Shown: piece by piece, positions 1-64,000 of the stretch
Layout of the letters: each line of letters opens with the position of its first letter
How positions within the stretch are numbered: position 1 is the first letter of the stretch
Assembly (NCBI RefSeq): GCF_023701525.1
Contig: NZ_JAMQAW010000012.1
Location: forward strand, 64,762-128,761
Length of the DNA stretch: 64,000 nt
Reading direction: 5' to 3'
Source: Streptomyces albipurpureus
GTDB lineage: Bacteria; Actinomycetota; Actinomycetes; Streptomycetales; Streptomycetaceae
Translations under genes and position numbers: made by a program
Notes under the pieces: model-generated
What the model was told of the DNA's origin: nothing
The model's database searches: none
The model's input: only the letters and a program-made list of their open reading frames with translations

Positions 1-1
1 C

Positions 2-1174
2 GACACACTCGCCGACACCGAGGGCCGCATAACCACCGAGCTGCGCGCCGCGGTACGGGGCGGGGGTGGTGCCAGGTTCCAGCGGGTGATGTGGCGGGGC
101 CAGCCGTACCTGATCGTCGGCATGCCCGTGCTGATCTACGACGACGGGAAGAGCCGCGTCTCCGGCCTGGAGGTCTTCGCCATCACCGATCTGCGGGCCG
201 AGCGCGATGACACGGCCGCCCTGCTGGACTCCGTACGGACGGGCGTCGTGCCGGTGGTGGTGCTGGCCGCCGTTCTGGCGCTCCTGGCCGCGGGTACGGT
301 CCTTCGTCCGGTCCGGAAACTGGGCCGGGCCACCCGTGAGCTCGCGGCCGGAGACCTGGGCAGCCGGGTGGCCGTCACCGGGCACGACGAACTCGCCGAT
401 CTGGCCAGGACGTTCAATGAGACCGCCGACGCGCTCCAGGCATCCGATGCCGAGCTGCGCGAGCAGGAGGCGAAGGCACGCCGCTTTGTGGCGGATGTCT
501 CGCACGAGCTGCGCACACCGCTGGCGGCGATGACGATGGTGGCGACCGTTCTGGAGGAGGACGCCGACCAACTGCCGCCGGACGCGGCGCGGGCAGCCCG
601 TACCGTCGGCGCGGAGACGGCGCGGCTGGCCCGGCTGGTCGAGGATCTGATGGAGATCTCCCGCTTCGATGCGAAGGCGGCACGGCTGAACGCCACCGAG
701 ACGGACCTCGCCGACACCGTACGAGCGTCGCTGGCACTGCGCGGCTGGACGGACCAGGTGCGGCTGCGGCTACCTGGCGGGGTACGGGCGGTGGTCGACC
801 GGCGGCGCATCGATGTGATCGTTGCGAACCTGGTGGGCAACGCGCTGCGGCACGGAGCCCCGCCGGTCATCGTGACCCTCAAGGTCGCCCACGCGGTGGA
901 CGGGGAGTGGGTGACGTTGGAGGTGGCCGACCACGGCCCGGGACTGCCACCGGAGGCTCGGGGGCGGGTCTTCGACCGGTTCTACAAGGCGGATGCGGCA
1001 CGTACGCGGAGCACGGCTGACGAGAGCGGCCAGGGCAGCGGCCTCGGCACGGCGATCGCGCTGGAGAACGCGCGGCTGCACGGCGGCACGATCGAGGTGG
1101 CCGACGGATCCCGGGGCGGCGCGGTGTTCACACTGCGGCTGCCCCTGCGACGCGACGGAGAGGAGACGCGGTGA
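2..1174 (+). CDS. Two-component sensor histidine kinase, 5' end outside window
   Basis: The reading frame is open from base 2, so the gene begins upstream of the window. The visible part holds the end of an extracytoplasmic sensor region, one membrane segment (about 235-300), a HAMP linker, and a HisKA dimerisation box with the motif SHELRTP; the phospho-accepting His codon is at 503. An HATPase_c domain follows with an N box (NLVGNALRHG), a G1 box (DHGPGLP) and a G2 box (GSGLGTAIA). It should autophosphorylate on His and pass phosphate to a response regulator, probably encoded just upstream. Its TGA overlaps the GTG start of the next gene by four bases, so the two are translationally coupled. 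Ligand and partner cannot be read from this window. Confidence 0.93.
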   Translation, partial: DTLADTEGRITTELRAAVRGGGGARFQRVMWRGQPYLIVGMPVLIYDDGKSRVSGLEVFAITDLRAERDDTAALLDSVRTGVVPVVVLAAVLALLAAGTVLRPVRKLGRATRELAAGDLGSRVAVTGHDELADLARTFNETADALQASDAELREQEAKARRFVADVSHELRTPLAAMTMVATVLEEDADQLPPDAARAARTVGAETARLARLVEDLMEISRFDAKAARLNATETDLADTVRASLALRGWTDQVRLRLPGGVRAVVDRRRIDVIVANLVGNALRHGAPPVIVTLKVAHAVDGEWVTLEVADHGPGLPPEARGRVFDRFYKADAARTRSTADESGQGSGLGTAIALENARLHGGTIEVADGSRGGAVFTLRLPLRRDGEETR

Positions 1175-1665
1175 AGGTCCGACCGGTGCTCTTGATCACC
1201 GCGCTGGGTAGCGCCCTCATGGGTTGCGGCGTTCAACCGACCGGAGTGGTGGACGCGGGCGGGCCCGCATCCGGCCTGACCAGCGGGATGCGGCTGTACT
1301 TCGCGTCCGACAGCGGACTGCGCGGGGTGTCGTTGCTCGACCGGAAGACCGAGAGCCTCGGCGGTGTGATGAAGCGGCTCGCCGAGGGGCCCTCGCCCAG
1401 CGAGGTGCGCGACGGGCTCTCCTCCGCCTACCGGATAGGCGGCTACACGGTGACCGGTAAGGGCACCCGCGTGACACTGCGCCTCGAAGGAGGCTATGCG
1501 GGGACGGGGAGCGACCAGGGCACGGGACAGCTGGTGTGCACGCTGTCGCGGGCGCAGTCCGTACTCGATTCGACGGTCAGGGCCGATGAGGTCGAGGTCA
1601 CCTTGCGACCGTCGGAAGGCGCGGTGCTGGGTCCCTACCGGTGTGCGGAGTTCCTCAACGGGTGA
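1171..1665 (+). CDS. Small lipoprotein coupled to the sensor kinase
   Basis: A 164-aa protein with a lipoprotein signal peptide: basic Lys/Arg start, hydrophobic core and the lipobox LMGC near residue 19, so the mature protein should be anchored outside the membrane by its Cys. The remaining 140 residues are a compact soluble domain with the pattern of actinobacterial lipoproteins encoded next to sensor kinases (GerMN/LpqB-like). The GTG start overlaps the kinase stop codon (GTGA), which implies joint production. By analogy with CseA-type proteins it may modulate the kinase's sensing of envelope conditions. That role is inference; the lipoprotein nature is clear. Confidence 0.8.
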   Translation: MKVRPVLLITALGSALMGCGVQPTGVVDAGGPASGLTSGMRLYFASDSGLRGVSLLDRKTESLGGVMKRLAEGPSPSEVRDGLSSAYRIGGYTVTGKGTRVTLRLEGGYAGTGSDQGTGQLVCTLSRAQSVLDSTVRADEVEVTLRPSEGAVLGPYRCAEFLNG

Positions 1666-1832
1666 GGCGGGCCGCTGATTTGGCCGCGCCGATCCAGGCG
1701 GGCTGCCCAGCCCGGTGCACCGATCCGGCTGGGCCGTTGATCTCGGCGCGCCGACCAAGCGGGCGCGCGCCGCCGTTCGCTCCGTCCCGTACGGGTGCGC
1801 AGGCCGAGCGAAGCCGGTGCCCACGAACAGCG

Positions 1833-1917
1833 GTGTTCATCGCGGGGTCCCGGCCAGCACCGGTGGTCACGATCGGAGTGTTCATCGCCGGTCCCGGCTG
1901 GCGCCGGTGGCCGCACG
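1833..1917. repeat. Imperfect direct repeat (about 40 bp x2)
   Basis: Two adjacent copies, 1833-1872 and 1878-1917, both begin gtgttcatcgc and share a core like cggtggtcac/cggtggccgc. They differ by several substitutions and one indel. They lie in the 363-bp gap between the convergent lipoprotein and CDF genes. I see no gene in this gap. Confidence 0.5.
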
Positions 1918-2028
1918 ACCTTGAGCGGCCGCCGAAGCGCGGGTTTCGGGTACACGGGCCGGGTGGCCCGACTCGTCGTCGAGGAGGGGAACGGCGGAAC
2001 CCCCGACGGTGGACCGCACCCCTCACCC

Positions 2029-3132
2029 TCACACCGCGCCCGGCCGATGGCTGTGATGGGCGAGAGCCGCGTGCGGGTCGCTCCCCGTGGGGATGTGGTC
2101 GGTGTGCACGGTCACGGCGGTCAGTCTCGGTACCGCGTGGATCAAGGCATGCTCCGCAGCCACGGCCAGTTCATGGGCCTGAACGACGGTCAGATGCGGG
2201 TCGACGACGATGTCGGCCTCCGCGCGCAGAGCGTGGCCGATCCATCTCATCCGCACCGGACCGGTGTCCCGCACCCCCTCCACATCGCGCAGCGCCGCCT
2301 GGGCGGTGTCGACGAGGGCGGGGTCGACCGAGTCCATCAGACGGCGGTAGACCTCGCGGGCGGCGTCCTTGAGGACGAACAGGATGGCGATCGTGATCAG
2401 CAGGCCGACGACCGGGTCGGCCGCCCGCCAACCGAGCGCCGCGCCACCAGCGCCCAGGAGCACCGCGAGGGAGGTGAAACCGTCGGTGCGAGCGTGCAGG
2501 CCATCGGCTACCAGCGCGGCGGAGCCAATCCTCCGCCCGGTGCGGATCCGGAAGCGGGCGACCCACTCATTGCCGACGAACCCGGCCAGCGCCGCGGCCG
2601 AGACCGCCCCTAGATGCGTGATGTCACGGGGGTTGAGTAGCCGGTCGATGGCCACCCAGGCGGCTAGGCCGGCAGAAGCGGCGATCGTCGCCACGATGAC
2701 GATGCCGGCGAGATCTTCGGCACGGCCGTAGCCATAGGTGTAGCGGCGGTTCGCCGCCCGCCGCCCCAACAGGAAGGCGATGCCCAGCGGGACCGCGGTC
2801 AGGGCGTCCGCGGCATTGTGGATCGTGTCGCCCAGCAAGGCCACCGACCCCGACAGGGCAACGACCGCCGCCTGGACGAGAGTGGTCACTCCCAGAACAA
2901 CCAGGGAGATCCACAGTGTGCGCATCCCCTCGCGGGAGGTCTCCATGGCCGCGTCGACCTTGTCGCCCGTTTGATGGCTGTGCGGTGTGATCAGATGGGC
3001 GAGCCGGTGCCGAAGTCGACGGCGGTGCGGCTCGACCCGCCCGTGCTGGTGCCCGCTGGCGCCGTGCCCGGGGCTGGGGTCGTGGTGGTGATCGTGCGGA
3101 TGAATGGGCCGATTCGCCTCCATGCCCGTCAC
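2029..3132 (-). CDS. Cation diffusion facilitator (CDF) metal efflux transporter
   Basis: A 367-aa CDF family antiporter that should move Zn2+ or a similar divalent cation out of the cytoplasm in exchange for protons. Residues 1-55 are a His-rich cytosolic leader. Then come six predicted membrane helices with the two metal-site helices typical of the family (GDTIHNAAD in TM2, ADGLHARTDG in TM5), and a C-terminal cytoplasmic domain ending in another His-rich tail (HAALAHHSHRP). Both His-rich ends fit metal binding or sensing. The start at 3132 has an alternative Met three codons in. It is convergent with the kinase/lipoprotein pair and stands alone. Substrate choice among Zn, Co, Ni and Cd is not determined. 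Confidence 0.92.
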   Translation of the reverse strand: MTGMEANRPIHPHDHHHDPSPGHGASGHQHGRVEPHRRRLRHRLAHLITPHSHQTGDKVDAAMETSREGMRTLWISLVVLGVTTLVQAAVVALSGSVALLGDTIHNAADALTAVPLGIAFLLGRRAANRRYTYGYGRAEDLAGIVIVATIAASAGLAAWVAIDRLLNPRDITHLGAVSAAALAGFVGNEWVARFRIRTGRRIGSAALVADGLHARTDGFTSLAVLLGAGGAALGWRAADPVVGLLITIAILFVLKDAAREVYRRLMDSVDPALVDTAQAALRDVEGVRDTGPVRMRWIGHALRAEADIVVDPHLTVVQAHELAVAAEHALIHAVPRLTAVTVHTDHIPTGSDPHAALAHHSHRPGAV

Positions 3133-3555
3133 CGTGACACATCGAATCGATTGCGGCTACCACCGTCATACACTCCCTGACCAGGTGCGAAGTACCCGCA
3201 GCTGCGACCGGAGAGCATCTGGTACCCCGCAGCCGGGGTTCATGGAGGTCAGCGCCTGCTGTCGTCGAGCACAGAGACCGGTCATGGGAGCGATTCCTTC
3301 AGCGGCGGCTTGAAGGAGGAGCGGACATGGTCCGACTCCCGCTGCCGGGCGCCCCCGGAAGCGGAGCCCTCCGAGGCCGTCAAGAACCGCCTGGAGACCG
3401 AGCTCAAAGGCTCTGTCGGGGGCTGCGCCGTACTCGGCGGCGTGCGTTGCCCAACCCCGTTGCACCGTTACCGCGCGGCAGGCCGACCCGACGACCGCGC
3501 AGAGCCCCCGACTCAGACACCGCCTCATGCGCCGCTGTGCCGCCGACCGAGGTCG
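3133..3555. other. Intergenic, no convincing gene
   Basis: There is a good ribosome-site-like string (aaggaggag) at about 3313-3321 followed by ATG at 3327, but the frame it opens is Arg/Pro-rich and looks like non-coding high-GC sequence. The frame of the downstream SUKH gene is also open back to 3310, without family-like sequence. This could be a decayed upstream gene or a long 5' leader. Confidence 0.4.
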
Positions 3556-4503
3556 ATGTCAGTCCCGTCCGCTTCAATGGACGCGATGGACGACAACGAA
3601 GATGTGCTCAGGGCGGTCCAACGGCTGGCCCGGCCCGGCATGGGCGATCTGCACTGTGATGAGGCAGGGCACTCGGCGAACCACTGCTGTCTCGCACTGT
3701 CGGAGAGGACCCCGCTCCCCATGCTCCAGGATGCGCTGAGCGCACGATATGGACAGCCGCGGAACCTCGCCATGGACGGTTATGTCGATCCGACCGTGAC
3801 CGAGCGGACCGGACTGCCGCTCCTGGTTCCCTTCGGTGAGCGGGTCGTCGAGATGCGCGCATGGACGTACGGAAGCAGGTGGATAGGCTGCGGAACCATC
3901 CAGTTCGGCAACGGCATCCGGCCCGTCGTGCTCGTGGCGGAGGAGCAGGACCCGGCGGCGGAGTTGCCGGAGGGGGCATCCTGGGCGGAGGGGGTCATCG
4001 CCGCGACCGGATGGGACACCACTCGTGCGCGTACGGTCGACTGGGCGGCGGCCGAGGCCCGGTTGGGGACCGCGTTGCCCAGCGACTACAAATGGCTCGC
4101 CGAGATGTTCGGACACGGCGCCTTCGATGAGTACCTCGAACTGTTCGTGCCCGGCGCCTGTTTCAGCAGCCGCGACATCATCCTCAACACCAAGCGGTCG
4201 GGAGAATGGGCCAGAACCAACAGCGGCGACCTGTGGGAACCATACGATGTGTACCCGGCCCCGGGTGGGCTGCTGGAGTGGGCCCATTCCGAGCAGGCCG
4301 ATCAGTTCTTCTGGCTCACCGAAGGTCTCGACCCCGACAGATGGCCCATCCTCGCCACGCCGGACCTCCCCGACTCGTGGGTGCGGTTCGACGGGACGAC
4401 CACCGAGTTCATCTACCGGATACTCACCGAACGACAGCACCCCTTCTCAACAGCCCGCTACTTCGACAGTCACTGGTTCCAGAGCTGCGAAAGCGAGGGC
4501 TGA
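3556..4503 (+). CDS. SUKH (SMI1/KNR4) domain protein
   Basis: A cytosolic protein of about 315 aa. The C-terminal half (from about residue 165) reads like the SMI1/KNR4 fold: LPSDYKWLAEMFGHGAFDEYLELF followed by a D/E-rich, Trp-rich C-terminal region. The N-terminal half (about 1-150) is a separate domain containing LPMLQDALSARYG and a WIGCGT segment; I do not recognise its function. SUKH proteins are known as immunity proteins of polymorphic toxin systems and as general cytosolic interaction modules, but no toxin gene is adjacent. Start choice is uncertain: ATGs at 3556, 3577 and 3586 all give the conserved part, and none has a strong ribosome site. The frame remains open to 3310. Confidence 0.75.
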   Translation: MSVPSASMDAMDDNEDVLRAVQRLARPGMGDLHCDEAGHSANHCCLALSERTPLPMLQDALSARYGQPRNLAMDGYVDPTVTERTGLPLLVPFGERVVEMRAWTYGSRWIGCGTIQFGNGIRPVVLVAEEQDPAAELPEGASWAEGVIAATGWDTTRARTVDWAAAEARLGTALPSDYKWLAEMFGHGAFDEYLELFVPGACFSSRDIILNTKRSGEWARTNSGDLWEPYDVYPAPGGLLEWAHSEQADQFFWLTEGLDPDRWPILATPDLPDSWVRFDGTTTEFIYRILTERQHPFSTARYFDSHWFQSCESEG

Positions 4504-5076
4504 AGGCCGCCCGCGGACTCAGCCGGGACGGGAGGTGGTGACAAGGACCGAGAAGGCACGTCATCGTGCGTTCGCTAAACCTGCGTCGGGGACAGCCCTG
4601 GGGCATTGGTGGCGGCCAGCCAGGTGCTGACGTCCTTCCCAACCGTGCCGATGGGCAATTCGGTGGTGGGCGATGGGTGGCACCCGGCCGGGCCATCGCG
4701 TCAGCGCCCACGACGCACTCGGTTGCCCGCGGTCCACACCTTCACCACGCGTTCGGCTTCCGCCGCCCGGAGTACGGGCGAGTGTCGGCGCGCCTCTGGA
4801 AAGGGCCCGTACTCATCCCGCTGTCGGCGCAAGAACCCCGTCAAGCCGTGGCGAGTCGCGGCAGCCTCGCGGAGCGAGCAAGCCCAGAACACATCAGGGC
4901 CGTCGGTCGAAACCGTTGTCCGCGGGGTTGAACACCCAGGGGGCCGATGGACAGACGAGTTCATACTCCCGTCGTGCCCGGGTAGACCTTCGACCGATGT
5001 TCGGCGCGCGCCACCGTTCACCAGACTGGGATCCCGTCGCAAGCGGCGGAGACGACCAGGAGAGGTGTGATGCGCG
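4504..5076. other. Intergenic, no convincing gene
   Basis: 573 bp. Several long open frames exist on both strands but all are Arg/Pro-rich and overlap one another, typical of non-coding Streptomyces DNA. On the minus strand near 4600-4660 one frame gives a plausible protein tail (KDVSTWLAATNAPGL) with no intact upstream part, possibly a relic. A ribosome site (aggagagg, 5058-5065) belongs to the next gene. Confidence 0.4.
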
Positions 5077-6225
5077 GTGCGGAGCGATGGAATCAGCCGA
5101 GCGCGGTTTCTCGCGGGAGCGGGAGCCATGGGTGTTGCCACCGCAGTCGGGACAACGGGGTGGGCAACGGCCGCTGAGCCGACGCCCATTGGTACATCGG
5201 ATGGCAACGCGAGGCGGCGCGGGCTCACCCACCGGGGTGTGTGCTACACGCTCGGAGCCGGTGAGACCCCCGGTACCGCGTGGCAGCCGGCGCGGGTGCG
5301 CGACGATGTACGGGCCATCCAGCGCGAGCTACACGCCGACTCGATCAAAGTCACCGGAGACGGTGTACAGCGGTTGACGACCACGGCAGCTGAAGCCGCG
5401 GAACGCGGCCTGCACATCTGGCTGGAGCCCACTCTCGGCGATCAGCCAGAACAGGACATTCTTGACCATCTTGCGGAGTGCGGTCGGTTCGCTGAGCGGC
5501 TGCGACGGCAGGGCGCGAAGGTCGATCTCAGTGTCGGCTGCGAGTTCTGGCTGTTCGTCCCCGGCATCGTGCCCGGCGCACATGTGCTGGAGCGGATCGC
5601 GAACCTGCAGAACGGCACCTTCGACCCAGTCCATATGCAACGTGAGCTACGGCGATTCATCGGCCGGGCCGCACGGGTCGGCAGATCCGTTTTCCACGGG
5701 CGGTTGAGCTACGCGTCCGCACAGGGCGATGAGGTTGACTGGACGCTCTTCGACATCGTTGGCCTCAACTACTACTCCTCCTTCCCCCGCCGATCGTCCT
5801 ACGTCCGTGAACTGGAGAAGTATCTACGCTGGGGTAAACCACTGGCGATCACGGAGTTCGGCACCTGCACCTTTGTCGGCGCACCGGAAGCAGGCGGCAT
5901 GGGGTGGGCAACGGTCGACTACACCAAGGATCCGCCGGAGATCATCGGCAATCCGATCCGAAGCGAACATACCCAGGCGGTCTATCTGCTGGAACTCCTG
6001 GATGTGTTCGAGTCGATGGGACTGTACTCAGCGATGGCATTCGAGTTCATCACCCCTGACCAACCGCATCGGAAAGAGATCCGATACGACCTCGATCTGG
6101 CGAGCTACGGCATCGTCAAGGTGATCAAGGACAACCCCAATGATCCGGAATCCGACTGGCACTGGAAGCCGAAGGAGTCGTTCCACGCCCTGGCCCGGCG
6201 CTACGCCCGGGCTGCCACCGACTGA
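5077..6225 (+). CDS. Tat-exported TIM-barrel (glycoside-hydrolase-like) protein
   Basis: A 382-aa protein. The N-terminus has a Tat-type signal (SRARFLAGAGAMGVATAVG, Ala-rich end near residue 32). The mature part follows a (beta/alpha)8 pattern like glycoside hydrolases: GLTHRGVCYTLG at strand 1, VGCEFW with Glu156, DIVGLNYYSSF, and AITEFGTCTF with Glu260. In clan A hydrolases the acid/base and nucleophile sit at strands 4 and 7, so Glu156 and Glu260 are the candidates. Related Streptomyces proteins are often labelled 'abortive infection protein', but nothing here supports a phage role. GTG at 5077 is chosen because aggagagg lies 11 bases upstream and the Tat motif follows directly. Substrate unknown. 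Confidence 0.75.
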   Translation: MRSDGISRARFLAGAGAMGVATAVGTTGWATAAEPTPIGTSDGNARRRGLTHRGVCYTLGAGETPGTAWQPARVRDDVRAIQRELHADSIKVTGDGVQRLTTTAAEAAERGLHIWLEPTLGDQPEQDILDHLAECGRFAERLRRQGAKVDLSVGCEFWLFVPGIVPGAHVLERIANLQNGTFDPVHMQRELRRFIGRAARVGRSVFHGRLSYASAQGDEVDWTLFDIVGLNYYSSFPRRSSYVRELEKYLRWGKPLAITEFGTCTFVGAPEAGGMGWATVDYTKDPPEIIGNPIRSEHTQAVYLLELLDVFESMGLYSAMAFEFITPDQPHRKEIRYDLDLASYGIVKVIKDNPNDPESDWHWKPKESFHALARRYARAATD

Positions 6226-6541
6226 CCAGGTCCTGCTCATAGCGGTGCGGCGGTCACATCCGAACGGTGGCGGCACCCACGTCGGTGATCTTGCACTTCA
6301 CCCGTGGACCGTGTTGCCGTTCGCCCTATTTCCTCTCTCCGTGGCGCATGAAATCATAAATACGTTACTAACGGTAAAGCGCCAACACCGCGCATTCTGC
6401 CTCAAGAGCGCCAGTGCCGTACTGTCTCGCAGGCTGGAAAGCAGCCAAGTGATTTGGTGATAGACCTCTGACTCTAGCCCTCGGGGAAAGCGCGCGGTTA
6501 AGTTGCTCGGTGGAATTCAAGTTCCACCACGAGGAGAGTGA
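6226..6541. promoter_or_regulatory. AT-richer upstream region of the S37-like gene
   Basis: A 316-bp gap that is visibly less GC-rich than its surroundings (for example around 6345-6375), as promoter regions often are. An inverted repeat ggtggaa/ttccacc with a 6-base spacer lies at 6509-6528, just before the ribosome site gaggag (about 6531-6536). It could act in the leader RNA or as an operator. Confidence 0.4.
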
Positions 6542-7867
6542 ATGCGTACCGCACTGAGATGGTTATTGTCGATTGTGGTGCTTTCTAGCGCCGTGAGCGT
6601 TTCCGGTGGCCCGGCTGCGGCATCCTCCGAGGACCCCATATCAGACATCAATGGACGCCTTGCCGCGCTTCCGGGAGTGACCTCCTCGCAGGAGATCACC
6701 AATAGCGAACACTTCGGTCTGCGCGCATACCGGGTCCAGTTCGAGCAGCCCAAGGACCATCGGCGACCAGCGGCGGGCACGTTCCAGCAGCAGGTCATCG
6801 TCTTCCACAGGGGCGAGACCCTCCCGACCGTTCTCACACCCACACAACACGGCCAGGGAAACCCCACCGGCATCCTCTTCCCGAAGAACGAAGTGAAGGT
6901 CGAGCAGCGCTTCCTGCCCGATTCGTCACCGCATCAGAAGGACCTGACAAAGCTGACCAGCTGGCAGTTGGCCACCGATCTGCACCGAGTGACGGTCGCA
7001 ATCAAGGGCATCTACGATCAGAAGTGGCTCTCCACAGGTATGGGAGTGACGGGTCAGATCGCGACGTACCACCGCCGCTTCTACCCGGCTGATGTGCAGG
7101 GGACGTATGTCCTCGCCGCTCGGAATGACGCGCGAAACAACGACGATTCGGCGTACGACGCGTTCTTCGCACGGGTGGGCACTCCCGAGTGCCGGGACCG
7201 GATCGCATCCTTCCAGCGCGAGGCCCTGGTGCGCCGAGACGAACTGGTGGAGCTCTACCGCCAGCAGGCCCAGGCGGACGGCGATACCTTCGAGCTGATC
7301 GGCTCGGTGGACCGCGCCTTCGAGATCTCGGTCACGGACTACCCATGGAAGTTCTGGGAACACCGGTCCGAGCGACTCTGCAAGATCGTTCCGCTGAAAT
7401 CGGCCACCACGGCCGTGATCTGGAACGAACTCCGCTTGAGTGCCGCCTACTTCCGGGGCGACAAAGACCTACGCTGGAACGAGCAGAACCTCTACCTGGC
7501 CGGAACTCAGACCGGCTGGCCCACCGTCAGCACACCGCACCTGGACGACCTCCTACGCTATCCGGGTATCAACAGCCCGCGAACCTTTGTCGACCGAAGC
7601 ATCCCCATGACCTTCGACAACAGGGCGATGGCGGACATTGACAACTGGGTCCGCAAGGATTCCTCCGAGATGATCTACATCTACGGAAAGAACGACCCGG
7701 TGAGTGCCGAGGCGTTCCGGGTCGACCAGGGCAGCAAGGATTCCCAGGTCTACTTCGGTGCTCCGTACGGAGGGATCGCCTATCTCACTCCGGCCGAACA
7801 GCAGGAGATCACCGGGAAACTGAGGAAGTGGGCTGGTGTAGCGGACCAGCCGCCCGCAATACGCTAA
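6542..7867 (+). CDS. Secreted S37-family (PS-10 tripeptidyl aminopeptidase-like) protein, catalytic residues lost
   Basis: A 441-aa protein with a Sec signal peptide (about residues 1-28). From there to the C-terminus it follows the family S37 pattern known from Streptomyces secreted tripeptidyl aminopeptidases: GTFQQQ, a Trp-Gln plus Asp-Leu-His-Arg segment, FFARVGTPECRDR, RSIPMTF, DNWVR and ASN-ASP-PRO near the end. The usual nucleophile motif is TGGSKGG. Here the matching place reads TGMGVTG, so the Ser is Gly168. The catalytic Asp motif is kept (YGKNDP, Asp385). The usual C-terminal Ala-Asn-His-Gly is replaced by GAPYGGIAY (about 406-414), which contains no His. The frame is intact, with a good ribosome site (gaggag), so this looks like an expressed pseudoenzyme, perhaps a binder, inhibitor or scaffold in the extracellular protease set. 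Confidence 0.85.
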   Translation: MRTALRWLLSIVVLSSAVSVSGGPAAASSEDPISDINGRLAALPGVTSSQEITNSEHFGLRAYRVQFEQPKDHRRPAAGTFQQQVIVFHRGETLPTVLTPTQHGQGNPTGILFPKNEVKVEQRFLPDSSPHQKDLTKLTSWQLATDLHRVTVAIKGIYDQKWLSTGMGVTGQIATYHRRFYPADVQGTYVLAARNDARNNDDSAYDAFFARVGTPECRDRIASFQREALVRRDELVELYRQQAQADGDTFELIGSVDRAFEISVTDYPWKFWEHRSERLCKIVPLKSATTAVIWNELRLSAAYFRGDKDLRWNEQNLYLAGTQTGWPTVSTPHLDDLLRYPGINSPRTFVDRSIPMTFDNRAMADIDNWVRKDSSEMIYIYGKNDPVSAEAFRVDQGSKDSQVYFGAPYGGIAYLTPAEQQEITGKLRKWAGVADQPPAIR

Positions 7868-7877
7868 CCGACCGGCT

Positions 7878-7912
7878 CAGGGCTGTCTCGCAATCCGGGT
7901 GGGACAGCCCTG
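7878..7912 (+). terminator. Hairpin terminator after the S37-like gene
   Basis: A perfect 10-bp stem, cagggctgtc (7878-7887) with gacagccctg (7903-7912), 15-base loop, 11 bases past the stop codon. No U-tract, as is usual in Streptomyces. Confidence 0.75.
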
Positions 7913-8459
7913 GGCAACGACTCAAAGCCTGGACGGGTAGCGGTGGCCCGCCGTGCGTCTCCGCTCGGTGGCCACCGTTGCGCGACGCTACAGCCTGTTC
8001 GTCAAGGAATGCACCGAGGGTTCCCAGATCTCGAAGCGCCAGCGCGCGGCCGCATCAGCGAGCAGTTCACAACCCCTCTTGCCCACCGGCGGTGGCCACG
8101 ACCCCGAGGGGCGGGTGGGCACGCCCTTGTCGCCCGTAGGCGATTCGTCGCCCTGCCGACCGGCGGGGAAGGGCCCCGGTTCAGCGAAGGCCGCGGCCAC
8201 CGCCGGTGGGCGCCGTTGGCCCAGGGCGCGTACCCGTCGGGGCCTCAGCCGATTCACAGGATCGAGACCCCTGCGAGTGGATAAGAGGGCAGAGCTTGCC
8301 CGACGGTTCATCGGAGCCGGGACTGAGGCCCGAATGCACCCCTCAGCTGGTCTCTTTCGGACATCAGTGATCGTTTGGCCAACCCAGATCACCGGAACTC
8401 CGCTTCTCTCAGGGTGAACGAGGCCGCACCGGCACGCTCAACTCCCCGCAGGAGGTCAT
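7913..8459. other. Intergenic, no gene seen
   Basis: About 550 bp. Open frames on both strands are Arg/Pro-rich and overlapping, with no recognisable motif. It must include the promoter of the subtilisin gene; ribosome site ggaggt lies at 8451-8456. Confidence 0.45.
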
Positions 8460-11400
8460 GTGTTCCAAAGACAGCAGCGCGCCGGGATGGCCGCGCTCAC
8501 AACCGCGGTCTCACTGGCGCTGGTCGCCGGAATGACCGAGGCCGGTACTGCCGCCGCCGTCCCAGCGCCTGCCGGAAACGCCTCGCAGGCACGGTCGGCG
8601 GCCGGCCAGCCGAGCTGGATCACACTGATCACCGGAGACCGTGTCCGGGTCGATGCGAAGGGCAAGGTCACGGGCTTCGACCATGCCGAGGGGCGGGCTG
8701 GGATACCCGTTGGGACCTATACGGACCGCGGACACACCTATGTGGTGCCCCATGACGCGCGCCGGCTGGTCGCCGATGGCAGACTGGACCGGCGGCTCTT
8801 CGATATCACCGAGCTGGGTAGGGCGGAGAGCCGAAACGCGCATCGGGACGGGCTGCGGCTGATCGTGGCGTACGGCGGTTCCGCCGGAGCGGGTGCCCGT
8901 AGGTCGGTCCGTGCTGCCGATGGCACCGAGTTCAACCGGGCGTTGAAGACGCTGAACGCGGACGCGGTGACCAGCACGCCGGAGTTGTGGGAGACCATCA
9001 CCAGGGATTCGAACGACGGAGCCAGGGTCGCAGCGTCCGGCATCAGCCGGATCTGGTTGGACGGCATCCGCAGCGCCACCCTGGAGAGGAGCACCGGGCA
9101 GATCGGGGCACCGAAGGCCTGGCAGGCCGGGTATCAGGGCAAGGGCGTGAAGATCGCCGTCCTTGACACGGGCGTTGACGCGGATCATCCCGACCTCAAG
9201 GGGCGGGTCGTCGCGGCCCAGAACTTCGGCGATTCCCCGGACACCCGGGACCGTGTCGGCCATGGCACCCACGCGGCCTCCATAGCCGCGGGCAGCGGAG
9301 CCCATGCCAACGGAACCCACCGGGGTGTCGCTCCCCAGGCTGAGATCCTCAACGGCAAGGTGCTGAACGATCTAGGCCGTGGCACCGACTCGGGCATCAT
9401 CGCGGGCATGGAGTGGGCGGTGGCGCAGGGAGCGGACATCGTCAACCTCAGTCTCGGCGGGCAGGACACCCAGGAGATCGATCCGCTGGAAGCCACTGTC
9501 AACAAGCTCTCGGCCCAGACCGGTGTGCTCTTCGCAGTGGCGGCGGGGAACGCGGGACCGAACGGGATCGATTCGCCGGGCAGCGCCGACGGCGCTTTCA
9601 CCGTCGGCGCGGTCGACCGCGCGGACAGGCTCGCCGGCTTCTCCAGCACCGGCCCCCGGGTCGGCGGCGGTGCGGTCAAGCCCGATGTGGCCGCGCCAGG
9701 TGTGGACATCTCCGCCGCGGCCACTGGGAATGGATCATCCGGGAGCACCCCGGGCTACCTCTCGATGTCCGGTACGTCGATGGCCACCCCGCATGTCGCC
9801 GGCGCCGCCGCCCTGCTCAAGCAGCAGCATCCCGGGTGGAAGGCGAAGGAGCTGAGGAGCGCCCTCGCCTCATCGGCCAAGGACACCGGACACACCCCCC
9901 ATGAGCAGGGCAGTGGCAGGATCGCCATCGACAAGGCGATCATCCAGACCGTGATCTCCGAGGAGACCTCGCTCGACTTCGGCAAGCAGGCGTGGCCGCA
10001 CACCGACGACACACCAGTCACCAAGAAGATCACCTACCGGAACAGCGGCAGCGCGGACATCACCCTCGATCTGGCGGTCACCGCCCATGGCCCCGGGAGC
10101 ACGCCCGTACCGGCAGGCTTCTTCACCCTCGGCACGAACCAGGTCACCGTCCCAGCCGAAGGCACCGCCTCCGTCGACTTCACTGCCGACACCCAGCGGG
10201 GTGGCGATGACGGCCACTACTCCGCCACCGTCGTGGCATCCGGCGGCGGCCAGACCGTCCGGTCCACCGCGGCGATCGAGCGGGAGGCCGAGTCCTACGA
10301 CGTCACCTTCAAGCACATCGGACGGGACGGGAAGCCGAGCAGGCACTTCAGGTCCGGGCTGAACTCATTGACCGCGCTGCATTCACCACCGCGATTCATC
10401 GATTCATCCGCCGGTGACCTCACCGTCCGGCTGCCCAAGGGTGAGTATGTGCTCGACTCCAACGCACCGGTCGACCCCAAGAACCCGGCCGACGGCATCG
10501 ATGTGCTGCTCCAGCCCAAGCTCACGGTGGACAAGGCCCAGACGGTGACTCTCGACGCCCGCCTCACCAGGCCGGTGAAGCTCACCGTGCCCCATGCGAA
10601 GGCCAGGATCGCCGCCGGAATGATGGAGTACAACCGGACCTCCTCGAACGGTCGGGGCACCGGCGGGTACTTCCCCGTGGACTCGTTCGACACATTCAAC
10701 ATCGCTCATCTCGGCCCGCAGATCACGGACGGGTCCCTGAACCAGATATGGGTCGGGAACTGGCGCAAGAACTCCCGCACGGAGTACAACGCCGCTTCCG
10801 GCGGCCCGGTGAAGCGGATCGCCACCGGCTACACCCGCGACTTCAGGGCCGCGGAGTTCGCCACGGTGAAGGTCGGTCTCGGCGCCTCGGTCAAGGGCAA
10901 GCGGGCAACCGTGGAACCGACCGCGTACATCCCGGGAGGCCACTGGGGAATGGTCGGCTTCGGTGTCGCGCGGCCCTCGCCCGACACCCGCACGGTGTAT
11001 GTCTCCAACGGTGACAGGGTGAGGTGGAACTTCTACGTGGGCCAGGTCGCATCGGACGACCCGAACGGCGGGTACCAGACCGATCTGCTCCTGAACTCAC
11101 CGCCCAAGACCTACCGGGCCGGCAAGACCCATCAGGAGACCTTCAACACCGCTGTCTTCGGGCCGATGCTCGATCAGTGGTCGGGGCTCTGGCGATACGG
11201 CGACCAACTAGTGGCCCAAGTACCGCTGTTCGCTGATGGCCGGGGCAACTCCGGCACCGGCGCCGTCCAGTCCGCCCGCACCACGCTCCACCGGAACGGG
11301 ACGAGGATCGGCGAGAACTCCGACGCGTTGACCGGTCGCGAGACGCTGCCGATCGGTCGGGAGGCGGGTCAGTTCACGCTCACCACCTCGGTCACACGGA

Positions 11401-11792
11401 GCGCCACAACGACACGGGTGAGCAGCCGAATCGACGCCGAGTGGACCTTCCGCGCCGATGCGGCACCCACGGACGGTCAGGTGACGCTACCGATCTCGAC
11501 AGTGCGTTTCACCGGTGCCCAGGTCGGTCTCGACAGTACCGCTCCTGCAGGTGCCACCCAGACCATTCCGCTCCAACTCCACGGCGCGGCGGCGAAGGGC
11601 AACATCGCATCGCTCACCGCGCAGGCCTCCTATGACGGCGGCAAGACCTGGCGGAAACTCACGGTGACCAAGAACAAGGTGACCGTGAAGAACCCGGCGA
11701 AGGGCAGGTCGATCACCCTGCGCGCCCAGGTGGCCGACAGGCAGGGCGGCATGCACAAAGTCACCGTGCACAACGCCTTCTTCGGCGGATAG
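8460..11792 (+). CDS. Secreted S8 (subtilisin-like) serine protease, large form
   Basis: An 1110-aa preproprotease. A signal peptide (about 1-32, ending in TAAAV) is followed by a propeptide of about 190 residues and a subtilase catalytic domain (about 225-490) with the full triad: Asp236 in VLDTGVD, His268 in VGHGTH and Ser440 in SGTSMATPHVAG. The oxyanion Asn is within AAGNAG. After the catalytic domain come about 600 residues of beta-rich C-terminal domains with Ig-like/Fn3 repeats, usual in large Streptomyces subtilases. It should be exported, mature by propeptide removal and degrade proteins outside the cell. GTG 8460 is set by ribosome site ggaggt with 3-bp spacing to the overlapping ATG at 8458; the GTG frame is the coding one. 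It is the active counterpart to the inactive S37-like gene upstream. Confidence 0.95.
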   Translation: MFQRQQRAGMAALTTAVSLALVAGMTEAGTAAAVPAPAGNASQARSAAGQPSWITLITGDRVRVDAKGKVTGFDHAEGRAGIPVGTYTDRGHTYVVPHDARRLVADGRLDRRLFDITELGRAESRNAHRDGLRLIVAYGGSAGAGARRSVRAADGTEFNRALKTLNADAVTSTPELWETITRDSNDGARVAASGISRIWLDGIRSATLERSTGQIGAPKAWQAGYQGKGVKIAVLDTGVDADHPDLKGRVVAAQNFGDSPDTRDRVGHGTHAASIAAGSGAHANGTHRGVAPQAEILNGKVLNDLGRGTDSGIIAGMEWAVAQGADIVNLSLGGQDTQEIDPLEATVNKLSAQTGVLFAVAAGNAGPNGIDSPGSADGAFTVGAVDRADRLAGFSSTGPRVGGGAVKPDVAAPGVDISAAATGNGSSGSTPGYLSMSGTSMATPHVAGAAALLKQQHPGWKAKELRSALASSAKDTGHTPHEQGSGRIAIDKAIIQTVISEETSLDFGKQAWPHTDDTPVTKKITYRNSGSADITLDLAVTAHGPGSTPVPAGFFTLGTNQVTVPAEGTASVDFTADTQRGGDDGHYSATVVASGGGQTVRSTAAIEREAESYDVTFKHIGRDGKPSRHFRSGLNSLTALHSPPRFIDSSAGDLTVRLPKGEYVLDSNAPVDPKNPADGIDVLLQPKLTVDKAQTVTLDARLTRPVKLTVPHAKARIAAGMMEYNRTSSNGRGTGGYFPVDSFDTFNIAHLGPQITDGSLNQIWVGNWRKNSRTEYNAASGGPVKRIATGYTRDFRAAEFATVKVGLGASVKGKRATVEPTAYIPGGHWGMVGFGVARPSPDTRTVYVSNGDRVRWNFYVGQVASDDPNGGYQTDLLLNSPPKTYRAGKTHQETFNTAVFGPMLDQWSGLWRYGDQLVAQVPLFADGRGNSGTGAVQSARTTLHRNGTRIGENSDALTGRETLPIGREAGQFTLTTSVTRSATTTRVSSRIDAEWTFRADAAPTDGQVTLPISTVRFTGAQVGLDSTAPAGATQTIPLQLHGAAAKGNIASLTAQASYDGGKTWRKLTVTKNKVTVKNPAKGRSITLRAQVADRQGGMHKVTVHNAFFGG

Positions 11793-11824
11793 GCACCGCA
11801 GCGGAGCCCGCACCGCATGATGAC

Positions 11825-11866
11825 GGCGGCCGACCGGAACCTGGTACCGGGTTCCGGTGGGCCGCC
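11825..11866 (+). terminator. Hairpin terminator after the subtilisin gene
   Basis: Arms 11825-11840 and 11851-11866 form a 16-bp stem with one mismatch and a 10-base loop, 33 bases after the stop. It lies between convergent genes and may serve both. Confidence 0.7.
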
Positions 11867-12237
11867 TTCCGCAGGGTGGAAGTGCGGCCCGCCGGAGCCT
11901 TGGTACGAGGTCCGGACGGTGACGCTCGGGCGTCGCCCGAATCAGATGTGGTCCAGCGCACGGGCCTGGCCGAGGGCGACCGATCGTTGTGACGGCGGAT
12001 ACTTCGGGCCAGAGTGCAGGGCGCATGGGACACATGGGTGCTCGGCTCTCGTGCGCCCAGCGGACGCACCACCTGGTGATCCGCCGCCCCACCCCGCGTG
12101 GACCGCGCCCAGCCGGTCAGTCAGTCACCCACTCGCTCGGGCCGAACCCACCGATGGGGGTGTCCATCCGCACCTGGAGTCCTCGGTGTGATCCGAGCGA
12201 CGGTCCGCTGGGGCCCACACTCCGGGGTGGGACAGCC
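11867..12237. other. Intergenic between convergent genes, no gene seen
   Basis: 371 bp downstream of both neighbours. Open frames are present on both strands without recognisable sequence or ribosome sites. Confidence 0.45.
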
Positions 12238-12825
12238 TCAGGCGATATCGATGTGCATGTTGAACCGCACCCCGCCGATCTTGACCAGCAGATTCCCCTG
12301 CACCTTTCGCTTGGCGAGCGTCTCACCGACCGAGCCCTTGCCGAGCGCGGCCTTGTTCTGCGGAGCGTGGCTGACGAAATCGGTGAAGACTCCCCCCGCA
12401 GCGAGCCCGGAGGCCTGTCTCCACTCGCTGCGCAACTCCCCGTAGGTGTCGGGGTCCATCGGAGATCCACCGAGGCCCAAATTGACGCGCTCCCCACCGA
12501 CATAGGCGGCGGCGCACTGGGTGAGTATGGTCGGGACAAGGGTGTCCTTCAGCAGGTAGTGCCCCTTCACCGTATCGAGGAGCCCGCTCGCGTCCGCGGC
12601 GAGTCTGGCCTTGCGGGCGTCCTTGGCGCCAGCTCTGACCATGTCCTCCTTGTCGCTGTCGATGGTCTTGCGGGCCTGTTCGAAGCCGTGGTCCTTGTCC
12701 TGGGCGATCCTGATCGACGAGGCCCACTTGTCGGGGGTGACCCACTCGGGGTCGAACCCAATCTCCTCGCAGTACTCCTGGAGGTTCTGCTCGGCTTCCT
12801 GCGCGGACTTGGCGTACTTCGGCAT
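12238..12825 (-). CDS. Conserved-looking soluble protein of unknown function
   Basis: A 195-aa protein I do not recognise. It starts at ATG 12825 with an AGGGGGA ribosome site. The composition is that of a real cytosolic protein: charged and helical in residues 1-95 (KYAKSAQEAEQNLQEYCEEIG, then Lys/Asp-rich), then a more compact second half with GGERVNLGLGG and a hydrophobic, strand-like C-terminus (GNLLVKIGGVRFNMHID). There is no signal peptide, membrane segment or Cys cluster beyond two Cys. It is monocistronic, convergent with the protease. The helical front resembles WXG100-length or phage-structural proteins in style only, so no function is assigned. Confidence 0.7.
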   Translation of the reverse strand: MPKYAKSAQEAEQNLQEYCEEIGFDPEWVTPDKWASSIRIAQDKDHGFEQARKTIDSDKEDMVRAGAKDARKARLAADASGLLDTVKGHYLLKDTLVPTILTQCAAAYVGGERVNLGLGGSPMDPDTYGELRSEWRQASGLAAGGVFTDFVSHAPQNKAALGKGSVGETLAKRKVQGNLLVKIGGVRFNMHIDIA

Positions 12826-13203
12826 GCGTCCCCCTGGGTGTGTGTTGTGCTGGCGCGGTGCAGCGTCCCACGTGGAGCCGAGTCCGTCAGACGTTCCGGA
12901 AAGATCGTGAAAGGGGCCTATAACTGGGGCTATTGGTGCGCGTTCACGTCGTTTTGCGACTCGATTCGCTCGACTCTGAACGGAATATCAGTCATGCGGG
13001 ATTCTCGGTCCAGGCGGTATCTGCTCGACCGGCACCATCGGAAGGAGACCCGCTGCAACGGTGCGGGCCAGAGCCGGATCCACCGCGACAAGCCAGTGGG
13101 GCGGTACCAGCCGAATACACGGACGCGACGACACCACGGTCTCCGCTTGACACTCAAGGATCAACAGCGGGCTGGTGGCGCGCCCACCCGATACGAACAC
13201 AGG
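12826..13203. other. Intergenic, no gene seen
   Basis: 378 bp holding the promoter of the 195-aa gene (minus strand) and the downstream region of the MarR gene. It is somewhat less GC-rich around 12900-13010. No hairpin or gene stands out. Confidence 0.4.
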
Positions 13204-13671
13204 CTAGGCCGGAGCTCCCCCGGTGTTCTGGATCATCCGGTGGAGCACCTTCAGAGTGGTGACGTAGTCGGCGTCGTCGATGCCCTGGTGGATGTGGTGA
13301 CGGATTGCCGGAGCGTGCTGCTTGAGGCGGACCCGAGCCTCCTCGCCCGCCGCGGTGATCCACAGTCTCTGCCCGGCGTCGCGGGTGAGCCAGCCACGCT
13401 CCAGGAGGACTTCCGCCTCAGCGGTCAGTTCGTCCTCAGGCCTGAGGTAGGAGACCATTGCCTGTTGGAGTTCGGCGATGGTCATCCCCTGGCCATCAGT
13501 TGAGATGTCGTTCTCAGAGAGGTTGCGCAGCAGCCAGAACTGGGGCTGGGTGAAGCCTTGTTCGGCCTGTTGGGCACGGGTGAACGAGATGAGGGCCTCA
13601 TAGGCCACTCCGGTCCAGTACGCGGCGGGCTGGGCAGCGAGCTCGGCGTCGGTGATGTGCTGGGTCGTCAT
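13204..13671 (-). CDS. MarR-like winged-helix transcriptional regulator
   Basis: A 155-aa DNA-binding protein. The N-terminal helix carries the dimer region, followed by FTQPQFWLLRNLSEND and a winged helix (MTIAELQQAMVSYLRPEDELTAEAEVLLERGWL), then a C-terminal dimerisation helix (about 110-150). ATG 13671 is chosen because AGGAG lies 7 bases upstream; a longer version from 13707 adds 12 residues without family character. MarR proteins usually repress a neighbouring divergent gene, but here the divergent side has only a small hydrophobic protein gene 365 bp away, so the target is not obvious. Confidence 0.82.
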   Translation of the reverse strand: MTTQHITDAELAAQPAAYWTGVAYEALISFTRAQQAEQGFTQPQFWLLRNLSENDISTDGQGMTIAELQQAMVSYLRPEDELTAEAEVLLERGWLTRDAGQRLWITAAGEEARVRLKQHAPAIRHHIHQGIDDADYVTTLKVLHRMIQNTGGAPA

Positions 13672-14035
13672 GTTCGCTCCTGAGTGAGGATCACCGGGTG
13701 CAAGCACCGTAAAACCTCAAGCGGAGCTGAGGTCAAGGCCAGCGTTGTCCCGATAGCGGTGAGGGACACCGACCCTGGGCAGTCACTCTGCACGGGCACT
13801 TCGAGGACAGGGGCGGAGCACAGGCACTCGGGGGCGTCGTAGCGGTCGGCCTCGGCTTCGGGGAGGCCGGCAGTGGCCTGCGGAACCCTGCGAATTCTTC
13901 GCCGTTCCGGCGGGCGCGAGTGCTTCTTCCTCATGGTGGCGCGCTCTCGTTCCCGAATCGACCGGACTGAAACCACGATGTCGAGTGCGTGAGATGTCGA
14001 TAGCGGGGCACATGATTTTCCGGAGGTTGATAATT
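13672..14035. other. Divergent intergenic region
   Basis: 364 bp between the MarR gene (-) and the small hydrophobic protein gene (+), so both promoters lie here. A minus-strand open frame from 13934 (about 88 codons, MRKKHSRPPERRR...) has no ribosome site and no recognisable fold, so I do not call it. Confidence 0.45.
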
Positions 14036-14206
14036 ATGGTTCCCCTGCTTCTTGTTTTGCTTCTGGCTCTCATCCTTTTCGGCGCTGGTTTTGCCTTGGA
14101 AGCGTTGTGGTGGATAGCGGTCATCGTTCTTGTGGTGTGGCTGCTGGGGTTCGTCGTCCGGCCTGGCGGTGGTGGCGGTCGCCGTGGCCGGTGGTATCGC
14201 TGGTAG
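14036..14206 (+). CDS. Small hydrophobic membrane protein
   Basis: A 56-aa peptide with two nearly continuous membrane segments (about 3-18 and 22-41) and a Gly/Arg-rich basic tail (RPGGGGGRRGRW). ATG 14036 is fixed by ribosome site ggagg at 14022-14026. Short hydrophobic proteins of this exact style (Lmo0937-like) are widespread in Streptomyces, often near stress or PRC-barrel genes; the next gene here is a PRC-barrel protein. It probably sits in the cytoplasmic membrane; function unknown. Confidence 0.78.
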   Translation: MVPLLLVLLLALILFGAGFALEALWWIAVIVLVVWLLGFVVRPGGGGGRRGRWYRW

Positions 14207-14530
14207 AGCCGAACAACCGGTTCGCGTGGCGGGTCGGATCAGGTTCTCCCTGGTCCGACCCGTTTGCGTGGTGCAGGAGGCCGCGTAGCCGACGGCCGGT
14301 GAACCTCGGGAAAGTACTGGAATGCAGAGGTGTTTTCCAGTTTTCGGGGTAGGGACGCGCGAGCCCGGAGACAACCAACCCCTATGGGGTATTTCTCAGA
14401 CCTCGCCAGGTTTCCTGGATTATTGAGGAATGGCATGGCGCGGTGTGGGAAGGCGCTTCATCGAGCAACGAGTCGGCACCTATTTGAGTATCGACCCTCA
14501 TTTCTTACCCATCGATCGAAAGGCTTTATC
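14207..14530. other. Intergenic, promoter region of the PRC-barrel gene
   Basis: 324 bp. A moderately A/T-richer stretch at 14440-14530 precedes the next gene. The inverted-repeat-like run around 14219-14262 (gttcg..gatcagg..ggtccgac) is weak. No gene seen. Confidence 0.4.
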
Positions 14531-14881
14531 GTGACGGACAACATGTGGGGTTACCCGGCGGCGTCGGGACACCAGGCCGGATCGGATCTGACCGGCTTCA
14601 AGGTTGAGGCGACGGACGGCCAGATCGGCAAGGTCGACAAGCACTCCGAGGACGTCGGCTCCGCCTACATCGTGGTCGACACCGGTATGTGGATCTTCGG
14701 GAAGCATGTGCTGTTGCCGGCGGGCACCATCTCCCGTATCGACCCCGCCGAGCAGAGGCTCTACGTGGACCGCACCAAGGACGAGATCAAGGCCTCCCCG
14801 GAGTTCGACAAGGACAAGCACGTCGGCGACACCGGATACCACCAGCAGGTCGGCACGTACTACGGATCGCCGCGCGCGTAA
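14531..14881 (+). CDS. PRC-barrel domain protein
   Basis: A 116-aa cytosolic protein with one PRC-barrel domain (about residues 15-90): SDLTGFKVEATDGQIGKVD opens the barrel and the pattern VVDTGMWIFGKHVLLPAGTI matches the family. The tail is charged with a YHQQ segment. PRC-barrels occur in RNA-processing and photosynthetic proteins; stand-alone copies in actinomycetes are linked to stress responses, but their role is unclear. GTG 14531 is set by gaaagg 7 bases upstream; the frame stays open to 14330 without family-like sequence. Confidence 0.85.
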   Translation: MTDNMWGYPAASGHQAGSDLTGFKVEATDGQIGKVDKHSEDVGSAYIVVDTGMWIFGKHVLLPAGTISRIDPAEQRLYVDRTKDEIKASPEFDKDKHVGDTGYHQQVGTYYGSPRA

Positions 14882-14887
14882 GCAGCG

Positions 14888-14946
14888 CACATGAAGCGGG
14901 GTGTTCACCTCCCGAGAGGGTTGGGGTGAACACCCCGCTTCATGTG
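14888..14946. terminator. Very long perfect stem, bidirectional terminator
   Basis: Arms 14888-14909 and 14925-14946 pair perfectly over 22 bp (core gcggggtgttcacc/ggtgaacaccccgc) with a 15-base loop, 6 bases after the PRC-barrel stop codon. Confidence 0.85.
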
Positions 14947-15170
14947 TCGGGACCCAGGTCATAGCGGCCAGGCTCAGACCTTCGATGGCCGGCGGCAGAA
15001 CCCGGATCGTCGGTGCGGCCGGTGCCTCAGGTCCCGCGTCGGCAGCCGACGATCCGACGAGGTGGCCAGAGGGTCCCCGCGGACGGTTGAAACCCGGCGT
15101 CCCCGGTCCGTGCGCCATGGGCGACGGGCCGGGGACGGGTATCGGTGACACGGTCATGACAGCCTGGCCA

Positions 15171-15770
15171 TCATGGGGTGCAGGAACAAGGGGAAGACGC
15201 GGTGACTCGGACATCGTCGATGACGGGTCCGTAGGCACCGGGCAGAGTACTGGCGAACCCAAGGGTGGTCGTCGGCGTGTTGGCCACGAAGGTCACCTGC
15301 CGCTGCACATAGCCCATGGCGGCACGCGTCTTCCCGGTGGAGTCAAAGGAGAAGTCCTGGAAGTTCTGCCCGCCGACCAGGACCCGGCCGGTCTTCACCG
15401 CCGGGCCGCCCTCCGGGTTCGCGGCCAGCGCATAGGTCACCGTGTAAGTCCGCCCCACGATCGTGGAGAAGGTCTGCGCCACCGCGCCCGCCTGACCGCC
15501 GTTGAGATCGACGGACTGGTCACCCTCAGCCGCTTGCCAGAACCCGGTACCGATCAGGTCCACTGACCCGGAGGTGACCTTCCACGGCCCGATCGACTGC
15601 CCGCTGACCAGGGTCGTGAAGGAGTTCGCCGGGGCGGTGGGGTACTCGAAACTGCCGTCGTCGAACCGGCTCACAGCCGCCGCCGACGGGGCGGCCAGCG
15701 CCGCACCCGAACCGCCGACAAGGAGCCCTGCCGCAACAGCGACGACGCCCAGGGAACGTGCAACCAACAT
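15171..15770 (-). CDS. Secreted choice-of-anchor / DUF642-type protein
   Basis: A 199-aa exported protein. The signal peptide ends near LAAP at about residue 27. The mature part is a single jelly-roll-like domain: DGSFEYP at the start, GPWKVTSGSVDLIGTGFW, a DLNG turn, QTFSTIVGRTYTVTYALAAN and the closing IDDVRV. This is the pattern of the choice-of-anchor C / DUF642 family, which is thought to bind polysaccharide. It ends in a Cys pair (CSC). ATG 15770 has ribosome site GGAGG. No sortase motif is visible despite the family name, so it is probably released. The upstream side is an unusually long gap. Confidence 0.82.
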   Translation of the reverse strand: MLVARSLGVVAVAAGLLVGGSGAALAAPSAAAVSRFDDGSFEYPTAPANSFTTLVSGQSIGPWKVTSGSVDLIGTGFWQAAEGDQSVDLNGGQAGAVAQTFSTIVGRTYTVTYALAANPEGGPAVKTGRVLVGGQNFQDFSFDSTGKTRAAMGYVQRQVTFVANTPTTTLGFASTLPGAYGPVIDDVRVTASSPCSCTP

Positions 15771-16639
15771 GACTGCCTCCTGAAGAGATGGAATTCCTCG
15801 TCCAACACGATCATCTTTCCGTCAGCTCGGAAGGGATGAGAAGGCCCGCGCCCAGGCGTGCGGGAGTACTGGCGAGGGGAACGTGATCCATGAACACACT
15901 CGTGCGCCCCAACAAGCCGATTGAGCCCATCGTTACCGCGTTCATCTCCTGTTGGCGTCCCGGGTCGGAGCCTCAGGGCCGTGCTTCACTGAGCAGCTCC
16001 GCCGGCCCGGGGTGGCCGGTCGGCTCTGTTTCCCCGGCAACCGGGCGTCCTCGGAGAAGAAGTGCAACAGTTCGTACGGTGGGGCGTGCATGGGCCAGGC
16101 CCACGCCCTGCCGGGGCAGCCGGGGCAGTGGCAGACCAGGCTCGTCAGGGGAGAGACAAATCGGAGACCTGGACCGCGCACCAGTCAGGCAGCCGTTTCC
16201 CTGCCGGAGGGGCATTGCACCGGCCCGCGTGGACCGCTGCCAGGGCCGGCAATCCCAGCGACCTTGAGTGGTCGCACCACCGGGACTTCCTCGTTGCCTC
16301 CCCACGGCGGCTCACGATCGCCCGCACGACCGCTCGAACCAGCTGGCCGCTTCGGAGCGGCGTTTGGCGCGACTCGGCGAGGTGCGCGGCGATGCCGGGC
16401 CCTGGGGTGCGGATGGGAGGAGCGCGGCTCATGCCATCCAGCGCGATCGTCCCAGCGCGTGACCCAGCAGAGCAAGGTGGTCGGCGGGTGCGCCCGGTCT
16501 ACAAGCAACGGTGTGGGTGAGAGCGGGAGCGAGATACTCGGTGCCATCGTCGAGGCTGTCGATGGCATCGCCCGGTACGGGGACCCGCGCTCCCGACTAC
16601 GCCGTGGGCGGGTGTCGTTGATCGGGCCCTCGGGGGTAT
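15771..16639. other. Long intergenic region (about 870 bp), no convincing gene
   Basis: Three plus-strand frames and several minus-strand frames stay open here (for example 15952-16800 plus), but none has a ribosome site, a recognisable motif or consistent codon bias, and the longest runs antisense into the methyltransferase gene. It may hold decayed gene sequence. It includes the promoter of the 199-aa secreted protein (minus strand). Confidence 0.45.
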
Positions 16640-17437
16640 TCAGACCTTGCGGCCAACACCGACGTACAACGGGGTGCCACCGGCCGCTGTGGACGCTGCT
16701 TCCGGATGCCAGTCGTCCACCAGCCGAAGGCCGGGTTCAAGAAGTTCAAGCCCGTCGAAGAAGGTGGCAACCTCGGCTTCCGACCTCAACTGGGCCATGA
16801 CTCCATTGTTGCGATAGACCTCCATGACCCGTTCCATGGCTTCGGGGTCGAGATCGGCCGTTCCATGGGACAGCACCAGATGACTTCCCGAAGGCAGCGG
16901 GTCGAGGAGGCTTCGTACCAACCCGCGAGGGTCATGCTCATCGGAGACGAAATGCAGCAGCGCCACCAGCGACAGCGCTATGGGCTCATCGAAGTCGAGC
17001 ACATTCCTCGCCCCACGGAGAATCACGTCTGGGCTGCGGACATCCGCCTGGACGTACTCCGTCCGCCCTTCCGGGCCGCTGCTCAAGAGGGCCTCGGCAT
17101 GTCGCAGCACTATGGGGTCGTTGTCAACGTAGACCACGCGTGCCCCGGGAACGATCCCCTGGGCGATCTGGTGGAGATTCGGCTCGGTGGGTATCCCGGT
17201 CCCGATGTCCAGGAACTGCTTCACACCGTGCTGGGCTAACAGCCTCACAGCCCGGTTCATAAACCGCCGATTGGCCTGTGCGGCCAGCCTGCCCTGAGGG
17301 TAGAAGGAGAGGACCTGTTGGGCGGCGGCAGCATCGACGGGGTAGTGGTCCTTCCCATTGAGGTAGTAGTCGTACATGCGCGCAGGATGGGGTTTGGTGG
17401 TGTCAAGGATTCCCGATCCGTCGTCAGCATCCGTCAT
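16640..17437 (-). CDS. SAM-dependent methyltransferase, DUF574 type
   Basis: A 265-aa protein of the actinobacterial DUF574 (Methyltransf_19) family. It opens with TKPHPARMYDYYLNGKDHYPVD, the family hallmark, then a Rossmann SAM site: FLDIGTGIPT (motif I), VVYVDNDPIVLRHAEAL (motif II acidic) and the Asp-containing YVQADVR. The C-terminal part carries ADLDPE and FFDGLELLEPGL. Family members cluster with DUF397 and XRE genes in Streptomyces; substrates are unknown. ATG 17437 has a GAAGGA ribosome site 6 bases upstream; an open extension to 17680 overlaps the DUF397 gene and is not family-like. The DUF397 gene is 68 bp upstream on the same strand, so they are probably co-transcribed. Confidence 0.9.
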   Translation of the reverse strand: MTDADDGSGILDTTKPHPARMYDYYLNGKDHYPVDAAAAQQVLSFYPQGRLAAQANRRFMNRAVRLLAQHGVKQFLDIGTGIPTEPNLHQIAQGIVPGARVVYVDNDPIVLRHAEALLSSGPEGRTEYVQADVRSPDVILRGARNVLDFDEPIALSLVALLHFVSDEHDPRGLVRSLLDPLPSGSHLVLSHGTADLDPEAMERVMEVYRNNGVMAQLRSEAEVATFFDGLELLEPGLRLVDDWHPEAASTAAGGTPLYVGVGRKV

Positions 17438-17505
17438 GGGCCGTCCTTCGCTCTCATTGACTGCGGTAGGGCAGGTACGGGTGCCGGGTGACTCCTCGCC
17501 ACCAC

Positions 17506-17748
17506 TCAGGAGATCAGGAAGTCGGCGCCGCCGTCCTTCGCCCACTGGATGAAGACACGCATTTCCTCGGTCGTACAGACCAGGGCCGGGCCGTGTGGAT
17601 CGCTGGATTGACGCAGCGCGATCCTGCCACCGGGGAGTTTCTTGGCCTCCACGCACGAGGCCCCGTTGGGGCCGCTCCACGGCCGGCGCCAGTTCTCGTC
17701 GCCGAGGTCGGCGGCGGCATGGTCGACATGGTGGGTACGCGCGGTCAT
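17506..17748 (-). CDS. DUF397 protein
   Basis: An 80-aa DUF397 protein: WRRPWSGPNGASCVEAKKL, then RQSSDPHGPALVCTTEEMRVFI and a short tail. ATG 17748 follows AAGGAG closely. DUF397 proteins normally sit next to an XRE/DUF5753 regulator and are thought to act with it as small regulators of development and antibiotic production (WhiJ/BldB-linked families). Here no XRE gene is adjacent; the nearest DUF5753 regulator is at 33.7 kb. The methyltransferase lies 68 bp downstream. Confidence 0.88.
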   Translation of the reverse strand: MTARTHHVDHAAADLGDENWRRPWSGPNGASCVEAKKLPGGRIALRQSSDPHGPALVCTTEEMRVFIQWAKDGGADFLIS

Positions 17749-18856
17749 TGCTTCTCCTTGTGGATGTCCGTCCAGGACATCTCTGATCCTGCTAGGGGTG
17801 TCGCTTTGATGGTCAACGGGCTCGATGGCCGGGAAGGGGCCCGGGCGGTGGGTGATGGCATTCGCAGCAGATTCGGCGGGGCGGGCCGCGGGGCCATCGG
17901 CAGATCCACTGCGACACCCACCCTTCCCACCTCGCTGTGTCCTGGCGTACGGTCACCGACCGCCGCTCCCGCCTCGGGCCATCCATTGATCCGACACGCC
18001 TTCGGCATGACCTCGACGGCACAGGTCTCCGCGATCGGTGGGGCCTATGCCCAACGCCGACCCCCGGTAGGTGTGAACACGACTCGGCTCGCTCACACCC
18101 CACAAACTCCCCTGCACCATGGGCCCGTTGAAGAACAGTTTGCCACGCATGGGGTGGAGTGCACAGAGCACTTCGTGACAATGCACTGTGCATACTTCGC
18201 GGCGTGATAGGCCCTCAGGAGAAGGTACGCAGGTCAGCGGCTAGCTGGCCCAAGAGGCGAGGCCCGACGTGGCCCTGGCCGGGAGGGCACCAAACCCCAT
18301 CGCGTGGCGGGAGGAGGGGCGTGAGGACACAGCCGCCGGCGTTCTGGGCGGCGTCACCGTAGGCCCGGCCACGCGGTACGAACATGCCCCATGAGGGGGT
18401 AGCAGCTGGCCATCCGCAGGGAGAAGGCTCAGTGGCCGGGGCAAGCGGAGGAGATCGCGGCATCCGCTCGACTCCGCTAACCATAGGAATACGGTGGATA
18501 CTCACCCATCGAGGGCAACACACGCCCATGCGGGGTGACTTCACTCGCACGGACAGCGGAGGAAGCCCAGGGACCGGGGTGCTTCAGCCGCTCCCGGAAC
18601 CAACCTGACGCGTACTCGGCCCCACCCGCCAAGCGCCCGAACAAGCCAACCGCCTACGCGGCCCGACGCCCCTTGAGTAGATTCCTACCGTCGCAGTCCC
18701 GCACGAGGACACCATAATCTACCGGCTTTAGCTCGACCTTCAATTCCGACAATTGAAACGCTGCCACCTCTCTCTGGAATTCACCACTCCCGCAGGGCAA
18801 TCAGGGCCGGGATCCGCATAAAGGACATCAATATGCCAGAAGCCAGAAGGGGACAT
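17749..18856. other. Long divergent intergenic region (about 1.1 kb)
   Basis: No gene can be supported. The expected XRE partner of the DUF397 gene is not found on either strand. The part from about 18700 to 18856 is AT-richer and should hold the promoter of the amidohydrolase. A perfect 13-bp palindrome is listed separately. Confidence 0.5.
18181..18193. promoter_or_regulatory. Palindrome atgcac-t-gtgcat
   Basis: Perfect 13-bp palindrome in a gene-free stretch, followed 25 bases later by a ribosome-site-like aggagaagg (about 18217-18225) with no clear start codon after it. Operator-like, target unknown. Confidence 0.35.
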
Positions 18857-20575
18857 ATGAATCGCGGTAATGGCATCACCTTGCTCGCCGTAACGGCCGC
18901 ACTAGCCATCTGCTCGATTCCATCGTCTACGACCATGAGCGTGCAACCCCTGCGGAACGTGGCAGCCTCCGACCCCGGCGTACTGCTCACCGGCAAAGTG
19001 GTAACCATGAACGATGCAGGGGAAGTCTGGCCGGGCGCCCGCCTCTGGGTTCGAGCTGGACGTATCGAAGCGATTACCAAAATGGGCGATCCATTACCGG
19101 CAGGCGCAAAAGACGCACAAGTCATCAACACCGATGGTGTGATTTATCCAGGGATGATCGATCTGCACAATCATCCTGAATTTTCCATCTATCCGTTAAT
19201 GCCCATTCGGAAGGCATACAAGGATCGCTATGAGTGGCGATTCTATGAAGCCGCCTACAACAAGCGCATCACTTACCCTCAACTCGTTCTGGCCGCGAAC
19301 GACTACTACGACCTCGGCATGGAAATGGGCCGATACGGCGAGTACAAGGCCATGGCGGGTGGCACAACGGCTCTCCAGGGTGGGAGCGTGGACCGACCGT
19401 ACTCCACCAGCGAATGCCTGGTACGCAATATCGAGAATTCAAGAGTTGGTCCGCGACTGGCCGTGAGCCGTGTGGATATCGGTCGCGACGCGATCGAATG
19501 GGCTGATCTACTGAGGGTAAAAGAAAAAGGCCTGCTGGCGCTGCACCTGGCCGAAGGAACCAGCTCACGTATGGCGACCGAGTACGAGGCCATCAAGAAG
19601 AGCGGTTTGGTAGGTTCCGAACTCATCACCATTCATAACGTAGGGCTCACCCGAGATCAGTTCAAGGATATGGCGGCTCATGGCGCCAAAATGGTCTGGT
19701 CGCCACTTTCGAATTTCCTCCTCTATGGAAAGACCGCTGATGTAGCTGCCGCAAGGAAGGCTGGTCTCGCCATCAGCCTGGCACCCGACTGGGCGCCCTC
19801 CGGGAGTAAGTCGATCCTGGGTGAGCTGAAAATCGCGGATCTCGTAAACAAACATCAACTCAACGGCCTGTTCAGCGATCGCGAACTGGCAGAAATGGTG
19901 ACACGAAACCCGGCCCAAGCTATGCGCTGGACCGACCGTGCCGGTCAGATCGCGCCAGGTTTCGTGTCCGACCTAGTGGTGATGGATGATCAACACAATG
20001 ATCCCTATCGGAACCTGATCGAAGCCACTGAAGAGAATGTACGGCTACTGGCTGTGCGCGGCGAAATGCTGTATGGGGATCAGTACATCATGCGGAAGGT
20101 CCGCCGCGCGGTGGACATCGAAGGCACGGCGAAATTCGACAACAACCGGACCAAGGTCATGGCGGTGGACTGCCCTGGGACGAAACTACCGAAGATGAGC
20201 TTCGCCGAAACAAAGGATCGACTGCAGCGCGCACTCGATATGGATCCCAGCTTTCTCCTGGAACAGGTACAGAGAAGACCAGATTCCGTAAAGAGGATTG
20301 TCGCCGAGCTATCCAACTGTCCGGGTGGCAGTTCAGCCGGCAGATTGACGGCTGCGGATATGAAGCGCCTCCTCAGTTGCCGCCTCGGGTTGCCCTACGA
20401 GAGAACAACGCTGAGCCCCCTGGTCACCAACGACGATGAAGAGTGGATGGCTCGATTGCTGGCCAATCCAAATATCCCGACATACCTGAAAGCCTTGCCG
20501 CATTACTATGAGAGGAAGCAGGAAGAGGGAGAACATCAGGGTAACCAGGGCAACGAACAGCACACTCGAAGGTAG
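18857..20575 (+). CDS. Exported amidohydrolase-family metal hydrolase
   Basis: A 572-aa protein of the amidohydrolase (metal-dependent TIM-barrel) superfamily. The N-terminal hydrophobic stretch (about 5-28) looks like a signal peptide. The beta-sandwich front is followed by DLHNHPEF (HxH metal site), LHLAEGT (His), ITIHNVG (His) and SLAPDWAPSG (metal Asp), with a closing GQIAPGFVSDLVVMD sandwich. The last 130 residues form an extra C-terminal part with an acidic, charged tail. ATG 18857 is chosen because agaagggg lies 5 bases upstream. Codon third positions are clearly less G/C-biased than in neighbours (many aaa, gat, att, tat codons), suggesting later acquisition. Substrate unknown; chlorohydrolase/imidazolonepropionase-like enzymes are the nearest style. 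Confidence 0.85.
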   Translation: MNRGNGITLLAVTAALAICSIPSSTTMSVQPLRNVAASDPGVLLTGKVVTMNDAGEVWPGARLWVRAGRIEAITKMGDPLPAGAKDAQVINTDGVIYPGMIDLHNHPEFSIYPLMPIRKAYKDRYEWRFYEAAYNKRITYPQLVLAANDYYDLGMEMGRYGEYKAMAGGTTALQGGSVDRPYSTSECLVRNIENSRVGPRLAVSRVDIGRDAIEWADLLRVKEKGLLALHLAEGTSSRMATEYEAIKKSGLVGSELITIHNVGLTRDQFKDMAAHGAKMVWSPLSNFLLYGKTADVAAARKAGLAISLAPDWAPSGSKSILGELKIADLVNKHQLNGLFSDRELAEMVTRNPAQAMRWTDRAGQIAPGFVSDLVVMDDQHNDPYRNLIEATEENVRLLAVRGEMLYGDQYIMRKVRRAVDIEGTAKFDNNRTKVMAVDCPGTKLPKMSFAETKDRLQRALDMDPSFLLEQVQRRPDSVKRIVAELSNCPGGSSAGRLTAADMKRLLSCRLGLPYERTTLSPLVTNDDEEWMARLLANPNIPTYLKALPHYYERKQEEGEHQGNQGNEQHTRR

Positions 20576-20700
20576 GCGCCCGGTGTTGTGCCAGAAGCGT
20601 TCCCGAGACGTTGAAGAAGCGCTTGCGAAGGTCGGTGGCCGAGCAGACCGGCGGGTGCCCGTACGAAGGCGCCGGAGCACACGCTGACCGCTCGTGCTCC

Positions 20701-20732
20701 CCCATGGAAGGTCCATCCCATGGAAGGTCCAT
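20701..20732. repeat. Exact tandem duplication of a 16-bp unit
   Basis: cccatggaaggtccat occurs twice head to tail, 20701-20716 and 20717-20732. Each copy is itself a near-palindrome (atgga...tccat). It lies between the convergent amidohydrolase and RpiR genes. Confidence 0.7.
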
Positions 20733-20794
20733 TCAGCCCGGGGGCCCGAGCCTTGGACTCCTGGTGACAGACCCAGAGCATGAGTATTGACTGG

Positions 20795-21733
20795 TCAGTG
20801 CGGTCCACTCCCCCGCTCGCCCCGCCCCGGGCCATCGGGGGCGAAAAGGTCCAGTTCCTGCCAGACCGTCGATACCCGCTCGGCAGCCGATCGGCTCGCC
20901 GCCGGGTCACTGGCCGTCAACTCCGCCACCAAGCCGTAGGCCACGCTGGTGGCCACCGTCATGGACTGGATGTTCGCGATGCCCTCGGTCGGCACGACCA
21001 GGACATGGTCGGACTCCTGGGCGGGCGGGGAGTACCTCGTATCGGTCACCACACAGGTCACCGCACCCGCCCGGCGTGCCGCCCGAAGCGCCGCCCGAGT
21101 GTCCCGGTAGTGCGGCCAAAAGGTCCAGGCCACCAGGCAGTCGTCAGCGCTCAGAGCAGCGAGTGCGTGGGCCAGATGCGCACCGCCCCGATCCTCGCAG
21201 CTGACGGGGAAGCCCCGGCTCGCGGCCACCATGGCGAGGGCCTGTGCGGGAATGGCGTGGGTGCCCGCGGCAACGACGAGGGTACGTCGAGCATCACGGA
21301 TGGAGCGCACGACCGTGCGCGCGGTCTCGAAGTCGAAGGACCGTTCCAAGGCGCCCAGGCTCTGGGCGTCACGGGCGAATGCGGTGGCGAGAAGGCCGCC
21401 GTCTGCCTTGGACGGCTGCCCGGGGACGAACCGCCCGGTGAGGTAGACCGCCCGGAGGTCCGCCTGGAGGTGTGGCCAACCGGCGTACCCAAGGCTCTGG
21501 GCGAAGCGGACGACCGTCGCGGGGTTGACCTCGGCCCGCTCGGCGACGTCAGCCGCGGTGGCGTAGGAGCAGTAGGTGGGTTGGGTGGTCAGCACCTGAC
21601 GGACGAGTACGGCCTTGGGGCCCAAGGGGACTTCGTCCGTCAAGCCGTCGAGCCACTGCGCGACCGTGGTCCCGACTCCGTCCGGGTTCTCGCTCGCGCC
21701 GAGGGCGCCAGGCGTGTCTGGGTCTTCCATCAC
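20795..21733 (-). CDS. RpiR/MurR-family regulator (HTH + SIS)
   Basis: A 312-aa transcription factor. The N-terminal HTH_6 domain (about 10-90) includes PLGPKAVLVRQVL and ATAADVAERAEVNPATVVRFAQ, the typical RpiR recognition helix. The SIS domain (about 125-275) has LVVAAGTHAIPAQALAMV and VVTDTRYSPPAQESDHVLVV and should bind a phosphorylated sugar or related small molecule. GTG 21733 is preferred because AAGGGGAG lies 9 bases upstream; ATG 21730 follows directly and longer versions add non-family sequence. It is divergent from the Tat amidohydrolase gene (143 bp between starts), so it probably controls that gene and itself through the paired repeats between them. Confidence 0.9.
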   Translation of the reverse strand: MMEDPDTPGALGASENPDGVGTTVAQWLDGLTDEVPLGPKAVLVRQVLTTQPTYCSYATAADVAERAEVNPATVVRFAQSLGYAGWPHLQADLRAVYLTGRFVPGQPSKADGGLLATAFARDAQSLGALERSFDFETARTVVRSIRDARRTLVVAAGTHAIPAQALAMVAASRGFPVSCEDRGGAHLAHALAALSADDCLVAWTFWPHYRDTRAALRAARRAGAVTCVVTDTRYSPPAQESDHVLVVPTEGIANIQSMTVATSVAYGLVAELTASDPAASRSAAERVSTVWQELDLFAPDGPGRGERGSGPH

Positions 21734-21750
21734 AGCCCCATTCTCCCCTT

Positions 21751-21792
21751 GCACGAAACCATGCACTGACTGTTGTGTGCACGTAACCATGC
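21751..21792. promoter_or_regulatory. Paired 14-bp direct repeats, probable RpiR operator
   Basis: gcacgaaaccatgc (21751-21764) and gcacgtaaccatgc (21779-21792) differ at one base and are 28 bp apart start to start. They lie in the divergent promoter region. Confidence 0.55.
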
Positions 21793-21876
21793 GACTAGGG
21801 TCCTCGCAATCGAGCACCGCCCGCGAGCCGGCAAACCAGCGCGGAGCCGTAGCCACACCCTCAAGGAGCTATGTCC

Positions 21877-23202
21877 ATGTGCGTTGACCCCACCACCCCG
21901 CCTCCCCCTTCCCGGGTCACGCGCCGTGGCGTGCTGGCCGGAGCAGCCGTGCTCGCGGGCGGCGCGGCGCTGACCGGTACCGCAGCGGGCACCGCTGCGG
22001 CGGCTGAGGATCCGAAGGCCGCAGCGCGGGGCACTTCGTCCCGTCCACCGCGTGGCGGCACGCTGATCATCGACGGCGGTACGCTCCTGGACCCGCTGAC
22101 CGGTCGGGTGACCGAAGACGCCGTGGTCGTCATTGAGGACGGCACCGTGCGGGCGGCCGGCACCCGTAAGGCGACCCGCAACGACGTCGCGGCGGTACGG
22201 AAGACGGCACGCGTCATCCAGGCAGAGGGCCGCTGGGTGCTGCCGGGGCTGGTCGACTCCCATATCCACCTCAGTACCCTCACCGACGCGCACCGCGCGC
22301 TCAGTCTCGGCGCGACGAGCATCCGCAGCGGCAGCACCGCGTTCTACCAGGACATAGCGCTCAGGGAGTTGGCGCGCTGGTCTCCCGAGCGGGTACCGCG
22401 GATTCGGGCGGCGGGAATCTTCGTCACACCGAAGCTCGGCGACACCATCCTCGCGGACCCCGATCTCGCCCCCCTCGCCCGCCTCAAGGACGGGGTACGT
22501 ACCCCGGAGGCGCTGCGCCGCGTGGTGGAGGTGAATCTGTCCCGGGGCGTCGACGTCATCAAGACGCGGGTCAACGAGCGCGCCGGCTCGCCCACCGAGG
22601 ACCCGCTGACTCAGGTCTACAGCCGCGAGCAGCTCTCCGCCACGGTCGCGGCAGCCCGGCGGGGCGGTGCCACCGTGCTCTGTCACAGTTACAGCGAGAA
22701 GGGCATCCACGACGCCGTGGTGGCGGGCGTCAACAGCATTGAGCACGGTGTCTACCTCGGTGAGCACACCATGCGGGAGATGCGCCGCCGCGGTACGTAC
22801 TTCACTCCCACCCTCGCCGCGATGGCGAGCCTTGCCGCCGACCCGAACCCGATCCTCGCCGAGCGCGGTCGCCGCTTCCTCCCGATCGCCAAGCGCGCCG
22901 TGCTGCGGGCGCATGAGTTGGGCGTTCCCATCGCCTCCGGAACCGACTCCTCCGGCGGTGCGGTCGACCCCATCGGGCGCGAGGTCGAGTTGATGCGCGA
23001 GGCCGGGCTCCCGGCGCTCGAAGCGATCCGCACCGCGACCACGGGTGCCGCCCGCCTGATTGGACTGTCGCGGAGCGCCGGCCGCCTCGCACGCGGTTTC
23101 CGCGGGGACGCCGTGCTGGTCGACCGCGACCCGCTGCGGGATGTGTCGACACTCAAGTCCCCCAGCACGGTGATCAGTTACGGATTCGCGGTCGAGGCCT
23201 GA
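21877..23202 (+). CDS. Tat-exported amidohydrolase
   Basis: A 441-aa protein. Tat signal SRVTRRGVLAGAAVLAGG with an Ala-rich end near residue 45. The amidohydrolase fold has DSHIHLS (HxH), LCHSYSEKGIHDA (His), NSIEHGVYL (His) and GTDSSGG (metal Asp), plus the closing GFRGDAVLVDRDPL strand. The Lys in VDVIKTRVNE may be the carboxylated bridging lysine. This arrangement resembles prolidase/imidazolonepropionase-like secreted amidohydrolases, so a dipeptide or cyclic amide substrate is plausible. Ribosome site aaggag (21863-21868) is 8 bases from ATG 21877 and only 2 from ATG 21871, so 21877 is chosen. It is divergent from the RpiR gene and probably under its control. Confidence 0.88.
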   Translation: MCVDPTTPPPPSRVTRRGVLAGAAVLAGGAALTGTAAGTAAAAEDPKAAARGTSSRPPRGGTLIIDGGTLLDPLTGRVTEDAVVVIEDGTVRAAGTRKATRNDVAAVRKTARVIQAEGRWVLPGLVDSHIHLSTLTDAHRALSLGATSIRSGSTAFYQDIALRELARWSPERVPRIRAAGIFVTPKLGDTILADPDLAPLARLKDGVRTPEALRRVVEVNLSRGVDVIKTRVNERAGSPTEDPLTQVYSREQLSATVAAARRGGATVLCHSYSEKGIHDAVVAGVNSIEHGVYLGEHTMREMRRRGTYFTPTLAAMASLAADPNPILAERGRRFLPIAKRAVLRAHELGVPIASGTDSSGGAVDPIGREVELMREAGLPALEAIRTATTGAARLIGLSRSAGRLARGFRGDAVLVDRDPLRDVSTLKSPSTVISYGFAVEA

Positions 23203-23222
23203 GTTACGCCCCGCTAACCCTT

Positions 23223-23257
23223 CCCCTCGCCCGGATGGCCATCCTCCGGGCGAGGGG
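23223..23257 (+). terminator. Hairpin terminator after the Tat amidohydrolase
   Basis: Arms 23223-23235 and 23245-23257 (cccctcgcccgga/tccgggcgagggg) form a 13-bp perfect stem with a 9-base loop, followed by tcttcg. Confidence 0.82.
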
Positions 23258-23790
23258 TCTTCGTCCGCCCATTCCCGTACGACTGGTCCGGTCCGGCTGA
23301 TCCGTACGGACTCCGGGAGCGCCGTGCACCGGGCGAGTTCCCCAGGCGCGATGGGATCTCCGCGGCCATCCCGGGCGGTTCCCCACCCTTCTCACGCGCC
23401 TTCGGTCGGACCTGGTGCTCAACGGGCCGGCCGGAAACGAGGGCTGTCGCCCTCGTTCATCGCGCCGGCCGTTGCCGCACCCCTCCACCGGGAAGCCCCC
23501 GCGCTCGCTACCGCGCGGGTGGCGCGTCTGGCCTTGGACGGAATCCCGGCCTGGCGTAGCAGCGCAGGCCAGGTTGTACTCCCTGGTGACACTGCTCGCT
23601 GGTGAGGACCCGCGCATCGTCGGTGCCTCAGCGGGCGGCACCGTGATGCCTCTTGCCGCCGTGGAACCGCCGCTGGAGTCGGCTGGTCCCTGAGCCGGCC
23701 AACGTCGTCGCCTGTTCCGCAACAACGCATGAGGGGGCGGGTTTGCGGGCACTCGCCGCCCGTGCGGACGCGGCTCGGTACGCTGCGCTG
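23258..23790. other. Intergenic, no gene seen
   Basis: About 530 bp upstream of the HNH gene. Open frames on both strands lack motifs. The HNH frame stays open back to 23653 but without SBD-like sequence before 23791. Confidence 0.45.
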
Positions 23791-24699
23791 ATGGATGCCT
23801 CGGCACGGTGGATCAGCCAGTTCAGCGGCTTGCGTCAGTGGGCCAGGGCTGGTGAGCGAGCCCCGCACAAACCCCTGCTGCTGCTGTACGCGCTAGCGCG
23901 ATTCCAGCGGGACGGCGCGGAGCCGCTGCGGTACTCGGCGGTCGAGCGGGACCTTCGGGGGCTGCTGGCCGAGTTTGGACCGGCGAGGCGGACCACCCCT
24001 GCGTATCCGTTCCACCACCTGCAGAGCGACGGGCTCTGGGTGGTGCGGACCGCGCAGGGCGAGGGCAGTCCCGGTACGGGAGAGCGTGCTCTGCGGGAGA
24101 GCGGAGCCGCAGGGGAACTCGCCCCAGAACTACGGGCAGCGCTGGAGGCCGACCCCGGGCTGTTGGAACGCCTGGTGGGAATCCTGTTGGAGCGCCACTT
24201 CGCGCCGTCGCTGTTCGAGGACATCGTGGCCGCGACCGGTTTGCAGCCGCAGGAGCCGCAAGTCCAGTCAGCCGACGGCTCGACCGGTGTGGCCTACGCC
24301 CTGGGAATGCGACAGGTTCGTCGTGGTGCGGTCAAGATGCGGGCGCGGGTGCTTGAGGCGTACAGCGGCCAGTGCGCCTTCTGCGGATTCGATGGACGGC
24401 TGGGTGAGGTGGCGGTGGGTCTGGAGGCGGCCCATGTGCGGTGGTGGGCGTTCAACGGACCGGATGAGGTGTCCAACGGCCTCTGTCTGTGCACCCTGCA
24501 CCACAGACTCTTCGACAAGGGAGTGATGGGGCTCTCCCCTCAGCGGCGGATCATCGTCTCCCAGCGTTTCGCGGGGCACGGTGAGGCTGCCCGTACACAG
24601 GTGTTCGCCCTGGCGGGGCGCCCGCTGCTCGGTCCGGGTGACGCGGTCCTCGATGGTGCACACATCAACTGGCACACCGCCCAAGTCTACAAGGGCTGA
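23791..24699 (+). CDS. Phosphorothioated-DNA-binding HNH restriction endonuclease (ScoMcrA-like)
   Basis: A 302-aa protein in two parts. Residues about 8-110 match the SBD fold, which recognises phosphorothioate-modified DNA: RAPHKPLLLLYALARF, then the Leu/Glu-rich EFGPARRT, and YPFHHLQSDGLWVV. Residues about 185-260 are an HNH nuclease: Cys195 and Cys198 (CAFC), His215 in LEAAHVRWW, Asn229 in VSNGLCLC, and His237-His238. Known SBD-HNH enzymes cut DNA carrying phosphorothioate (Dnd) modification, and some also methylated DNA, so this is a type IV restriction enzyme acting on incoming DNA. No dnd or sulfur-modification genes are in the window, as expected for a host that excludes such DNA. ATG 23791 is chosen because homology-like sequence begins there; its ribosome site is weak. 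Confidence 0.88.
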   Translation: MDASARWISQFSGLRQWARAGERAPHKPLLLLYALARFQRDGAEPLRYSAVERDLRGLLAEFGPARRTTPAYPFHHLQSDGLWVVRTAQGEGSPGTGERALRESGAAGELAPELRAALEADPGLLERLVGILLERHFAPSLFEDIVAATGLQPQEPQVQSADGSTGVAYALGMRQVRRGAVKMRARVLEAYSGQCAFCGFDGRLGEVAVGLEAAHVRWWAFNGPDEVSNGLCLCTLHHRLFDKGVMGLSPQRRIIVSQRFAGHGEAARTQVFALAGRPLLGPGDAVLDGAHINWHTAQVYKG

Positions 24700-24793
24700 G
24701 GCCGCCGCACCCCCGTGCTACCGGGACAGAGGACAAAACCAGGGGGAGTTCCCCAGTGCGTTCGCGGGCAGTCGACCAAGCGGAGGTGACTCT

Positions 24794-26566
24794 ATGCAAC
24801 CCGAGACTGAGGTGACGAACTGCGGCACATCGGCAGCACGGTGGTCCGAAGTCCTCCATGAACTGTGGTCCGCCGCGGACCGGGCCGAGGATGTGACGGC
24901 ATTGGCCGGCCGCCTCTACACGGTCCTTGCCGAGTTCCCCGGCGTCTTGACGGTTGTGGGTACGCGCTGGCACGGGGGGCAGTTGCGATATATGCGTGGT
25001 CTGCGCACGGCTGATTCCCCACCCGCGCTCCTGGACACGGATCAAGAGGGATGTGCCGAGGCGGCAGCCCGTGCCCCCGGCTCGGGGACTCGGGTCCGGG
25101 AACATGACACCGCCGATCTCGCCGCCGGCTGGCCGGAGGCCGAGTTGCTGCGGGCAGTGGGCGCCAAGCGGGTTGTGGAATGCGTCTTCGCCCTGGACGC
25201 GGGGGATTGGGCCTCCCTGGTGATCGGGCTCGTCTCCGCGGAGCCCGCCGATCCGGCGCTTTCCCTGCGACTGCGGCAGGCATCGGAGGTCGTCGCGACC
25301 TGCAATCGACGCATCGTCACTCAGCGCGAGCACGAACGGCGCCAGGTTCATGACGCGTTCCTGGCAGAAGCGTCGTTGCAGATGGACGCGAGCCTCGATG
25401 TGGAGGAGACGCTCCAGCGCGTGGCACGACTCGCGGTGCCCGCCGTCGCCGAAGGCTGTCTGCTGCACCTGCGGCAGGGGCCACGGCTGGTGCCGGTGGC
25501 ATCCGCGCACATCGCGGCAGACCGTCAGTCCTGGCTCGCGGACACCGCAAGCGGTGACGCATGGCTCACCCAAGTGCTACGGCGTTCGGTCGAGGGCGAA
25601 GGAGGACTGATCCTCAGTGGGAAGGCACTGGTGGGAGGCCCATTGGGCGCGAAGGCAGCAGGGGTGGGCACATCGGTACGAGTGCTCAGCGTCAACCCGC
25701 TACGGGCCCGCGGGCGGGTTCTGGGCACCCTGACGTTTCTCTTCCACCATGAGGACGCGAGTACCCAGATGCCCCGCTTCCTCGCCGACCTCGCCAACCG
25801 TGCCGCCCTCGCGATCGACACCAGCACCCTCTATGAGCAGCGAAGACAACATGTGGTGTCGTTGCAGCGACATCTGCTGCCAGCGGAGCTTCCGCACTCC
25901 CCCGGGCTGGTCCTGAGCTCCGCCTACGAGGTGGCGGACGACTCGCTCGATGTGGGTGGCGACTTCTACGACGCGATACCCGGACCGAGCGGGCGGATCG
26001 CTCTGCTGATCGGGGATGTGTGCGGCCGGGGAGCCGAAGCCGCGGCACTGACTGGTCTCGCTCGCCATACGCTACGGACCCTGCTGGAGGACGGGAGCCC
26101 TGGCGCGCACACTCTGGTCCGGCTGAACCAGGCACTCCACCGGGAGAGGGCCCGGCGGTTCGTCACCGCGCTCGTGGTCACGCTGGTGCCCGAAGGGGAC
26201 GGATTCCGTGCCGAGGTCGCCAACGCGGGCCATCCCCCGCCACTCGTGCGGCGAGCGAGCAGCAGGGTGGAGCGGGTCGAGTGCGGCGGTCTGCTGCTGG
26301 GGGTCCAGTCGTCCGCTGCGTACACCTCGGTCTCCGTTGATCTGGGGCCGGGCGACAGCCTGGTGCTCTTCACCGATGGGTTGACCGAAGCCCGGGCGCG
26401 TGACGGCCGGTTCTTCGAGGACCTGCTCCCCGGCGCTGTGGCACGGGAGGGCGCCGGCGACCCCCGTTGGCTGGCCGGACGGCTGGTGCACGCCGGGGTC
26501 GACTTCCGGGTCAGCGGGGAGGACGACGTGGCCGTGCTGGCCGCCTTTGTGAAGGAGGTTCGATGA
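24794..26566 (+). CDS. GAF-SpoIIE (PP2C-type) protein phosphatase
   Basis: A 590-aa cytosolic signalling protein. Two GAF-like sensor regions (about 20-170 and 195-345) precede a SpoIIE/PP2C phosphatase domain (about 360-588) with its metal-binding motifs: GGDFYD (first Asp of the pair near 390), DVCGRG, NAGHPPP and FTDGLTEA. Such proteins (RsbU/RsbP-like) dephosphorylate anti-anti-sigma proteins and thereby release alternative sigma factors. ATG 24794 follows ggaggtga. The stop overlaps the start of the receiver gene (ATGA), so the two are made together. No anti-sigma or anti-anti-sigma gene is adjacent, so the target is not shown here. Confidence 0.92.
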   Translation: MQPETEVTNCGTSAARWSEVLHELWSAADRAEDVTALAGRLYTVLAEFPGVLTVVGTRWHGGQLRYMRGLRTADSPPALLDTDQEGCAEAAARAPGSGTRVREHDTADLAAGWPEAELLRAVGAKRVVECVFALDAGDWASLVIGLVSAEPADPALSLRLRQASEVVATCNRRIVTQREHERRQVHDAFLAEASLQMDASLDVEETLQRVARLAVPAVAEGCLLHLRQGPRLVPVASAHIAADRQSWLADTASGDAWLTQVLRRSVEGEGGLILSGKALVGGPLGAKAAGVGTSVRVLSVNPLRARGRVLGTLTFLFHHEDASTQMPRFLADLANRAALAIDTSTLYEQRRQHVVSLQRHLLPAELPHSPGLVLSSAYEVADDSLDVGGDFYDAIPGPSGRIALLIGDVCGRGAEAAALTGLARHTLRTLLEDGSPGAHTLVRLNQALHRERARRFVTALVVTLVPEGDGFRAEVANAGHPPPLVRRASSRVERVECGGLLLGVQSSAAYTSVSVDLGPGDSLVLFTDGLTEARARDGRFFEDLLPGAVAREGAGDPRWLAGRLVHAGVDFRVSGEDDVAVLAAFVKEVR

Positions 26567-27036
26567 ACGAGGTACAGCAGCACCATCAGCGGGTGGACCG
26601 AAGGCGCATTCTCGTGGTGGAACCCTCCGCGGAGGACGCCAAGACCATCGAGCAGGCCCTGAGTCGTACGCATCCGCATCTGCGGCTGGAATTCGCCTCT
26701 CGGGAGGACGGAATCGCCGAGCGGCTGCTAGCGGCGCCGACCCTGCCCGGTCTGGTGCTGCTCAACGTTCATCTGCCCGAGCACCAAGGGCATGCGGTAC
26801 TGCGAGCCATTCGCTCGCACCCCCATCTCAGTGAGGTCACGGTGGTGGTCTTCACGCCCTCGACCTCACCGACCGAAGTCGACTCCTGCTATCAGGCGGG
26901 AGCCGACAGCTATGTCTACAAGCCGGTCAACTTCGCGCTGTTCAGGACCGCGCTCAAGGGTGCGATCGACTACTGGCAGGATTCAGCGTCCCGGATACGC
27001 GGATCGTTGGATGGGTCCTGCCCCACGCCACGGTAG
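26563..27036 (+). CDS. Receiver-domain protein with Asn at the phospho-acceptor position
   Basis: A 157-aa single-domain response-regulator-like protein. The fold is clear: ILVVEPSAEDA (acidic start), LVLLNVHLPEHQGH at strand 3, VVFTPSTS with the switch Thr98, and YVYKPVNF with the conserved Lys120. The residue that should be the phosphorylated Asp is Asn68 (codon aac at 26764), and only one acidic residue remains at the metal pocket. It should therefore not be phosphorylated in the normal way and may be a constitutive or ligand-gated partner. There is no output domain. The ATGA overlap with the phosphatase gene suggests direct interaction with that protein. Confidence 0.88.
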   Translation: MNEVQQHHQRVDRRRILVVEPSAEDAKTIEQALSRTHPHLRLEFASREDGIAERLLAAPTLPGLVLLNVHLPEHQGHAVLRAIRSHPHLSEVTVVVFTPSTSPTEVDSCYQAGADSYVYKPVNFALFRTALKGAIDYWQDSASRIRGSLDGSCPTPR

Positions 27037-27378
27037 ACGGTTCCTTGTGCCAGGACGCGGTCGTGCTTCAGCCCGAGCCGCCGACCCACTTCAGGCTCCA
27101 CGGCTCTTCTCACGCCCCAGCCCGATCTCCACCGTCCCCGGAACTGCGGGGCACGGCAACGGGCTCCGCCGCCCGGGCCACCGGACCGTCACCACCATGG
27201 GAGAGTTCCCCACGGTCGTTGCGAGCCCTCACCCGGTTCACCCGGGCTGTTCGGTGCCGTCGTTGCCCGGTGATGGTGCTCCCCACCCGATCGCTGGCGC
27301 CCGATGGCTGCGCCTCACCAGTGCCTTCTCCCGTGCACATGGCCCGCACGGCTCTCCTGGCGCTCCAGGTCCAAGGAG
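27037..27378. other. Intergenic between convergent genes, no gene seen
   Basis: 342 bp, high GC, with overlapping open frames and no clear terminator stem. Confidence 0.4.
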
Positions 27379-27855
27379 TCACTTCGCCGCCGGAGAACCG
27401 TCCTGGGCACGATGGACACGCAGCAGCCACTGTCGGCCCGGCCAGCCGTCGCGCTGAATGAGTTCAGCGGTGAAACCCGACTCCTGCAAGGTCTGCGCTA
27501 TCAGCGCCAGCCGCTCCCGACGGTGCTCCGCCGCGCCCGGCGGGTCCGGCACATTCCCCGGGGGACGCCGGAACTCAGCGGGTGGGTAGTAGGTGACCTC
27601 GACACAGAGCTCCGCACCGGGAGGCCAGCTGTCTGGATGCACTGCCTCCACGGCGCAGAATCCACCCCTCCAGTGACCTTTTCGCTCGGCCCGGGAAGGA
27701 GTCAGCCCTGTCTCCTCCAGGACACGCGCCACCTCCGTGGCTCCCCCGTAGTAGTCGAAGCCTTCGGGCACCGGGCTGGCCGGCTGCTCGGAAGCCGAGT
27801 CGAGGGGCGGAACGGCGGAGAGAGGATGCGCACGACCGCGGTTGCGCTTGGTCAT
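27379..27855 (-). CDS. Protein of unknown function
   Basis: A 158-aa soluble protein I do not recognise. The first 30 residues are Pro/Ser-rich and probably disordered. The rest reads as two related alpha/beta modules: VARVLEETGLTPSRAERKG...GGFCAVEAVHPDSW and RLALIAQTLQESGFTAELIQRDGWPGRQWLLRVHR, each a helix, an amphipathic segment and a strand ending in a basic or aromatic stretch. That suggests an internal duplication of a ferredoxin-like or ACT-like unit. ATG 27855 has AGGA 9 bases upstream. It stands alone, convergent with the receiver gene. Confidence 0.62.
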   Translation of the reverse strand: MTKRNRGRAHPLSAVPPLDSASEQPASPVPEGFDYYGGATEVARVLEETGLTPSRAERKGHWRGGFCAVEAVHPDSWPPGAELCVEVTYYPPAEFRRPPGNVPDPPGAAEHRRERLALIAQTLQESGFTAELIQRDGWPGRQWLLRVHRAQDGSPAAK

Positions 27856-28516
27856 GCCCCATCCTGCCTCTCCATACCCGCCGCCACCGCCGCTTTCCGG
27901 CCAGGTCCTAGAGGCGGGAGAGCAGAGCAGAGACCGGGCGCCGATGACCGTTCAGGAGTAGCTGACGCTGAGCGGTCCCGGGCGAACGGCCGGTGCTGAC
28001 GGCGAGCCGTGCTCCGAGGGTTTTCATCTGATCGATAGCGCACAAGAGTTGATCGTATGATCCTGCCGATTCCCTTCGTGTGCGAGCAGGGCACATACGC
28101 TTCGATTCCCTCGCTGCTCGCTGGAGTGTTCCATCCGGGTGGGGGTGAGAAGTGCTCACCAGACACGCATACGGATTCATCCCGGTCAGCCGATGCTCCG
28201 CGCAGACGCTCAACAGATCAGTCCCTCCCCGGTCGCGGACGCTCCCAGATGCCTGGATCCCACCCACCGGGTGGGGTTCGGGCTGCCACCCGTGGACACG
28301 CGCCAACTCATCGGCCGCACCTCGTGCCCACACCCTGCGACGGCTCCGCCGGCGCCCGCCACGAAACCAAGCGTGAGCGGACAACTCCCCCTGATCGGTG
28401 GTGAAGTCGCCCTCTGGTGGACCGGGACCAGACTAGAGGGCGGCCTCATCGCGGGCCTTACTTTTCCGTCAGTACGGCTGGAGAGCGATGTGTGCCGCTG
28501 AGGATCCCCGGTGAGG
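27856..28516. other. Long intergenic region, no gene seen
   Basis: About 660 bp. Several open frames on both strands, none with a ribosome site plus protein-like composition. A less GC-rich patch at 28020-28110 may be a promoter for the 158-aa gene, reading left. Confidence 0.4.
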
Positions 28517-29122
28517 TCAGCGCATCGGGGTGGAGGTGCCGATCCAGTACAGGGCGATGTCGATCTCCCGTGCCGTCCAGTCGGCGGCGAGCGGGTCGGC
28601 GTGGGTGAGGAGCCCGTCCAGAAGGTTCATATAGCGGCTGTAGCGCCCGGAGTCATCGGTGAGAGTCAGCCCCAGGGATGTCAACGCGTGGTGGGCGCGC
28701 CGGTCGTAGACGGCCATACGGTGGGGAGCGGCGGCGGTCAGCAGGGTGGATGCCAGGGCGTCTCCCGTTCTGCAGCCTGGCAGTTCCCAGACGATGCTTC
28801 GTCCTTTCCGGGCGGCCTCGCCACGCGGTTCGGCCATCTCACGGACCGCTTCCATTGCCCTGGCGGTGATGGAACGTATCTGGACGTCCGGGAGCCCCAT
28901 CAACTCGGCCACCCAGGCGGTCCGGGCGGAGAGGCGTTTCCACACCATGAGTGCACCGATGTCGACCTTGCCCAGGCTGCCCGTGTCCTCGGCTCGCTGG
29001 GCCACCTCCCACAGGACTTCGTCGTACGCGGGTGAAACCGCGGCCCGGTAGGAGGCACGGGCGGCGAGGAGGGACGGCCAGACCCGTCTGGCTTCGATGG
29101 CGGTCAACGGTGTCGATTCCAT
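28517..29122 (-). CDS. Helical protein of unknown function
   Basis: A 201-aa protein, mostly alpha-helical, with no signal or membrane segment. Notable segments are DIGALMVWKRLSARTAWVAELM, LPGCRTGDALASTLLTAAAP and HRMAVYDRRAHHALTSLGLTL. The last resembles the part of helix-hairpin-helix base-excision glycosylase-like families where a conserved Asp follows a 'VYDRR' turn, but no hairpin motif is clear, so this is only a weak hint. I recognise the style from other Streptomyces hypothetical proteins. ATG 29122 has no evident ribosome site, so the mRNA may be leaderless or the start elsewhere. It is 175 bp from the WGR gene on the same strand. Confidence 0.68.
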   Translation of the reverse strand: MESTPLTAIEARRVWPSLLAARASYRAAVSPAYDEVLWEVAQRAEDTGSLGKVDIGALMVWKRLSARTAWVAELMGLPDVQIRSITARAMEAVREMAEPRGEAARKGRSIVWELPGCRTGDALASTLLTAAAPHRMAVYDRRAHHALTSLGLTLTDDSGRYSRYMNLLDGLLTHADPLAADWTAREIDIALYWIGTSTPMR

Positions 29123-29297
29123 GACTCTGTTTATCAGTCAAAGGGTTGATGGGCCCGAGGTTCTGTCTGGCCGCGGAGGTGACGGGTCGGCCAACCAACC
29201 ACGGCGGACGATCAAGGGCGCGCACTCCGCCGCGCCCTATCGCCCCCAACCGATCGGCTCCCCGGCATCCGGAGATCCGACCGCGATGCGAGATGCC

Positions 29298-30737
29298 TCA
29301 GATCAATCGGCGTATCTCACCGCGCACCCGGTAGAACCCACCCGAGGCAGGGTGGAGCGCATCGACCACATAGCGGGCGCCCGGCTCTCTGATGCCCCGC
29401 GGGAACTGCACGTTCCAAGAGGGGTCGAAGCCCTCGGAGACCACCTGTACCCGCATACGGCCGGCGTCTTGGACGCACTGCACCACCACCCCTCCAGCAG
29501 GTGCCACCACCACGGTGGCCACCTCGGTCGGCGAGGCCGCCGGGGTGTAGGCGGTCATCGCGGCGGCCGACTTGATGTCCCGTGCCAAGGGGACCGTGCC
29601 TTGCTGTGCTGCCGCTATGGCCGCGGTACTCGCATCCACACAGACCAGTGAACCGTCGGTGGTGACCATGTACAGCCGCTCATCGAGATACTGCATGGAC
29701 AGCGCCGAGCCACCGCCGGTGCCCAGTTTCCACAGTCGATTGCCCTCAGCGTCGAAGCAGTACACGGACGAGGAGGAGTCACCGGCGAAGACATAGGCCC
29801 CACCCGGCGCGGTCGCGCAGGAGTAGACCGAGGTGTCACAGCGATAGGTCGCCTCGACCACGCCCTTCGCCTTGGACAGCCGCTGAACCACATGGCGGCT
29901 GGTCCCCGCGTACACCGAGTCGTCTTCCTGCCAGCCGAAGAGGACGCCTCCTGTCGTGGGGGTGTGCCAGAGTTCGCCGCCGCCATGAGGTGCGTAGGCG
30001 GTCACCCCCTTCTGGTGACCGTGGTAGACACCCCGCTCGTCCGCCCGGACCATCCAAGCGTGGTTTCCGGCGGACTTGCGCGACCACTGGTGCTCATCCT
30101 CATGGTCAATGACCGTCAGCCCGCCCTGGGCATCGGAGACATTGAGCACCCCCTCGCGAATGTCCAGCCAGAAGATGTCCACGTCGGCCGCTATGTCATA
30201 GGCCCCGAAGGGCAGCTTCGACGAGAGGTCGTACACCGTGCCGTTGTCGCATCCGGCGTAAATCCAGAAGTCGTCAGCGACCAGACACTTGACGCCGTCC
30301 GGCAGCGCGTAGCGAGCGAGCACATCGCCGCCGTGGCTCAGTGTGTAGACATCGCCGGCCTGGTTGCCCACCCAGCAGCGGTCTTCGTCGATATGGATTC
30401 CAAAGGCCGCGGAACCCGTGCGGAACCTCCAGAGCACGGGGGCGACCGAGTGGGCGGTCGAGGGCGCGGAGGTGGCCTGACGACGGGTCACCGAGCGCGC
30501 GGCCCGCTGCCCCTGGACCGCGGGCGCGTATCCCTTGCGGACCTTCTCCCCGACCTTCTTCGCGGCTGCGGCCTGTGCCTTCTCGACCGTGGGAAACGTC
30601 GAGACCTGGGACTGACCCTGCGCGCCGATCCTCCCGTAGCGCACGGAGACGACCGTGCCGGCCACGGTCACCTCATAGAACTTGTGCGCTCCTTCGCCAT
30701 CCTGTGACAGCTCCAGATACGTGGTGGTACCAGACAC
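29298..30737 (-). CDS. WGR domain / PQQ-like beta-propeller protein
   Basis: A 479-aa protein. Residues about 1-78 form a WGR domain (TTYLELSQDG, then VRYGRIGAQGQSQVSTF and an Ala/Lys-rich helix). A basic linker follows (about 68-100, RSVTRRQATS). From about 105 to 479 there are seven or so repeated blades of PQQ/WD type (WVGNQAGDVYTLSHGG, VYAGTSRHVVQRLS, VFAGDSSSSVYCFD, VTTDGSLVCVD). WGR domains bind nucleic acid in PARP-family proteins and occur in MolR-like bacterial proteins; propellers are binding platforms. GTG 30737 is fixed by GGGAGGGG 6-9 bases upstream; the much longer open frame upstream is not coding. It is divergent from the riboswitch/metE unit. Function unknown. Confidence 0.85.
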   Translation of the reverse strand: MSGTTTYLELSQDGEGAHKFYEVTVAGTVVSVRYGRIGAQGQSQVSTFPTVEKAQAAAAKKVGEKVRKGYAPAVQGQRAARSVTRRQATSAPSTAHSVAPVLWRFRTGSAAFGIHIDEDRCWVGNQAGDVYTLSHGGDVLARYALPDGVKCLVADDFWIYAGCDNGTVYDLSSKLPFGAYDIAADVDIFWLDIREGVLNVSDAQGGLTVIDHEDEHQWSRKSAGNHAWMVRADERGVYHGHQKGVTAYAPHGGGELWHTPTTGGVLFGWQEDDSVYAGTSRHVVQRLSKAKGVVEATYRCDTSVYSCATAPGGAYVFAGDSSSSVYCFDAEGNRLWKLGTGGGSALSMQYLDERLYMVTTDGSLVCVDASTAAIAAAQQGTVPLARDIKSAAAMTAYTPAASPTEVATVVVAPAGGVVVQCVQDAGRMRVQVVSEGFDPSWNVQFPRGIREPGARYVVDALHPASGGFYRVRGEIRRLI

Positions 30738-30987
30738 AGCAGACCCCTCCCCTGGGTGGAACCGCGGTCCGATCCGCCGGCTCCCACTGCTGAAAACTCT
30801 AGGCGGCACCACTGACACTCGTCCGGGCCACGCGACGGGCCAGCTGCCGGGGACCCTGCGGAGGATCGCAGTCCGCACGCGGTGGAACAGATCGCCGTCC
30901 CCTCTCGGATTCCGGAATGTGAACAGTGGTATCCGCGTAGGCGCCGGTCCCTCTAGTCTGGTAGGGCAACTGGTTCGCCCTGTCCGC

Positions 30988-31155
30988 CAGGCAGGCGCGT
31001 CGCAAGAGGGAACCCGGTGGGAATCCGGGACTGCCCCGCAGCGGTGAGTGGGAACGACCGCCGTCATACGCACTGGGCCCGTCGGGCCTGGGAAGCGACG
31101 GCCAGTAGGTGTCTGCCCCGGCAGATGTGCCCGCGAGTCCGAAGACCTGCCCGTT
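30988..31155 (+). ncRNA. Cobalamin (B12) riboswitch controlling metE
   Basis: The leader has the conserved order of the cobalamin riboswitch: 5' pairing arm ggcagg (30990-30995), aagaggGAAcccGGTGggAATCCGGgac (31004-31031 region), gcCCCGCagCGGTgag, then ggcctgggaagcgacGGCCAGTAGG, and the closing gcgAGTCCGAAGACCTGCC whose cctgcc (31146-31151) pairs with the 5' arm. It lies about 185 nt upstream of metE. In other bacteria, B12 binding shuts off the B12-independent methionine synthase when the B12-dependent MetH can work, and the same logic is expected here. Confidence 0.92.
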
Positions 31156-31306
31156 GCCCGCGTACGTCCATCGTGCGCGGACCGCTGTTCCGGTGACCTT
31201 CGAGGGCGGGTCGACGTAGATCGAACGGATGGCCGCGTCCCAGCACGCGGAAATGGTCCGGTCGGTCGGTTCGTCATACCTTTGCGTTCCTCTCCCGTCA
31301 CCGGGA

Positions 31307-31322
31307 CATGTCGGACGACATG
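31307..31322 (+). promoter_or_regulatory. Small hairpin before the metE ribosome site
   Basis: catgtcg-ga-cgacatg (7-bp arms, 2-base centre) ends 6 bases before the aaggagag ribosome site. It could be a DNA operator or part of the riboswitch expression platform. Confidence 0.4.
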
Positions 31323-31340
31323 CTCGCGAAGGAGAGTTCT

Positions 31341-33665
31341 GTGACATCCAAGTCCGCAGTCGCGGCGGCACGGGCCACCGTGTACGGCTATCCCCGTCAG
31401 GGGCAGGGCCGAGAGCTGAAGAAGGCCATCGAGGGCTACTGGAAGGGGCGCGTGAGCGCCGATGCCCTCCAGCAGGCGGCAGCCGGCCTTCGGCGCAGCA
31501 ACTGGCAGCAACTGGCCGACGCCGGTATCCACGAGGTGCCGACCGGCGACTTCTCCTACTACGACCATGTTCTGGACACCAGTGTCATGGTCGGCGCGAT
31601 CCCCGACCGCCACCGGGCCGCCGTGGCGGCCGACGCCCTCGACGGGTATTTCGCCATGGCGCGAGGCACCCAGGATGTGGCGCCCCTGGAGATGACCAAG
31701 TGGTTTGATACGAACTACCACTATCTGGTGCCGGAACTGGACCCGAACACGGTCTTCACCGCGAACTCCTCCCAGCAGGTGGCCCAGGTGCGGGAGGCAC
31801 TGGCGCTGGGTCACTCCCCCCGGCCGGTACTGGTCGGCCCGATCACCTATCTGCTGCTCGCTAAGCCGGCCCCCGGTGTTGACGAGGGGTTTGACCCGCT
31901 GACACTGCTGGACCGACTGCTTCCGGTGTACGCGGAGGTCCTCGCCGATCTACGGGCGGCGGGCGCAAGTTGGGTGCAGCTGGACGAGCCCGCCCTCGTC
32001 CAAGACCGCTCCCCGGCTGAACTGAACGCGGCATCCCGTGCCTACCAGGCCCTCGGCACGCTGACCGATCGGCCCAAGGTGCTCGTCGCCTCCTACTTCG
32101 ACCGCTTGGGTGAGGCGCTCCCCGTACTGGCCAAGTCCCCGGTGGAGGGCCTCGCGCTGGACTTCACCGAGTCGGCGGCCGCCAACCTGAGGGACCTCGC
32201 CGCTGCCGGTGGGCTGGCCGGCAAGCGACTGGTGGCCGGTGTCGTCAACGGTCGCAACATCTGGATCAACGACCTGGAGAAGTCGCTGTCCACCCTCGGT
32301 ACCCTGCTCGGTCTGGCTGACCGGGTCGATGTCGCCGCTTCCTGCTCGCTGCTGCACGTTCCCCTCGACGCGTCGGTTGAGAGCGAGATCGATCCTCACA
32401 TCGCCCGCTGGCTCGCCTTCGCCCGTCAGAAGACGGCCGAGATCACCCTCCTCGCCCGGGGGCTCACCGAAGGTACGGAGGCCATCGCCGCCGAGCTGGC
32501 GGCCAACCGAGCCGATCTCACGGCCCGCACCACCTCGGCGATCACCCGCCACCCGGCCGTACGCGCCCGTACCGCGGCCGTCACCGACGCCGACAGCCGC
32601 CGTCCCCAGTCCTATCCCGAGCGGGCCAAGGCCCAACGGGAACAACTCGGTCTGCCCCTGCTCCCGACCACCACGATCGGCTCCTTTCCGCAGACCGCGG
32701 AGTTGCGTACCGCTCGCGCCGAGCTGCGGTCCGGACGCATCGACATCGCCGCGTACGAGGAGCGCATCGAGTCGGAGATCCGGGAGGTCCTCGCCTTTCA
32801 GGAGCGCGTGGGAATCGATGTCCTGGTGCATGGGGAGCCAGAGCGCAATGACATGGTGCAGTTCTTCGCGGAGCAGCTGACCGGTTACCTCGCCACCCAG
32901 CACGGTTGGGTGCAGTCGTACGGCACCCGCTATGTGCGTCCGCCGATCCTCGCCGGTGACATCTCCCGCGCCAAGCCGATGACCGTGCGTTGGACGACCT
33001 ACGCCCAGTCACTCACCGATCGACCGGTCAAGGGGATGCTCACCGGGCCGGTCACCATGCTGGCCTGGTCGTTCGTCCGGGACGATCAACCGCTCGGGGA
33101 GACCGCCCGCCAGGTGGCGCTCGCGCTGCGTGATGAGGTCGGCGATCTGGAACGGGCGGGAGCATCGGTCATCCAGGTGGATGAGCCAGCGCTGCGCGAA
33201 ACCCTGCCGCTGCGGGGCGCCGACCGTCCCGGCTATCTGGCGTGGGCCACCGAGGCGTTTCGGCTCACCACCAGTGGGGTGCGCGCGAACACCCAGATCC
33301 ACACACATATGTGCTACGCGGAGTTCGGTGACATCGTCGAGGCGATCGACGATCTGGATGCCGATGTCATCAGTCTGGAGGCGGCCCGCTCGCATATGCA
33401 GGTCGCGACCGAGCTGGCTGCCCATGGGTATCCGCGTGAGGCCGGTCCGGGGGTGTACGACATCCACTCGCCACGCGTTCCGACCGTGGACGAGGCAGCC
33501 AGCCTCCTGCGCAAGGGTCTCGCCGCCCTCCCGGCCGAGCGGCTCTGGGTCAATCCAGACTGCGGTCTCAAGACCCGCGGCTGGCCCGAGACCCGAGCGT
33601 CCCTGGAGAATCTGGTCGCCGCTGCCATCAGGGTGCGGGGTGAGCTTCCGGCCCAGCCCTCCTGA
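31341..33665 (+). CDS. metE: Cobalamin-independent methionine synthase
   Basis: A 774-aa 5-methyltetrahydropteroyltriglutamate-homocysteine methyltransferase, making methionine without B12. Two halves of the double barrel are visible. The C-terminal catalytic half carries the Zn ligands His656, Cys658, Glu680 and Cys741, whose spacing (2, 22, 61) equals that of E. coli MetE (641, 643, 665, 726). Folate-site segments such as TTIGSFPQT, HGEPERNDMVQFF and NPDCGLKTRGW are present. GTG 31341 is chosen because aaggagag (31329-31336) precedes it by 4-5 bases. The B12 riboswitch upstream is the expected control. A 16-bp terminator stem follows 10 bases after the stop. Confidence 0.98.
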   Translation: MTSKSAVAAARATVYGYPRQGQGRELKKAIEGYWKGRVSADALQQAAAGLRRSNWQQLADAGIHEVPTGDFSYYDHVLDTSVMVGAIPDRHRAAVAADALDGYFAMARGTQDVAPLEMTKWFDTNYHYLVPELDPNTVFTANSSQQVAQVREALALGHSPRPVLVGPITYLLLAKPAPGVDEGFDPLTLLDRLLPVYAEVLADLRAAGASWVQLDEPALVQDRSPAELNAASRAYQALGTLTDRPKVLVASYFDRLGEALPVLAKSPVEGLALDFTESAAANLRDLAAAGGLAGKRLVAGVVNGRNIWINDLEKSLSTLGTLLGLADRVDVAASCSLLHVPLDASVESEIDPHIARWLAFARQKTAEITLLARGLTEGTEAIAAELAANRADLTARTTSAITRHPAVRARTAAVTDADSRRPQSYPERAKAQREQLGLPLLPTTTIGSFPQTAELRTARAELRSGRIDIAAYEERIESEIREVLAFQERVGIDVLVHGEPERNDMVQFFAEQLTGYLATQHGWVQSYGTRYVRPPILAGDISRAKPMTVRWTTYAQSLTDRPVKGMLTGPVTMLAWSFVRDDQPLGETARQVALALRDEVGDLERAGASVIQVDEPALRETLPLRGADRPGYLAWATEAFRLTTSGVRANTQIHTHMCYAEFGDIVEAIDDLDADVISLEAARSHMQVATELAAHGYPREAGPGVYDIHSPRVPTVDEAASLLRKGLAALPAERLWVNPDCGLKTRGWPETRASLENLVAAAIRVRGELPAQPS

Positions 33666-33675
33666 TTGAGGGGAT

Positions 33676-33712
33676 CCGCCGGGCCGGGCGGTGTGACCGC
33701 CCGGCCCGGCGG
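33676..33712. terminator. Strong hairpin terminator after metE
   Basis: Arms 33676-33691 and 33697-33712 pair perfectly over 16 bp of pure G/C around a 5-base loop (tgtga), between convergent genes. Confidence 0.9.
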
Positions 33713-33740
33713 TTCGAGTCGGCTTCTCGACGTCCCCACG

Positions 33741-34601
33741 CTAGGGGAGTTCCTTACGGATGCGGTACAGAACGTCCTTGGTCGTCCGCGGTGGGGTCGC
33801 TCTGATGACCATCTGGTCGAGGACTTCCCGGTACACCGAGACCTCCGTCGGCTCCTCGATGTAGGAGGAGCGGGTCAGGCTCTCGCAGTAGATGACATCG
33901 GGAAAGTCGAAGCCGTCGAAGCGGAAGAGGGCGAACGGCCCGTATGCCCCTGGGTGGGCGCCGGCACGGAACTCGGCGAGCTGGAGTGCGACATTCGGCA
34001 GATCGCAGGTGTCGAGCAGACGGTCGATCTGCCCCTTCATGACCTCCGGTCCGCCAACAGGACGCCGTAGCGCCGTCTCGTCCATGACCACCCAGAGCTT
34101 GGGAGCGCCGGGGCGGCTGAGTACCAGCTGGCGCTCCTGGCGGAGGGCGATGCGTCGATCCAGCTCCCGCAGATCCACCCGGGGAAAGCCGAGCCGCAAG
34201 ACGGCTCGGGCGTAATCCTCGGTCTGTACCAGGCCCGGGACGAAGTGTGGTTCATAGGTGCGGATCTGGGCGGCTGACGCCTCCAGACTCACATAGAGGC
34301 TGAAGACGTCTGGGAGCACATCGCGGTACTTCTGCCACCACCCGGAGACATTCGCCTTCTCGCTGAGATCGAGGAACTCCCTTTTGTCTTTGGCGCTGAC
34401 GCCATAGAGATCGAGCATCGCGGCCACGGTCACATACTTCAGCGCGACCTCAGCGCGCTCGATGCGCGTGACGGTGGTGTGGGCCTGGCGTAGGTGCTGA
34501 CCGGCTTGCTGTGCGGTCATGCCCGCGGCTCTGCGCAGCTTCTGGAGCCGTCTGCCAAGGACCATCTGCAGAACGGTGGGAGCGGACCGCGACTCGCTCA
34601 C
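33741..34601 (-). CDS. XRE-family regulator with DUF5753 domain
   Basis: A 286-aa DNA-binding protein of the large Streptomyces XRE/DUF5753 family (WhiJ-like). An N-terminal HTH (LGRRLQKLRRAAGMTAQQAG...TTVTRIERAE, about 12-60) is followed by DUF5753 (about 105-275), with VPGLVQTEDYARAVL and RQERQLVLSRPGAPKLWVVMDE as landmarks. Such regulators normally pair with a DUF397 gene; here a small unrelated conserved gene is divergent from it. GTG 34601 gives 9-base spacing to GGGGAGG, better than GTG 34607. Its targets are not visible. Confidence 0.92.
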   Translation of the reverse strand: MSESRSAPTVLQMVLGRRLQKLRRAAGMTAQQAGQHLRQAHTTVTRIERAEVALKYVTVAAMLDLYGVSAKDKREFLDLSEKANVSGWWQKYRDVLPDVFSLYVSLEASAAQIRTYEPHFVPGLVQTEDYARAVLRLGFPRVDLRELDRRIALRQERQLVLSRPGAPKLWVVMDETALRRPVGGPEVMKGQIDRLLDTCDLPNVALQLAEFRAGAHPGAYGPFALFRFDGFDFPDVIYCESLTRSSYIEEPTEVSVYREVLDQMVIRATPPRTTKDVLYRIRKELP

Positions 34602-34887
34602 TCCCACAACCTCCCCTGTTCATAGGCCCTTTGAGGAGCAGTCTGCCATGGCCGCGGGAAGGTCGCCGCCGGCCGCCAGTCAGCCTGCACCCGGCGTATT
34701 CGATGTCACCGGGGACGGGACGGTTGACCAACACATTCAGCTGATGGCTTGTGCCCGATCGAGGGGGGTGAGTCGGGATATCTCGGCATCCCGCTCACTG
34801 GACCGGGGACCGAATCGGCCGTCGGCACCGTAGACTCAGCAGTTGCTCCCGGCCACGGGAGCGAAACTCGTGTGCGGAGAGGACTGG

Positions 34888-35070
34888 TTGCCCGTGTGGC
34901 AGGAGGCGCCGATCTACGACCGGCTCATAGGGGAGCTCGGCGATGTGCCTACTCAGGTCCGCCGGGAGGCCGAGCGCGTACTGCGGGAGCTGGAGCAGGT
35001 GATGCGGTTGGCGACGCCGCTGTCCGGGGGGCTTCCGCAGCAGATGTGGCCTCCGTCGCCCCGTCAGTGA
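34888..35070 (+). CDS. Small conserved-looking protein
   Basis: A 60-aa soluble protein: VWQEAPIYDRLIGELGDV, then a long helix VRREAERVLRELEQVM and a Pro/Gln-rich tail. I recall very similar short proteins in other Streptomyces, often near XRE/DUF5753 genes. TTG 34888 is chosen because ggagagga ends 4 bases upstream; GTG 34894 is the alternative, and the frame remains open to 34843. It is divergent from the XRE/DUF5753 gene, the place where a DUF397 gene often lies, but it is not a DUF397. Function unknown. Confidence 0.58.
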   Translation: MPVWQEAPIYDRLIGELGDVPTQVRREAERVLRELEQVMRLATPLSGGLPQQMWPPSPRQ

Positions 35071-35159
35071 GGCTGTCGCGACACTCGTTGAACGACGATG
35101 GCCGGGGCCGGCTGCGTCCGGCCCCCCTCGTCGAGCATGACCGCCTCGTATGACCCATA

Positions 35160-35195
35160 CCCCGCACCGGGCCTTGGGCCCTGGGGCGGGGTTTT
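35160..35195 (+). terminator. GC hairpin followed by tttt
   Basis: ccccgc (35160-35165) pairs with gcgggg (35186-35191), with further pairing of gggcc/ggccc inside the loop, followed by tttt, a near-classical rho-independent terminator for the small gene. The rest of the 35071-35546 gap holds no gene; its last 100 bp are AT-richer and should hold the promoter of the ABC operon. Confidence 0.65.
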
Positions 35196-35546
35196 GGCGC
35201 GCCGCTGAACAGTGCCGCGCGCGCATCAGGCGGTGCTTCGCCCTTGCCCGACGGGTACCTCCCGCCTGGGCGCGGTGCCCATGCTCCCGTGGGGCGGGCG
35301 TCCTGGCTGCCTCGGTGACGAGCCCACCCGCCGTCTGAGGGGACGGCCCACTTCACAGGGCGACCCCTCAGGAACCCTGCGCGGCACCTGGACCGGGGCA
35401 CAACAGACTCGTTCACCGGACCGCGTCCCACCCGCCCGAGAGCAACACTTTTTTCGATGCTCAGACAGGAATAGCTTCATCATCTTCCATTCACCGGTTC
35501 CCTGCTGCCAGCATCGGCGCACCGTCACCGTGTGAGGGAGAACCCC

Positions 35547-36422
35547 ATGAGAAATCTCAGACGTCTCAGCTGTGTGGCCGTGCTGGCGGTCACTCTCGCG
35601 ACCGCCGGCTGTGGCCGTTCCGACCAAGGCAGCACCTCGTCCGGGAGTAAGCCGGCCGCTGGAAAGACCGCGGCGGAACTACTGCCCGCTCAGTTCAAGA
35701 AGAGCGGCACCCTGCGTGTGGCCACCGCGGTCGGCTATCCGCCGATGGAGATGTACAAGCCCGGGACCACCGAGCTGACCGGCGTCGATCCCGATCTGGC
35801 CAAGGCCGTCGCCGACCGACTCGGGCTGAAACTCCAGCTCACCAACGCCGCCTTCGACGGGCTCATCCCCGGGCTGAAGTCCGGGCGATTCGATCTGGTG
35901 ATGTCGTCCATGACGGACAGCGCCCAGCGGCGGCAGGCCGTCGACTTCGTCGACTACTTCCGTACCGGCGGTGTGGTGATGACGAAGAGCGGCAATCCCG
36001 AGGGCATCAAGACCCTCGCGGACCTGTGCGGAAAGTCCGTCGTCCTCGCCAAGGGAAGCTCCAACCTCGACATCGGGCAGCAGCAGAACGCCAAGTGCAC
36101 CGAGAAGATGCGCATCTCGCAGAGCGAGGACGCACCGACCGGCCTCCTCCAGTTGGAGAGCGGGCGGGCCGTCGCCACCATCGTCGACTACCCCGTTGCT
36201 CAGATGTTCGCCGAGAAGAACAAGGCGTACGAGGTCGTACCGACACAGTACGGGGCCGCGCCCTGGGGCATCGCCGTCGCCAAGAACCAGAGCGGTCTGC
36301 GTGATGCCGTGCAGAAGGCCCTCCAGGATCTGATCGATGACGGCGGCTACAAGAAGATCCTCGACTCCTACGGGGTCGCGGGCAGCGCCGTGCCCAAGGC
36401 CACCATCAACGACGGACAGTGA
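35547..36422 (+). CDS. ABC importer, amino-acid-type substrate-binding lipoprotein
   Basis: A 291-aa extracellular solute-binding protein, family 3 (SBP_bac_3). Lipoprotein signal with the Cys in LATAGC near residue 22. The mature domain begins GTLRVATAVGYPPMEMY, with GVDPDLAKAVADRLG, FDGLIPGLKSGRFDLVMSSM and LESGRAVATIVDYP, typical of polar amino acid or opine binders. Its stop overlaps the permease start (GTGA). ATG 35547 has gagggaga upstream. First gene of a five-gene operon ending at 40603; the downstream enzymes suggest the ligand is an N-acylated or D-configured amino acid derivative. Confidence 0.93.
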   Translation: MRNLRRLSCVAVLAVTLATAGCGRSDQGSTSSGSKPAAGKTAAELLPAQFKKSGTLRVATAVGYPPMEMYKPGTTELTGVDPDLAKAVADRLGLKLQLTNAAFDGLIPGLKSGRFDLVMSSMTDSAQRRQAVDFVDYFRTGGVVMTKSGNPEGIKTLADLCGKSVVLAKGSSNLDIGQQQNAKCTEKMRISQSEDAPTGLLQLESGRAVATIVDYPVAQMFAEKNKAYEVVPTQYGAAPWGIAVAKNQSGLRDAVQKALQDLIDDGGYKKILDSYGVAGSAVPKATINDGQ

Positions 36423-37378
36423 GTTCCGCGGTGAACACGGAGACAACCGATGTCAGCAAGGCCGGAGTGGTCGAGCCTGGCGGGGGCGAGCTCGCGCTGC
36501 GGGTGACTCGACGGCCCCGGCCGGGCCGTTGGGTCGCCGTCGCGCTGGCCACACTCTTCACGGTGTGGCTGGCCTACACCGTGATCATCAACCCCAATCT
36601 GCACTGGGATGTGATCGCCGAGTACCAGTTTGACGGTGTGATCCTGAACGGTCTGTGGGTGACGGTGCAGCTCACCCTCATCTCCATGGTGGTGGGCATT
36701 GTCATCGGGGTCGTCATCGCCGTGATGCAACTGTCCGAGAGCCCGGTGCTCAGGATCATCGCCAGCGCCTACACCTGGTTCTTCCGGGGCACGCCCCTGC
36801 TCGTTCAGCTCATCTTCTGGTTCAACCTGGCCCTGCTGTTCCCGGTGATCAGCATCGGCATACCGTTCGACGGGCCCAAGCTCATCGAGTGGCAGACCAA
36901 CATGGTCATCACCGGATTCGTCGCGGCACTGCTGGGTCTGTCCATCAACGAGGGCGCCTATATGGCGGAGATCGTACGGGCCGGCATCCAGAGCGTGGAC
37001 CCCGGCCAGCGGGAGGCCGGTGAATCCATCGGCATGTCGAACCGGAAGATCCTCACCCGGATCATCCTGCCGCAGGCGATGCGCGTCATCATCCCCCCGT
37101 TCGGCAATCAGTTCATCTCCATGCTCAAGACCACATCCCTGGTCTCGGTCATCGCCGGAGCGGATCTGATGACCGTCTCCCAACACCTCTATCTCGCGAA
37201 CTTCGAGGTGATCGCGCTGCTGATGGTGGCGTCGATCTGGTACCTGGTACTCACCACGGTCGCGAGCGTCGCCCAGCACTTCATCGAGCGCCGGTACAAC
37301 CCCGGCACGACACCGGTGCGCCGCCGGGTCCTCGCCAACCTCAGACCCGGGCACACCACCAAGGGGGCAGCAGCGTGA
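36419..37378 (+). CDS. ABC importer, amino-acid-type permease
   Basis: A 319-aa inner-membrane permease of the His/Glu/Gln (HisMQ) type. After a soluble front of about 35 residues there is a first membrane helix (about 38-58), then the permease core (about 78-300) with [12 protein letters not shown] and the EAA loop [22 protein letters not shown]-like segment that docks the ATPase. Only one permease gene is present, so it should form a homodimer. Starts at GTG inside the binding-protein stop (GTGA) and ends overlapping the ATPase start. Confidence 0.93.
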
Positions 37379-38148
37379 CTGATCTGGTACTGCGAGCCCG
37401 CGGAGTGCGGAAGAAGTTCGGTGACATCGAGGTACTGAGAGGTATCGATCTCGAAGTCCGCCCCGGGGAAGTGCTGTGTGTCATCGGCCCCTCGGGATCG
37501 GGCAAGTCGACCCTGTTGCGCTGTTTCAACCATCTGGAGCGCATCGACGCCGGCCGTATCTGGGTGAACGGCGAACTCATCGGCTATGAGCAGCACGGCG
37601 CATCGGAGGGGACGCTGCGGGAGCGCCGGCCGCGCGATGTCCGCCGGCAACGGGAGCGGATCGGCATGGTCTTCCAGCGGTTCCATCTCTTTCCGCACCG
37701 CACCGCGGTGCAGAACGTGATGGAGGGGCCCGTCACGGTCAAGGGGTTGAAGTGGGCTCATGCGCAGCGACAGGCGAGTGAACTACTGGACCGGGTGGGG
37801 CTGGCGGATCGTGCCGATCACTATCCGGCCCAGTTGTCCGGTGGGCAGCAGCAGCGCGTGGCGATCGCCAGGGCACTGGCCATGGAGCCGACGCTGATGC
37901 TGTTCGACGAGCCCACTTCGGCGCTCGATCCTGAGCTGGTCGGCGAGGTCCTCGGTGTGATGCGCGATCTGGCCCGCAGCGGTATGACGATGATCGTGGT
38001 CACTCATGAAATGGGCTTCGCTCGCGAGGTCGCCGACCGCGTCATCTTCATGGACGAAGGGGCCGTCGTGGAGGCGGGGCGTCCCGATGAACTGTTCACC
38101 CAGCCGCGCCATGAACGCACTCAGGCCTTCTTGTCGACGGTTCTGTGA
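37375..38148 (+). CDS. ABC importer, amino-acid-type ATPase
   Basis: A 257-aa ATP-binding subunit: Walker [11 protein letters not shown]-loop [11 protein letters not shown], signature [15 protein letters not shown], Walker [14 protein letters not shown] and switch His in VVTHEMGF. It is GlnQ/HisP-like. An insertion rich in Glu/Arg (about 70-85) precedes the Q-loop. It completes the transporter with the two genes before it, and its stop overlaps the start of the amidohydrolase (GTGATG), tying enzyme and uptake into one unit. Confidence 0.95.
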
Positions 38149-39764
38149 TGGGCCTTCCCTACGATGTCCTCCTCCGCGGGGGCACCGTCGTCGATGGCAC
38201 GGGAGCTCCCGCCCGCAGAGCCGATATCGGTGTGCGGGCCGGGCGGGTCACCGTACTTCCCTCAGGTCGCGATGAGCGGGCAACGGATGTGGTCGACGCG
38301 ACCGGGCAGATCGTCGCACCCGGCTTTGTCGATGTGCACACCCATTCCGACGCACTCGCCGCGCCGCACGCCGATGACCGCGCGGGCGCGATCGAACAGC
38401 TGAGGTTGGCGCCGCTGCTCCAGGGCGTCACCACCGAGATCAGTGGGAACTGCGGTATCAGTCTGTTCCCCTCGTTGCCCGAGCTCATGCCGGAACTCAC
38501 CGAGCACATAAGGGTGTCGTTCGGGCTGGGAACGGTTCCGCCCGCGGTGGACTTCGATGCCTTCGCCGCCGGACAGAACCCCGCACTGCGCACCACCCAC
38601 ATCGCCTCGCTGGTGGGTCATGGCACCCTCCGTGCGGGAGTGATGGGCTTCGACGCCAGGCCGCCCACCACACATGAGCTGGGTACGATGTGCGAGCTGC
38701 TGGATCAGGCGTTGGGGCAGGGGGCGGCGGGGCTTTCCACCGGGCTGATCTACCCGCCCGGCACCTATGCCGGGACCGAGGAGATCATCGCCTTGGCGAA
38801 GGTCGCGGCCCGTCATGGCAAACCGTATGTGACCCATCTCCGCGATGAGATGTCCCAGGTGGAGGTCGCGCTGGAGGAGGCGTTGGAGATCGCGGTGCGT
38901 TCGGGCGCGTCGCTGCAGATCTCCCATCACAAAACGGCGGGGCGTCATGGCTGGGGCGCCACGCTGCGGACGCTGCCACGGTTGGAGCGTGCCCGCGCCG
39001 AGGGTGTCGACGTCCTGTGCGATGTCTATCCGTACACGGCGGGCAGTACGGTCCTGCACGCCATGCTGCCGCCGTGGACGAGCGAGGGCGGTGTCGGCGC
39101 CATGTTGGAGCGGCTGCCTCAGCCGACTGTGCGTGACGGTATCCGTCGGGACATCGCCCAGGGCGTGCTGGGCTGGGAGAACACCGTCGGCAACGGCGGT
39201 TGGGATCTGATCGCGGTGGCGGCGGCTCCCTCACGGCCGGAGGCGGAAGGCCGGCGAATCGCCGACCTCGCCGGCGAGCGAGGCATTGATCCGGTGGACT
39301 ATGTATGTGATCTGCTCCTCGCCGAGCGGGGCGAGGTGACCATCATCAGCCACTCGATGCATGAGGACGACGTACGCCGGGTGCTGGCCAGTCCCCTGGC
39401 CATGATCGGCTCCGACGGTGTTCCCAAGCCCGGCCGCCCCCACCCCCGCTGGGCGGGCAGTTTCGCCAGGGTTCTCGGGCACTACGGCCGTGAACAGGGA
39501 CTACTGTCCTTGGAAGGTGCGGTGCACAAGATGACCGGGCTACCCGCACGGCGTTTCGGGCTGACCGGGCGCGGTGTGCTGGCCGACGGTGCCCGCGCCG
39601 ATCTGGTCGTCTTCGATCGGGACACGGTTGGTGACAGGGCGACCTTCGACCGTCCGCTGTTGGGGCCCACGGGCGTCGGCACCGTCGTGGTGGCGGGGCG
39701 GATCGCGGTGCGTGACGGTCTTGCGACCGGGGTTCGGGCAGGCGAAGTGGTGAGGGTGCGATGA
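38145..39764 (+). CDS. N-acyl-D-amino-acid deacylase-like amidohydrolase
   Basis: A 539-aa cytoplasmic metal hydrolase of the D-aminoacylase family. Metal-site motifs: VDVHTHSDA (HxH), EISGNCGIS with the family Cys ligand, [18 protein letters not shown] and [15 protein letters not shown] with the catalytic Asp. The length fits (family about 480-540). It should remove the acyl group from N-acyl-D-amino acids or related N-substituted compounds, freeing a D-amino acid. It has no signal peptide, so it acts on imported material. The start is the GTG/ATG pair inside the ATPase stop. The next gene starts at its stop (ATGA). Confidence 0.92.
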
Positions 39765-40603
39765 GTCTGGCAAGGGTGGCCGCCGCCGCGCGGAGCTCGG
39801 CAGCGCTACCGCTGGTCCTGGCGGTGGCGGCCGTCGATGTGGACGACGGCGAGATCGTGGGCGTCGACGACGATGTGGTGCTACCGGTCGCCTCGGCATC
39901 GAAGGCGCTACTCCTCGCCGAGGTGTCTCGTCGACTGGACTCGGGCGAGCTGCGCTCGCAAGCCCCGGTGACGATCACCGACGAGGACGCGGTGGGTGGC
40001 ACCGGCCTGCTCTCCCGGCTGAGCCGGCGTGTCTGGACGGTTGAGGATCTGGCGTGGTTGACCGCGTCGGTCAGTGACAACACGGCGACCAACGCCTTGC
40101 TCAGGACCGTTGGGCTGGATTCCACCGCCGCGTTGGCCGGGAAGCTGGGGCTGCGACAGCTCGCTCTGCACGATGTGGTCCGCGATGTCCGGGGCCCGGA
40201 TGTGCCGCCCGTCTTCGCGACCGGCACAGCGTGGGACCTGGCACACCTGATGGCCCACGCGGTGCGCGGCACGATGGTCTCGTCTCAGGCATCGGCACGG
40301 TTGTTGGGCTGGATGCGCGCCAACACCGACCACGGTCTGGTGCCCGCGTTGGTGGCCCACGATCCCTACGCGCCGTTCCCCGGCCCGCCGGCGGCCGGCG
40401 GGCTGCTGGTGGCCAACAAGACCGGAACCGATCCGGGTACGAGGGCCGACACGGGGGTCATCATCGGGACGCGACGGCTTGCCTACGCGGTGGTGGCGCA
40501 CTGGGATACGGCGCTCGGTTCCAGTACGGAGCGGGCGGCGGTGCATGCGATCCGCGATGTCGGCCGGACGCTGGCGGGGTGCGCTCTGCGTGCCACCCGA
40601 TGA
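39761..40603 (+). CDS. Cytoplasmic serine hydrolase of class A beta-lactamase fold
   Basis: A 280-aa protein with the three active-site motifs of class A beta-lactamases: SxxK as Ser45-Ala-Ser-Lys48, SDN at Ser105-Asn107 and KTG at Lys220-Gly222. No signal peptide is present (it starts [16 protein letters not shown]), which is odd for a beta-lactamase and points to an intracellular amide or peptide hydrolase. I cannot place the usual Glu166 with confidence. It overlaps the D-aminoacylase by four bases and closes the operon. A role in opening a D-amino-acid-containing or beta-lactam-like imported compound before or after deacylation is inferred. Confidence 0.9.
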   Translation: MSLARVAAAARSSAALPLVLAVAAVDVDDGEIVGVDDDVVLPVASASKALLLAEVSRRLDSGELRSQAPVTITDEDAVGGTGLLSRLSRRVWTVEDLAWLTASVSDNTATNALLRTVGLDSTAALAGKLGLRQLALHDVVRDVRGPDVPPVFATGTAWDLAHLMAHAVRGTMVSSQASARLLGWMRANTDHGLVPALVAHDPYAPFPGPPAAGGLLVANKTGTDPGTRADTGVIIGTRRLAYAVVAHWDTALGSSTERAAVHAIRDVGRTLAGCALRATR

Positions 40604-40786
40604 CCGTGCTGTGGCAGGTCCGCGGAGTGTCAGTCTCTCGGCGGCTATGAAGGCACGGTGGGGGTCTTCCACGGGTGGGGTGTGGCAAGCCGCCGAAGCA
40701 GCGCAAGGAATGCGGCGCTGGGCCCCGCACCGATCACCTCGTTCCCAGGAGGCCGCAAGCGTCCGAGGCAGCGCCGCCGAGGGTAC

Positions 40787-41710
40787 CTAGGCCCACTGGG
40801 CCTCCAGAAGCGAGCCGACCTCGTCGGCGGCCGCCCGTAGATCGGTGAGAAACGCCTGGAGCAGCGGGTTGCGGTTGGTGGCCCGGGTGGCAACCCCGAT
40901 CCTTCGGTGCAACTGGGGGTGGTCGAGCCGGCAGACATGCACCCCGGCCGTGTCCCCGATGCCGAGGGCGGGGACCAGTGCGATGCCCATCCCGGCGCGG
41001 GCGAGGTTGATGGTGACCTGGTAGTGGTCGCTGCGGCAGCGGACTCGGGGAAGGAACCCCTCGGCCGCACAGGCGCGTTCGAGCACCGGCTCGCCGGTGG
41101 CGGCGCCACGGGTCCCGATCCAGGTCTCGCCCTCCAGTTGTGCCAGCCGAACCGCCGCTCGCTGACCGAGCCGGTGCCGTAGGGGTACGACGACCAGCTG
41201 CGGCTCGTCGAAGAACATGTCCACGTCCACGGCCGACTGTCGGCACCAGGGGTCGAGTGGATGCTCGAAGACGACCGCGGCATCGAGTCGCCCGGCTTCC
41301 AGGTCCGGTAGGAGTTCATGCGGCTGGCCGAGGATCAGTTCGAGTTCTACCTGGGGGCGCTGTGCCGCGAAGACCGAGAGCGCTCTGGGTAGCAGCTCCA
41401 GACCCGATGACGCGAAGAAGCCCAGGCGCAGCAGTCCTGCCTCACCGGCGGAGTGTCCGCGCAGATCGTCCTGGGCGACGGCCATCAGATCGGCGATGGC
41501 CTGGGCGTGTTCGGCCAACCGCTGCCCCGCCGCCGTCAGGCGCAGGCTCTGGGGTGCCCGTTCGACGAGGGCCACCCCCAGTTCTTGTTCCAGCCGGGCC
41601 AGCTGATGGGAGATGGCGGAGGGGCTGAGATGGAGCGCCTGTGCTGCGGCCACGATGGTGCCTCTGCGGGCGATCTCCAGTAGTACGTGCAGGCGGGCGC
41701 TGTTGAGCAT
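40787..41710 (-). CDS. LysR-family transcriptional regulator
   Basis: A 307-aa LysR regulator: N-terminal winged helix (LHVLLEIARRGTIVAAAQAL..LSPSAISHQLARLEQELG) and a substrate-binding effector domain (about 95-300). It is convergent with the ABC/deacylase operon, 183 bp away, and not divergent from it, so control of that operon is possible but not indicated by layout. The start ATG 41710 lacks a strong ribosome site. Confidence 0.92.
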   Translation of the reverse strand: MLNSARLHVLLEIARRGTIVAAAQALHLSPSAISHQLARLEQELGVALVERAPQSLRLTAAGQRLAEHAQAIADLMAVAQDDLRGHSAGEAGLLRLGFFASSGLELLPRALSVFAAQRPQVELELILGQPHELLPDLEAGRLDAAVVFEHPLDPWCRQSAVDVDMFFDEPQLVVVPLRHRLGQRAAVRLAQLEGETWIGTRGAATGEPVLERACAAEGFLPRVRCRSDHYQVTINLARAGMGIALVPALGIGDTAGVHVCRLDHPQLHRRIGVATRATNRNPLLQAFLTDLRAAADEVGSLLEAQWA

Positions 41711-42340
41711 GGGGCCAGGTTAGTACTGCGACGGTGCGGGGCATGGCGGCTGGGTGGCCGGTACTCCTGTCCTCTGTGGGTGCTGGCGCCCCGGCTTGGT
41801 GGTCGCCGCCAGTACCGACCGACTCGCACTCAACTGCGACACCGACACTGACACTGACACCAACGCAACTGCGACAGCGACAGCGACAGCGACGAGATTC
41901 CGCGACAGTCCCGCCCACCGTCACCAGGGGGCCTGCTCGCCGCCCCCACTGAGCACCGCCTCTCAGCTATGCCGTCCGCGTCCGTGGAGAGCCGGACGGG
42001 CGCGCCCTGGGCCCGGCGGCACAGATGGGGGCCCTGGCTCTGCTGGACCGCCCGTGAGCGGGCTGTCCGGCTGTTGGTCGGGGCTGTTGGTCGCCGAGGA
42101 CAGTGGCTGCGGCGCCCGTCTCGGTGCGCTTTGGTGCCTCCCGGTCGCCCAGCAGAAGGAGGGTCCGCGGCCGCCGGTATGGGGCGCCCCGAGCCACCCA
42201 GCAGGGGGCGGCAACTGATTTCGCATCAGAATGCCAATGGAACAACGAATTCAGTTATTACAAAGCCGCATATCTGCGGTATAGCATGCCCAACTAGCAA
42301 TCCAGGTCCGGAATCCGCACATCTCTTGTAGGGGTTGGGC
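41711..42340. other. Intergenic region with short tandem repeats
   Basis: About 630 bp without a convincing gene. It holds the hexamer repeats listed next. The last 120 bp (about 42220-42330) are AT-richer and contain the promoter and ribosome region (taggggtt) of the SpdH-like gene. Confidence 0.45.
41836..41895. repeat. Hexanucleotide tandem repeats (gacact and gcgaca)
   Basis: gacact-type units run about 41843-41860, then gcgaca repeats run about 41871-41895 (gcgaca x3 and a partial). A microsatellite-like tract, not a CRISPR: units are 6 bp with no spacers. Confidence 0.7.
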
Positions 42341-44287
42341 ATGCCCAGATTCAGTGATCGCGAGCTCGGAATGACCCGGAAGATCACCCGCAGGGACTTC
42401 ATGGATGGTGTGGCGGTCAGCGCCGCCGGTGTGGCGATCGCAGCGGCAGTGCCCGGCGTCGCGCAGGCCGCACCGGGTACTCATGGCCGTGGCCCTGGTC
42501 ACGGCCACGGACACGGCGGGCACACCCAGTACCCGCCGACGGAGACGGGTCTGCGAGGCCAGGAGCCCGGGTCGTTCGACGTCGCCCACTCGGTGCGCAA
42601 CGGCGACTTCAAACCGGGCAGCATCAAGGACACTCGCGAATCCTTCGACCTCGTCGTTGTCGGCGGAGGGTTGAGCGGCCTGGCGGCAGCGCACTTCTAC
42701 CGCAAGGCCGTTGGACCGCGCGCTCGCATCCTCATCCTCGAAGCACTTGACGACTTCGGCGGGCACGCACGGCGCAACGAGTTCCGGGTGGGCCGCCACA
42801 CGCTGCTCTCCAACGGCGGAACCGTGAACATGGACACCCCCAGCACCTGGTCCCGCGAGGCGTACAGGCTGGTGACCAAGGACCTCGGCGTCGACCTCAA
42901 GGCGCTGGAGGCAACGGTGAAACCCAACGCCTACCAGCAGTACGCACTGCGCAGCGGCACCCTCTTCAACTCGGAACGCTGGGGCAAGGACCGCCTGGTG
43001 ATCCGGGAGTCCGGCGAATCCTGGGCGTCCTACGTCACCAAACTCCCGATGAGCGACGCGAGCAGGGCCGCGCTCGTCCGGCTGTACACCACCACCGAAG
43101 ACTTCCTTCCGGGCCTCACAGACGCCCAGAAGAAGGCGACCCTGGCCCGTATGCCGTACGAGACATATCTGCGCGAGAAGATCGGCATGGACACCGACGC
43201 TCTGGCGATCATGAAGCGCGGGACCAACGGGCTGTGGGGAGTCGACGTCGACCGAGTCGCCTCGGCCGACGCCTGGGCGACGGGTCAGCCGGGCTTCAAC
43301 GGCCTCAACCTGGAGAGCACACCCTGGCCGGGTGCCGGGTTCACCCCGCTGATGCAACTCGCGGCGACCGAGGGCGACGGCAACTACTACTTCCCCGAGG
43401 GCAACGCCACGTTGGCGCGGCTGCTGGTCAGCAAACTGGTCCCGCACGCCTTCAAGGAGCGCCGCCTGGACTGGACGGAGGCGCCCACGGCGACGGCTCG
43501 CTACGCCAACCTCGACGACTCCGACTCCCCCGTCCGCATCCGGCTGTCGAGCACGGCGTTCCAGGTGCGCAACGAGGGTCGCCACGGCGCGACCGTCAGC
43601 TACTCCAAGAACGGGCGCAGCTACCGGGTGCGCACCAAGGGCGTCGTGATGGCCTGTTGGAACTCGGTCGCCTCCTACATCGTTCCCGAACTGCCCGCCG
43701 ACCAGGTCGAAGCGATGCGCTACGGCGTGAAGGTGCCGCTCGTGTACGCCCGGGTCGCCCTGCGCAACTGGCGTGCCTTCGCCAACGCCCGCGTTTCCCG
43801 GGTGAGCACCCCGTCGCTCTACTTCAGCAGCTTCGGATTGCCCACCGTGACGGAGATCGGCGACTTCAAGATGCCGCACCGCCCCGAACTGCCGACCGTC
43901 ATCTCCCTGTCCGCGACTCCGAACCTGCCCGGCTCGGGCTCCGCCCGCAACCAGCACAAGGCCGGCCGGCGCGCCCTGGCCGGGATGCAGTTCGAGAGCT
44001 TCGAGCGGGAGATCCGCGATTCCATGGCCCGCTCCCTGAGCGCTCACGGATTCGATCCCGGCAAGGACATCACCGCCATCACCGTGAACCGGTGGGCGCA
44101 CGGCTACTCCTATGAGTACAACTCGCTGGACGACCCGGCGTTGTTCGGCCCCGAGAACCAGCGGCCGTACGTCAAGGCCCGCCGCCCCGTCGGCCGGATA
44201 GCCATCGCCAACTCGGATGCCGAGGCCTTCGGTTACACCCATGCGGCCTTCGACGCCGCCTACCGTGCCGTGTCACACCTGGTGTGA
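42341..44287 (+). CDS. Tat-exported FAD-dependent oxidoreductase, spermidine-dehydrogenase-like
   Basis: A 648-aa flavoprotein. Tat signal around RKITRRDFMDGVAVSAAG, with cleavage expected near AQAAP (about residue 45). A His/Gly-rich stretch follows (HGRGPGHGHGHGGH, about 47-62). Then the dinucleotide fold LVVVGGGLSGLAAAHFY and a second FAD segment DDFGGHARRNEFRVG. The overall order (PPTETGLRG, GSFDVAHSVR, GGHARRNEF, NGGTVN, EGNATLARLL) is that of the SpdH-like family of exported amine oxidases/dehydrogenases. It probably oxidises a polyamine or similar amine outside the cytoplasm. ATG 42341 is chosen for tagggg 8 bases upstream. The His tract could bind metal. Confidence 0.85.
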   Translation: MPRFSDRELGMTRKITRRDFMDGVAVSAAGVAIAAAVPGVAQAAPGTHGRGPGHGHGHGGHTQYPPTETGLRGQEPGSFDVAHSVRNGDFKPGSIKDTRESFDLVVVGGGLSGLAAAHFYRKAVGPRARILILEALDDFGGHARRNEFRVGRHTLLSNGGTVNMDTPSTWSREAYRLVTKDLGVDLKALEATVKPNAYQQYALRSGTLFNSERWGKDRLVIRESGESWASYVTKLPMSDASRAALVRLYTTTEDFLPGLTDAQKKATLARMPYETYLREKIGMDTDALAIMKRGTNGLWGVDVDRVASADAWATGQPGFNGLNLESTPWPGAGFTPLMQLAATEGDGNYYFPEGNATLARLLVSKLVPHAFKERRLDWTEAPTATARYANLDDSDSPVRIRLSSTAFQVRNEGRHGATVSYSKNGRSYRVRTKGVVMACWNSVASYIVPELPADQVEAMRYGVKVPLVYARVALRNWRAFANARVSRVSTPSLYFSSFGLPTVTEIGDFKMPHRPELPTVISLSATPNLPGSGSARNQHKAGRRALAGMQFESFEREIRDSMARSLSAHGFDPGKDITAITVNRWAHGYSYEYNSLDDPALFGPENQRPYVKARRPVGRIAIANSDAEAFGYTHAAFDAAYRAVSHLV

Positions 44288-44292
44288 GAAGA

Positions 44293-44340
44293 GCCGGGCC
44301 GCTCGGCCCGGCAGACCCCAGACCCCAGACCCAGGACCCA
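44293..44340 (+). terminator. Tetraloop hairpin plus heptamer repeats
   Basis: gccgggcc-gctc-ggcccggc (44293-44312) is an 8-bp perfect stem with a 4-base loop right after the SpdH-like gene. It is followed by four 7-bp units like agacccc (44313-44340). The remaining gap to 44775 (about 430 bp) holds no gene that I can support. Confidence 0.78.
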
Positions 44341-44774
44341 GTCAACCTGGCACGCTTCCCCCGCGTAACGCCAACGCACCCAACGTTGCCAACGCACTTG
44401 CCGCCCCGGGCCCCCATACCTATGGGCCCGGGGCCACAACCGCCGACACACCAGCGCCCAAGACCTGAGCGGCGTTGCCGACAGCCCAGCCAGCGCCGTG
44501 CTGATCAGAGACCGCGCCACGCACGGTCAGCTACGAACGGCGGCATCCCCAACCGAACGGCCGGCTTCCCTCATCAGCCGACGAACCAGGGGTCCCAGCC
44601 CAGCAGTCACCTCCACCGAGTGCCGCCGTATCGTCGGCGGCGGCGTCGCAACAGCCCGTGGCCCGCACCTCCACACCAGATAACCCTAACCCTAGACTTG
44701 AGGTAGAGACTGAGCCTCCGCCGGTCCCTCCCAGCTGCCCCGTCGAGGCCACCCCCGCAACCACCGGCCGGGCC

Positions 44775-46124
44775 CTATGCCGTCCCGGGGTGCCGGGCCG
44801 CGACCAGCCTCCCCACCCCGGAAGGAATCACCACCCCGTCCGGGGCGCTGTCCATGTCCAGGCGCAGCAGGTCCTCCTCGGTCTCACGGCGCACCACGAT
44901 CCGGGCTTCGCCGTTCCGCACGAACACAACGGCGGGGCGCAGCAGTTTGTTGTAGTTGGACGCCATGGCATAGCCGTATGCCCCGGTGACCGGTGTGGCC
45001 AGCACATCCGAGACCCGAAGGTCCAAAGGCAGTGCCGCGTTGTCGATGATCACATCGCCGCTCTCGCAGTGCTTGCCGACGAGACGTGCGCGCAGGGGCC
45101 GTGAGGAGCGGGGGCTGCGCGGGAGGAACGCTTCATAACGGCTGGCGTAGAGCGCGGGGCGAAGGTTGTCACTCATTCCACCGTCGACGCTGACATAGGT
45201 TCGTACGCCTTCGATCCGTTTGATGGTGCCGACCCGGTAGAGCGTCATCCCCGCGCGGGCCACGATGGAGCGGCCCGGTTCCACCGCCACCTCGCCGTTC
45301 CACCCCGCGCCACGAGCGGCATCGCGTACCTGCCGGGCCCATTCGGCGAAGGTGGGCGCGCTCTGCCCGGCCTCGTAGGCGACACCGAGTCCACCACCCA
45401 CGGTGAGTCGGCACACCCCGGCGTGGGCGGCGAAGCGTGCGACGGCAGCCGCGCCGGCCGCGAGCTCACGGGCGTCGAGCACTTGGGAGCCGACGTGTGC
45501 GTGGATGCCTTCCAGGTTCATCGCCGAAGAGGCCGCGGCCCGTCGCACTGCCGCGTCCGCGACTCCGTCGGCGAGGCCAAAGCCGAACTTGGAGTCATTG
45601 CCACCGGTGCGTATCGATTCATGGGCGCCGGCGGCGACACCGGGTGCCACCCGCAGCTGGACCTGGGCGGGGGGTAGATCCCCCGCGGCGTGGAGGCGTT
45701 CGATCCGATCCATCTCGTCGAAGCTGTCGACCACGATATGGCGTACTCGGGCAGAAACGGCGGTACGCAGTTCGTTCTCGTCCTTGTTGTTGCCGTGGAG
45801 GACGATCCGATCGGCCGGCACACCCGCTCGCAGAGCCACCCGCAGTTCGCCGCCGGACGCGACGTCCAGGAGCATTCCCTCTTCATGGGCGAGCCGGGCC
45901 ATCGCGGTGCAGAGGAAGGCCTTGGAGGCATAGGCGACATTGTCCCGGCCGAAGGCGGAAACGGCCTCGCGGCAACGCTGACGCAGATGCTCCTCGTCGT
46001 AGACGAAGAGGGGGGTGCCGAAGCGGCGCGCCAGTTCGGTGAGCGCGATGGCCCCGACGGACAGTCCTGCCGGACCGTCCTCGGAGGTGAGGGGCAGCAG
46101 TTCTGCTTCGATGGCTGACGACAT
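44775..46124 (-). CDS. lysA: Diaminopimelate decarboxylase
   Basis: A 449-aa PLP enzyme of the fold III alanine-racemase-like family. It should convert meso-diaminopimelate to lysine. Lys68 in YASKAFL binds PLP; other marks are LHGNNK, HVGSQ, GGGLG, EPGRSIVARAG (phosphate site), VDGGMSDN and CESGD, the last carrying the Cys that reaches the partner active site. ATG 46124 has GGGGAGG upstream. It stands alone, whereas the main Streptomyces lysA usually sits with hom-thrC-thrB, so this may be a second copy or serve a special pathway. Confidence 0.95.
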   Translation of the reverse strand: MSSAIEAELLPLTSEDGPAGLSVGAIALTELARRFGTPLFVYDEEHLRQRCREAVSAFGRDNVAYASKAFLCTAMARLAHEEGMLLDVASGGELRVALRAGVPADRIVLHGNNKDENELRTAVSARVRHIVVDSFDEMDRIERLHAAGDLPPAQVQLRVAPGVAAGAHESIRTGGNDSKFGFGLADGVADAAVRRAAASSAMNLEGIHAHVGSQVLDARELAAGAAAVARFAAHAGVCRLTVGGGLGVAYEAGQSAPTFAEWARQVRDAARGAGWNGEVAVEPGRSIVARAGMTLYRVGTIKRIEGVRTYVSVDGGMSDNLRPALYASRYEAFLPRSPRSSRPLRARLVGKHCESGDVIIDNAALPLDLRVSDVLATPVTGAYGYAMASNYNKLLRPAVVFVRNGEARIVVRRETEEDLLRLDMDSAPDGVVIPSGVGRLVAARHPGTA

Positions 46125-46489
46125 GGTTCCTCCCCGGAAGCTGACTCACTCCCAATCCTGTGTCCTGACGGTGAGGCAAAAAAGCGCATTGTTCTCGTGC
46201 TGAGCCTCAGCTTTTACGATGCTCTGAGGATCTGTCCCTTTCATCCCGGTGATGCAGTGTGGCCAGGGACCGAGGGTGACCGCTTCGGCTGTATCCGGGT
46301 GTCGGTCCACCGATGGGCGGCCACCGGCGTGGGACGCTCGGCACACACGGCCGTAGCCCGTGGCCAGGGCATGCAGCACGGCCGGGTAGGCACTGTGCCG
46401 ACCCAGGCCACGGAAGCGGTGCGCGACGGCTGCCTGGGGCGTGGGCCGCGACCTGCCGGCCAGCCCCATGACCCTGTGCTGGAGGCCAG
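46125..46489. other. Divergent intergenic region
   Basis: 365 bp between lysA (-) and a small membrane protein gene (+), so both promoters lie here. The part near 46140-46230 is AT-richer (ttttacgatg). No gene seen. Confidence 0.4.
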
Positions 46490-46981
46490 ATGGATGTCAG
46501 TACGTTCTACGCGCTCTTCTCAGCTACGTGTTTCACCCTGGTCGGGCTCTGGTGGAACGTCGTACAGAACCATGCGGACTGGCTGCGCACCCCGACGCTG
46601 CGCCGGGTGGTGGGCGGCGTCTACCTCTCCTTTCTCCTGCCCGCGCTGATGGGGCTGTTTGCCCAGGTGGGTGGGGTTGGGACCCCCGAGATCTGGCGAG
46701 CGAGCTTTGTGGTGCTGGCGGTGATCGGCTGTGTTTCGACGGTACGTCTGCTGGGGCGTAGCCGGGGCGATGAGGGCGCGGGGACGCTGGCGGCACCGCA
46801 GGTGGTGGCGTGTCTTCTCTATCTGCTGATCGCGGTCGTGGGAGTGGCACCGAAGGTCGCGGACCCCATCGGCCTGCGCCCCATTCAGGCGGAGGCGATT
46901 CTCTTGAGCCTTCTGGTGCTGATGGGTCATGGCCTGGTCTGGCGCTTCATGGCCGGTGTGGGTCGACCCGCCGCTGACTGA
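46490..46981 (+). CDS. Small integral membrane protein, unknown function
   Basis: A 163-aa protein with about five membrane segments (about 5-20, 42-62, 68-85, 105-125, 135-152) and a short polar loop (RSRGDEGAGTLA, about 92-103). I do not recognise a family. ATG 46490 has ggagg close upstream. It is divergent from lysA, with a terminator-like hairpin 135 bp after its stop. No enzyme motif is visible. Confidence 0.75.
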   Translation: MDVSTFYALFSATCFTLVGLWWNVVQNHADWLRTPTLRRVVGGVYLSFLLPALMGLFAQVGGVGTPEIWRASFVVLAVIGCVSTVRLLGRSRGDEGAGTLAAPQVVACLLYLLIAVVGVAPKVADPIGLRPIQAEAILLSLLVLMGHGLVWRFMAGVGRPAAD

Positions 46982-47115
46982 CCGGCGCCGGTACACCACC
47001 GCGGGCGCGCTGGGGACCGCGGCGAGCCGAGGTCCCCTCCCACCGTGCGGCGGCGCCGCTCTCCGCCTCGGCCCTGACGCACCGATCCGGTCCGCCGTTC
47101 CGCCCTCAGGGTCAC

Positions 47116-47156
47116 AGCGGGGAGGTCAGCGGCGAACCGCTTGCCGCCTCCCCGCT
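47116..47156. terminator. Nested hairpin between convergent genes
   Basis: Outer arms agcggggagg (47116-47125) and cctccccgct (47147-47156). Inside is a second small stem agcgg-cgaa-ccgct. It lies between the membrane protein gene and the UvrA-like gene and may serve both. Confidence 0.75.
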
Positions 47157-47247
47157 ACGACCCGGGCCCCATGACCGTCTGCGAACAACCGAAGCAGCCG
47201 CTTTCGCGGGTGCGGCCGGGGGCTGAAGGACACGGGCAACCGGGCGG

Positions 47248-49530
47248 CTACCGGCCCACATACTGGCGCAGATGCCGTGCGGTGAGTGTGTCGGCCGAGG
47301 CGACCAGTTCCGCTGGGGTTCCGGTGAACACCACCTGTCCGCCGTCATGGCCGCCTCCGGGGCCAAGGTCCACCAGCCAGTCGGCGTGTGCCATCACCGC
47401 CTGGTGATGCTCGATGACGACCACGGTGTTCCCTTCGTCAACCAGCCGATCGAGCAGCGCGAGCAGCTTGTCCACATCGGCCATATGAAGGCCGGTCGTC
47501 GGCTCGTCGAGGATGTAGGTGGAGGACTTCTCCGCCATGTGGATCGCCAGCTTGATCCGCTGCCGTTCTCCTCCGGAGAGCGTGTTGAGGGGCTGTCCCA
47601 GCCGAAGGTAGCCGAGCCCCACCTCGTTCAGTCGCCCCAGGATGGTGTGCGCCTGGCCGGTGGGGAAGAAGTCGAACGCCTCGGCGATCGACATCCCGAG
47701 TACCTCGCTGATGTTCTTGCCGCGCAGCTGGTAGGTGAGCACCTTGGGTGTGAACCGCTTGCCCTCGCACTCCTCGCACACCGAGGCGACACCGGCCATC
47801 ATCGCCAGATCGGTGTAGACCAGTCCGATCCCGTTGCACTTGGGGCAGGCACCTTCCGAATTCGCGCTGAACAGCGCGGCTTTGACGCCATTGGCCTTGG
47901 CGAACGCGGTACGAATGGGTCCCAGTAGACCGGTGTAGGTGGCGGGGTTGGAGCGCCGGGAGCCGCGGATCGGTGACTGATCGGCGACGACGACCCCGTC
48001 CTGATCGGCGAGATAGCCATGGATCAGTGAGCTCTTGCCCGAGCCCGCCACTCCGGTGACGACGGTGAGCACGCCGAGCGGAATGTCGACGCTGACGTCC
48101 TTCAGGTTGTGGCGATCGGCGCCCTTGACGGAGAGCTGCCCTCGGGGCTCGCGAACGGGCTGACGCAGCTCGGTGCGATGCTCCAGATGGCGTCCGGTGA
48201 GGGTGCTGGAGGCGCGCAGTCCATCGACGGTGCCGCTGAAACAGATCTCGCCGCCCGCCTCACCGGCGCCCGGGCCCAGATCCACCACATGGTCGGCGAT
48301 CGCGATGACTTCGGGCTTGTGCTCGACCACGAGGACGGTGTTCCCCTTGTCCCGGAGCAACAGCAGCAGGTCATTCATGCGCTGGATGTCATGTGGGTGC
48401 AGCCCGATGGTGGGTTCGTCGAAGATGTAGGTCACATCGGTGAGGCTGGAGCCTAGGTGGCGAACCATCTTCACGCGCTGGGCCTCACCGCCGGAGAGGG
48501 TGGAGGCGGGCCGATCCAGACTCAGATAGCCCAGTCCGATCTCGGTGAGCGAGTCCAGGAGATGGCGCAGATTGACCAGCAGCGGGCCCACGGAAGGATC
48601 GTCTACCGAGCGGACGAAGGTGGCGAGGTCGCTGATCTGCATGGCCGAGCACTCGGCTATGTTCACCCCGCCGATCTTCGACGAGAGGGCGGCCTGGCTG
48701 AGTCTCGTACCCTCGCACTCAGGGCAACGGGTGAAGACCACCGCGCGGTCGACGAAGGCACGGATATGTGACTGGAGTGACTCGCGGTCCTTGATGAGCC
48801 AGGTCCGCTGGAGCTTGGCGGCGAGCCCTTCGTAGGTGAAGTTGCTGGAGCCGACCTTGACCTTGACCGGCTCCTTGTGGAGCAGATCGGCCCATTCCTG
48901 CTCGGTGAACTCGTTGAGCTTCTTCTCCGGGTCGAAGAAGCCGGAACCGGTCACGATCGACCAGGGCCACGAGTCCACCGCATGGCCGGGGACGGTGATC
49001 GCACCCTCGTTCAGGCTCTTCGCGCGGTCGACGAGTTGATCGGTATCGATCTGTGATACTTCGCCGAGCCCCTCACACCGAGAGCACATCCCCTCGGGGA
49101 CATTGAAGCTGAAGGCGCTGGAGGTGCCGATGTGTGGTGTGCCGAGGCGGCTGTAGATGATCCGCAGCATGGTGTACGCATCGGTCGCGGTGCCCACGGT
49201 GGAGCGTGAGGTGGCGCCCATCCGCTCCTGGTCGACCACGATCGCGGCGCTGAGGTTGTGCAGTCCATCGACGTCCGGGCGGCCCTGGCTCTGCATGAAC
49301 GACTGGATGAAGGCGGTGTAGGTCTCGTTGATCAGCCGTTGGGACTCGGCGGCGATGGTCCCGAAGACAAGGCTCGACTTGCCGGACCCGGACACTCCGG
49401 TGAAGACCGTAAGGCGACGCTTGGGTAGGTCGATATCCACATTGCGTAGATTGTTTTCACGTGCTCCTCGAACCTTGATGACACTGTGACTGTCGGCGGG
49501 GACCTGCGGCGGGGAGTCGGCGGCGGACAT
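47248..49530 (-). CDS. UvrA-like ABC ATPase, short DrrC/UvrA2 type
   Basis: A 760-aa tandem ABC ATPase of the UvrA class but shorter than true UvrA (about 950 aa). It has two Walker A motifs (GVSGSGKSS, about 45-53, and GVAGSGKSS), two signature regions (LSGGEAQRVKMVRHL and LSGGERQRIKLAIH), and Zn-binding Cys motifs (SRCEGLGEV, CPKCNGIGLV, CEECEGKRF). This layout equals DrrC and UvrA2 proteins, which protect Streptomyces from DNA-binding drugs without acting in full UvrABC repair. ATG 49530 is chosen because the family sequence begins soon after and AAAGG lies upstream. No drug biosynthesis or uvrB/uvrC gene is nearby. Confidence 0.92.
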   Translation of the reverse strand: MSAADSPPQVPADSHSVIKVRGARENNLRNVDIDLPKRRLTVFTGVSGSGKSSLVFGTIAAESQRLINETYTAFIQSFMQSQGRPDVDGLHNLSAAIVVDQERMGATSRSTVGTATDAYTMLRIIYSRLGTPHIGTSSAFSFNVPEGMCSRCEGLGEVSQIDTDQLVDRAKSLNEGAITVPGHAVDSWPWSIVTGSGFFDPEKKLNEFTEQEWADLLHKEPVKVKVGSSNFTYEGLAAKLQRTWLIKDRESLQSHIRAFVDRAVVFTRCPECEGTRLSQAALSSKIGGVNIAECSAMQISDLATFVRSVDDPSVGPLLVNLRHLLDSLTEIGLGYLSLDRPASTLSGGEAQRVKMVRHLGSSLTDVTYIFDEPTIGLHPHDIQRMNDLLLLLRDKGNTVLVVEHKPEVIAIADHVVDLGPGAGEAGGEICFSGTVDGLRASSTLTGRHLEHRTELRQPVREPRGQLSVKGADRHNLKDVSVDIPLGVLTVVTGVAGSGKSSLIHGYLADQDGVVVADQSPIRGSRRSNPATYTGLLGPIRTAFAKANGVKAALFSANSEGACPKCNGIGLVYTDLAMMAGVASVCEECEGKRFTPKVLTYQLRGKNISEVLGMSIAEAFDFFPTGQAHTILGRLNEVGLGYLRLGQPLNTLSGGERQRIKLAIHMAEKSSTYILDEPTTGLHMADVDKLLALLDRLVDEGNTVVVIEHHQAVMAHADWLVDLGPGGGHDGGQVVFTGTPAELVASADTLTARHLRQYVGR

Positions 49531-49805
49531 ACGAAGGACCTTTCCTGTACTTGGTCGTTGGCACCTGGAGACACGGCCGGCTGGAGCGGGGCGCGAGCGG
49601 CCCTCCCCTGACACACCAGGACAAGCACGGATCTCCAACCCCATCTTCGCGCACCGCGGTGGAGTTCTTGACGATGAGAAGTCTCTCCTTCGGCGGGCGG
49701 CCCGGGCCGGGAGGGACGAGACTCGCTGTCAACGAGGAACCGACCGGGCGAAGGGGCGCGGCCCAGGCGCAGCGCCGCGTTCATTGACACCCAGAGGTAC
49801 CCAAA

Positions 49806-49847
49806 AGGTCCAGACCTATTGACGCGCTGGTCTAGTCCTTTTAATCT
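49806..49847 (+). promoter_or_regulatory. Chitinase promoter with paired 12-bp repeats (dre-like)
   Basis: aggtccagacct (49806-49817) and tggtctagtcct (49828-49839) match the direct repeats found at Streptomyces chitinase promoters. A possible -35 ttgacg (49819-49824) and -10 taatct (49842-49847), 17 bp apart, fit around them, so the repeats flank the -35. In other species such sites mediate chitin induction and glucose repression and overlap the DasR (dre) consensus. Confidence 0.82.
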
Positions 49848-49982
49848 CTGCTCACCTCGGATGAGGTCCTCGGCGTACGCACGCCTGGACCCAACACGCT
49901 GTACCCCCACGCATTTTGAGCGAGGCCGAACCACCCCCGCTGCCCCACATGGGCGGCGGGCCCCCCACCAGGAGGACCGACC

Positions 49983-52415
49983 GTGCTGTCCCTCACCCGT
50001 AAGAGAGCATCGCTGCTCGCCGTCGGCGCTGCCGCCGCCGCGCTGGTGGCCAGTTCGCTCTCCTCAGGCGTCTCACAGGCCGCCTCCCAGGAGGCCTGCC
50101 GTCCCGACGGCCTCTACTCGACGCCGGGCGTCGATGTGCCTTACTGCTCCGTCTACGACGCCGACGGGCGCGAGAAGATGGGCACCGATCACCAGCGCCG
50201 CATCATCGGCTACTTCACCAACTGGCGTACCGGCAAGGACGGCACACCCGCCTACCTCGTCAACGACATTCCGTGGAAGAAGATCACCCACATCAACTAC
50301 GCGTTCGCGCATGTCGACCAGACCAACAAGCTGTCGGTCGGCGCGGACGGTCCGGACAACGCCTCCACGGGCATGACCTGGCCGGGTGTGGCCGGTGCGG
50401 AGATGGACCCGGGCTATGCCTACAAGGGTCACTTCAACCTGCTGAACAAGTACAAGAAGGCCAATCCCCATGTGAAGACCCTGGTCTCCGTGGGTGGTTG
50501 GGCCGAGACCGGCGGCATCCTCCAGGGTGACAGCCGGATCAACTCCGGTGGCTTCTACTCGATGACCACCAACGCCGACGGTTCGGTGAACACGGCGGGC
50601 ATCAACACCTTCGCCGACTCCGCCGTCGACTTCATCAAGAAGTACGGCTTCAACGGCGTCGACGTCGACTACGAGTACCCGACCTCGATGAAGGACGCGG
50701 GGCACCCCGCCGACCACACGCTGGCCAACGGCCGCCGCGCGGGTCTTGCCAAGAGCTACTCCGTACTGATGAAGACCCTGCGCGAGAAGCTCGACCGCGC
50801 GGGTGCGACGGACGGCAAGCACTACATGCTGACCGTGGCGGCTCCGTCGTCGGGATATCTCCTGCGCGGGATGGAGACCTTCCAGGTACAGAAGTACCTG
50901 GACTACGTCAACATCATGTCGTACGACCTGCACGGTGCTTGGAACGAGCACGTGGGTCCCAATGCCGCGCTGTACGACGACGGCAAGGACAGCGAACTGG
51001 CCGGCGCGGGCGTCTACAGCACCTCGCAGTACGGTGGCATCGGGTATCTCAACACGGACTGGGCCTACCACTACTTCCGCGGTTCGATGCCTGCCGGCCG
51101 CATCAACGTCGGCCTGCCGTACTACACCCGCGGCTTCAAGAACGTCCAGGGCGGTACGGACGGTCTGTGGGGCAAGGCCGCTGCAACCACCTGTCCCGCC
51201 GGGTCGAACCTGACTAAGTGTGGCGACGGCGCGGTTGGCATCGACAACCTCTGGACCGAGAAGGACACCGCGGGCAAGGAGTCGCCGGCCGGCTCCAACC
51301 CGATGTGGCACGCCAAGAACCTGGAGAAGGGCGTGGTCGGCGACTACGTCACCAAGTACGGCTTCCCGGCCGACACCAAGCTGACCGGCTCCTACGTCCG
51401 CAAGTACGACTCGACGCTGGTCGCGCCGTGGCTGTGGAACGCGCAGAAGAAGGTCTTCCTCTCCACCGAGGACGAGCAGTCCATCACCGCCAAGGCCGAC
51501 TACGTCGTGAACAAGGGCATCGGCGGCACCATGATCTGGGAGCTGGCGGGCGACTACGCCTTCAACGCCGCCAAGGGTCAGTACGAGCAGGGTGAGACCC
51601 TCACCACGCTGATGTACGACAAGTTCAAGGCCGCGGCCCCGTACGGTGCCAAGAAGTCGAACGTCGCCCTGCCGGCCGAGGCGATCAACGTCGATGTGGA
51701 CTTCGGGCAGTTCGCGCTGGGTGACAGCAACTACCCGATCAGCCCGAAGCTGACCATCACCAACAACACCAAGACGGCCCTGCCCGGTGGCACGGAGTTC
51801 CAGTTCGACTACGGAACCTCCGCTCCGGCCAACGCCAAGGACCAGTCCGGCTTCGGTGCCACCATCATCAAGAGCGACCACACCGGCAACAACATCGGTG
51901 GCCTCAAGGGTGACTTCAACCGGGTCTCGCTGAAGCTGCCGGCGTGGCAGACGGTTGCCCCGGGCGCCTCGGTCCAGCTGGACTTCGTGTACTACATGCC
52001 GGTGTCGACCCCGTCGAACTGGACGGTGAAGATCGGCAGCAAGACGTACGCGATCGCCAGCGACCTGACGCGCGGCGCCAAGGTGGTCGAGCCGGACGGC
52101 GGAACCACCGGTGGCACGACCACGGGCACCACGGCAGGCACCACCACCGGCACCACGGCTGGAACCACCGCCGGCACCACGGCAGGCACGACCGCCGGCA
52201 CCACCGCCGGAACCACGGCAGGCACCACCACCGGAACCACGGGCGGCCCCGGTGGCACCTGCACCGCACCGCCGTGGAGCGCGGGTACCGAGTACCCGGG
52301 CAGCACCACGGTCTCGCACAAGTCGAAGAACTGGAAGTCGAAGTGGTGGACGAAGGGCGATGAGCCCGGAACCACCGGTGAGTGGGGCGTCTGGACGGAT
52401 CTCGGTCCTTGCTGA
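49983..52415 (+). CDS. Secreted GH18 chitinase, multi-domain
   Basis: An 810-aa exported chitinase. Signal peptide about 1-33. The GH18 catalytic domain (about 70-545) has SVGGWAETGG and the active-site NGVDVDYEYP with catalytic acid Glu231; MSYDLHGAWN is the second landmark. Then a beta-sandwich carbohydrate-binding region (about 565-700), a Thr/Gly-rich linker of repeated GTTA/GTTT units (about 706-756), and a C-terminal CBM5/12-like chitin-binding domain (about 757-810, with PPWSAGTEYPGS and Trp-rich KWWTKG). It should hydrolyse chitin. GTG 49983 follows aggagg. Promoter repeats lie 135 bp upstream and a 12-bp terminator stem follows. Confidence 0.95.
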   Translation: MLSLTRKRASLLAVGAAAAALVASSLSSGVSQAASQEACRPDGLYSTPGVDVPYCSVYDADGREKMGTDHQRRIIGYFTNWRTGKDGTPAYLVNDIPWKKITHINYAFAHVDQTNKLSVGADGPDNASTGMTWPGVAGAEMDPGYAYKGHFNLLNKYKKANPHVKTLVSVGGWAETGGILQGDSRINSGGFYSMTTNADGSVNTAGINTFADSAVDFIKKYGFNGVDVDYEYPTSMKDAGHPADHTLANGRRAGLAKSYSVLMKTLREKLDRAGATDGKHYMLTVAAPSSGYLLRGMETFQVQKYLDYVNIMSYDLHGAWNEHVGPNAALYDDGKDSELAGAGVYSTSQYGGIGYLNTDWAYHYFRGSMPAGRINVGLPYYTRGFKNVQGGTDGLWGKAAATTCPAGSNLTKCGDGAVGIDNLWTEKDTAGKESPAGSNPMWHAKNLEKGVVGDYVTKYGFPADTKLTGSYVRKYDSTLVAPWLWNAQKKVFLSTEDEQSITAKADYVVNKGIGGTMIWELAGDYAFNAAKGQYEQGETLTTLMYDKFKAAAPYGAKKSNVALPAEAINVDVDFGQFALGDSNYPISPKLTITNNTKTALPGGTEFQFDYGTSAPANAKDQSGFGATIIKSDHTGNNIGGLKGDFNRVSLKLPAWQTVAPGASVQLDFVYYMPVSTPSNWTVKIGSKTYAIASDLTRGAKVVEPDGGTTGGTTTGTTAGTTTGTTAGTTAGTTAGTTAGTTAGTTAGTTTGTTGGPGGTCTAPPWSAGTEYPGSTTVSHKSKNWKSKWWTKGDEPGTTGEWGVWTDLGPC
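52100..52247 (+). repeat. Tandem 12-bp repeat coding for the Thr/Gly linker
   Basis: Repeated units like ggcaccacggca / ggaaccaccgcc encode about 12 GTTA, GTTT or GGTT tetrapeptides between the two binding domains of the chitinase. It is a likely slippage-prone tract, so linker length may vary between strains. Confidence 0.85.
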
Positions 52416-52447
52416 CCGGGTGAACCCCTGCTGAACCCCTAGAACCC

Positions 52448-52497
52448 GAAGGCCCCCGGCGGCGCAATCCCTGACCTTGCCGTCACCGGGGGCCTTC
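52448..52497 (+). terminator. Terminator after the chitinase gene
   Basis: gaaggcccccgg (52448-52459) pairs with ccgggggccttc (52486-52497), a 12-bp perfect stem, 33 bases after the stop. Confidence 0.8.
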
Positions 52498-52679
52498 GTC
52501 ATGCCCCAGGGCAACTGACTCCGGGCCCACCACCCTTACCGCGGCGGCCCCTTGCCGTTGTCACTCGCACCGTGCGGCATCGACGATGCCGTGAGCACAA
52601 CCCTGGATGGACATCGAGAATGGCGAATAGCGACCCTAGACTGATGCCTTCGGCGACCGAACGATCTAGCGTCTTGCCC

Positions 52680-53870
52680 ATGGTCAAACTCACTCGCACG
52701 GCCACGGCCGTCACCCTCGCCCTGTCACTCGCGGCTCCACTCACCATCGCCGGCAACGCGTCCGCCGCGGGCACCGGACAGGACACCATCGCCCAGACCG
52801 CACCGGCCTCGGTCGCGGAGTACCCCCGTCTGCCGCGCCCGACCGGCAAGTTCGCGGTCGGCAGCAACACGCTCCACCTGGTGGACCAGTCGCGTACCGA
52901 CCCCTGGGTCCCCACCGCCGAGGGCCGGGAGTTGATGGTCACCCTGCACTACCCCGCCGCTCGCTCCGGCGACGGCCGCCACGCGCGCTACGCCACCGCT
53001 GAGGAGGCCAGGCTGCTCGTCGAGGGTTACGGTTTCGGCCCGGCCGTGCTGCCGGAGAAGCTCAGCGGTATGCGCACCCACAGCAGGGTGGGGGCACGAC
53101 CCGCGCCGGGTCACTTCCCCCTGGTCGTGCTCTCACCGGGCTTCTCGGTATCTCGCTACACCCAGACCGCTCTGGCCGAGGATCTGGCGAGCCGCGGCTA
53201 TGTCACAGCCTCCGTCGACCACGCCTATGAGTCGTTCGGTGTCGCCGTCCCGGGCAACCGCATGCTGACCTGTGTCGCCTGCGAGGCGTTGGAGGGGGGT
53301 ACGCACGGCAGTGTGGTGACATCGACGCGTGCCAAGGATGTGTCCTATCTCCTGGACGCACTGACCGGGCCCTCGCCCGTGTGGCGGAACGCAGAGATGA
53401 TCGACAGCAAGCGCATCGGCATGGCGGGCCACTCCATCGGGGGTGCCAGTGCTGCCACCTCGATGGCCGCCGATCGGCGGATCGACGCCGGCATCAACAT
53501 GGACGGCGCGTTCTGGGAGCCGTTGCCCGCGGAAGGGCTCCGCGGGCGGCCGTTCATGATGCTCGGCACCGATGACGACGTGCATCGCCCCGGTGGCCAA
53601 GACACCACCTGGGACACGATGTGGCCCACGCTCGACGGCTGGAAGCGCTGGCTCACCGTCGCCGGATCGGATCACATGTCGTTCTCCGACGCTCCCCTGA
53701 TCACCGAGCACTTCGGGCTGCCGCAAACACCCTTGCCGGCCAAACGTGCCGTCAAACTCACCCGCACCTATGTGGCGGCCTTCTTCGACCAGCATCTCCG
53801 AGGCCGGCCACAGCCACTGTTGAAGGGGCCGAGCGACGCCAACCCCGAGGTGAAGTTCCACAGCCCCTGA
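52680..53870 (+). CDS. Secreted alpha/beta hydrolase, PAF-acetylhydrolase-like
   Basis: A 396-aa exported hydrolase. Signal peptide about 1-30 (SLAAPLTIAGNASA). The front has the family sequence LHLVDQSRTDPWVPTAEG then RELMVTLHYPAA, as in platelet-activating-factor acetylhydrolase isoform II relatives. Nucleophile Ser lies in AGHSIGGASAAT, the Asp in GTDDDVHRP and the His in GSDHMSF. It should cleave an ester or lipid outside the cell. ATG 52680 is chosen because the signal peptide begins there, although the ribosome site is weak and the frame is open to 52572. A paralogue lies inverted at 55295-56425. Confidence 0.87.
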   Translation: MVKLTRTATAVTLALSLAAPLTIAGNASAAGTGQDTIAQTAPASVAEYPRLPRPTGKFAVGSNTLHLVDQSRTDPWVPTAEGRELMVTLHYPAARSGDGRHARYATAEEARLLVEGYGFGPAVLPEKLSGMRTHSRVGARPAPGHFPLVVLSPGFSVSRYTQTALAEDLASRGYVTASVDHAYESFGVAVPGNRMLTCVACEALEGGTHGSVVTSTRAKDVSYLLDALTGPSPVWRNAEMIDSKRIGMAGHSIGGASAATSMAADRRIDAGINMDGAFWEPLPAEGLRGRPFMMLGTDDDVHRPGGQDTTWDTMWPTLDGWKRWLTVAGSDHMSFSDAPLITEHFGLPQTPLPAKRAVKLTRTYVAAFFDQHLRGRPQPLLKGPSDANPEVKFHSP

Positions 53871-53945
53871 CAGGGCATCAAAACCCCTGCGCACGACCTG
53901 GTGATGGCCCGTGCCGCTCCAACGCCCGGCCACCGGAGTCCGATG

Positions 53946-53983
53946 GCCACTGGCCCCACGGTGATCACCGTGGGGCCAGTGGC
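53946..53983. terminator. Perfect 38-bp loopless palindrome
   Basis: The sequence from 53946 to 53983 reads identically on both strands (gccactggccccacggtga and its exact complement, no spacer). It lies between convergent genes and should terminate both directions. Confidence 0.78.
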
Positions 53984-54075
53984 TTGAGCCGAGGCGCTCC
54001 CGGCTCGGCGCACCGGTGACGGCCTCGCTGGCCATGGGCTGTCCCGCGACCCCGGACCGTCGTGCGGGGCAGACC

Positions 54076-54996
54076 TCAGGCGGGCCGGTGGTGCCAGCCG
54101 CGAGCGGTACGGGTGAGTTCGACGAAGCCGTGCCGCAGCATTCCCTCGATCTCCTCCTTCTCGTCGTGGGTCGCATAGGCGAGGAGCCGTCCCGCGCCGC
54201 ACAGGGTCAACCACGCCCGCGCCTGGCCGAGGAGCCACGGCAGCAGATCGGGGTGGGCGTCCTGGGGCAGTTCGAGATCGGAGACATCGGCCATTCCACC
54301 GGAGCGGACATGCCGCTCGGGGCGGTCCAAGGTGGTGTCCAGCTCGATGTAGGCGATCTCCTCCGCGTCGACCACCGCGCTGAGTCGGGTGCCGAGCACA
54401 CCGAGTGTGCGCCGCAGGGTCAGCCCGGGCAGCGGCGCGGGGGCGGGTGCGGGCAGATCCGCGACCCGGGCGAGGAAGAGGATCTCCGTCTCCCCCAACT
54501 GGACGAACCCCGCCCGCTCCAACACCTCTCGGATGTGCGGCCACTGGTCGGGGACACCGTAGACACCGGGAATGGGCAGCCGGCCGTCGGCGTGGCGCGA
54601 GCTCACATGCCAGCGGTTGAACTGCGCGAAACAGGCCGCCATCAGGAGATCGGGGGCCTGCTCGGTACCAGGGTCCTCGGCGACTGAGGGGTGGTGGAGA
54701 AACCAGACGATGTGGCCGGTGTCGCGGTAGTCCTCGCTGACATCGGGATCGTTGGCGTAGCGCACCAGGTGGGCGGCGGCAACGATCCGGCCGGCGTGCT
54801 CGGCTACCAGCGTCGCCCGTTCGGCTATCCAGGGATCGGTGACGAACTCTTCGGGAGAGCGCTCCAGGCTGCTGAGAACCGTATTGACCGAGGCGACAGC
54901 GCCGGGGACGACAGCAGCGGCATGCACATTGATCAGTGTGGTGAGCTGGTCGCGGTCTTCGCGATGAAAAGTGCGCACATGCAGGGTAGCGGGCAT
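54076..54996 (-). CDS. GNAT N-acetyltransferase-like protein
   Basis: A 306-aa protein that reads as two GNAT-like halves. The first (about 1-165) has VRTFHREDRDQLTTLINVHAAAV, LVAEHAGRIVAAAHLVRY and WPHIREVLERAGFVQLGETEILF. The second (about 180-306) has LRRTLGVLGTRLSAVVDAEEIAYIELD, LLPWLLGQARAWL and EEIEGMLRHGFVELTRTARGWH. Both end in the GNAT-like 'GF..L' segment, so it is probably a double-GNAT fold with one active half. Acceptor unknown. ATG 54996 has GGAGG 8 bases upstream; the longer frame upstream is not coding. It sits between two inverted paralogous hydrolase genes. Confidence 0.8.
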   Translation of the reverse strand: MPATLHVRTFHREDRDQLTTLINVHAAAVVPGAVASVNTVLSSLERSPEEFVTDPWIAERATLVAEHAGRIVAAAHLVRYANDPDVSEDYRDTGHIVWFLHHPSVAEDPGTEQAPDLLMAACFAQFNRWHVSSRHADGRLPIPGVYGVPDQWPHIREVLERAGFVQLGETEILFLARVADLPAPAPAPLPGLTLRRTLGVLGTRLSAVVDAEEIAYIELDTTLDRPERHVRSGGMADVSDLELPQDAHPDLLPWLLGQARAWLTLCGAGRLLAYATHDEKEEIEGMLRHGFVELTRTARGWHHRPA

Positions 54997-55294
54997 GACA
55001 GAGCCTCCGTGGAGTCGCGGATGGGGAGGCCGCCATGAGGTGCGGTACGTCAAGCACCATAGCACCCGGCCAGGAAACCCCGTCCGAGCTGGGCTTTCCC
55101 TCCGCTCGGGGGGACGGTCAAGGACCGTCGCCAGGATGCTCCAAGGCTCGGACGGGCGGACCGCGACCTGGAGCGGGTGTCCCGTGGAACGGATTTCGGC
55201 CGTTCGTCGAGGGCTTTGCGTCCGCGGGCCACCACGCGTGGTCGAGAGCCGGAGCAGCTTGGGACCGCCCCGGCACCTCAGTGGGGATGGTGGA

Positions 55295-56425
55295 TCAGTT
55301 CCCCCGGCTCCAGTGGAACTCGATCTCGGGGAAGCGTCGCGAGGGCGCCCTGAGCAGGGGTGCTGGACGGCGGGCGAGAAAGCGGCCGAAGAAGGCCACC
55401 GCGTAGGCCCGGGTGATCTCGGCACCCCGATCGGGTGCGAGGGTGCCGAAGGCGTACTGCCACTCCGCAACGGGCCATACTTGACGCAGCCCGATGGCTT
55501 CGGCGTAGGCGGGCAGGTCGGTGGCGGTGAGATGACCGCCGCCGTTCAGACGCAGATGCCGGCCCCAACCGTGGTGCGCGGCTCGCCAGCGGCCCCAGCT
55601 CTCATGGTCCGGCGCTGAGCTGAGCAGCAGATAGGGACGGTCGAGACCGACATCGGGGACGGTGGTGCCGAACAGTCCGCCATCGAGGTTGAGCCCGGCC
55701 AGGAACCGTCGGTCCTGCCGCATGGCCTCAGCGGCTGCCGGACCGCCCATCGAATGCCCGAGCACTCCGATGCGCGGACGCAGCGTATGGCTTTCGGTGA
55801 GGCGATCAGCGACAAAGCGAAGATCGGCGGCCCGCACCCCGATTTCCAGGCGGTCCTGAGCGTCCCAGTCGTCCGGGTTGGCGGGCAGGTTGCCGAGCTC
55901 CAGTCGCCCATCGGGGAAGCTGACCACCGCGGAGTCATAGGTGTGATCGATGGCGGCCACCAAGTGCCCGTGCGAGGCGAGCTCGATCGCGAGGGAGGTG
56001 GTCAACGCCCTGACGGAGCCTCGGCCGTGGCTGAGCAGGATCAGCGTGGGCAGGCGCGGCGCCCGACCGCCGGTGGTCGCCCCGGTGCGTACCCGCGCCA
56101 ACGAGCCCGCCGGCGCGGCCCAGCCGGTCTCCAGTATCTGCGCAGTACGCGGATTGACGTACTCCGCTTCTTTGGTGCCGGTGGGCGCGCTGGGGAACCA
56201 GAGTTGGACCATCAGCTCGCGCGGCCCGGACCGGGGTGCGAAGGGGTCGGTACGGGAGTGATCCACCAAGGCGAGGGAACGAGTGGCCACCAAGAGGCCA
56301 CCCGAAGGTCTGGGCAGTGGCAGCGGGCCTCCGGATTGGGGGGCAGCGGCGTGGGCGACGCCGGGCAGGGCAGCCGCAACGGCCGCGCCTCCGGCCCCCA
56401 GCAGCAGGGAACGACGAGCGAGCAC
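55295..56425 (-). CDS. Secreted alpha/beta hydrolase, PAF-acetylhydrolase-like (paralogue)
   Basis: A 376-aa exported hydrolase. Tat-type signal LARRSLLLGAGGAAVAAALPGV, cleavage near AHAAA (about 29). It has the same landmarks as the 52680 gene: LALVDHSRTDPFAPRSG then RELMVQLWFPSA, nucleophile Ser in GHSMGGPAAAEAM and a His in GGGHLTATD; the acid residue is probably in SSAPDHES. It should act on esters outside the cell. GTG 56425 is fixed by AGGAGG with 8-base spacing; the frame is open much further upstream without coding character. The 18-bp palindrome 54 bp upstream of the start is a likely operator. Together with the GNAT gene it forms a symmetrical trio. Confidence 0.87.
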   Translation of the reverse strand: MLARRSLLLGAGGAAVAAALPGVAHAAAPQSGGPLPLPRPSGGLLVATRSLALVDHSRTDPFAPRSGPRELMVQLWFPSAPTGTKEAEYVNPRTAQILETGWAAPAGSLARVRTGATTGGRAPRLPTLILLSHGRGSVRALTTSLAIELASHGHLVAAIDHTYDSAVVSFPDGRLELGNLPANPDDWDAQDRLEIGVRAADLRFVADRLTESHTLRPRIGVLGHSMGGPAAAEAMRQDRRFLAGLNLDGGLFGTTVPDVGLDRPYLLLSSAPDHESWGRWRAAHHGWGRHLRLNGGGHLTATDLPAYAEAIGLRQVWPVAEWQYAFGTLAPDRGAEITRAYAVAFFGRFLARRPAPLLRAPSRRFPEIEFHWSRGN

Positions 56426-56478
56426 CGAAACCTCCTGGGACCGCGGGCGCTGAAGTGCACCCGGGGCACGCACACCAT

Positions 56479-56496
56479 AATTGGTCCGGACCAATT
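56479..56496. promoter_or_regulatory. Perfect 18-bp palindrome AATTGGTCCGGACCAATT
   Basis: It lies 54 bp upstream of the hydrolase start and directly abuts a possible -10 (TATGGT on the minus strand, 56474-56479). It differs from the DasR dre consensus mainly at the two central bases. The remaining gap to 57004 (about 500 bp) has no gene that I can support; it holds the promoter of the ABCG gene (+). Confidence 0.65.
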
Positions 56497-57004
56497 TTCG
56501 GGGGCGTTTGGGATCACTCATCGGCCCTTCCATCAGCCGGAGTTGGCCGGCGACGGCCCCTCGCGACACCGCCCACCCGACCCCGGTGGACCATAGGGCC
56601 GCAAACCGCGGGGCGGTCATGGGCGGGGAGGGAGCCGGGGCTTCCCCGTCCGGGTGACAGCCGGCCGCCGGTGTGGACACTCGGACCACTCTTTTGGGTC
56701 GGGCATACCCACACGGAAAGTGCCGCGAAAGGTCATCTCCCCAGTTCCAGGAGTGCCCGATACCACCGGCACGCCTGCCGATGGGTCTCAAGGCGTCCTC
56801 GTGGGAGCAGAGTTACCACCAAACAGCAGCCGAGTCGGGGCCGCGAAGACACCATCGCGGCAGCGACGAAGTCAACGACCCAACCGGAAGCCGGGAGCGT
56901 GCTCCCAGGTGTGCCCGGTGCGCCGACTGGGCAGTGCTGTGACGTCGTACGGCGCTATCCCGCGCACTGGGGTAGCGGCGGACCAGGTGGCTGGAGTTGA
57001 ACGA

Positions 57005-58843
57005 ATGACACAGACCGGACAAGCGCCCGACGGGGCGCGCATCCACGTGACCGGTGCCGGGCTGCGGGTGCGGGGTGGCAGGGAAGCACTCCGCGATGTG
57101 ACGCTCGACATCGCGCCGCGGCAGCTCACGGGAATCGCCGGCGGCAGCGGCGCGGGCAAGTCGCTCCTGCTGGAACTCCTCGCCGGGTTACGCCTCCCCT
57201 CGACCGGGCTGGTCCGGCACGACGGCCAGGAACCCGCCCGGGCCGCGATCCCCTCGGGATTCGTCCCCCAGGACGACATCGTCCACCGCGGACTGGGGCT
57301 GCGCCGGAGTCTGGAGTACGCGGCACGACTGCGGGGCGCGGACCCCCGGATCGTCGAGGGGGTGCTGCTGGAGTTGGGGCTGGCCGATCGCGCCGATCAG
57401 AGCGTGGCGACGCTCAGCGGGGGCGAGCGGAAGCGCGCCGGTATCGCGGTTGAACTGCTCACCCGCCCACGGGTGCTCTTCCTGGACGAGCCGACCTCAG
57501 GGCTCGACCCGGCCACCGGCGAGCGGCTCATGGACACACTCGGCGAACTGGCCGCCACCGGTGTCACCGTCGTACTGACCACCCACTCCCCCGCCGATCT
57601 CGCCCGCTGCGATCTCGTGGCCTTCCTCACCCCCGACGGCGAGTTCGCCGGCTCCGGTACACCGGACCAGATGCTGCGGCGCTTCGACGCGAGGACCTTC
57701 ACCGAGGTGTACGCGGCGGTGGCCGTCAACTCCACCGAACCGGCTGAGCTCCCTGCCACGACTCCCCCAGCTGATCCCGATGGCCCCTCCTCCGCCACCA
57801 CCCCCATGGTTTCCGCCACCCCCGCGACCGCTGGCCACCCCAGCGCCACATCGGTCGAAGGCCCCGCACCACGAGAGACCGATGCCTCGCAGCGCGAGGG
57901 AGCGGAGCGGGGCAAGCAGGCTGGACGGTCCCGCCTCGGTCCGGGCGCTGTGGGGCAGTGGCTGTTGCTCACCCGACGTGGCGGGGAGCTTCTGGTGCGC
58001 GATCGACTCTCCGCGGCCATCATGGTGGGCTCGCCGCTGATGATCGTGGCGATGTTCGCCCTGCTCTTCCGTCCCGGGGTCTTCGATCCCGGCCTGCCGA
58101 GTCCCTCGTCCACGGCGATGGTGCTGTTCTGGATCGCCTTCGGTGCGTTCTTCTTCGGTCTCGCCTATGGACTGCTGCAGATCTGCGGGGAACTGGGCGT
58201 GGTCCGTCGGGAGCGCCTGACCACCTTGCGACTCGGGCCCTACCTGGCGTCCAAGGTGACCTTGCTTCTTCCGGTCCTCGCCCTGGCTGACGCGCTGCTC
58301 CTGCTGGTACTGCGGGCAGGGGACCGGCTGCCGGACGCCGGCCTCGATGTGTACGGATCGCTCTTCGTCACCACCGCCCTGGCATCGGCCGCCGGACTCA
58401 CCCTGGGATTGTTGACCTCGGCCGCTGTGTCGGACCCGGGGCAGGCGGCGCTGATGCTGCCGCTGTTGTGTTTCCCTCAGGTGCTGTTCTCGGGTGCTTT
58501 TGTGCCGGTACCGCTGATGGCCGGGGCGGGCCAGTGGCTCAGCGTCGCCATGACCAACCGATGGGCGTTCGAGGCACTGGGGGCGGGCGCGGACCTGGAA
58601 GGACTCTGGGCTCGGGGCGCGTCACCGCTCGGACCCCCGCTGCTCGCCTCGTACGGGGACAGCTTCGCTCACGCGCCCTGGACTCGCTGGCTCATCCTGG
58701 TCGGATTCTCGGTCTTCTTCGTACTGGTTGCCGGTTGGTTGCTCAACCGGCGCTGTCCGACCGTCCGTCGGCCTCTGGTCAGCAGGCGTCAGCAGGTCAG
58801 CCGGGGGGCGAGGCCTTCCGCTGAAGGGACGCGATCGCGGTAG
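57005..58843 (+). CDS. ABCG-type half transporter (ATPase fused to permease)
   Basis: A 612-aa ABC exporter of the ABCG/White-like layout. The N-terminal ATPase (about 10-235) has Walker A GGSGAGKSLL, signature LSGGERKRAGIAVELL and Walker B VLFLDEPTSGLDP. A long Pro/Thr/Ser linker (about 245-310) is followed by a C-terminal membrane domain (about 325-595) with six segments (ABC2-membrane type). It should dimerise; substrate unknown, likely a lipid or drug. ATG 57005 has ggag 8-9 bases upstream. The last 55 bp overlap tail to tail with the aminotransferase gene, which limits independent evolution of both ends. Confidence 0.92.
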   Translation: MTQTGQAPDGARIHVTGAGLRVRGGREALRDVTLDIAPRQLTGIAGGSGAGKSLLLELLAGLRLPSTGLVRHDGQEPARAAIPSGFVPQDDIVHRGLGLRRSLEYAARLRGADPRIVEGVLLELGLADRADQSVATLSGGERKRAGIAVELLTRPRVLFLDEPTSGLDPATGERLMDTLGELAATGVTVVLTTHSPADLARCDLVAFLTPDGEFAGSGTPDQMLRRFDARTFTEVYAAVAVNSTEPAELPATTPPADPDGPSSATTPMVSATPATAGHPSATSVEGPAPRETDASQREGAERGKQAGRSRLGPGAVGQWLLLTRRGGELLVRDRLSAAIMVGSPLMIVAMFALLFRPGVFDPGLPSPSSTAMVLFWIAFGAFFFGLAYGLLQICGELGVVRRERLTTLRLGPYLASKVTLLLPVLALADALLLLVLRAGDRLPDAGLDVYGSLFVTTALASAAGLTLGLLTSAAVSDPGQAALMLPLLCFPQVLFSGAFVPVPLMAGAGQWLSVAMTNRWAFEALGAGADLEGLWARGASPLGPPLLASYGDSFAHAPWTRWLILVGFSVFFVLVAGWLLNRRCPTVRRPLVSRRQQVSRGARPSAEGTRSR

Positions 58844-60273
58844 GCGCTGGTCAGGAAGCTCAGTAGCGCATCCACGTCTGACGCGCTGGAGGGAAGTCCC
58901 AGGGACACCCTGATCGCGCCGGCCGATGGCAGCCCCAGTTGGGTGAGGTACTCATCGATGGTGGTGCCCTCGTTGCGACCGGTGCGGCGCAGGGCCTTGG
59001 TGCCGATCGCAAAGGCGGCTTCTCCGGCGCCTGGGTTGCAGAAGCAACCGGTACGCAGCGAGATGCCCGCTGCCGCACTGTCCCGGGCGATGATCCTCTC
59101 GTCGACCACTTCACCGTTTGCATCCAGGACATTGAGCGCGACGGTGCCACCCCGACGTTGTGTGGTGTGGGGGCCGTAGAGCCGGATCAGCGCGGTGCCG
59201 TCGCTGTGGTGCAGACCGAGCAGCCCACCGAGGAGTCGGTCGGTGAGGCCCGCGACATGGTCATGGACGGCATCGAGGCCGACGGACTCGACCCAGTCGA
59301 GACCGGTGGAGACCTCGGGTATCGCATGGAAGTCAACGGTGCCGTCCTCGAAGGCTGGGGCCCCGTCCGCGAGCCGGTGCCACTGCCCCTGTGCGCTGAC
59401 GACCTGGATGGTACCGCCCGAGAACCAGGGCCGACGCAGCAGCGCCAGCGCGCTCCTACGGGCGATGAGGCAGCCCACGCCGGTGGGATAGCCGAAGACC
59501 TTGTACCAGCTCAGTACGGTGAAGTCGGCGGGCCAGCGACTCAGCCGCAGTGGGTTGGAGGGGGCGAAGGCGGCGGCATCGAGGAGGACGTGCCAGCCGT
59601 GTCGTTGCGCATACGGTATCCACTCCAGTGGATGTTGCACCCCGCTGAAGTTGCTCTGCGCGGGAAAGGCGAACAACCCTCGTCCACCGCGGCGAGCGCG
59701 GAGGGCTCGGGTCACAACGGCGTCTGAGACCCGCAAATCAGTTTCGGTCAGGGGGAGGTAGGTGGTCCGAGCCCCCCGCGATCGCGCGAACTCCCGGAGG
59801 CCGTTGACAGAGTTGTGGTTGTCGAGTGTGAGGAGCAGTCGCGCACGGCGCGGATGGAAGGGATAGCCCTCGCCGACGAGTCGGCACGCGGCGGTGGCAT
59901 TGGCCGTGAAGACGGCCGTGTACTCGGTGGGGTCGGCATCGACGAAGTCCAGTACTCTGCGTCTCGCCTCCTCGACCAGGGTGGTGGTGCCGGCGGATGC
60001 CGGGCTGTCGGAGTGCGGATTGCCGTATACGCCCTGGGTAAGCCGGGCGGCTTGGATCCGCAGTTGGCGGCGCGCGGGTAGCCCCGAGCCGGTGTAGTCG
60101 AGATAGACGTGTCGGGTTTCGTCGAGATAGCCGTACTCGGTGGTACGCAGGTGCTCGAAGTCCGTCTCCTTCGTGACGCCCTCGGATTCGCGGTCGCTGC
60201 CGTCGCCTGCTCCATGGCTCCCGTACGGACGCCTGCTGTCGGTCCCGGTCGTCCCACTGCTGTCATCGGCCAT
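58789..60273 (-). CDS. Aminotransferase class V, Moco-sulfurase N-domain-like
   Basis: A 494-aa PLP enzyme. Residues 1-60 are Ser/Asp/Gly-rich and probably disordered. From about 60 the fold matches class V aminotransferases: YGNPHSDSPAS, VFTANATAACRLVGEGYPF, and PLP-binding Lys258 in SWYKVFGYPTGVG. The C-terminal small domain has RTGCFCNPGA, with the Cys that in molybdenum-cofactor sulfurases carries the persulfide. It is thus like the NifS-like half of Moco sulfurase, but no MOSC domain is fused. Possible roles are Moco sulfuration or cysteine desulfuration. ATG 60273 has AGGGGA 5 bases upstream. It overlaps the ABCG gene. Confidence 0.88.
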   Translation of the reverse strand: MADDSSGTTGTDSRRPYGSHGAGDGSDRESEGVTKETDFEHLRTTEYGYLDETRHVYLDYTGSGLPARRQLRIQAARLTQGVYGNPHSDSPASAGTTTLVEEARRRVLDFVDADPTEYTAVFTANATAACRLVGEGYPFHPRRARLLLTLDNHNSVNGLREFARSRGARTTYLPLTETDLRVSDAVVTRALRARRGGRGLFAFPAQSNFSGVQHPLEWIPYAQRHGWHVLLDAAAFAPSNPLRLSRWPADFTVLSWYKVFGYPTGVGCLIARRSALALLRRPWFSGGTIQVVSAQGQWHRLADGAPAFEDGTVDFHAIPEVSTGLDWVESVGLDAVHDHVAGLTDRLLGGLLGLHHSDGTALIRLYGPHTTQRRGGTVALNVLDANGEVVDERIIARDSAAAGISLRTGCFCNPGAGEAAFAIGTKALRRTGRNEGTTIDEYLTQLGLPSAGAIRVSLGLPSSASDVDALLSFLTSAYRDRVPSAEGLAPRLTC

Positions 60274-60747
60274 GCCATCCCCTGACCGTCGCCCCACTCC
60301 CAGGATGCGTCCGGTTGCAGTACGTCGGCAAGATGACCTACGCCTGGGTGAGGCCCCGTGGGCCGCGATACGGCCGGTACGGCGAGAAACACGTGCGTGA
60401 TCTGCCCAAACACCATGAGGCATGGGATGGGGGCACAAATGTTCCAGGGCTTTGCTGAGTCTTCCCTTCAGCGAAGCACGCCCATCGAGACATGGTCGGG
60501 TGTGTCGATCGATGCGCCACCCGAAAAGGCCACGATCGCATATGCGAAGGTTTCACGCAGCCGCAAACCCGCCCGGGCGAACAGGTGCGCGGGAGAGCGG
60601 CGTGTTGCCGCTAGTCCATGATCAGGACTGCCTCCGCCGTCTGGGCGCGCCCGCGGCGCGCCCGTTCCGCTCGGCCTTCCCGTGCCGCGCGAGTGCCCTG
60701 GGTGACGATGGCTCCGTCAGCGGGAGTGATGGCCGAGGGAGATCGCG
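60274..60747. other. Divergent intergenic region, no gene seen
   Basis: 474 bp holding the promoters of the aminotransferase (-) and the oxidoreductase (+). A less GC-rich patch lies at 60380-60580. Open frames are not protein-like. Confidence 0.4.
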
Positions 60748-61737
60748 ATGGAGAAGACGATGCGGGCTGTGGTGCTCGACGAACCCGGGACGGTGGATCA
60801 CCTTCAACTCCGGGTGCTGCCCGTACCCGATCCCTCCCCCGGCTGGGTACGGATCGCCGTGAAGTCGTTCGGTTTGAATCGGTCCGAGCTGCACACCCGA
60901 CTCGGACTGGCGCGGGGAGTCACCTTTCCCCGGGTACTCGGCATCGAGGCCGCAGGAATCGTGGACGCGGACCCCGACGGAGTACTGACGCCCGGACAGC
61001 AGGTCGTGACCATGATGGGCGGTATGGGCCGCACCTTCGACGGGGGGTACGCCGAGTACACGGTGGTGCCCCGCTCCCAGGTGATCCCCTTCCACTCCGA
61101 TGTGCCCTGGGAGACGATCGGTGCGGTGCCCGAGACACTGCAAACCGCCTATGGCTCCCTCACCACCGGACTCGATCTCCAGGCCGGGCAGTCGCTGCTG
61201 ATCCGAGGTGGCACCTCGGCCCTGGGCCTGGCCGCGACCGCACTGGCCAAGGACATGGGGGCGACCGTGTTGGCCACCACCCGCAATCCCGACCGCGTCA
61301 CGGCACTCGCCGACCATGGCGTGGACCATCCGCTGGTCGATGATGGAGCCGTTGCTGCGAAGGTCCGGGCGATCGTTCCCGAAGGCGTGGACACCGCGCT
61401 CGAACTGGTGGGGACACCGACGCTCCCGGACACCCTCGGCGCCACCCGAGTCCATGGCACCGTCTGCTTCACCGGGATGCTGTCGAACCACTGGACGGTC
61501 CAGGACTTCTACCCGATCGACTATCTTCCCAGGGGCGTACGACTGACCGCCTACGCCGGTGAGGCGGGGGACCTCCCGGCCGAGGTGCTCCAGCGGTGTC
61601 TGGACCGGATCGGGGCCGGGAGACTGTCCCTCGGCCCGGTGCACGTCTATCGGCTCGATCAGATCAGGGATGCCCATCAGGATCTGGAACAGGGCCGGCG
61701 GGCCGGCAAGCTGGTCGTCCTGGTCTCCGGGCCATGA
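60748..61737 (+). CDS. Zinc-less quinone/NADPH oxidoreductase (MDR family)
   Basis: A 329-aa medium-chain dehydrogenase/reductase of the quinone-oxidoreductase type. GroES-like N-terminal half with FGLNRSELHTRLGLA and VLGIEAAGIV; Rossmann half with LLIRGGTSALGLAATALAKDMGATVLATTRN (NADPH site). The usual zinc-binding Cys/His of alcohol dehydrogenases are absent. It should reduce quinones or enones using NADPH. ATG 60748 has gagggaga upstream; ATG 60760 is an alternative. Its 3' end runs up to the remains of a peptidase E gene lying in the opposite direction. Confidence 0.92.
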   Translation: MEKTMRAVVLDEPGTVDHLQLRVLPVPDPSPGWVRIAVKSFGLNRSELHTRLGLARGVTFPRVLGIEAAGIVDADPDGVLTPGQQVVTMMGGMGRTFDGGYAEYTVVPRSQVIPFHSDVPWETIGAVPETLQTAYGSLTTGLDLQAGQSLLIRGGTSALGLAATALAKDMGATVLATTRNPDRVTALADHGVDHPLVDDGAVAAKVRAIVPEGVDTALELVGTPTLPDTLGATRVHGTVCFTGMLSNHWTVQDFYPIDYLPRGVRLTAYAGEAGDLPAEVLQRCLDRIGAGRLSLGPVHVYRLDQIRDAHQDLEQGRRAGKLVVLVSGP

Positions 61738-61789
61738 TCGGCGGCACGGGCGGTGCGCAGTCGGCGTCGGCTGGGCGGGCACCGCGAGG

Positions 61790-62210
61790 CCAGCCGGGCG
61801 CCTCAGGCAGATCGATCCGGCACTGACACCGCTGAGCACCACGCCTGCCCGCCAGGCTCGGCGGAAGACTCCGTCCAGGCCCTGGACGCGCCACCCGGCC
61901 GGGAGATCGGCCACCGAGGCCCCCATGACCCAGACGACGTCCTGATCGAGGACGGCACCCTCCTGATCGTCCAGGCCGGGCTGAGGGAAGGGCTGAAGCG
62001 CGGTCCGATCGAAGCCCGCGAGCCGGGCGGCCTCCGCCATGCGAAAGGCGAAGTGCTCGGCGTCGCCGACGTATCTCACGCGAGGACGGGCCCATGGAGA
62101 CCGGAGGGCTCTACCGCATGGTGGACGAGGGAGTGGAACGCCGCGAAGGTTCGCCTCGCGCCACGATGGCCGCCGGAGGTGGCAACGACGGTCGGATCTG
62201 GCGCACTCAT
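61790..62210 (-). pseudogene. Peptidase E (S51) pseudogene, frameshifted and truncated
   Basis: From ATG 62210 the minus strand reads DPTVVATSGGHRGARRTF...SLVHHAVE...SGLHG and then stops at 62076-62078. In the next frame the same family continues: RVRYVGDAEHFAFRMAEAA, VLDQDVVWVMGASVADL, WRVQGLDGVFRRAWRAG, VVLSGVSAGSICL. Joined, these follow the N-terminal 60 percent of Streptomyces peptidase E (aspartyl dipeptidase, S51). The family resemblance ends near 61797 just after the catalytic Ser (SAGS), so the part with the catalytic His and Glu is missing. One frameshift (about 62080-62095) plus a 3' loss makes it dead. The loss adjoins the end of the oxidoreductase gene. Confidence 0.85.
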
Positions 62211-62453
62211 GGCCACGGCTGGCTGATTCCACTCGCCAAAGGGGCGATGAAACAGCGATTGAGGCTCTTATCCAGCATGGGTGTGGGTGTATCCACAATC
62301 GCGGCAAGGCCAGTATTCACCGGTCTGAGCGTGATCCATTATGCGATAGGCCGTGATTTCTCCCGCACTCCGCCGTGAGTGGCTGGCGGGACCCTCTCAT
62401 AAGCGATTCATTTCGGCCTTGCCAGGAAGCACCTCTACTCAGGGGTTTGATAC

Positions 62454-62837
62454 TCATTTTTCGCCATTGAGCTGCCCGCCCGCTTGAATGGTGCGCAGTG
62501 CTTCATCGAATGCCGTTCGCTGCCCCGGGGTCATCATGGCCACAAAGGAGACCAGTGCTGCCTGCGGGCAATCGCTCCTGGCCCATGCCGCACGCATCAG
62601 CGCCGCAGCATAGTCAGCCCTGGTGCCGACCGGGCTGTATCGAAAGGCCCGACCGTCGAGCTCCCTGCGGAGCCAGCCCTTCTGATGCACCTTGTCCATC
62701 ACCGTCATGACGGTCGTATAGGCGATGGAACGTTCCCGTTGGAGATCCCCGAGGACCTCCCGGACGGTTACGGGTCGATTCCATCGCCACACACGCGTCA
62801 TCACCGCGTCTTCAAGTTCTCCCAACTGCCCATACAC
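62454..62837 (-). CDS. BlaI/MecI/CopY-family repressor, no partner gene
   Basis: A 127-aa winged-helix repressor: LGELEDAVMTRVWRWNRPVTVREVL (start of HTH), AYTTVMTVMDKVHQKGWLRREL (recognition helix and wing), and a C-terminal dimerisation half with VSFVAMMTPGQR. BlaI-type genes usually lie next to an M56 peptidase/BlaR1-like sensor; none is present here. The frame is open to 62873, but GTG 62837 (VYGQLGELED) agrees with the family N-terminus. The ribosome site is weak, so it may be leaderless. It is 109 bp downstream of the AraC gene on the same strand. Confidence 0.9.
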   Translation of the reverse strand: MYGQLGELEDAVMTRVWRWNRPVTVREVLGDLQRERSIAYTTVMTVMDKVHQKGWLRRELDGRAFRYSPVGTRADYAAALMRAAWARSDCPQAALVSFVAMMTPGQRTAFDEALRTIQAGGQLNGEK

Positions 62838-62946
62838 ACCACCAAGCCTAAGGAATCCACAGGTGGTGCCCAAGCTATTGCGCGGCCTTCCCGAACGGGC
62901 CGATCGCAGGCCGTCACTCCCTCGGCGTCAGGGCCTTTGGGGATCA

Positions 62947-63840
62947 TCACGGACGGTCTGGCACCCGCTCAGGGACCGAGGGCTCCAACTCAACCGGAAT
63001 CCAAAGCTCCGAGTCCGCTTCGGTCCCGCCCGCCCTGAGTTGGGTCAGCACGATCTCAGGTCCACGTCGGCTCCGATAGGGATGGGAGGGAAACCACTGG
63101 GTGAAGACATCCCGCCAGAGGTACTGAAGCGTCAGCGGAAAGGACCCGGAGCTGTCAAAGACCGCCCAGACCCCCGCCGACACGCACAACTGGTCAAGAC
63201 CGGCGGGGGCGTCAGCCGAGGTGATGACGGCGTGGTAGTAGTCGAACTCGGTCCCCTCACCGCGACTGACATCAAGATCATCACTGACACCGGCGATACC
63301 GCTCGGCTCCTGGTCGGAAAGCTCCGCGATGCGCTGGACGGTCTCCGGCGCGATTCCTCGGACAAAGGCGACCAGTTCCGTGTTCATCCCCTCGTGAACC
63401 AGTGGGAGGCGGGCCTTCTTCCCCACCACGTTGAAAGCGTCCTTGTGCACGATCCGATAGCGCATGGCGCTACTCCCCTCGACGATCAACCGGAAGGACA
63501 TCCGCGGCTGGGCGCACAGGGGCGCACCCGTCCGGCGTGCTTCGCTCGGGCCGATGCCGTGCATGGCTCGGAACGCACGGGCGAACGCCTCACCCGATCC
63601 ATAGCCATGGCGTACGGCGACGTCGAGCAGTGACCGCTCGCCGGCGATCACCTCGGTGGCGGCGATGGTCAGCCGCCGACGCCTGATGTACTCGGCCAGT
63701 CCCATCCCGGCGAGTGCGGAGAACATACGCCGGAGGTGGTACTCCGACGTCCGAGCGATCCGGGCCAGTTCCGTCACATCGATCGGACCGGCGAGGTGCT
63801 CCTCGATGTACTCCAACGCCTCGTTCAGTGGTTTCAGCAC
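62947..63840 (-). CDS. AraC-family regulator with GyrI-like effector domain
   Basis: A 297-aa regulator. N-terminal AraC double HTH (about 1-100): LEYIEEHLAGPIDVTELARIA, HLRRMFSALAGMGLAEYIRRRRL and VAVRHGYGSGEAFARAFRAMHG. The C-terminal part (about 125-285) is a GyrI-like/Rob-type effector domain (MRYRIVHKDAFNVVGKKAR, VWAVFDSSGSFP, TQWFPSHPYRSRRGPEI), which binds small hydrophobic molecules in related proteins such as Rob and SbmC. GTG 63840 has the purine-rich gaagggaaggaag upstream. It may control the BlaI gene behind it or distant targets; the sequence does not show which. Confidence 0.92.
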   Translation of the reverse strand: MLKPLNEALEYIEEHLAGPIDVTELARIARTSEYHLRRMFSALAGMGLAEYIRRRRLTIAATEVIAGERSLLDVAVRHGYGSGEAFARAFRAMHGIGPSEARRTGAPLCAQPRMSFRLIVEGSSAMRYRIVHKDAFNVVGKKARLPLVHEGMNTELVAFVRGIAPETVQRIAELSDQEPSGIAGVSDDLDVSRGEGTEFDYYHAVITSADAPAGLDQLCVSAGVWAVFDSSGSFPLTLQYLWRDVFTQWFPSHPYRSRRGPEIVLTQLRAGGTEADSELWIPVELEPSVPERVPDRP

Positions 63841-64000
63841 TTCGGCTTCCTTCCCTTCTGGAAGTTCACGTTAGAAGGGACAGGGCCCGGGGACCCGGCA
63901 TCCTGTGCCCGATCCGGTCGGGTGGGGTCGCGCGATGCCGTCCACCAAGGCGTCGCGCCGCGGGGAGGGCGAGGGCGGACACGACTGCTGACGGCTGGAG

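Follow-up and report, generated by a model that had tools for sequence, protein, structure and literature searches.

An S37-family homologue in Streptomyces albipurpureus that lacks the catalytic serine and histidine and is retained under apparent purifying selection

The gene at 6542-7867 of the window (the whole stretch of 64,000 nucleotides of Streptomyces albipurpureus DNA analysed here) encodes a homologue of the S37 peptidases that fails two of the defining catalytic features of its family, and we therefore class it as a pseudopeptidase rather than an S37 peptidase. Judged from its sequence, the protein cannot use the S37 mechanism. The gene is not a decaying pseudogene: its frame is intact in two species, and the ratio of nonsynonymous to synonymous change (dN/dS) between them is 0.236. 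Taking descent, loss, purifying selection and ligand binding together, we favour, with moderate confidence, the view that the product is an exported non-catalytic binding protein built on a retooled alpha/beta-hydrolase frame. The features on which the argument draws are as follows.

6531-6538, + strand: ribosome-binding site GAGGAGAG, read from the sequence upstream of the ATG
6542-7867, + strand: S37-family pseudopeptidase gene, 441 amino acids (open reading frame and translation, Pfam match, orthologue in Streptomyces uncialis)
6542-6622, + strand: putative Sec-type signal peptide, residues 1-27, MRTALRWLLSIVVLSSAVSVSGGPAAA, judged by eye
6845-6850, + strand: Gln102-His103, replacing the near-invariant Gly-Tyr of the presumed oxyanion loop (alignments; the oxyanion role is presumptive)
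6902-6910, + strand: kept Glu121-x-Arg123 motif, found also in two homologues from Bacteroidota (alignments)
7043-7045, + strand: codon of Gly168, in the column of the nucleophile serine (alignments with active S37 proteins)
7694-7696, + strand: Asp385, the retained member of the triad, in the NDP motif (alignments)
7757-7783, + strand: His loop GAPYGGIAY, shortened and free of histidine, with Tyr409 in the His column (alignments)
7875-7915, + strand: hairpin with a 17-bp stem after the stop codon, a possible terminator lacking a T run (fold energy)

The frame opens with ATG and holds no internal stop, which, together with the ribosome site, confirms the initial annotation of an intact gene; the S. 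uncialis orthologue has a ribosome site of its own upstream (AAGGAGAG). Pfam PF05576 (Peptidase_S37) matches the 441-residue protein over residues 33-435 with 317.7 bits (E 1.5e-94) against a curated cut-off of 27 bits, and the protein belongs to the homology family over most of its length. For the signal peptide that had been proposed, residues 1-27 follow a Sec-like pattern, as judged by eye, and the leader is similar to the MRKALRWLL... leader of active S37 proteins. Immediately upstream of the ribosome site lies an inverted repeat, GGTGGAA-TTCAAG-TTCCACC (6509-6528), that could be an operator; the 66-nt stretch that holds it folds no better than its shuffles (z -0.67). No sigma-70-like promoter was found at 6200-8500. 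At the other end of the gene, the 58-nt stretch containing the hairpin has a fold energy of -34.4 kcal/mol (z -5.07), and a consensus scan of the + strand found no classical terminator. The genome to which the window belongs (9,365,620 bases in 138 contigs) encodes one further S37 protein, on a separate contig (C69), which scores 775 bits and has an intact triad.

Where active S37 proteins have the nucleophile motif TGGSKGG, the alignment shows T165-G-M-G168-V-T-G171 in the window protein (TGMGVTGQ in place of TGGSKGGM in the longer form of the motif). The His loop of active members (e.g. VFTAPGANHGANVAGL) corresponds to VYFGAPYGGIAYL, which is three residues shorter. These losses are rare. 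A set of 97 S37 sequences was assembled from 94 matches, found in 85 of 91 genomes of the genus, and three from S. uncialis; no row was dropped from the alignment, and one row (L152) has a stop read as X. The aspartate of the NDP motif is present in all 97, whereas the histidine of the NHG motif, and likewise the complete triad, is present in 95. All five sequences added from Embleya, Nonomuraea, S. nigrescens and two Bacteroidota have the complete triad, and thus 100 of the 102 sequences checked keep it. The serine of GGSKGG is likewise present in 100 of the 102, the two exceptions (both counted in that total) being the window protein and its S. uncialis orthologue, which have glycine. The loss of the serine, the loss of the histidine and the retention of Asp385 were therefore all correctly read at the outset. 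Paralogues that are 44-50% identical to the canonical enzyme keep the triad, as does a very divergent S37 protein (L155, branch length 1.29) that is the sole S37 match in its own genome. The paralogue L152 has its stop inside the aligned part.

The assignment of the S37 triad is supported by the S28 peptidases. A profile built from the S37 family matches human DPP2 (3jyh/4ebb) and PRCP (3n2z), both active enzymes with solved structures. The GGSxGG motif of the profile aligns with that of DPP2 in a significant stretch, whereas alignment of the Asp and His motifs is confined to a second stretch, which taken alone is not significant; we take the aligned DPP2 motifs to have the catalytic roles in that enzyme. 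The window protein, unlike DPP2 and PRCP, lacks both the serine and the histidine.

The initial annotation spoke of two losses on an otherwise conserved body. Both losses are real, but the extent of change was understated. At 121 positions, one residue is conserved in at least 95% of 95 active S37 sequences (our definition of near-invariant). Both orthologues keep 81 of these and both have lost 32, the other eight being lost in one of the two; at 22 of the 32 jointly lost positions, the two orthologues have an identical new residue. The replacements in the window protein include G102Q, Y103H, K169V, G170T, M172Q, P315Q, Y316N, Q319L and L324T. By our count, 19 of the 32 fall in five elements, namely the Gly-Tyr loop (100-107), the nucleophile turn (168-172), the strand after the turn (189-194), the 315-324 segment and the His loop, which from the positions of the motifs are presumed to be active-site elements; the other 13 lie elsewhere. 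Both orthologues keep Glu121, Arg123, Asp385, Glu390 and the cysteines C217 and C280. The window protein lacks the C-terminal tail of the canonical enzymes, as do several paralogues with an intact triad. An AlphaFold model made with the two-row alignment had a mean pLDDT of 36 and was discarded, and from homology we infer an alpha/beta-hydrolase fold for the protein.

The single known orthologue, in S. uncialis DCA2648, was found by one scan with strict peptide patterns of an 84,980-species genome collection, a scan that may not have covered close relatives of the window's genome. It is 75% identical to the window protein, with residues 1-439 matched, and it shares both losses, as the initial annotation had proposed checking: it has the same GMGVTGQ motif, with glycine for serine, and no histidine, its His loop being one residue shorter again, with a gap at the His column. 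S. uncialis, too, has a canonical S37 protein (L054), as well as a third S37 paralogue, with the triad intact. No third orthologue was found by the strict-pattern scan of that collection, nor in overlapping samples of 392 genomes of the genus, 395 of relatives, 391 of the genus around S. uncialis and 391 of the order, in which at most four candidates per genome were scored. With a two-row profile, the orthologue pair scored about 1000 bits and nothing else scored above 408 bits, and an alignment-based scan of viral contigs found no relative. Within the reach of these searches, the pseudopeptidase gene is rare. We met no S37 pseudopeptidase in the accessible part of the literature on S37 peptidases, on pseudoproteases or pseudoenzymes with Streptomyces, and on S. 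uncialis, subscription journals being mostly outside that search.

Evidence that the gene is maintained comes from comparison of the two orthologues. The mature pseudopeptidase pair (410 codons, after removal of 30 leading codons as signal peptide) gives dN 0.150, dS 0.634 and dN/dS 0.236 (bootstrap 95% interval 0.173-0.313). For the active canonical S37 pair from these genomes (428 codons, after removal of 45), dN is 0.281, dS 0.700 and dN/dS 0.402 (0.310-0.523); these are NG86 values, from a simple codon model and at high dS. The ratio of the pseudopeptidase is the lower of the two in 99.5% of bootstrap pairs, and the LWL85 components (0.169/0.606 for the pseudopeptidase, 0.307/0.654 for the active enzyme) fall in the same order; the maximum likelihood estimate returned an unusable dS of 33.8 for the active pair. 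The contrast shrinks when the last 45 codons of the active pair are left out, because its ratio then falls to 0.367 (a point value, with no bootstrap). The dN/dS comparison suggested at the outset thus gives a low value for the orthologues, 0.24 against 0.40 (0.37 without the tail). Among the eight stretches tabulated, conservation is highest at codons 161-200, which surround the dead nucleophile (88% identity, dN 0.058, dS 1.07), on a count of only 40 codons. The His loop is not tightly kept, since its length differs between the two orthologues. As only two orthologues are known, the case for constraint rests on a single pair.

In the tree, a stem of length 1.53 leads to the pseudopeptidase pair, whose tips measure 0.12 and 0.31, with a support of 100/100, and we read these lengths as one burst of fast change with slower change since. 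The pair falls outside the other actinobacterial S37 rows; constraining it to join the canonical clade (p-AU 0.436) or the long-branched L155 (p-AU 0.183) was not rejected, and the long branches join once Bacteroidota are added. The trees were made from 39 of the 97 and 35 of the 102 rows, the tips L152-L154 coming from places flagged with stops.

These observations can be arranged into a proposed history. The protein would descend from an active, tripeptidyl-aminopeptidase-like ancestor and would have passed through heavy change on one long branch, on which the nucleophile serine, the histidine and the presumed oxyanion loop were lost; afterwards, it would have been kept under purifying selection. 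Presumably folded and probably exported, it would act in the cell wall or the exoproteome, where the old active-site face, with replacements fixed before the two species split, may hold a ligand (a peptide, a protein or a small molecule) without hydrolysing it. A binding role would be the simplest account of loss, constraint and active-site change together. The original suggestion of an exported pseudopeptidase kept for another job stands as far as the sequence goes, given an orthologue with both losses and a low dN/dS, except for the job of regulating the subtilisin encoded next to it. Capture of the old tripeptide substrate, also suggested, is weakened because residues that hardly vary among the active enzymes have been exchanged in what are presumed to be elements of the pocket. 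For inhibitor binding, the third job suggested, the results speak neither for nor against. More specifically, and only tentatively, the protein could be a secreted sensor or sequestering protein in which a peptide or protein signal from outside the cell is bound by the former pocket, rebuilt around Gly168, Gln102 and His103, which would make the protein a counterpart within S37, in principle, to CspC.

CspC of Clostridioides difficile is described as a pseudoprotease that acts as a germinant receptor, a bacterial serine-protease homologue that senses and does not catalyse. The analogy is one of principle only; CspC is a subtilisin-like spore protein, of a different family from S37. Neuroligins and other non-catalytic proteins of the alpha/beta-hydrolase type likewise reuse the frame for binding after loss of the nucleophile, although neuroligins are eukaryotic adhesion proteins and not members of S37. 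The nearest known systems are the S37 peptidases themselves (PF05576), such as the PS-10 peptidase and the prolyl tri/tetrapeptidyl aminopeptidase of Streptomyces. The window protein is homologous to them over residues 33-435 and has in common with them a signal-like leader, the aspartate, the N-x(4)-E-x-R motif and the cysteine pair, but lacks their serine, histidine and canonical C-terminal tail, with the Gly-Tyr loop replaced and the His loop shortened. One S37 member, from S. mobaraensis, is described as trimming transglutaminase (PMC11878206). As to a link with transglutaminase maturation, neither of the two genomes gave a match to PF09017, but the control gave none either, so that the negative carries no weight.

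Pseudoenzymes are a known kind; what is of interest here is their occurrence in a family with a triad that is otherwise fixed in the sample. Because the S37 triad is otherwise invariant in the sequences examined, the gene may offer a clear example from nature of a peptidase whose chemistry was lost and which selection afterwards preserved, and because an active paralogue is present elsewhere in both genomes, the loss of catalysis can be separated from the loss of constraint. It is also a warning against annotation by family score alone: the protein clears the Pfam cut-off by a wide margin and yet cannot be the peptidase which that score suggests.

After the binding role, the explanations that come next are a partnership with the active S37 paralogue and a new form of catalysis. 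In the first of these, which we regard as unlikely, the protein would act as a decoy that competes for the same N-terminal peptides, or would pair with the active enzyme and tune it. Both carrier genomes do have a canonical S37 protein with an intact triad (L001 on C69, and L054 of S. uncialis), and Glu121, Arg123, Asp385 and Glu390 are kept. Co-occurrence with an active S37 protein says little, however, because S37 is near-universal in the genus (matches in 85 of 91 genomes), and P315Q, Y316N, Q319L, L324T, G102Q and Y103H alter positions that are near-invariant in the active enzymes. The pseudopeptidase and active genes are on different contigs. Active S37 genes have a promoter-like element, [GC][AC]TA[GA][GC]TT, 39-48 or 63-69 nt upstream of the start in 45 of 52 rows, but this element was not found upstream of the pseudopeptidase genes; the pattern was picked after inspection of the sequences, and the count comes from 55 rows that were not deduplicated (L056 repeats L033), includes seven active rows without the element and leaves out later loci.

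Still less probable is the recruitment of other residues for catalysis, for example His103 of the changed loop with Thr170 or Ser164. Six serines or histidines occur in both orthologues but, at the same columns, in no sequence of the 95 active S37 proteins (S21, S48, S49, S55, H57 and H103), and His103 alone among them falls in one of the five presumed active-site elements; Ser164 and Thr170 are also present in both orthologues. Against this, neither has a serine at residues 166-173, and residue 165 is threonine in the window protein but serine in S. uncialis. Nucleophile elbows have the motif G-x-Nu-x-G, and Thr170 lacks the glycine that would be needed two residues further on. The replaced Gly-Tyr loop and the shortened His loop also speak against a working site.

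That the gene is a dying copy without function, or a product of sequencing error, is very improbable: the long stem branch and the lack of a third copy in the sampled genomes might suggest decay, but decay is contradicted by the selection result (dN/dS 0.236, with an interval well under 1) and sits poorly with a frame and ribosome site intact in two species, while the same losses in two separate assemblies argue against error.

Least credible of all is a role as regulator or chaperone of the neighbouring subtilisin, for which there is adjacency on the same strand and a subtilase domain (201.8 bits for Pfam S8) but against which stand a 592-nt gap holding the strong hairpin and the different surroundings of the S. 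uncialis copy. The gene in question (8460-11792, 1110 amino acids) is the next one downstream, and no match to it was found within about 40 kb on either side of the S. uncialis orthologue (80 kb in total), so that this part of the initial annotation is left unsupported. S. uncialis has four full-length relatives of the subtilase, at 51-67% identity: those at 67%, 64% and 54% are on other contigs than the orthologue, and that at 51% is about 520 kb off on the same contig. Nearer to the orthologue, about 61 kb from it, there is a weak subtilase match (84.6 bits).

The gene order around the two copies is loosely similar and not collinear. In a blastn comparison of the window with those 80 kb, only three genes match, namely the S37 gene (6528-7857), a cobalamin-independent methionine synthase and an ABC-ATPase that we label UvrA-like; tblastx adds scattered low-identity matches. 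The genes scanned next to the S. uncialis copy are of other kinds. Since the neighbours, the subtilisin included, differ around that copy, the conserved unit appears to be the S37 gene alone. The methionine synthase and UvrA-like genes, at 31308-33665 and 47248-49644 of the window, are inverted relative to the S37 gene when compared with S. uncialis. Two other genes of the window may be mentioned. On the upstream side of the pseudopeptidase gene, an open reading frame of 382 amino acids (5077-6225) looks by eye like a glycosidase of the TIM-barrel type, although neither Pfam nor NCBIfam contains a match to it at E 0.001. Further away, a 580-residue amidohydrolase-like protein is encoded at 18833-20575, in a stretch of low G+C (0.598 at 18001-20000, against 0.666 and 0.658 on the flanks), and this gene was possibly acquired.
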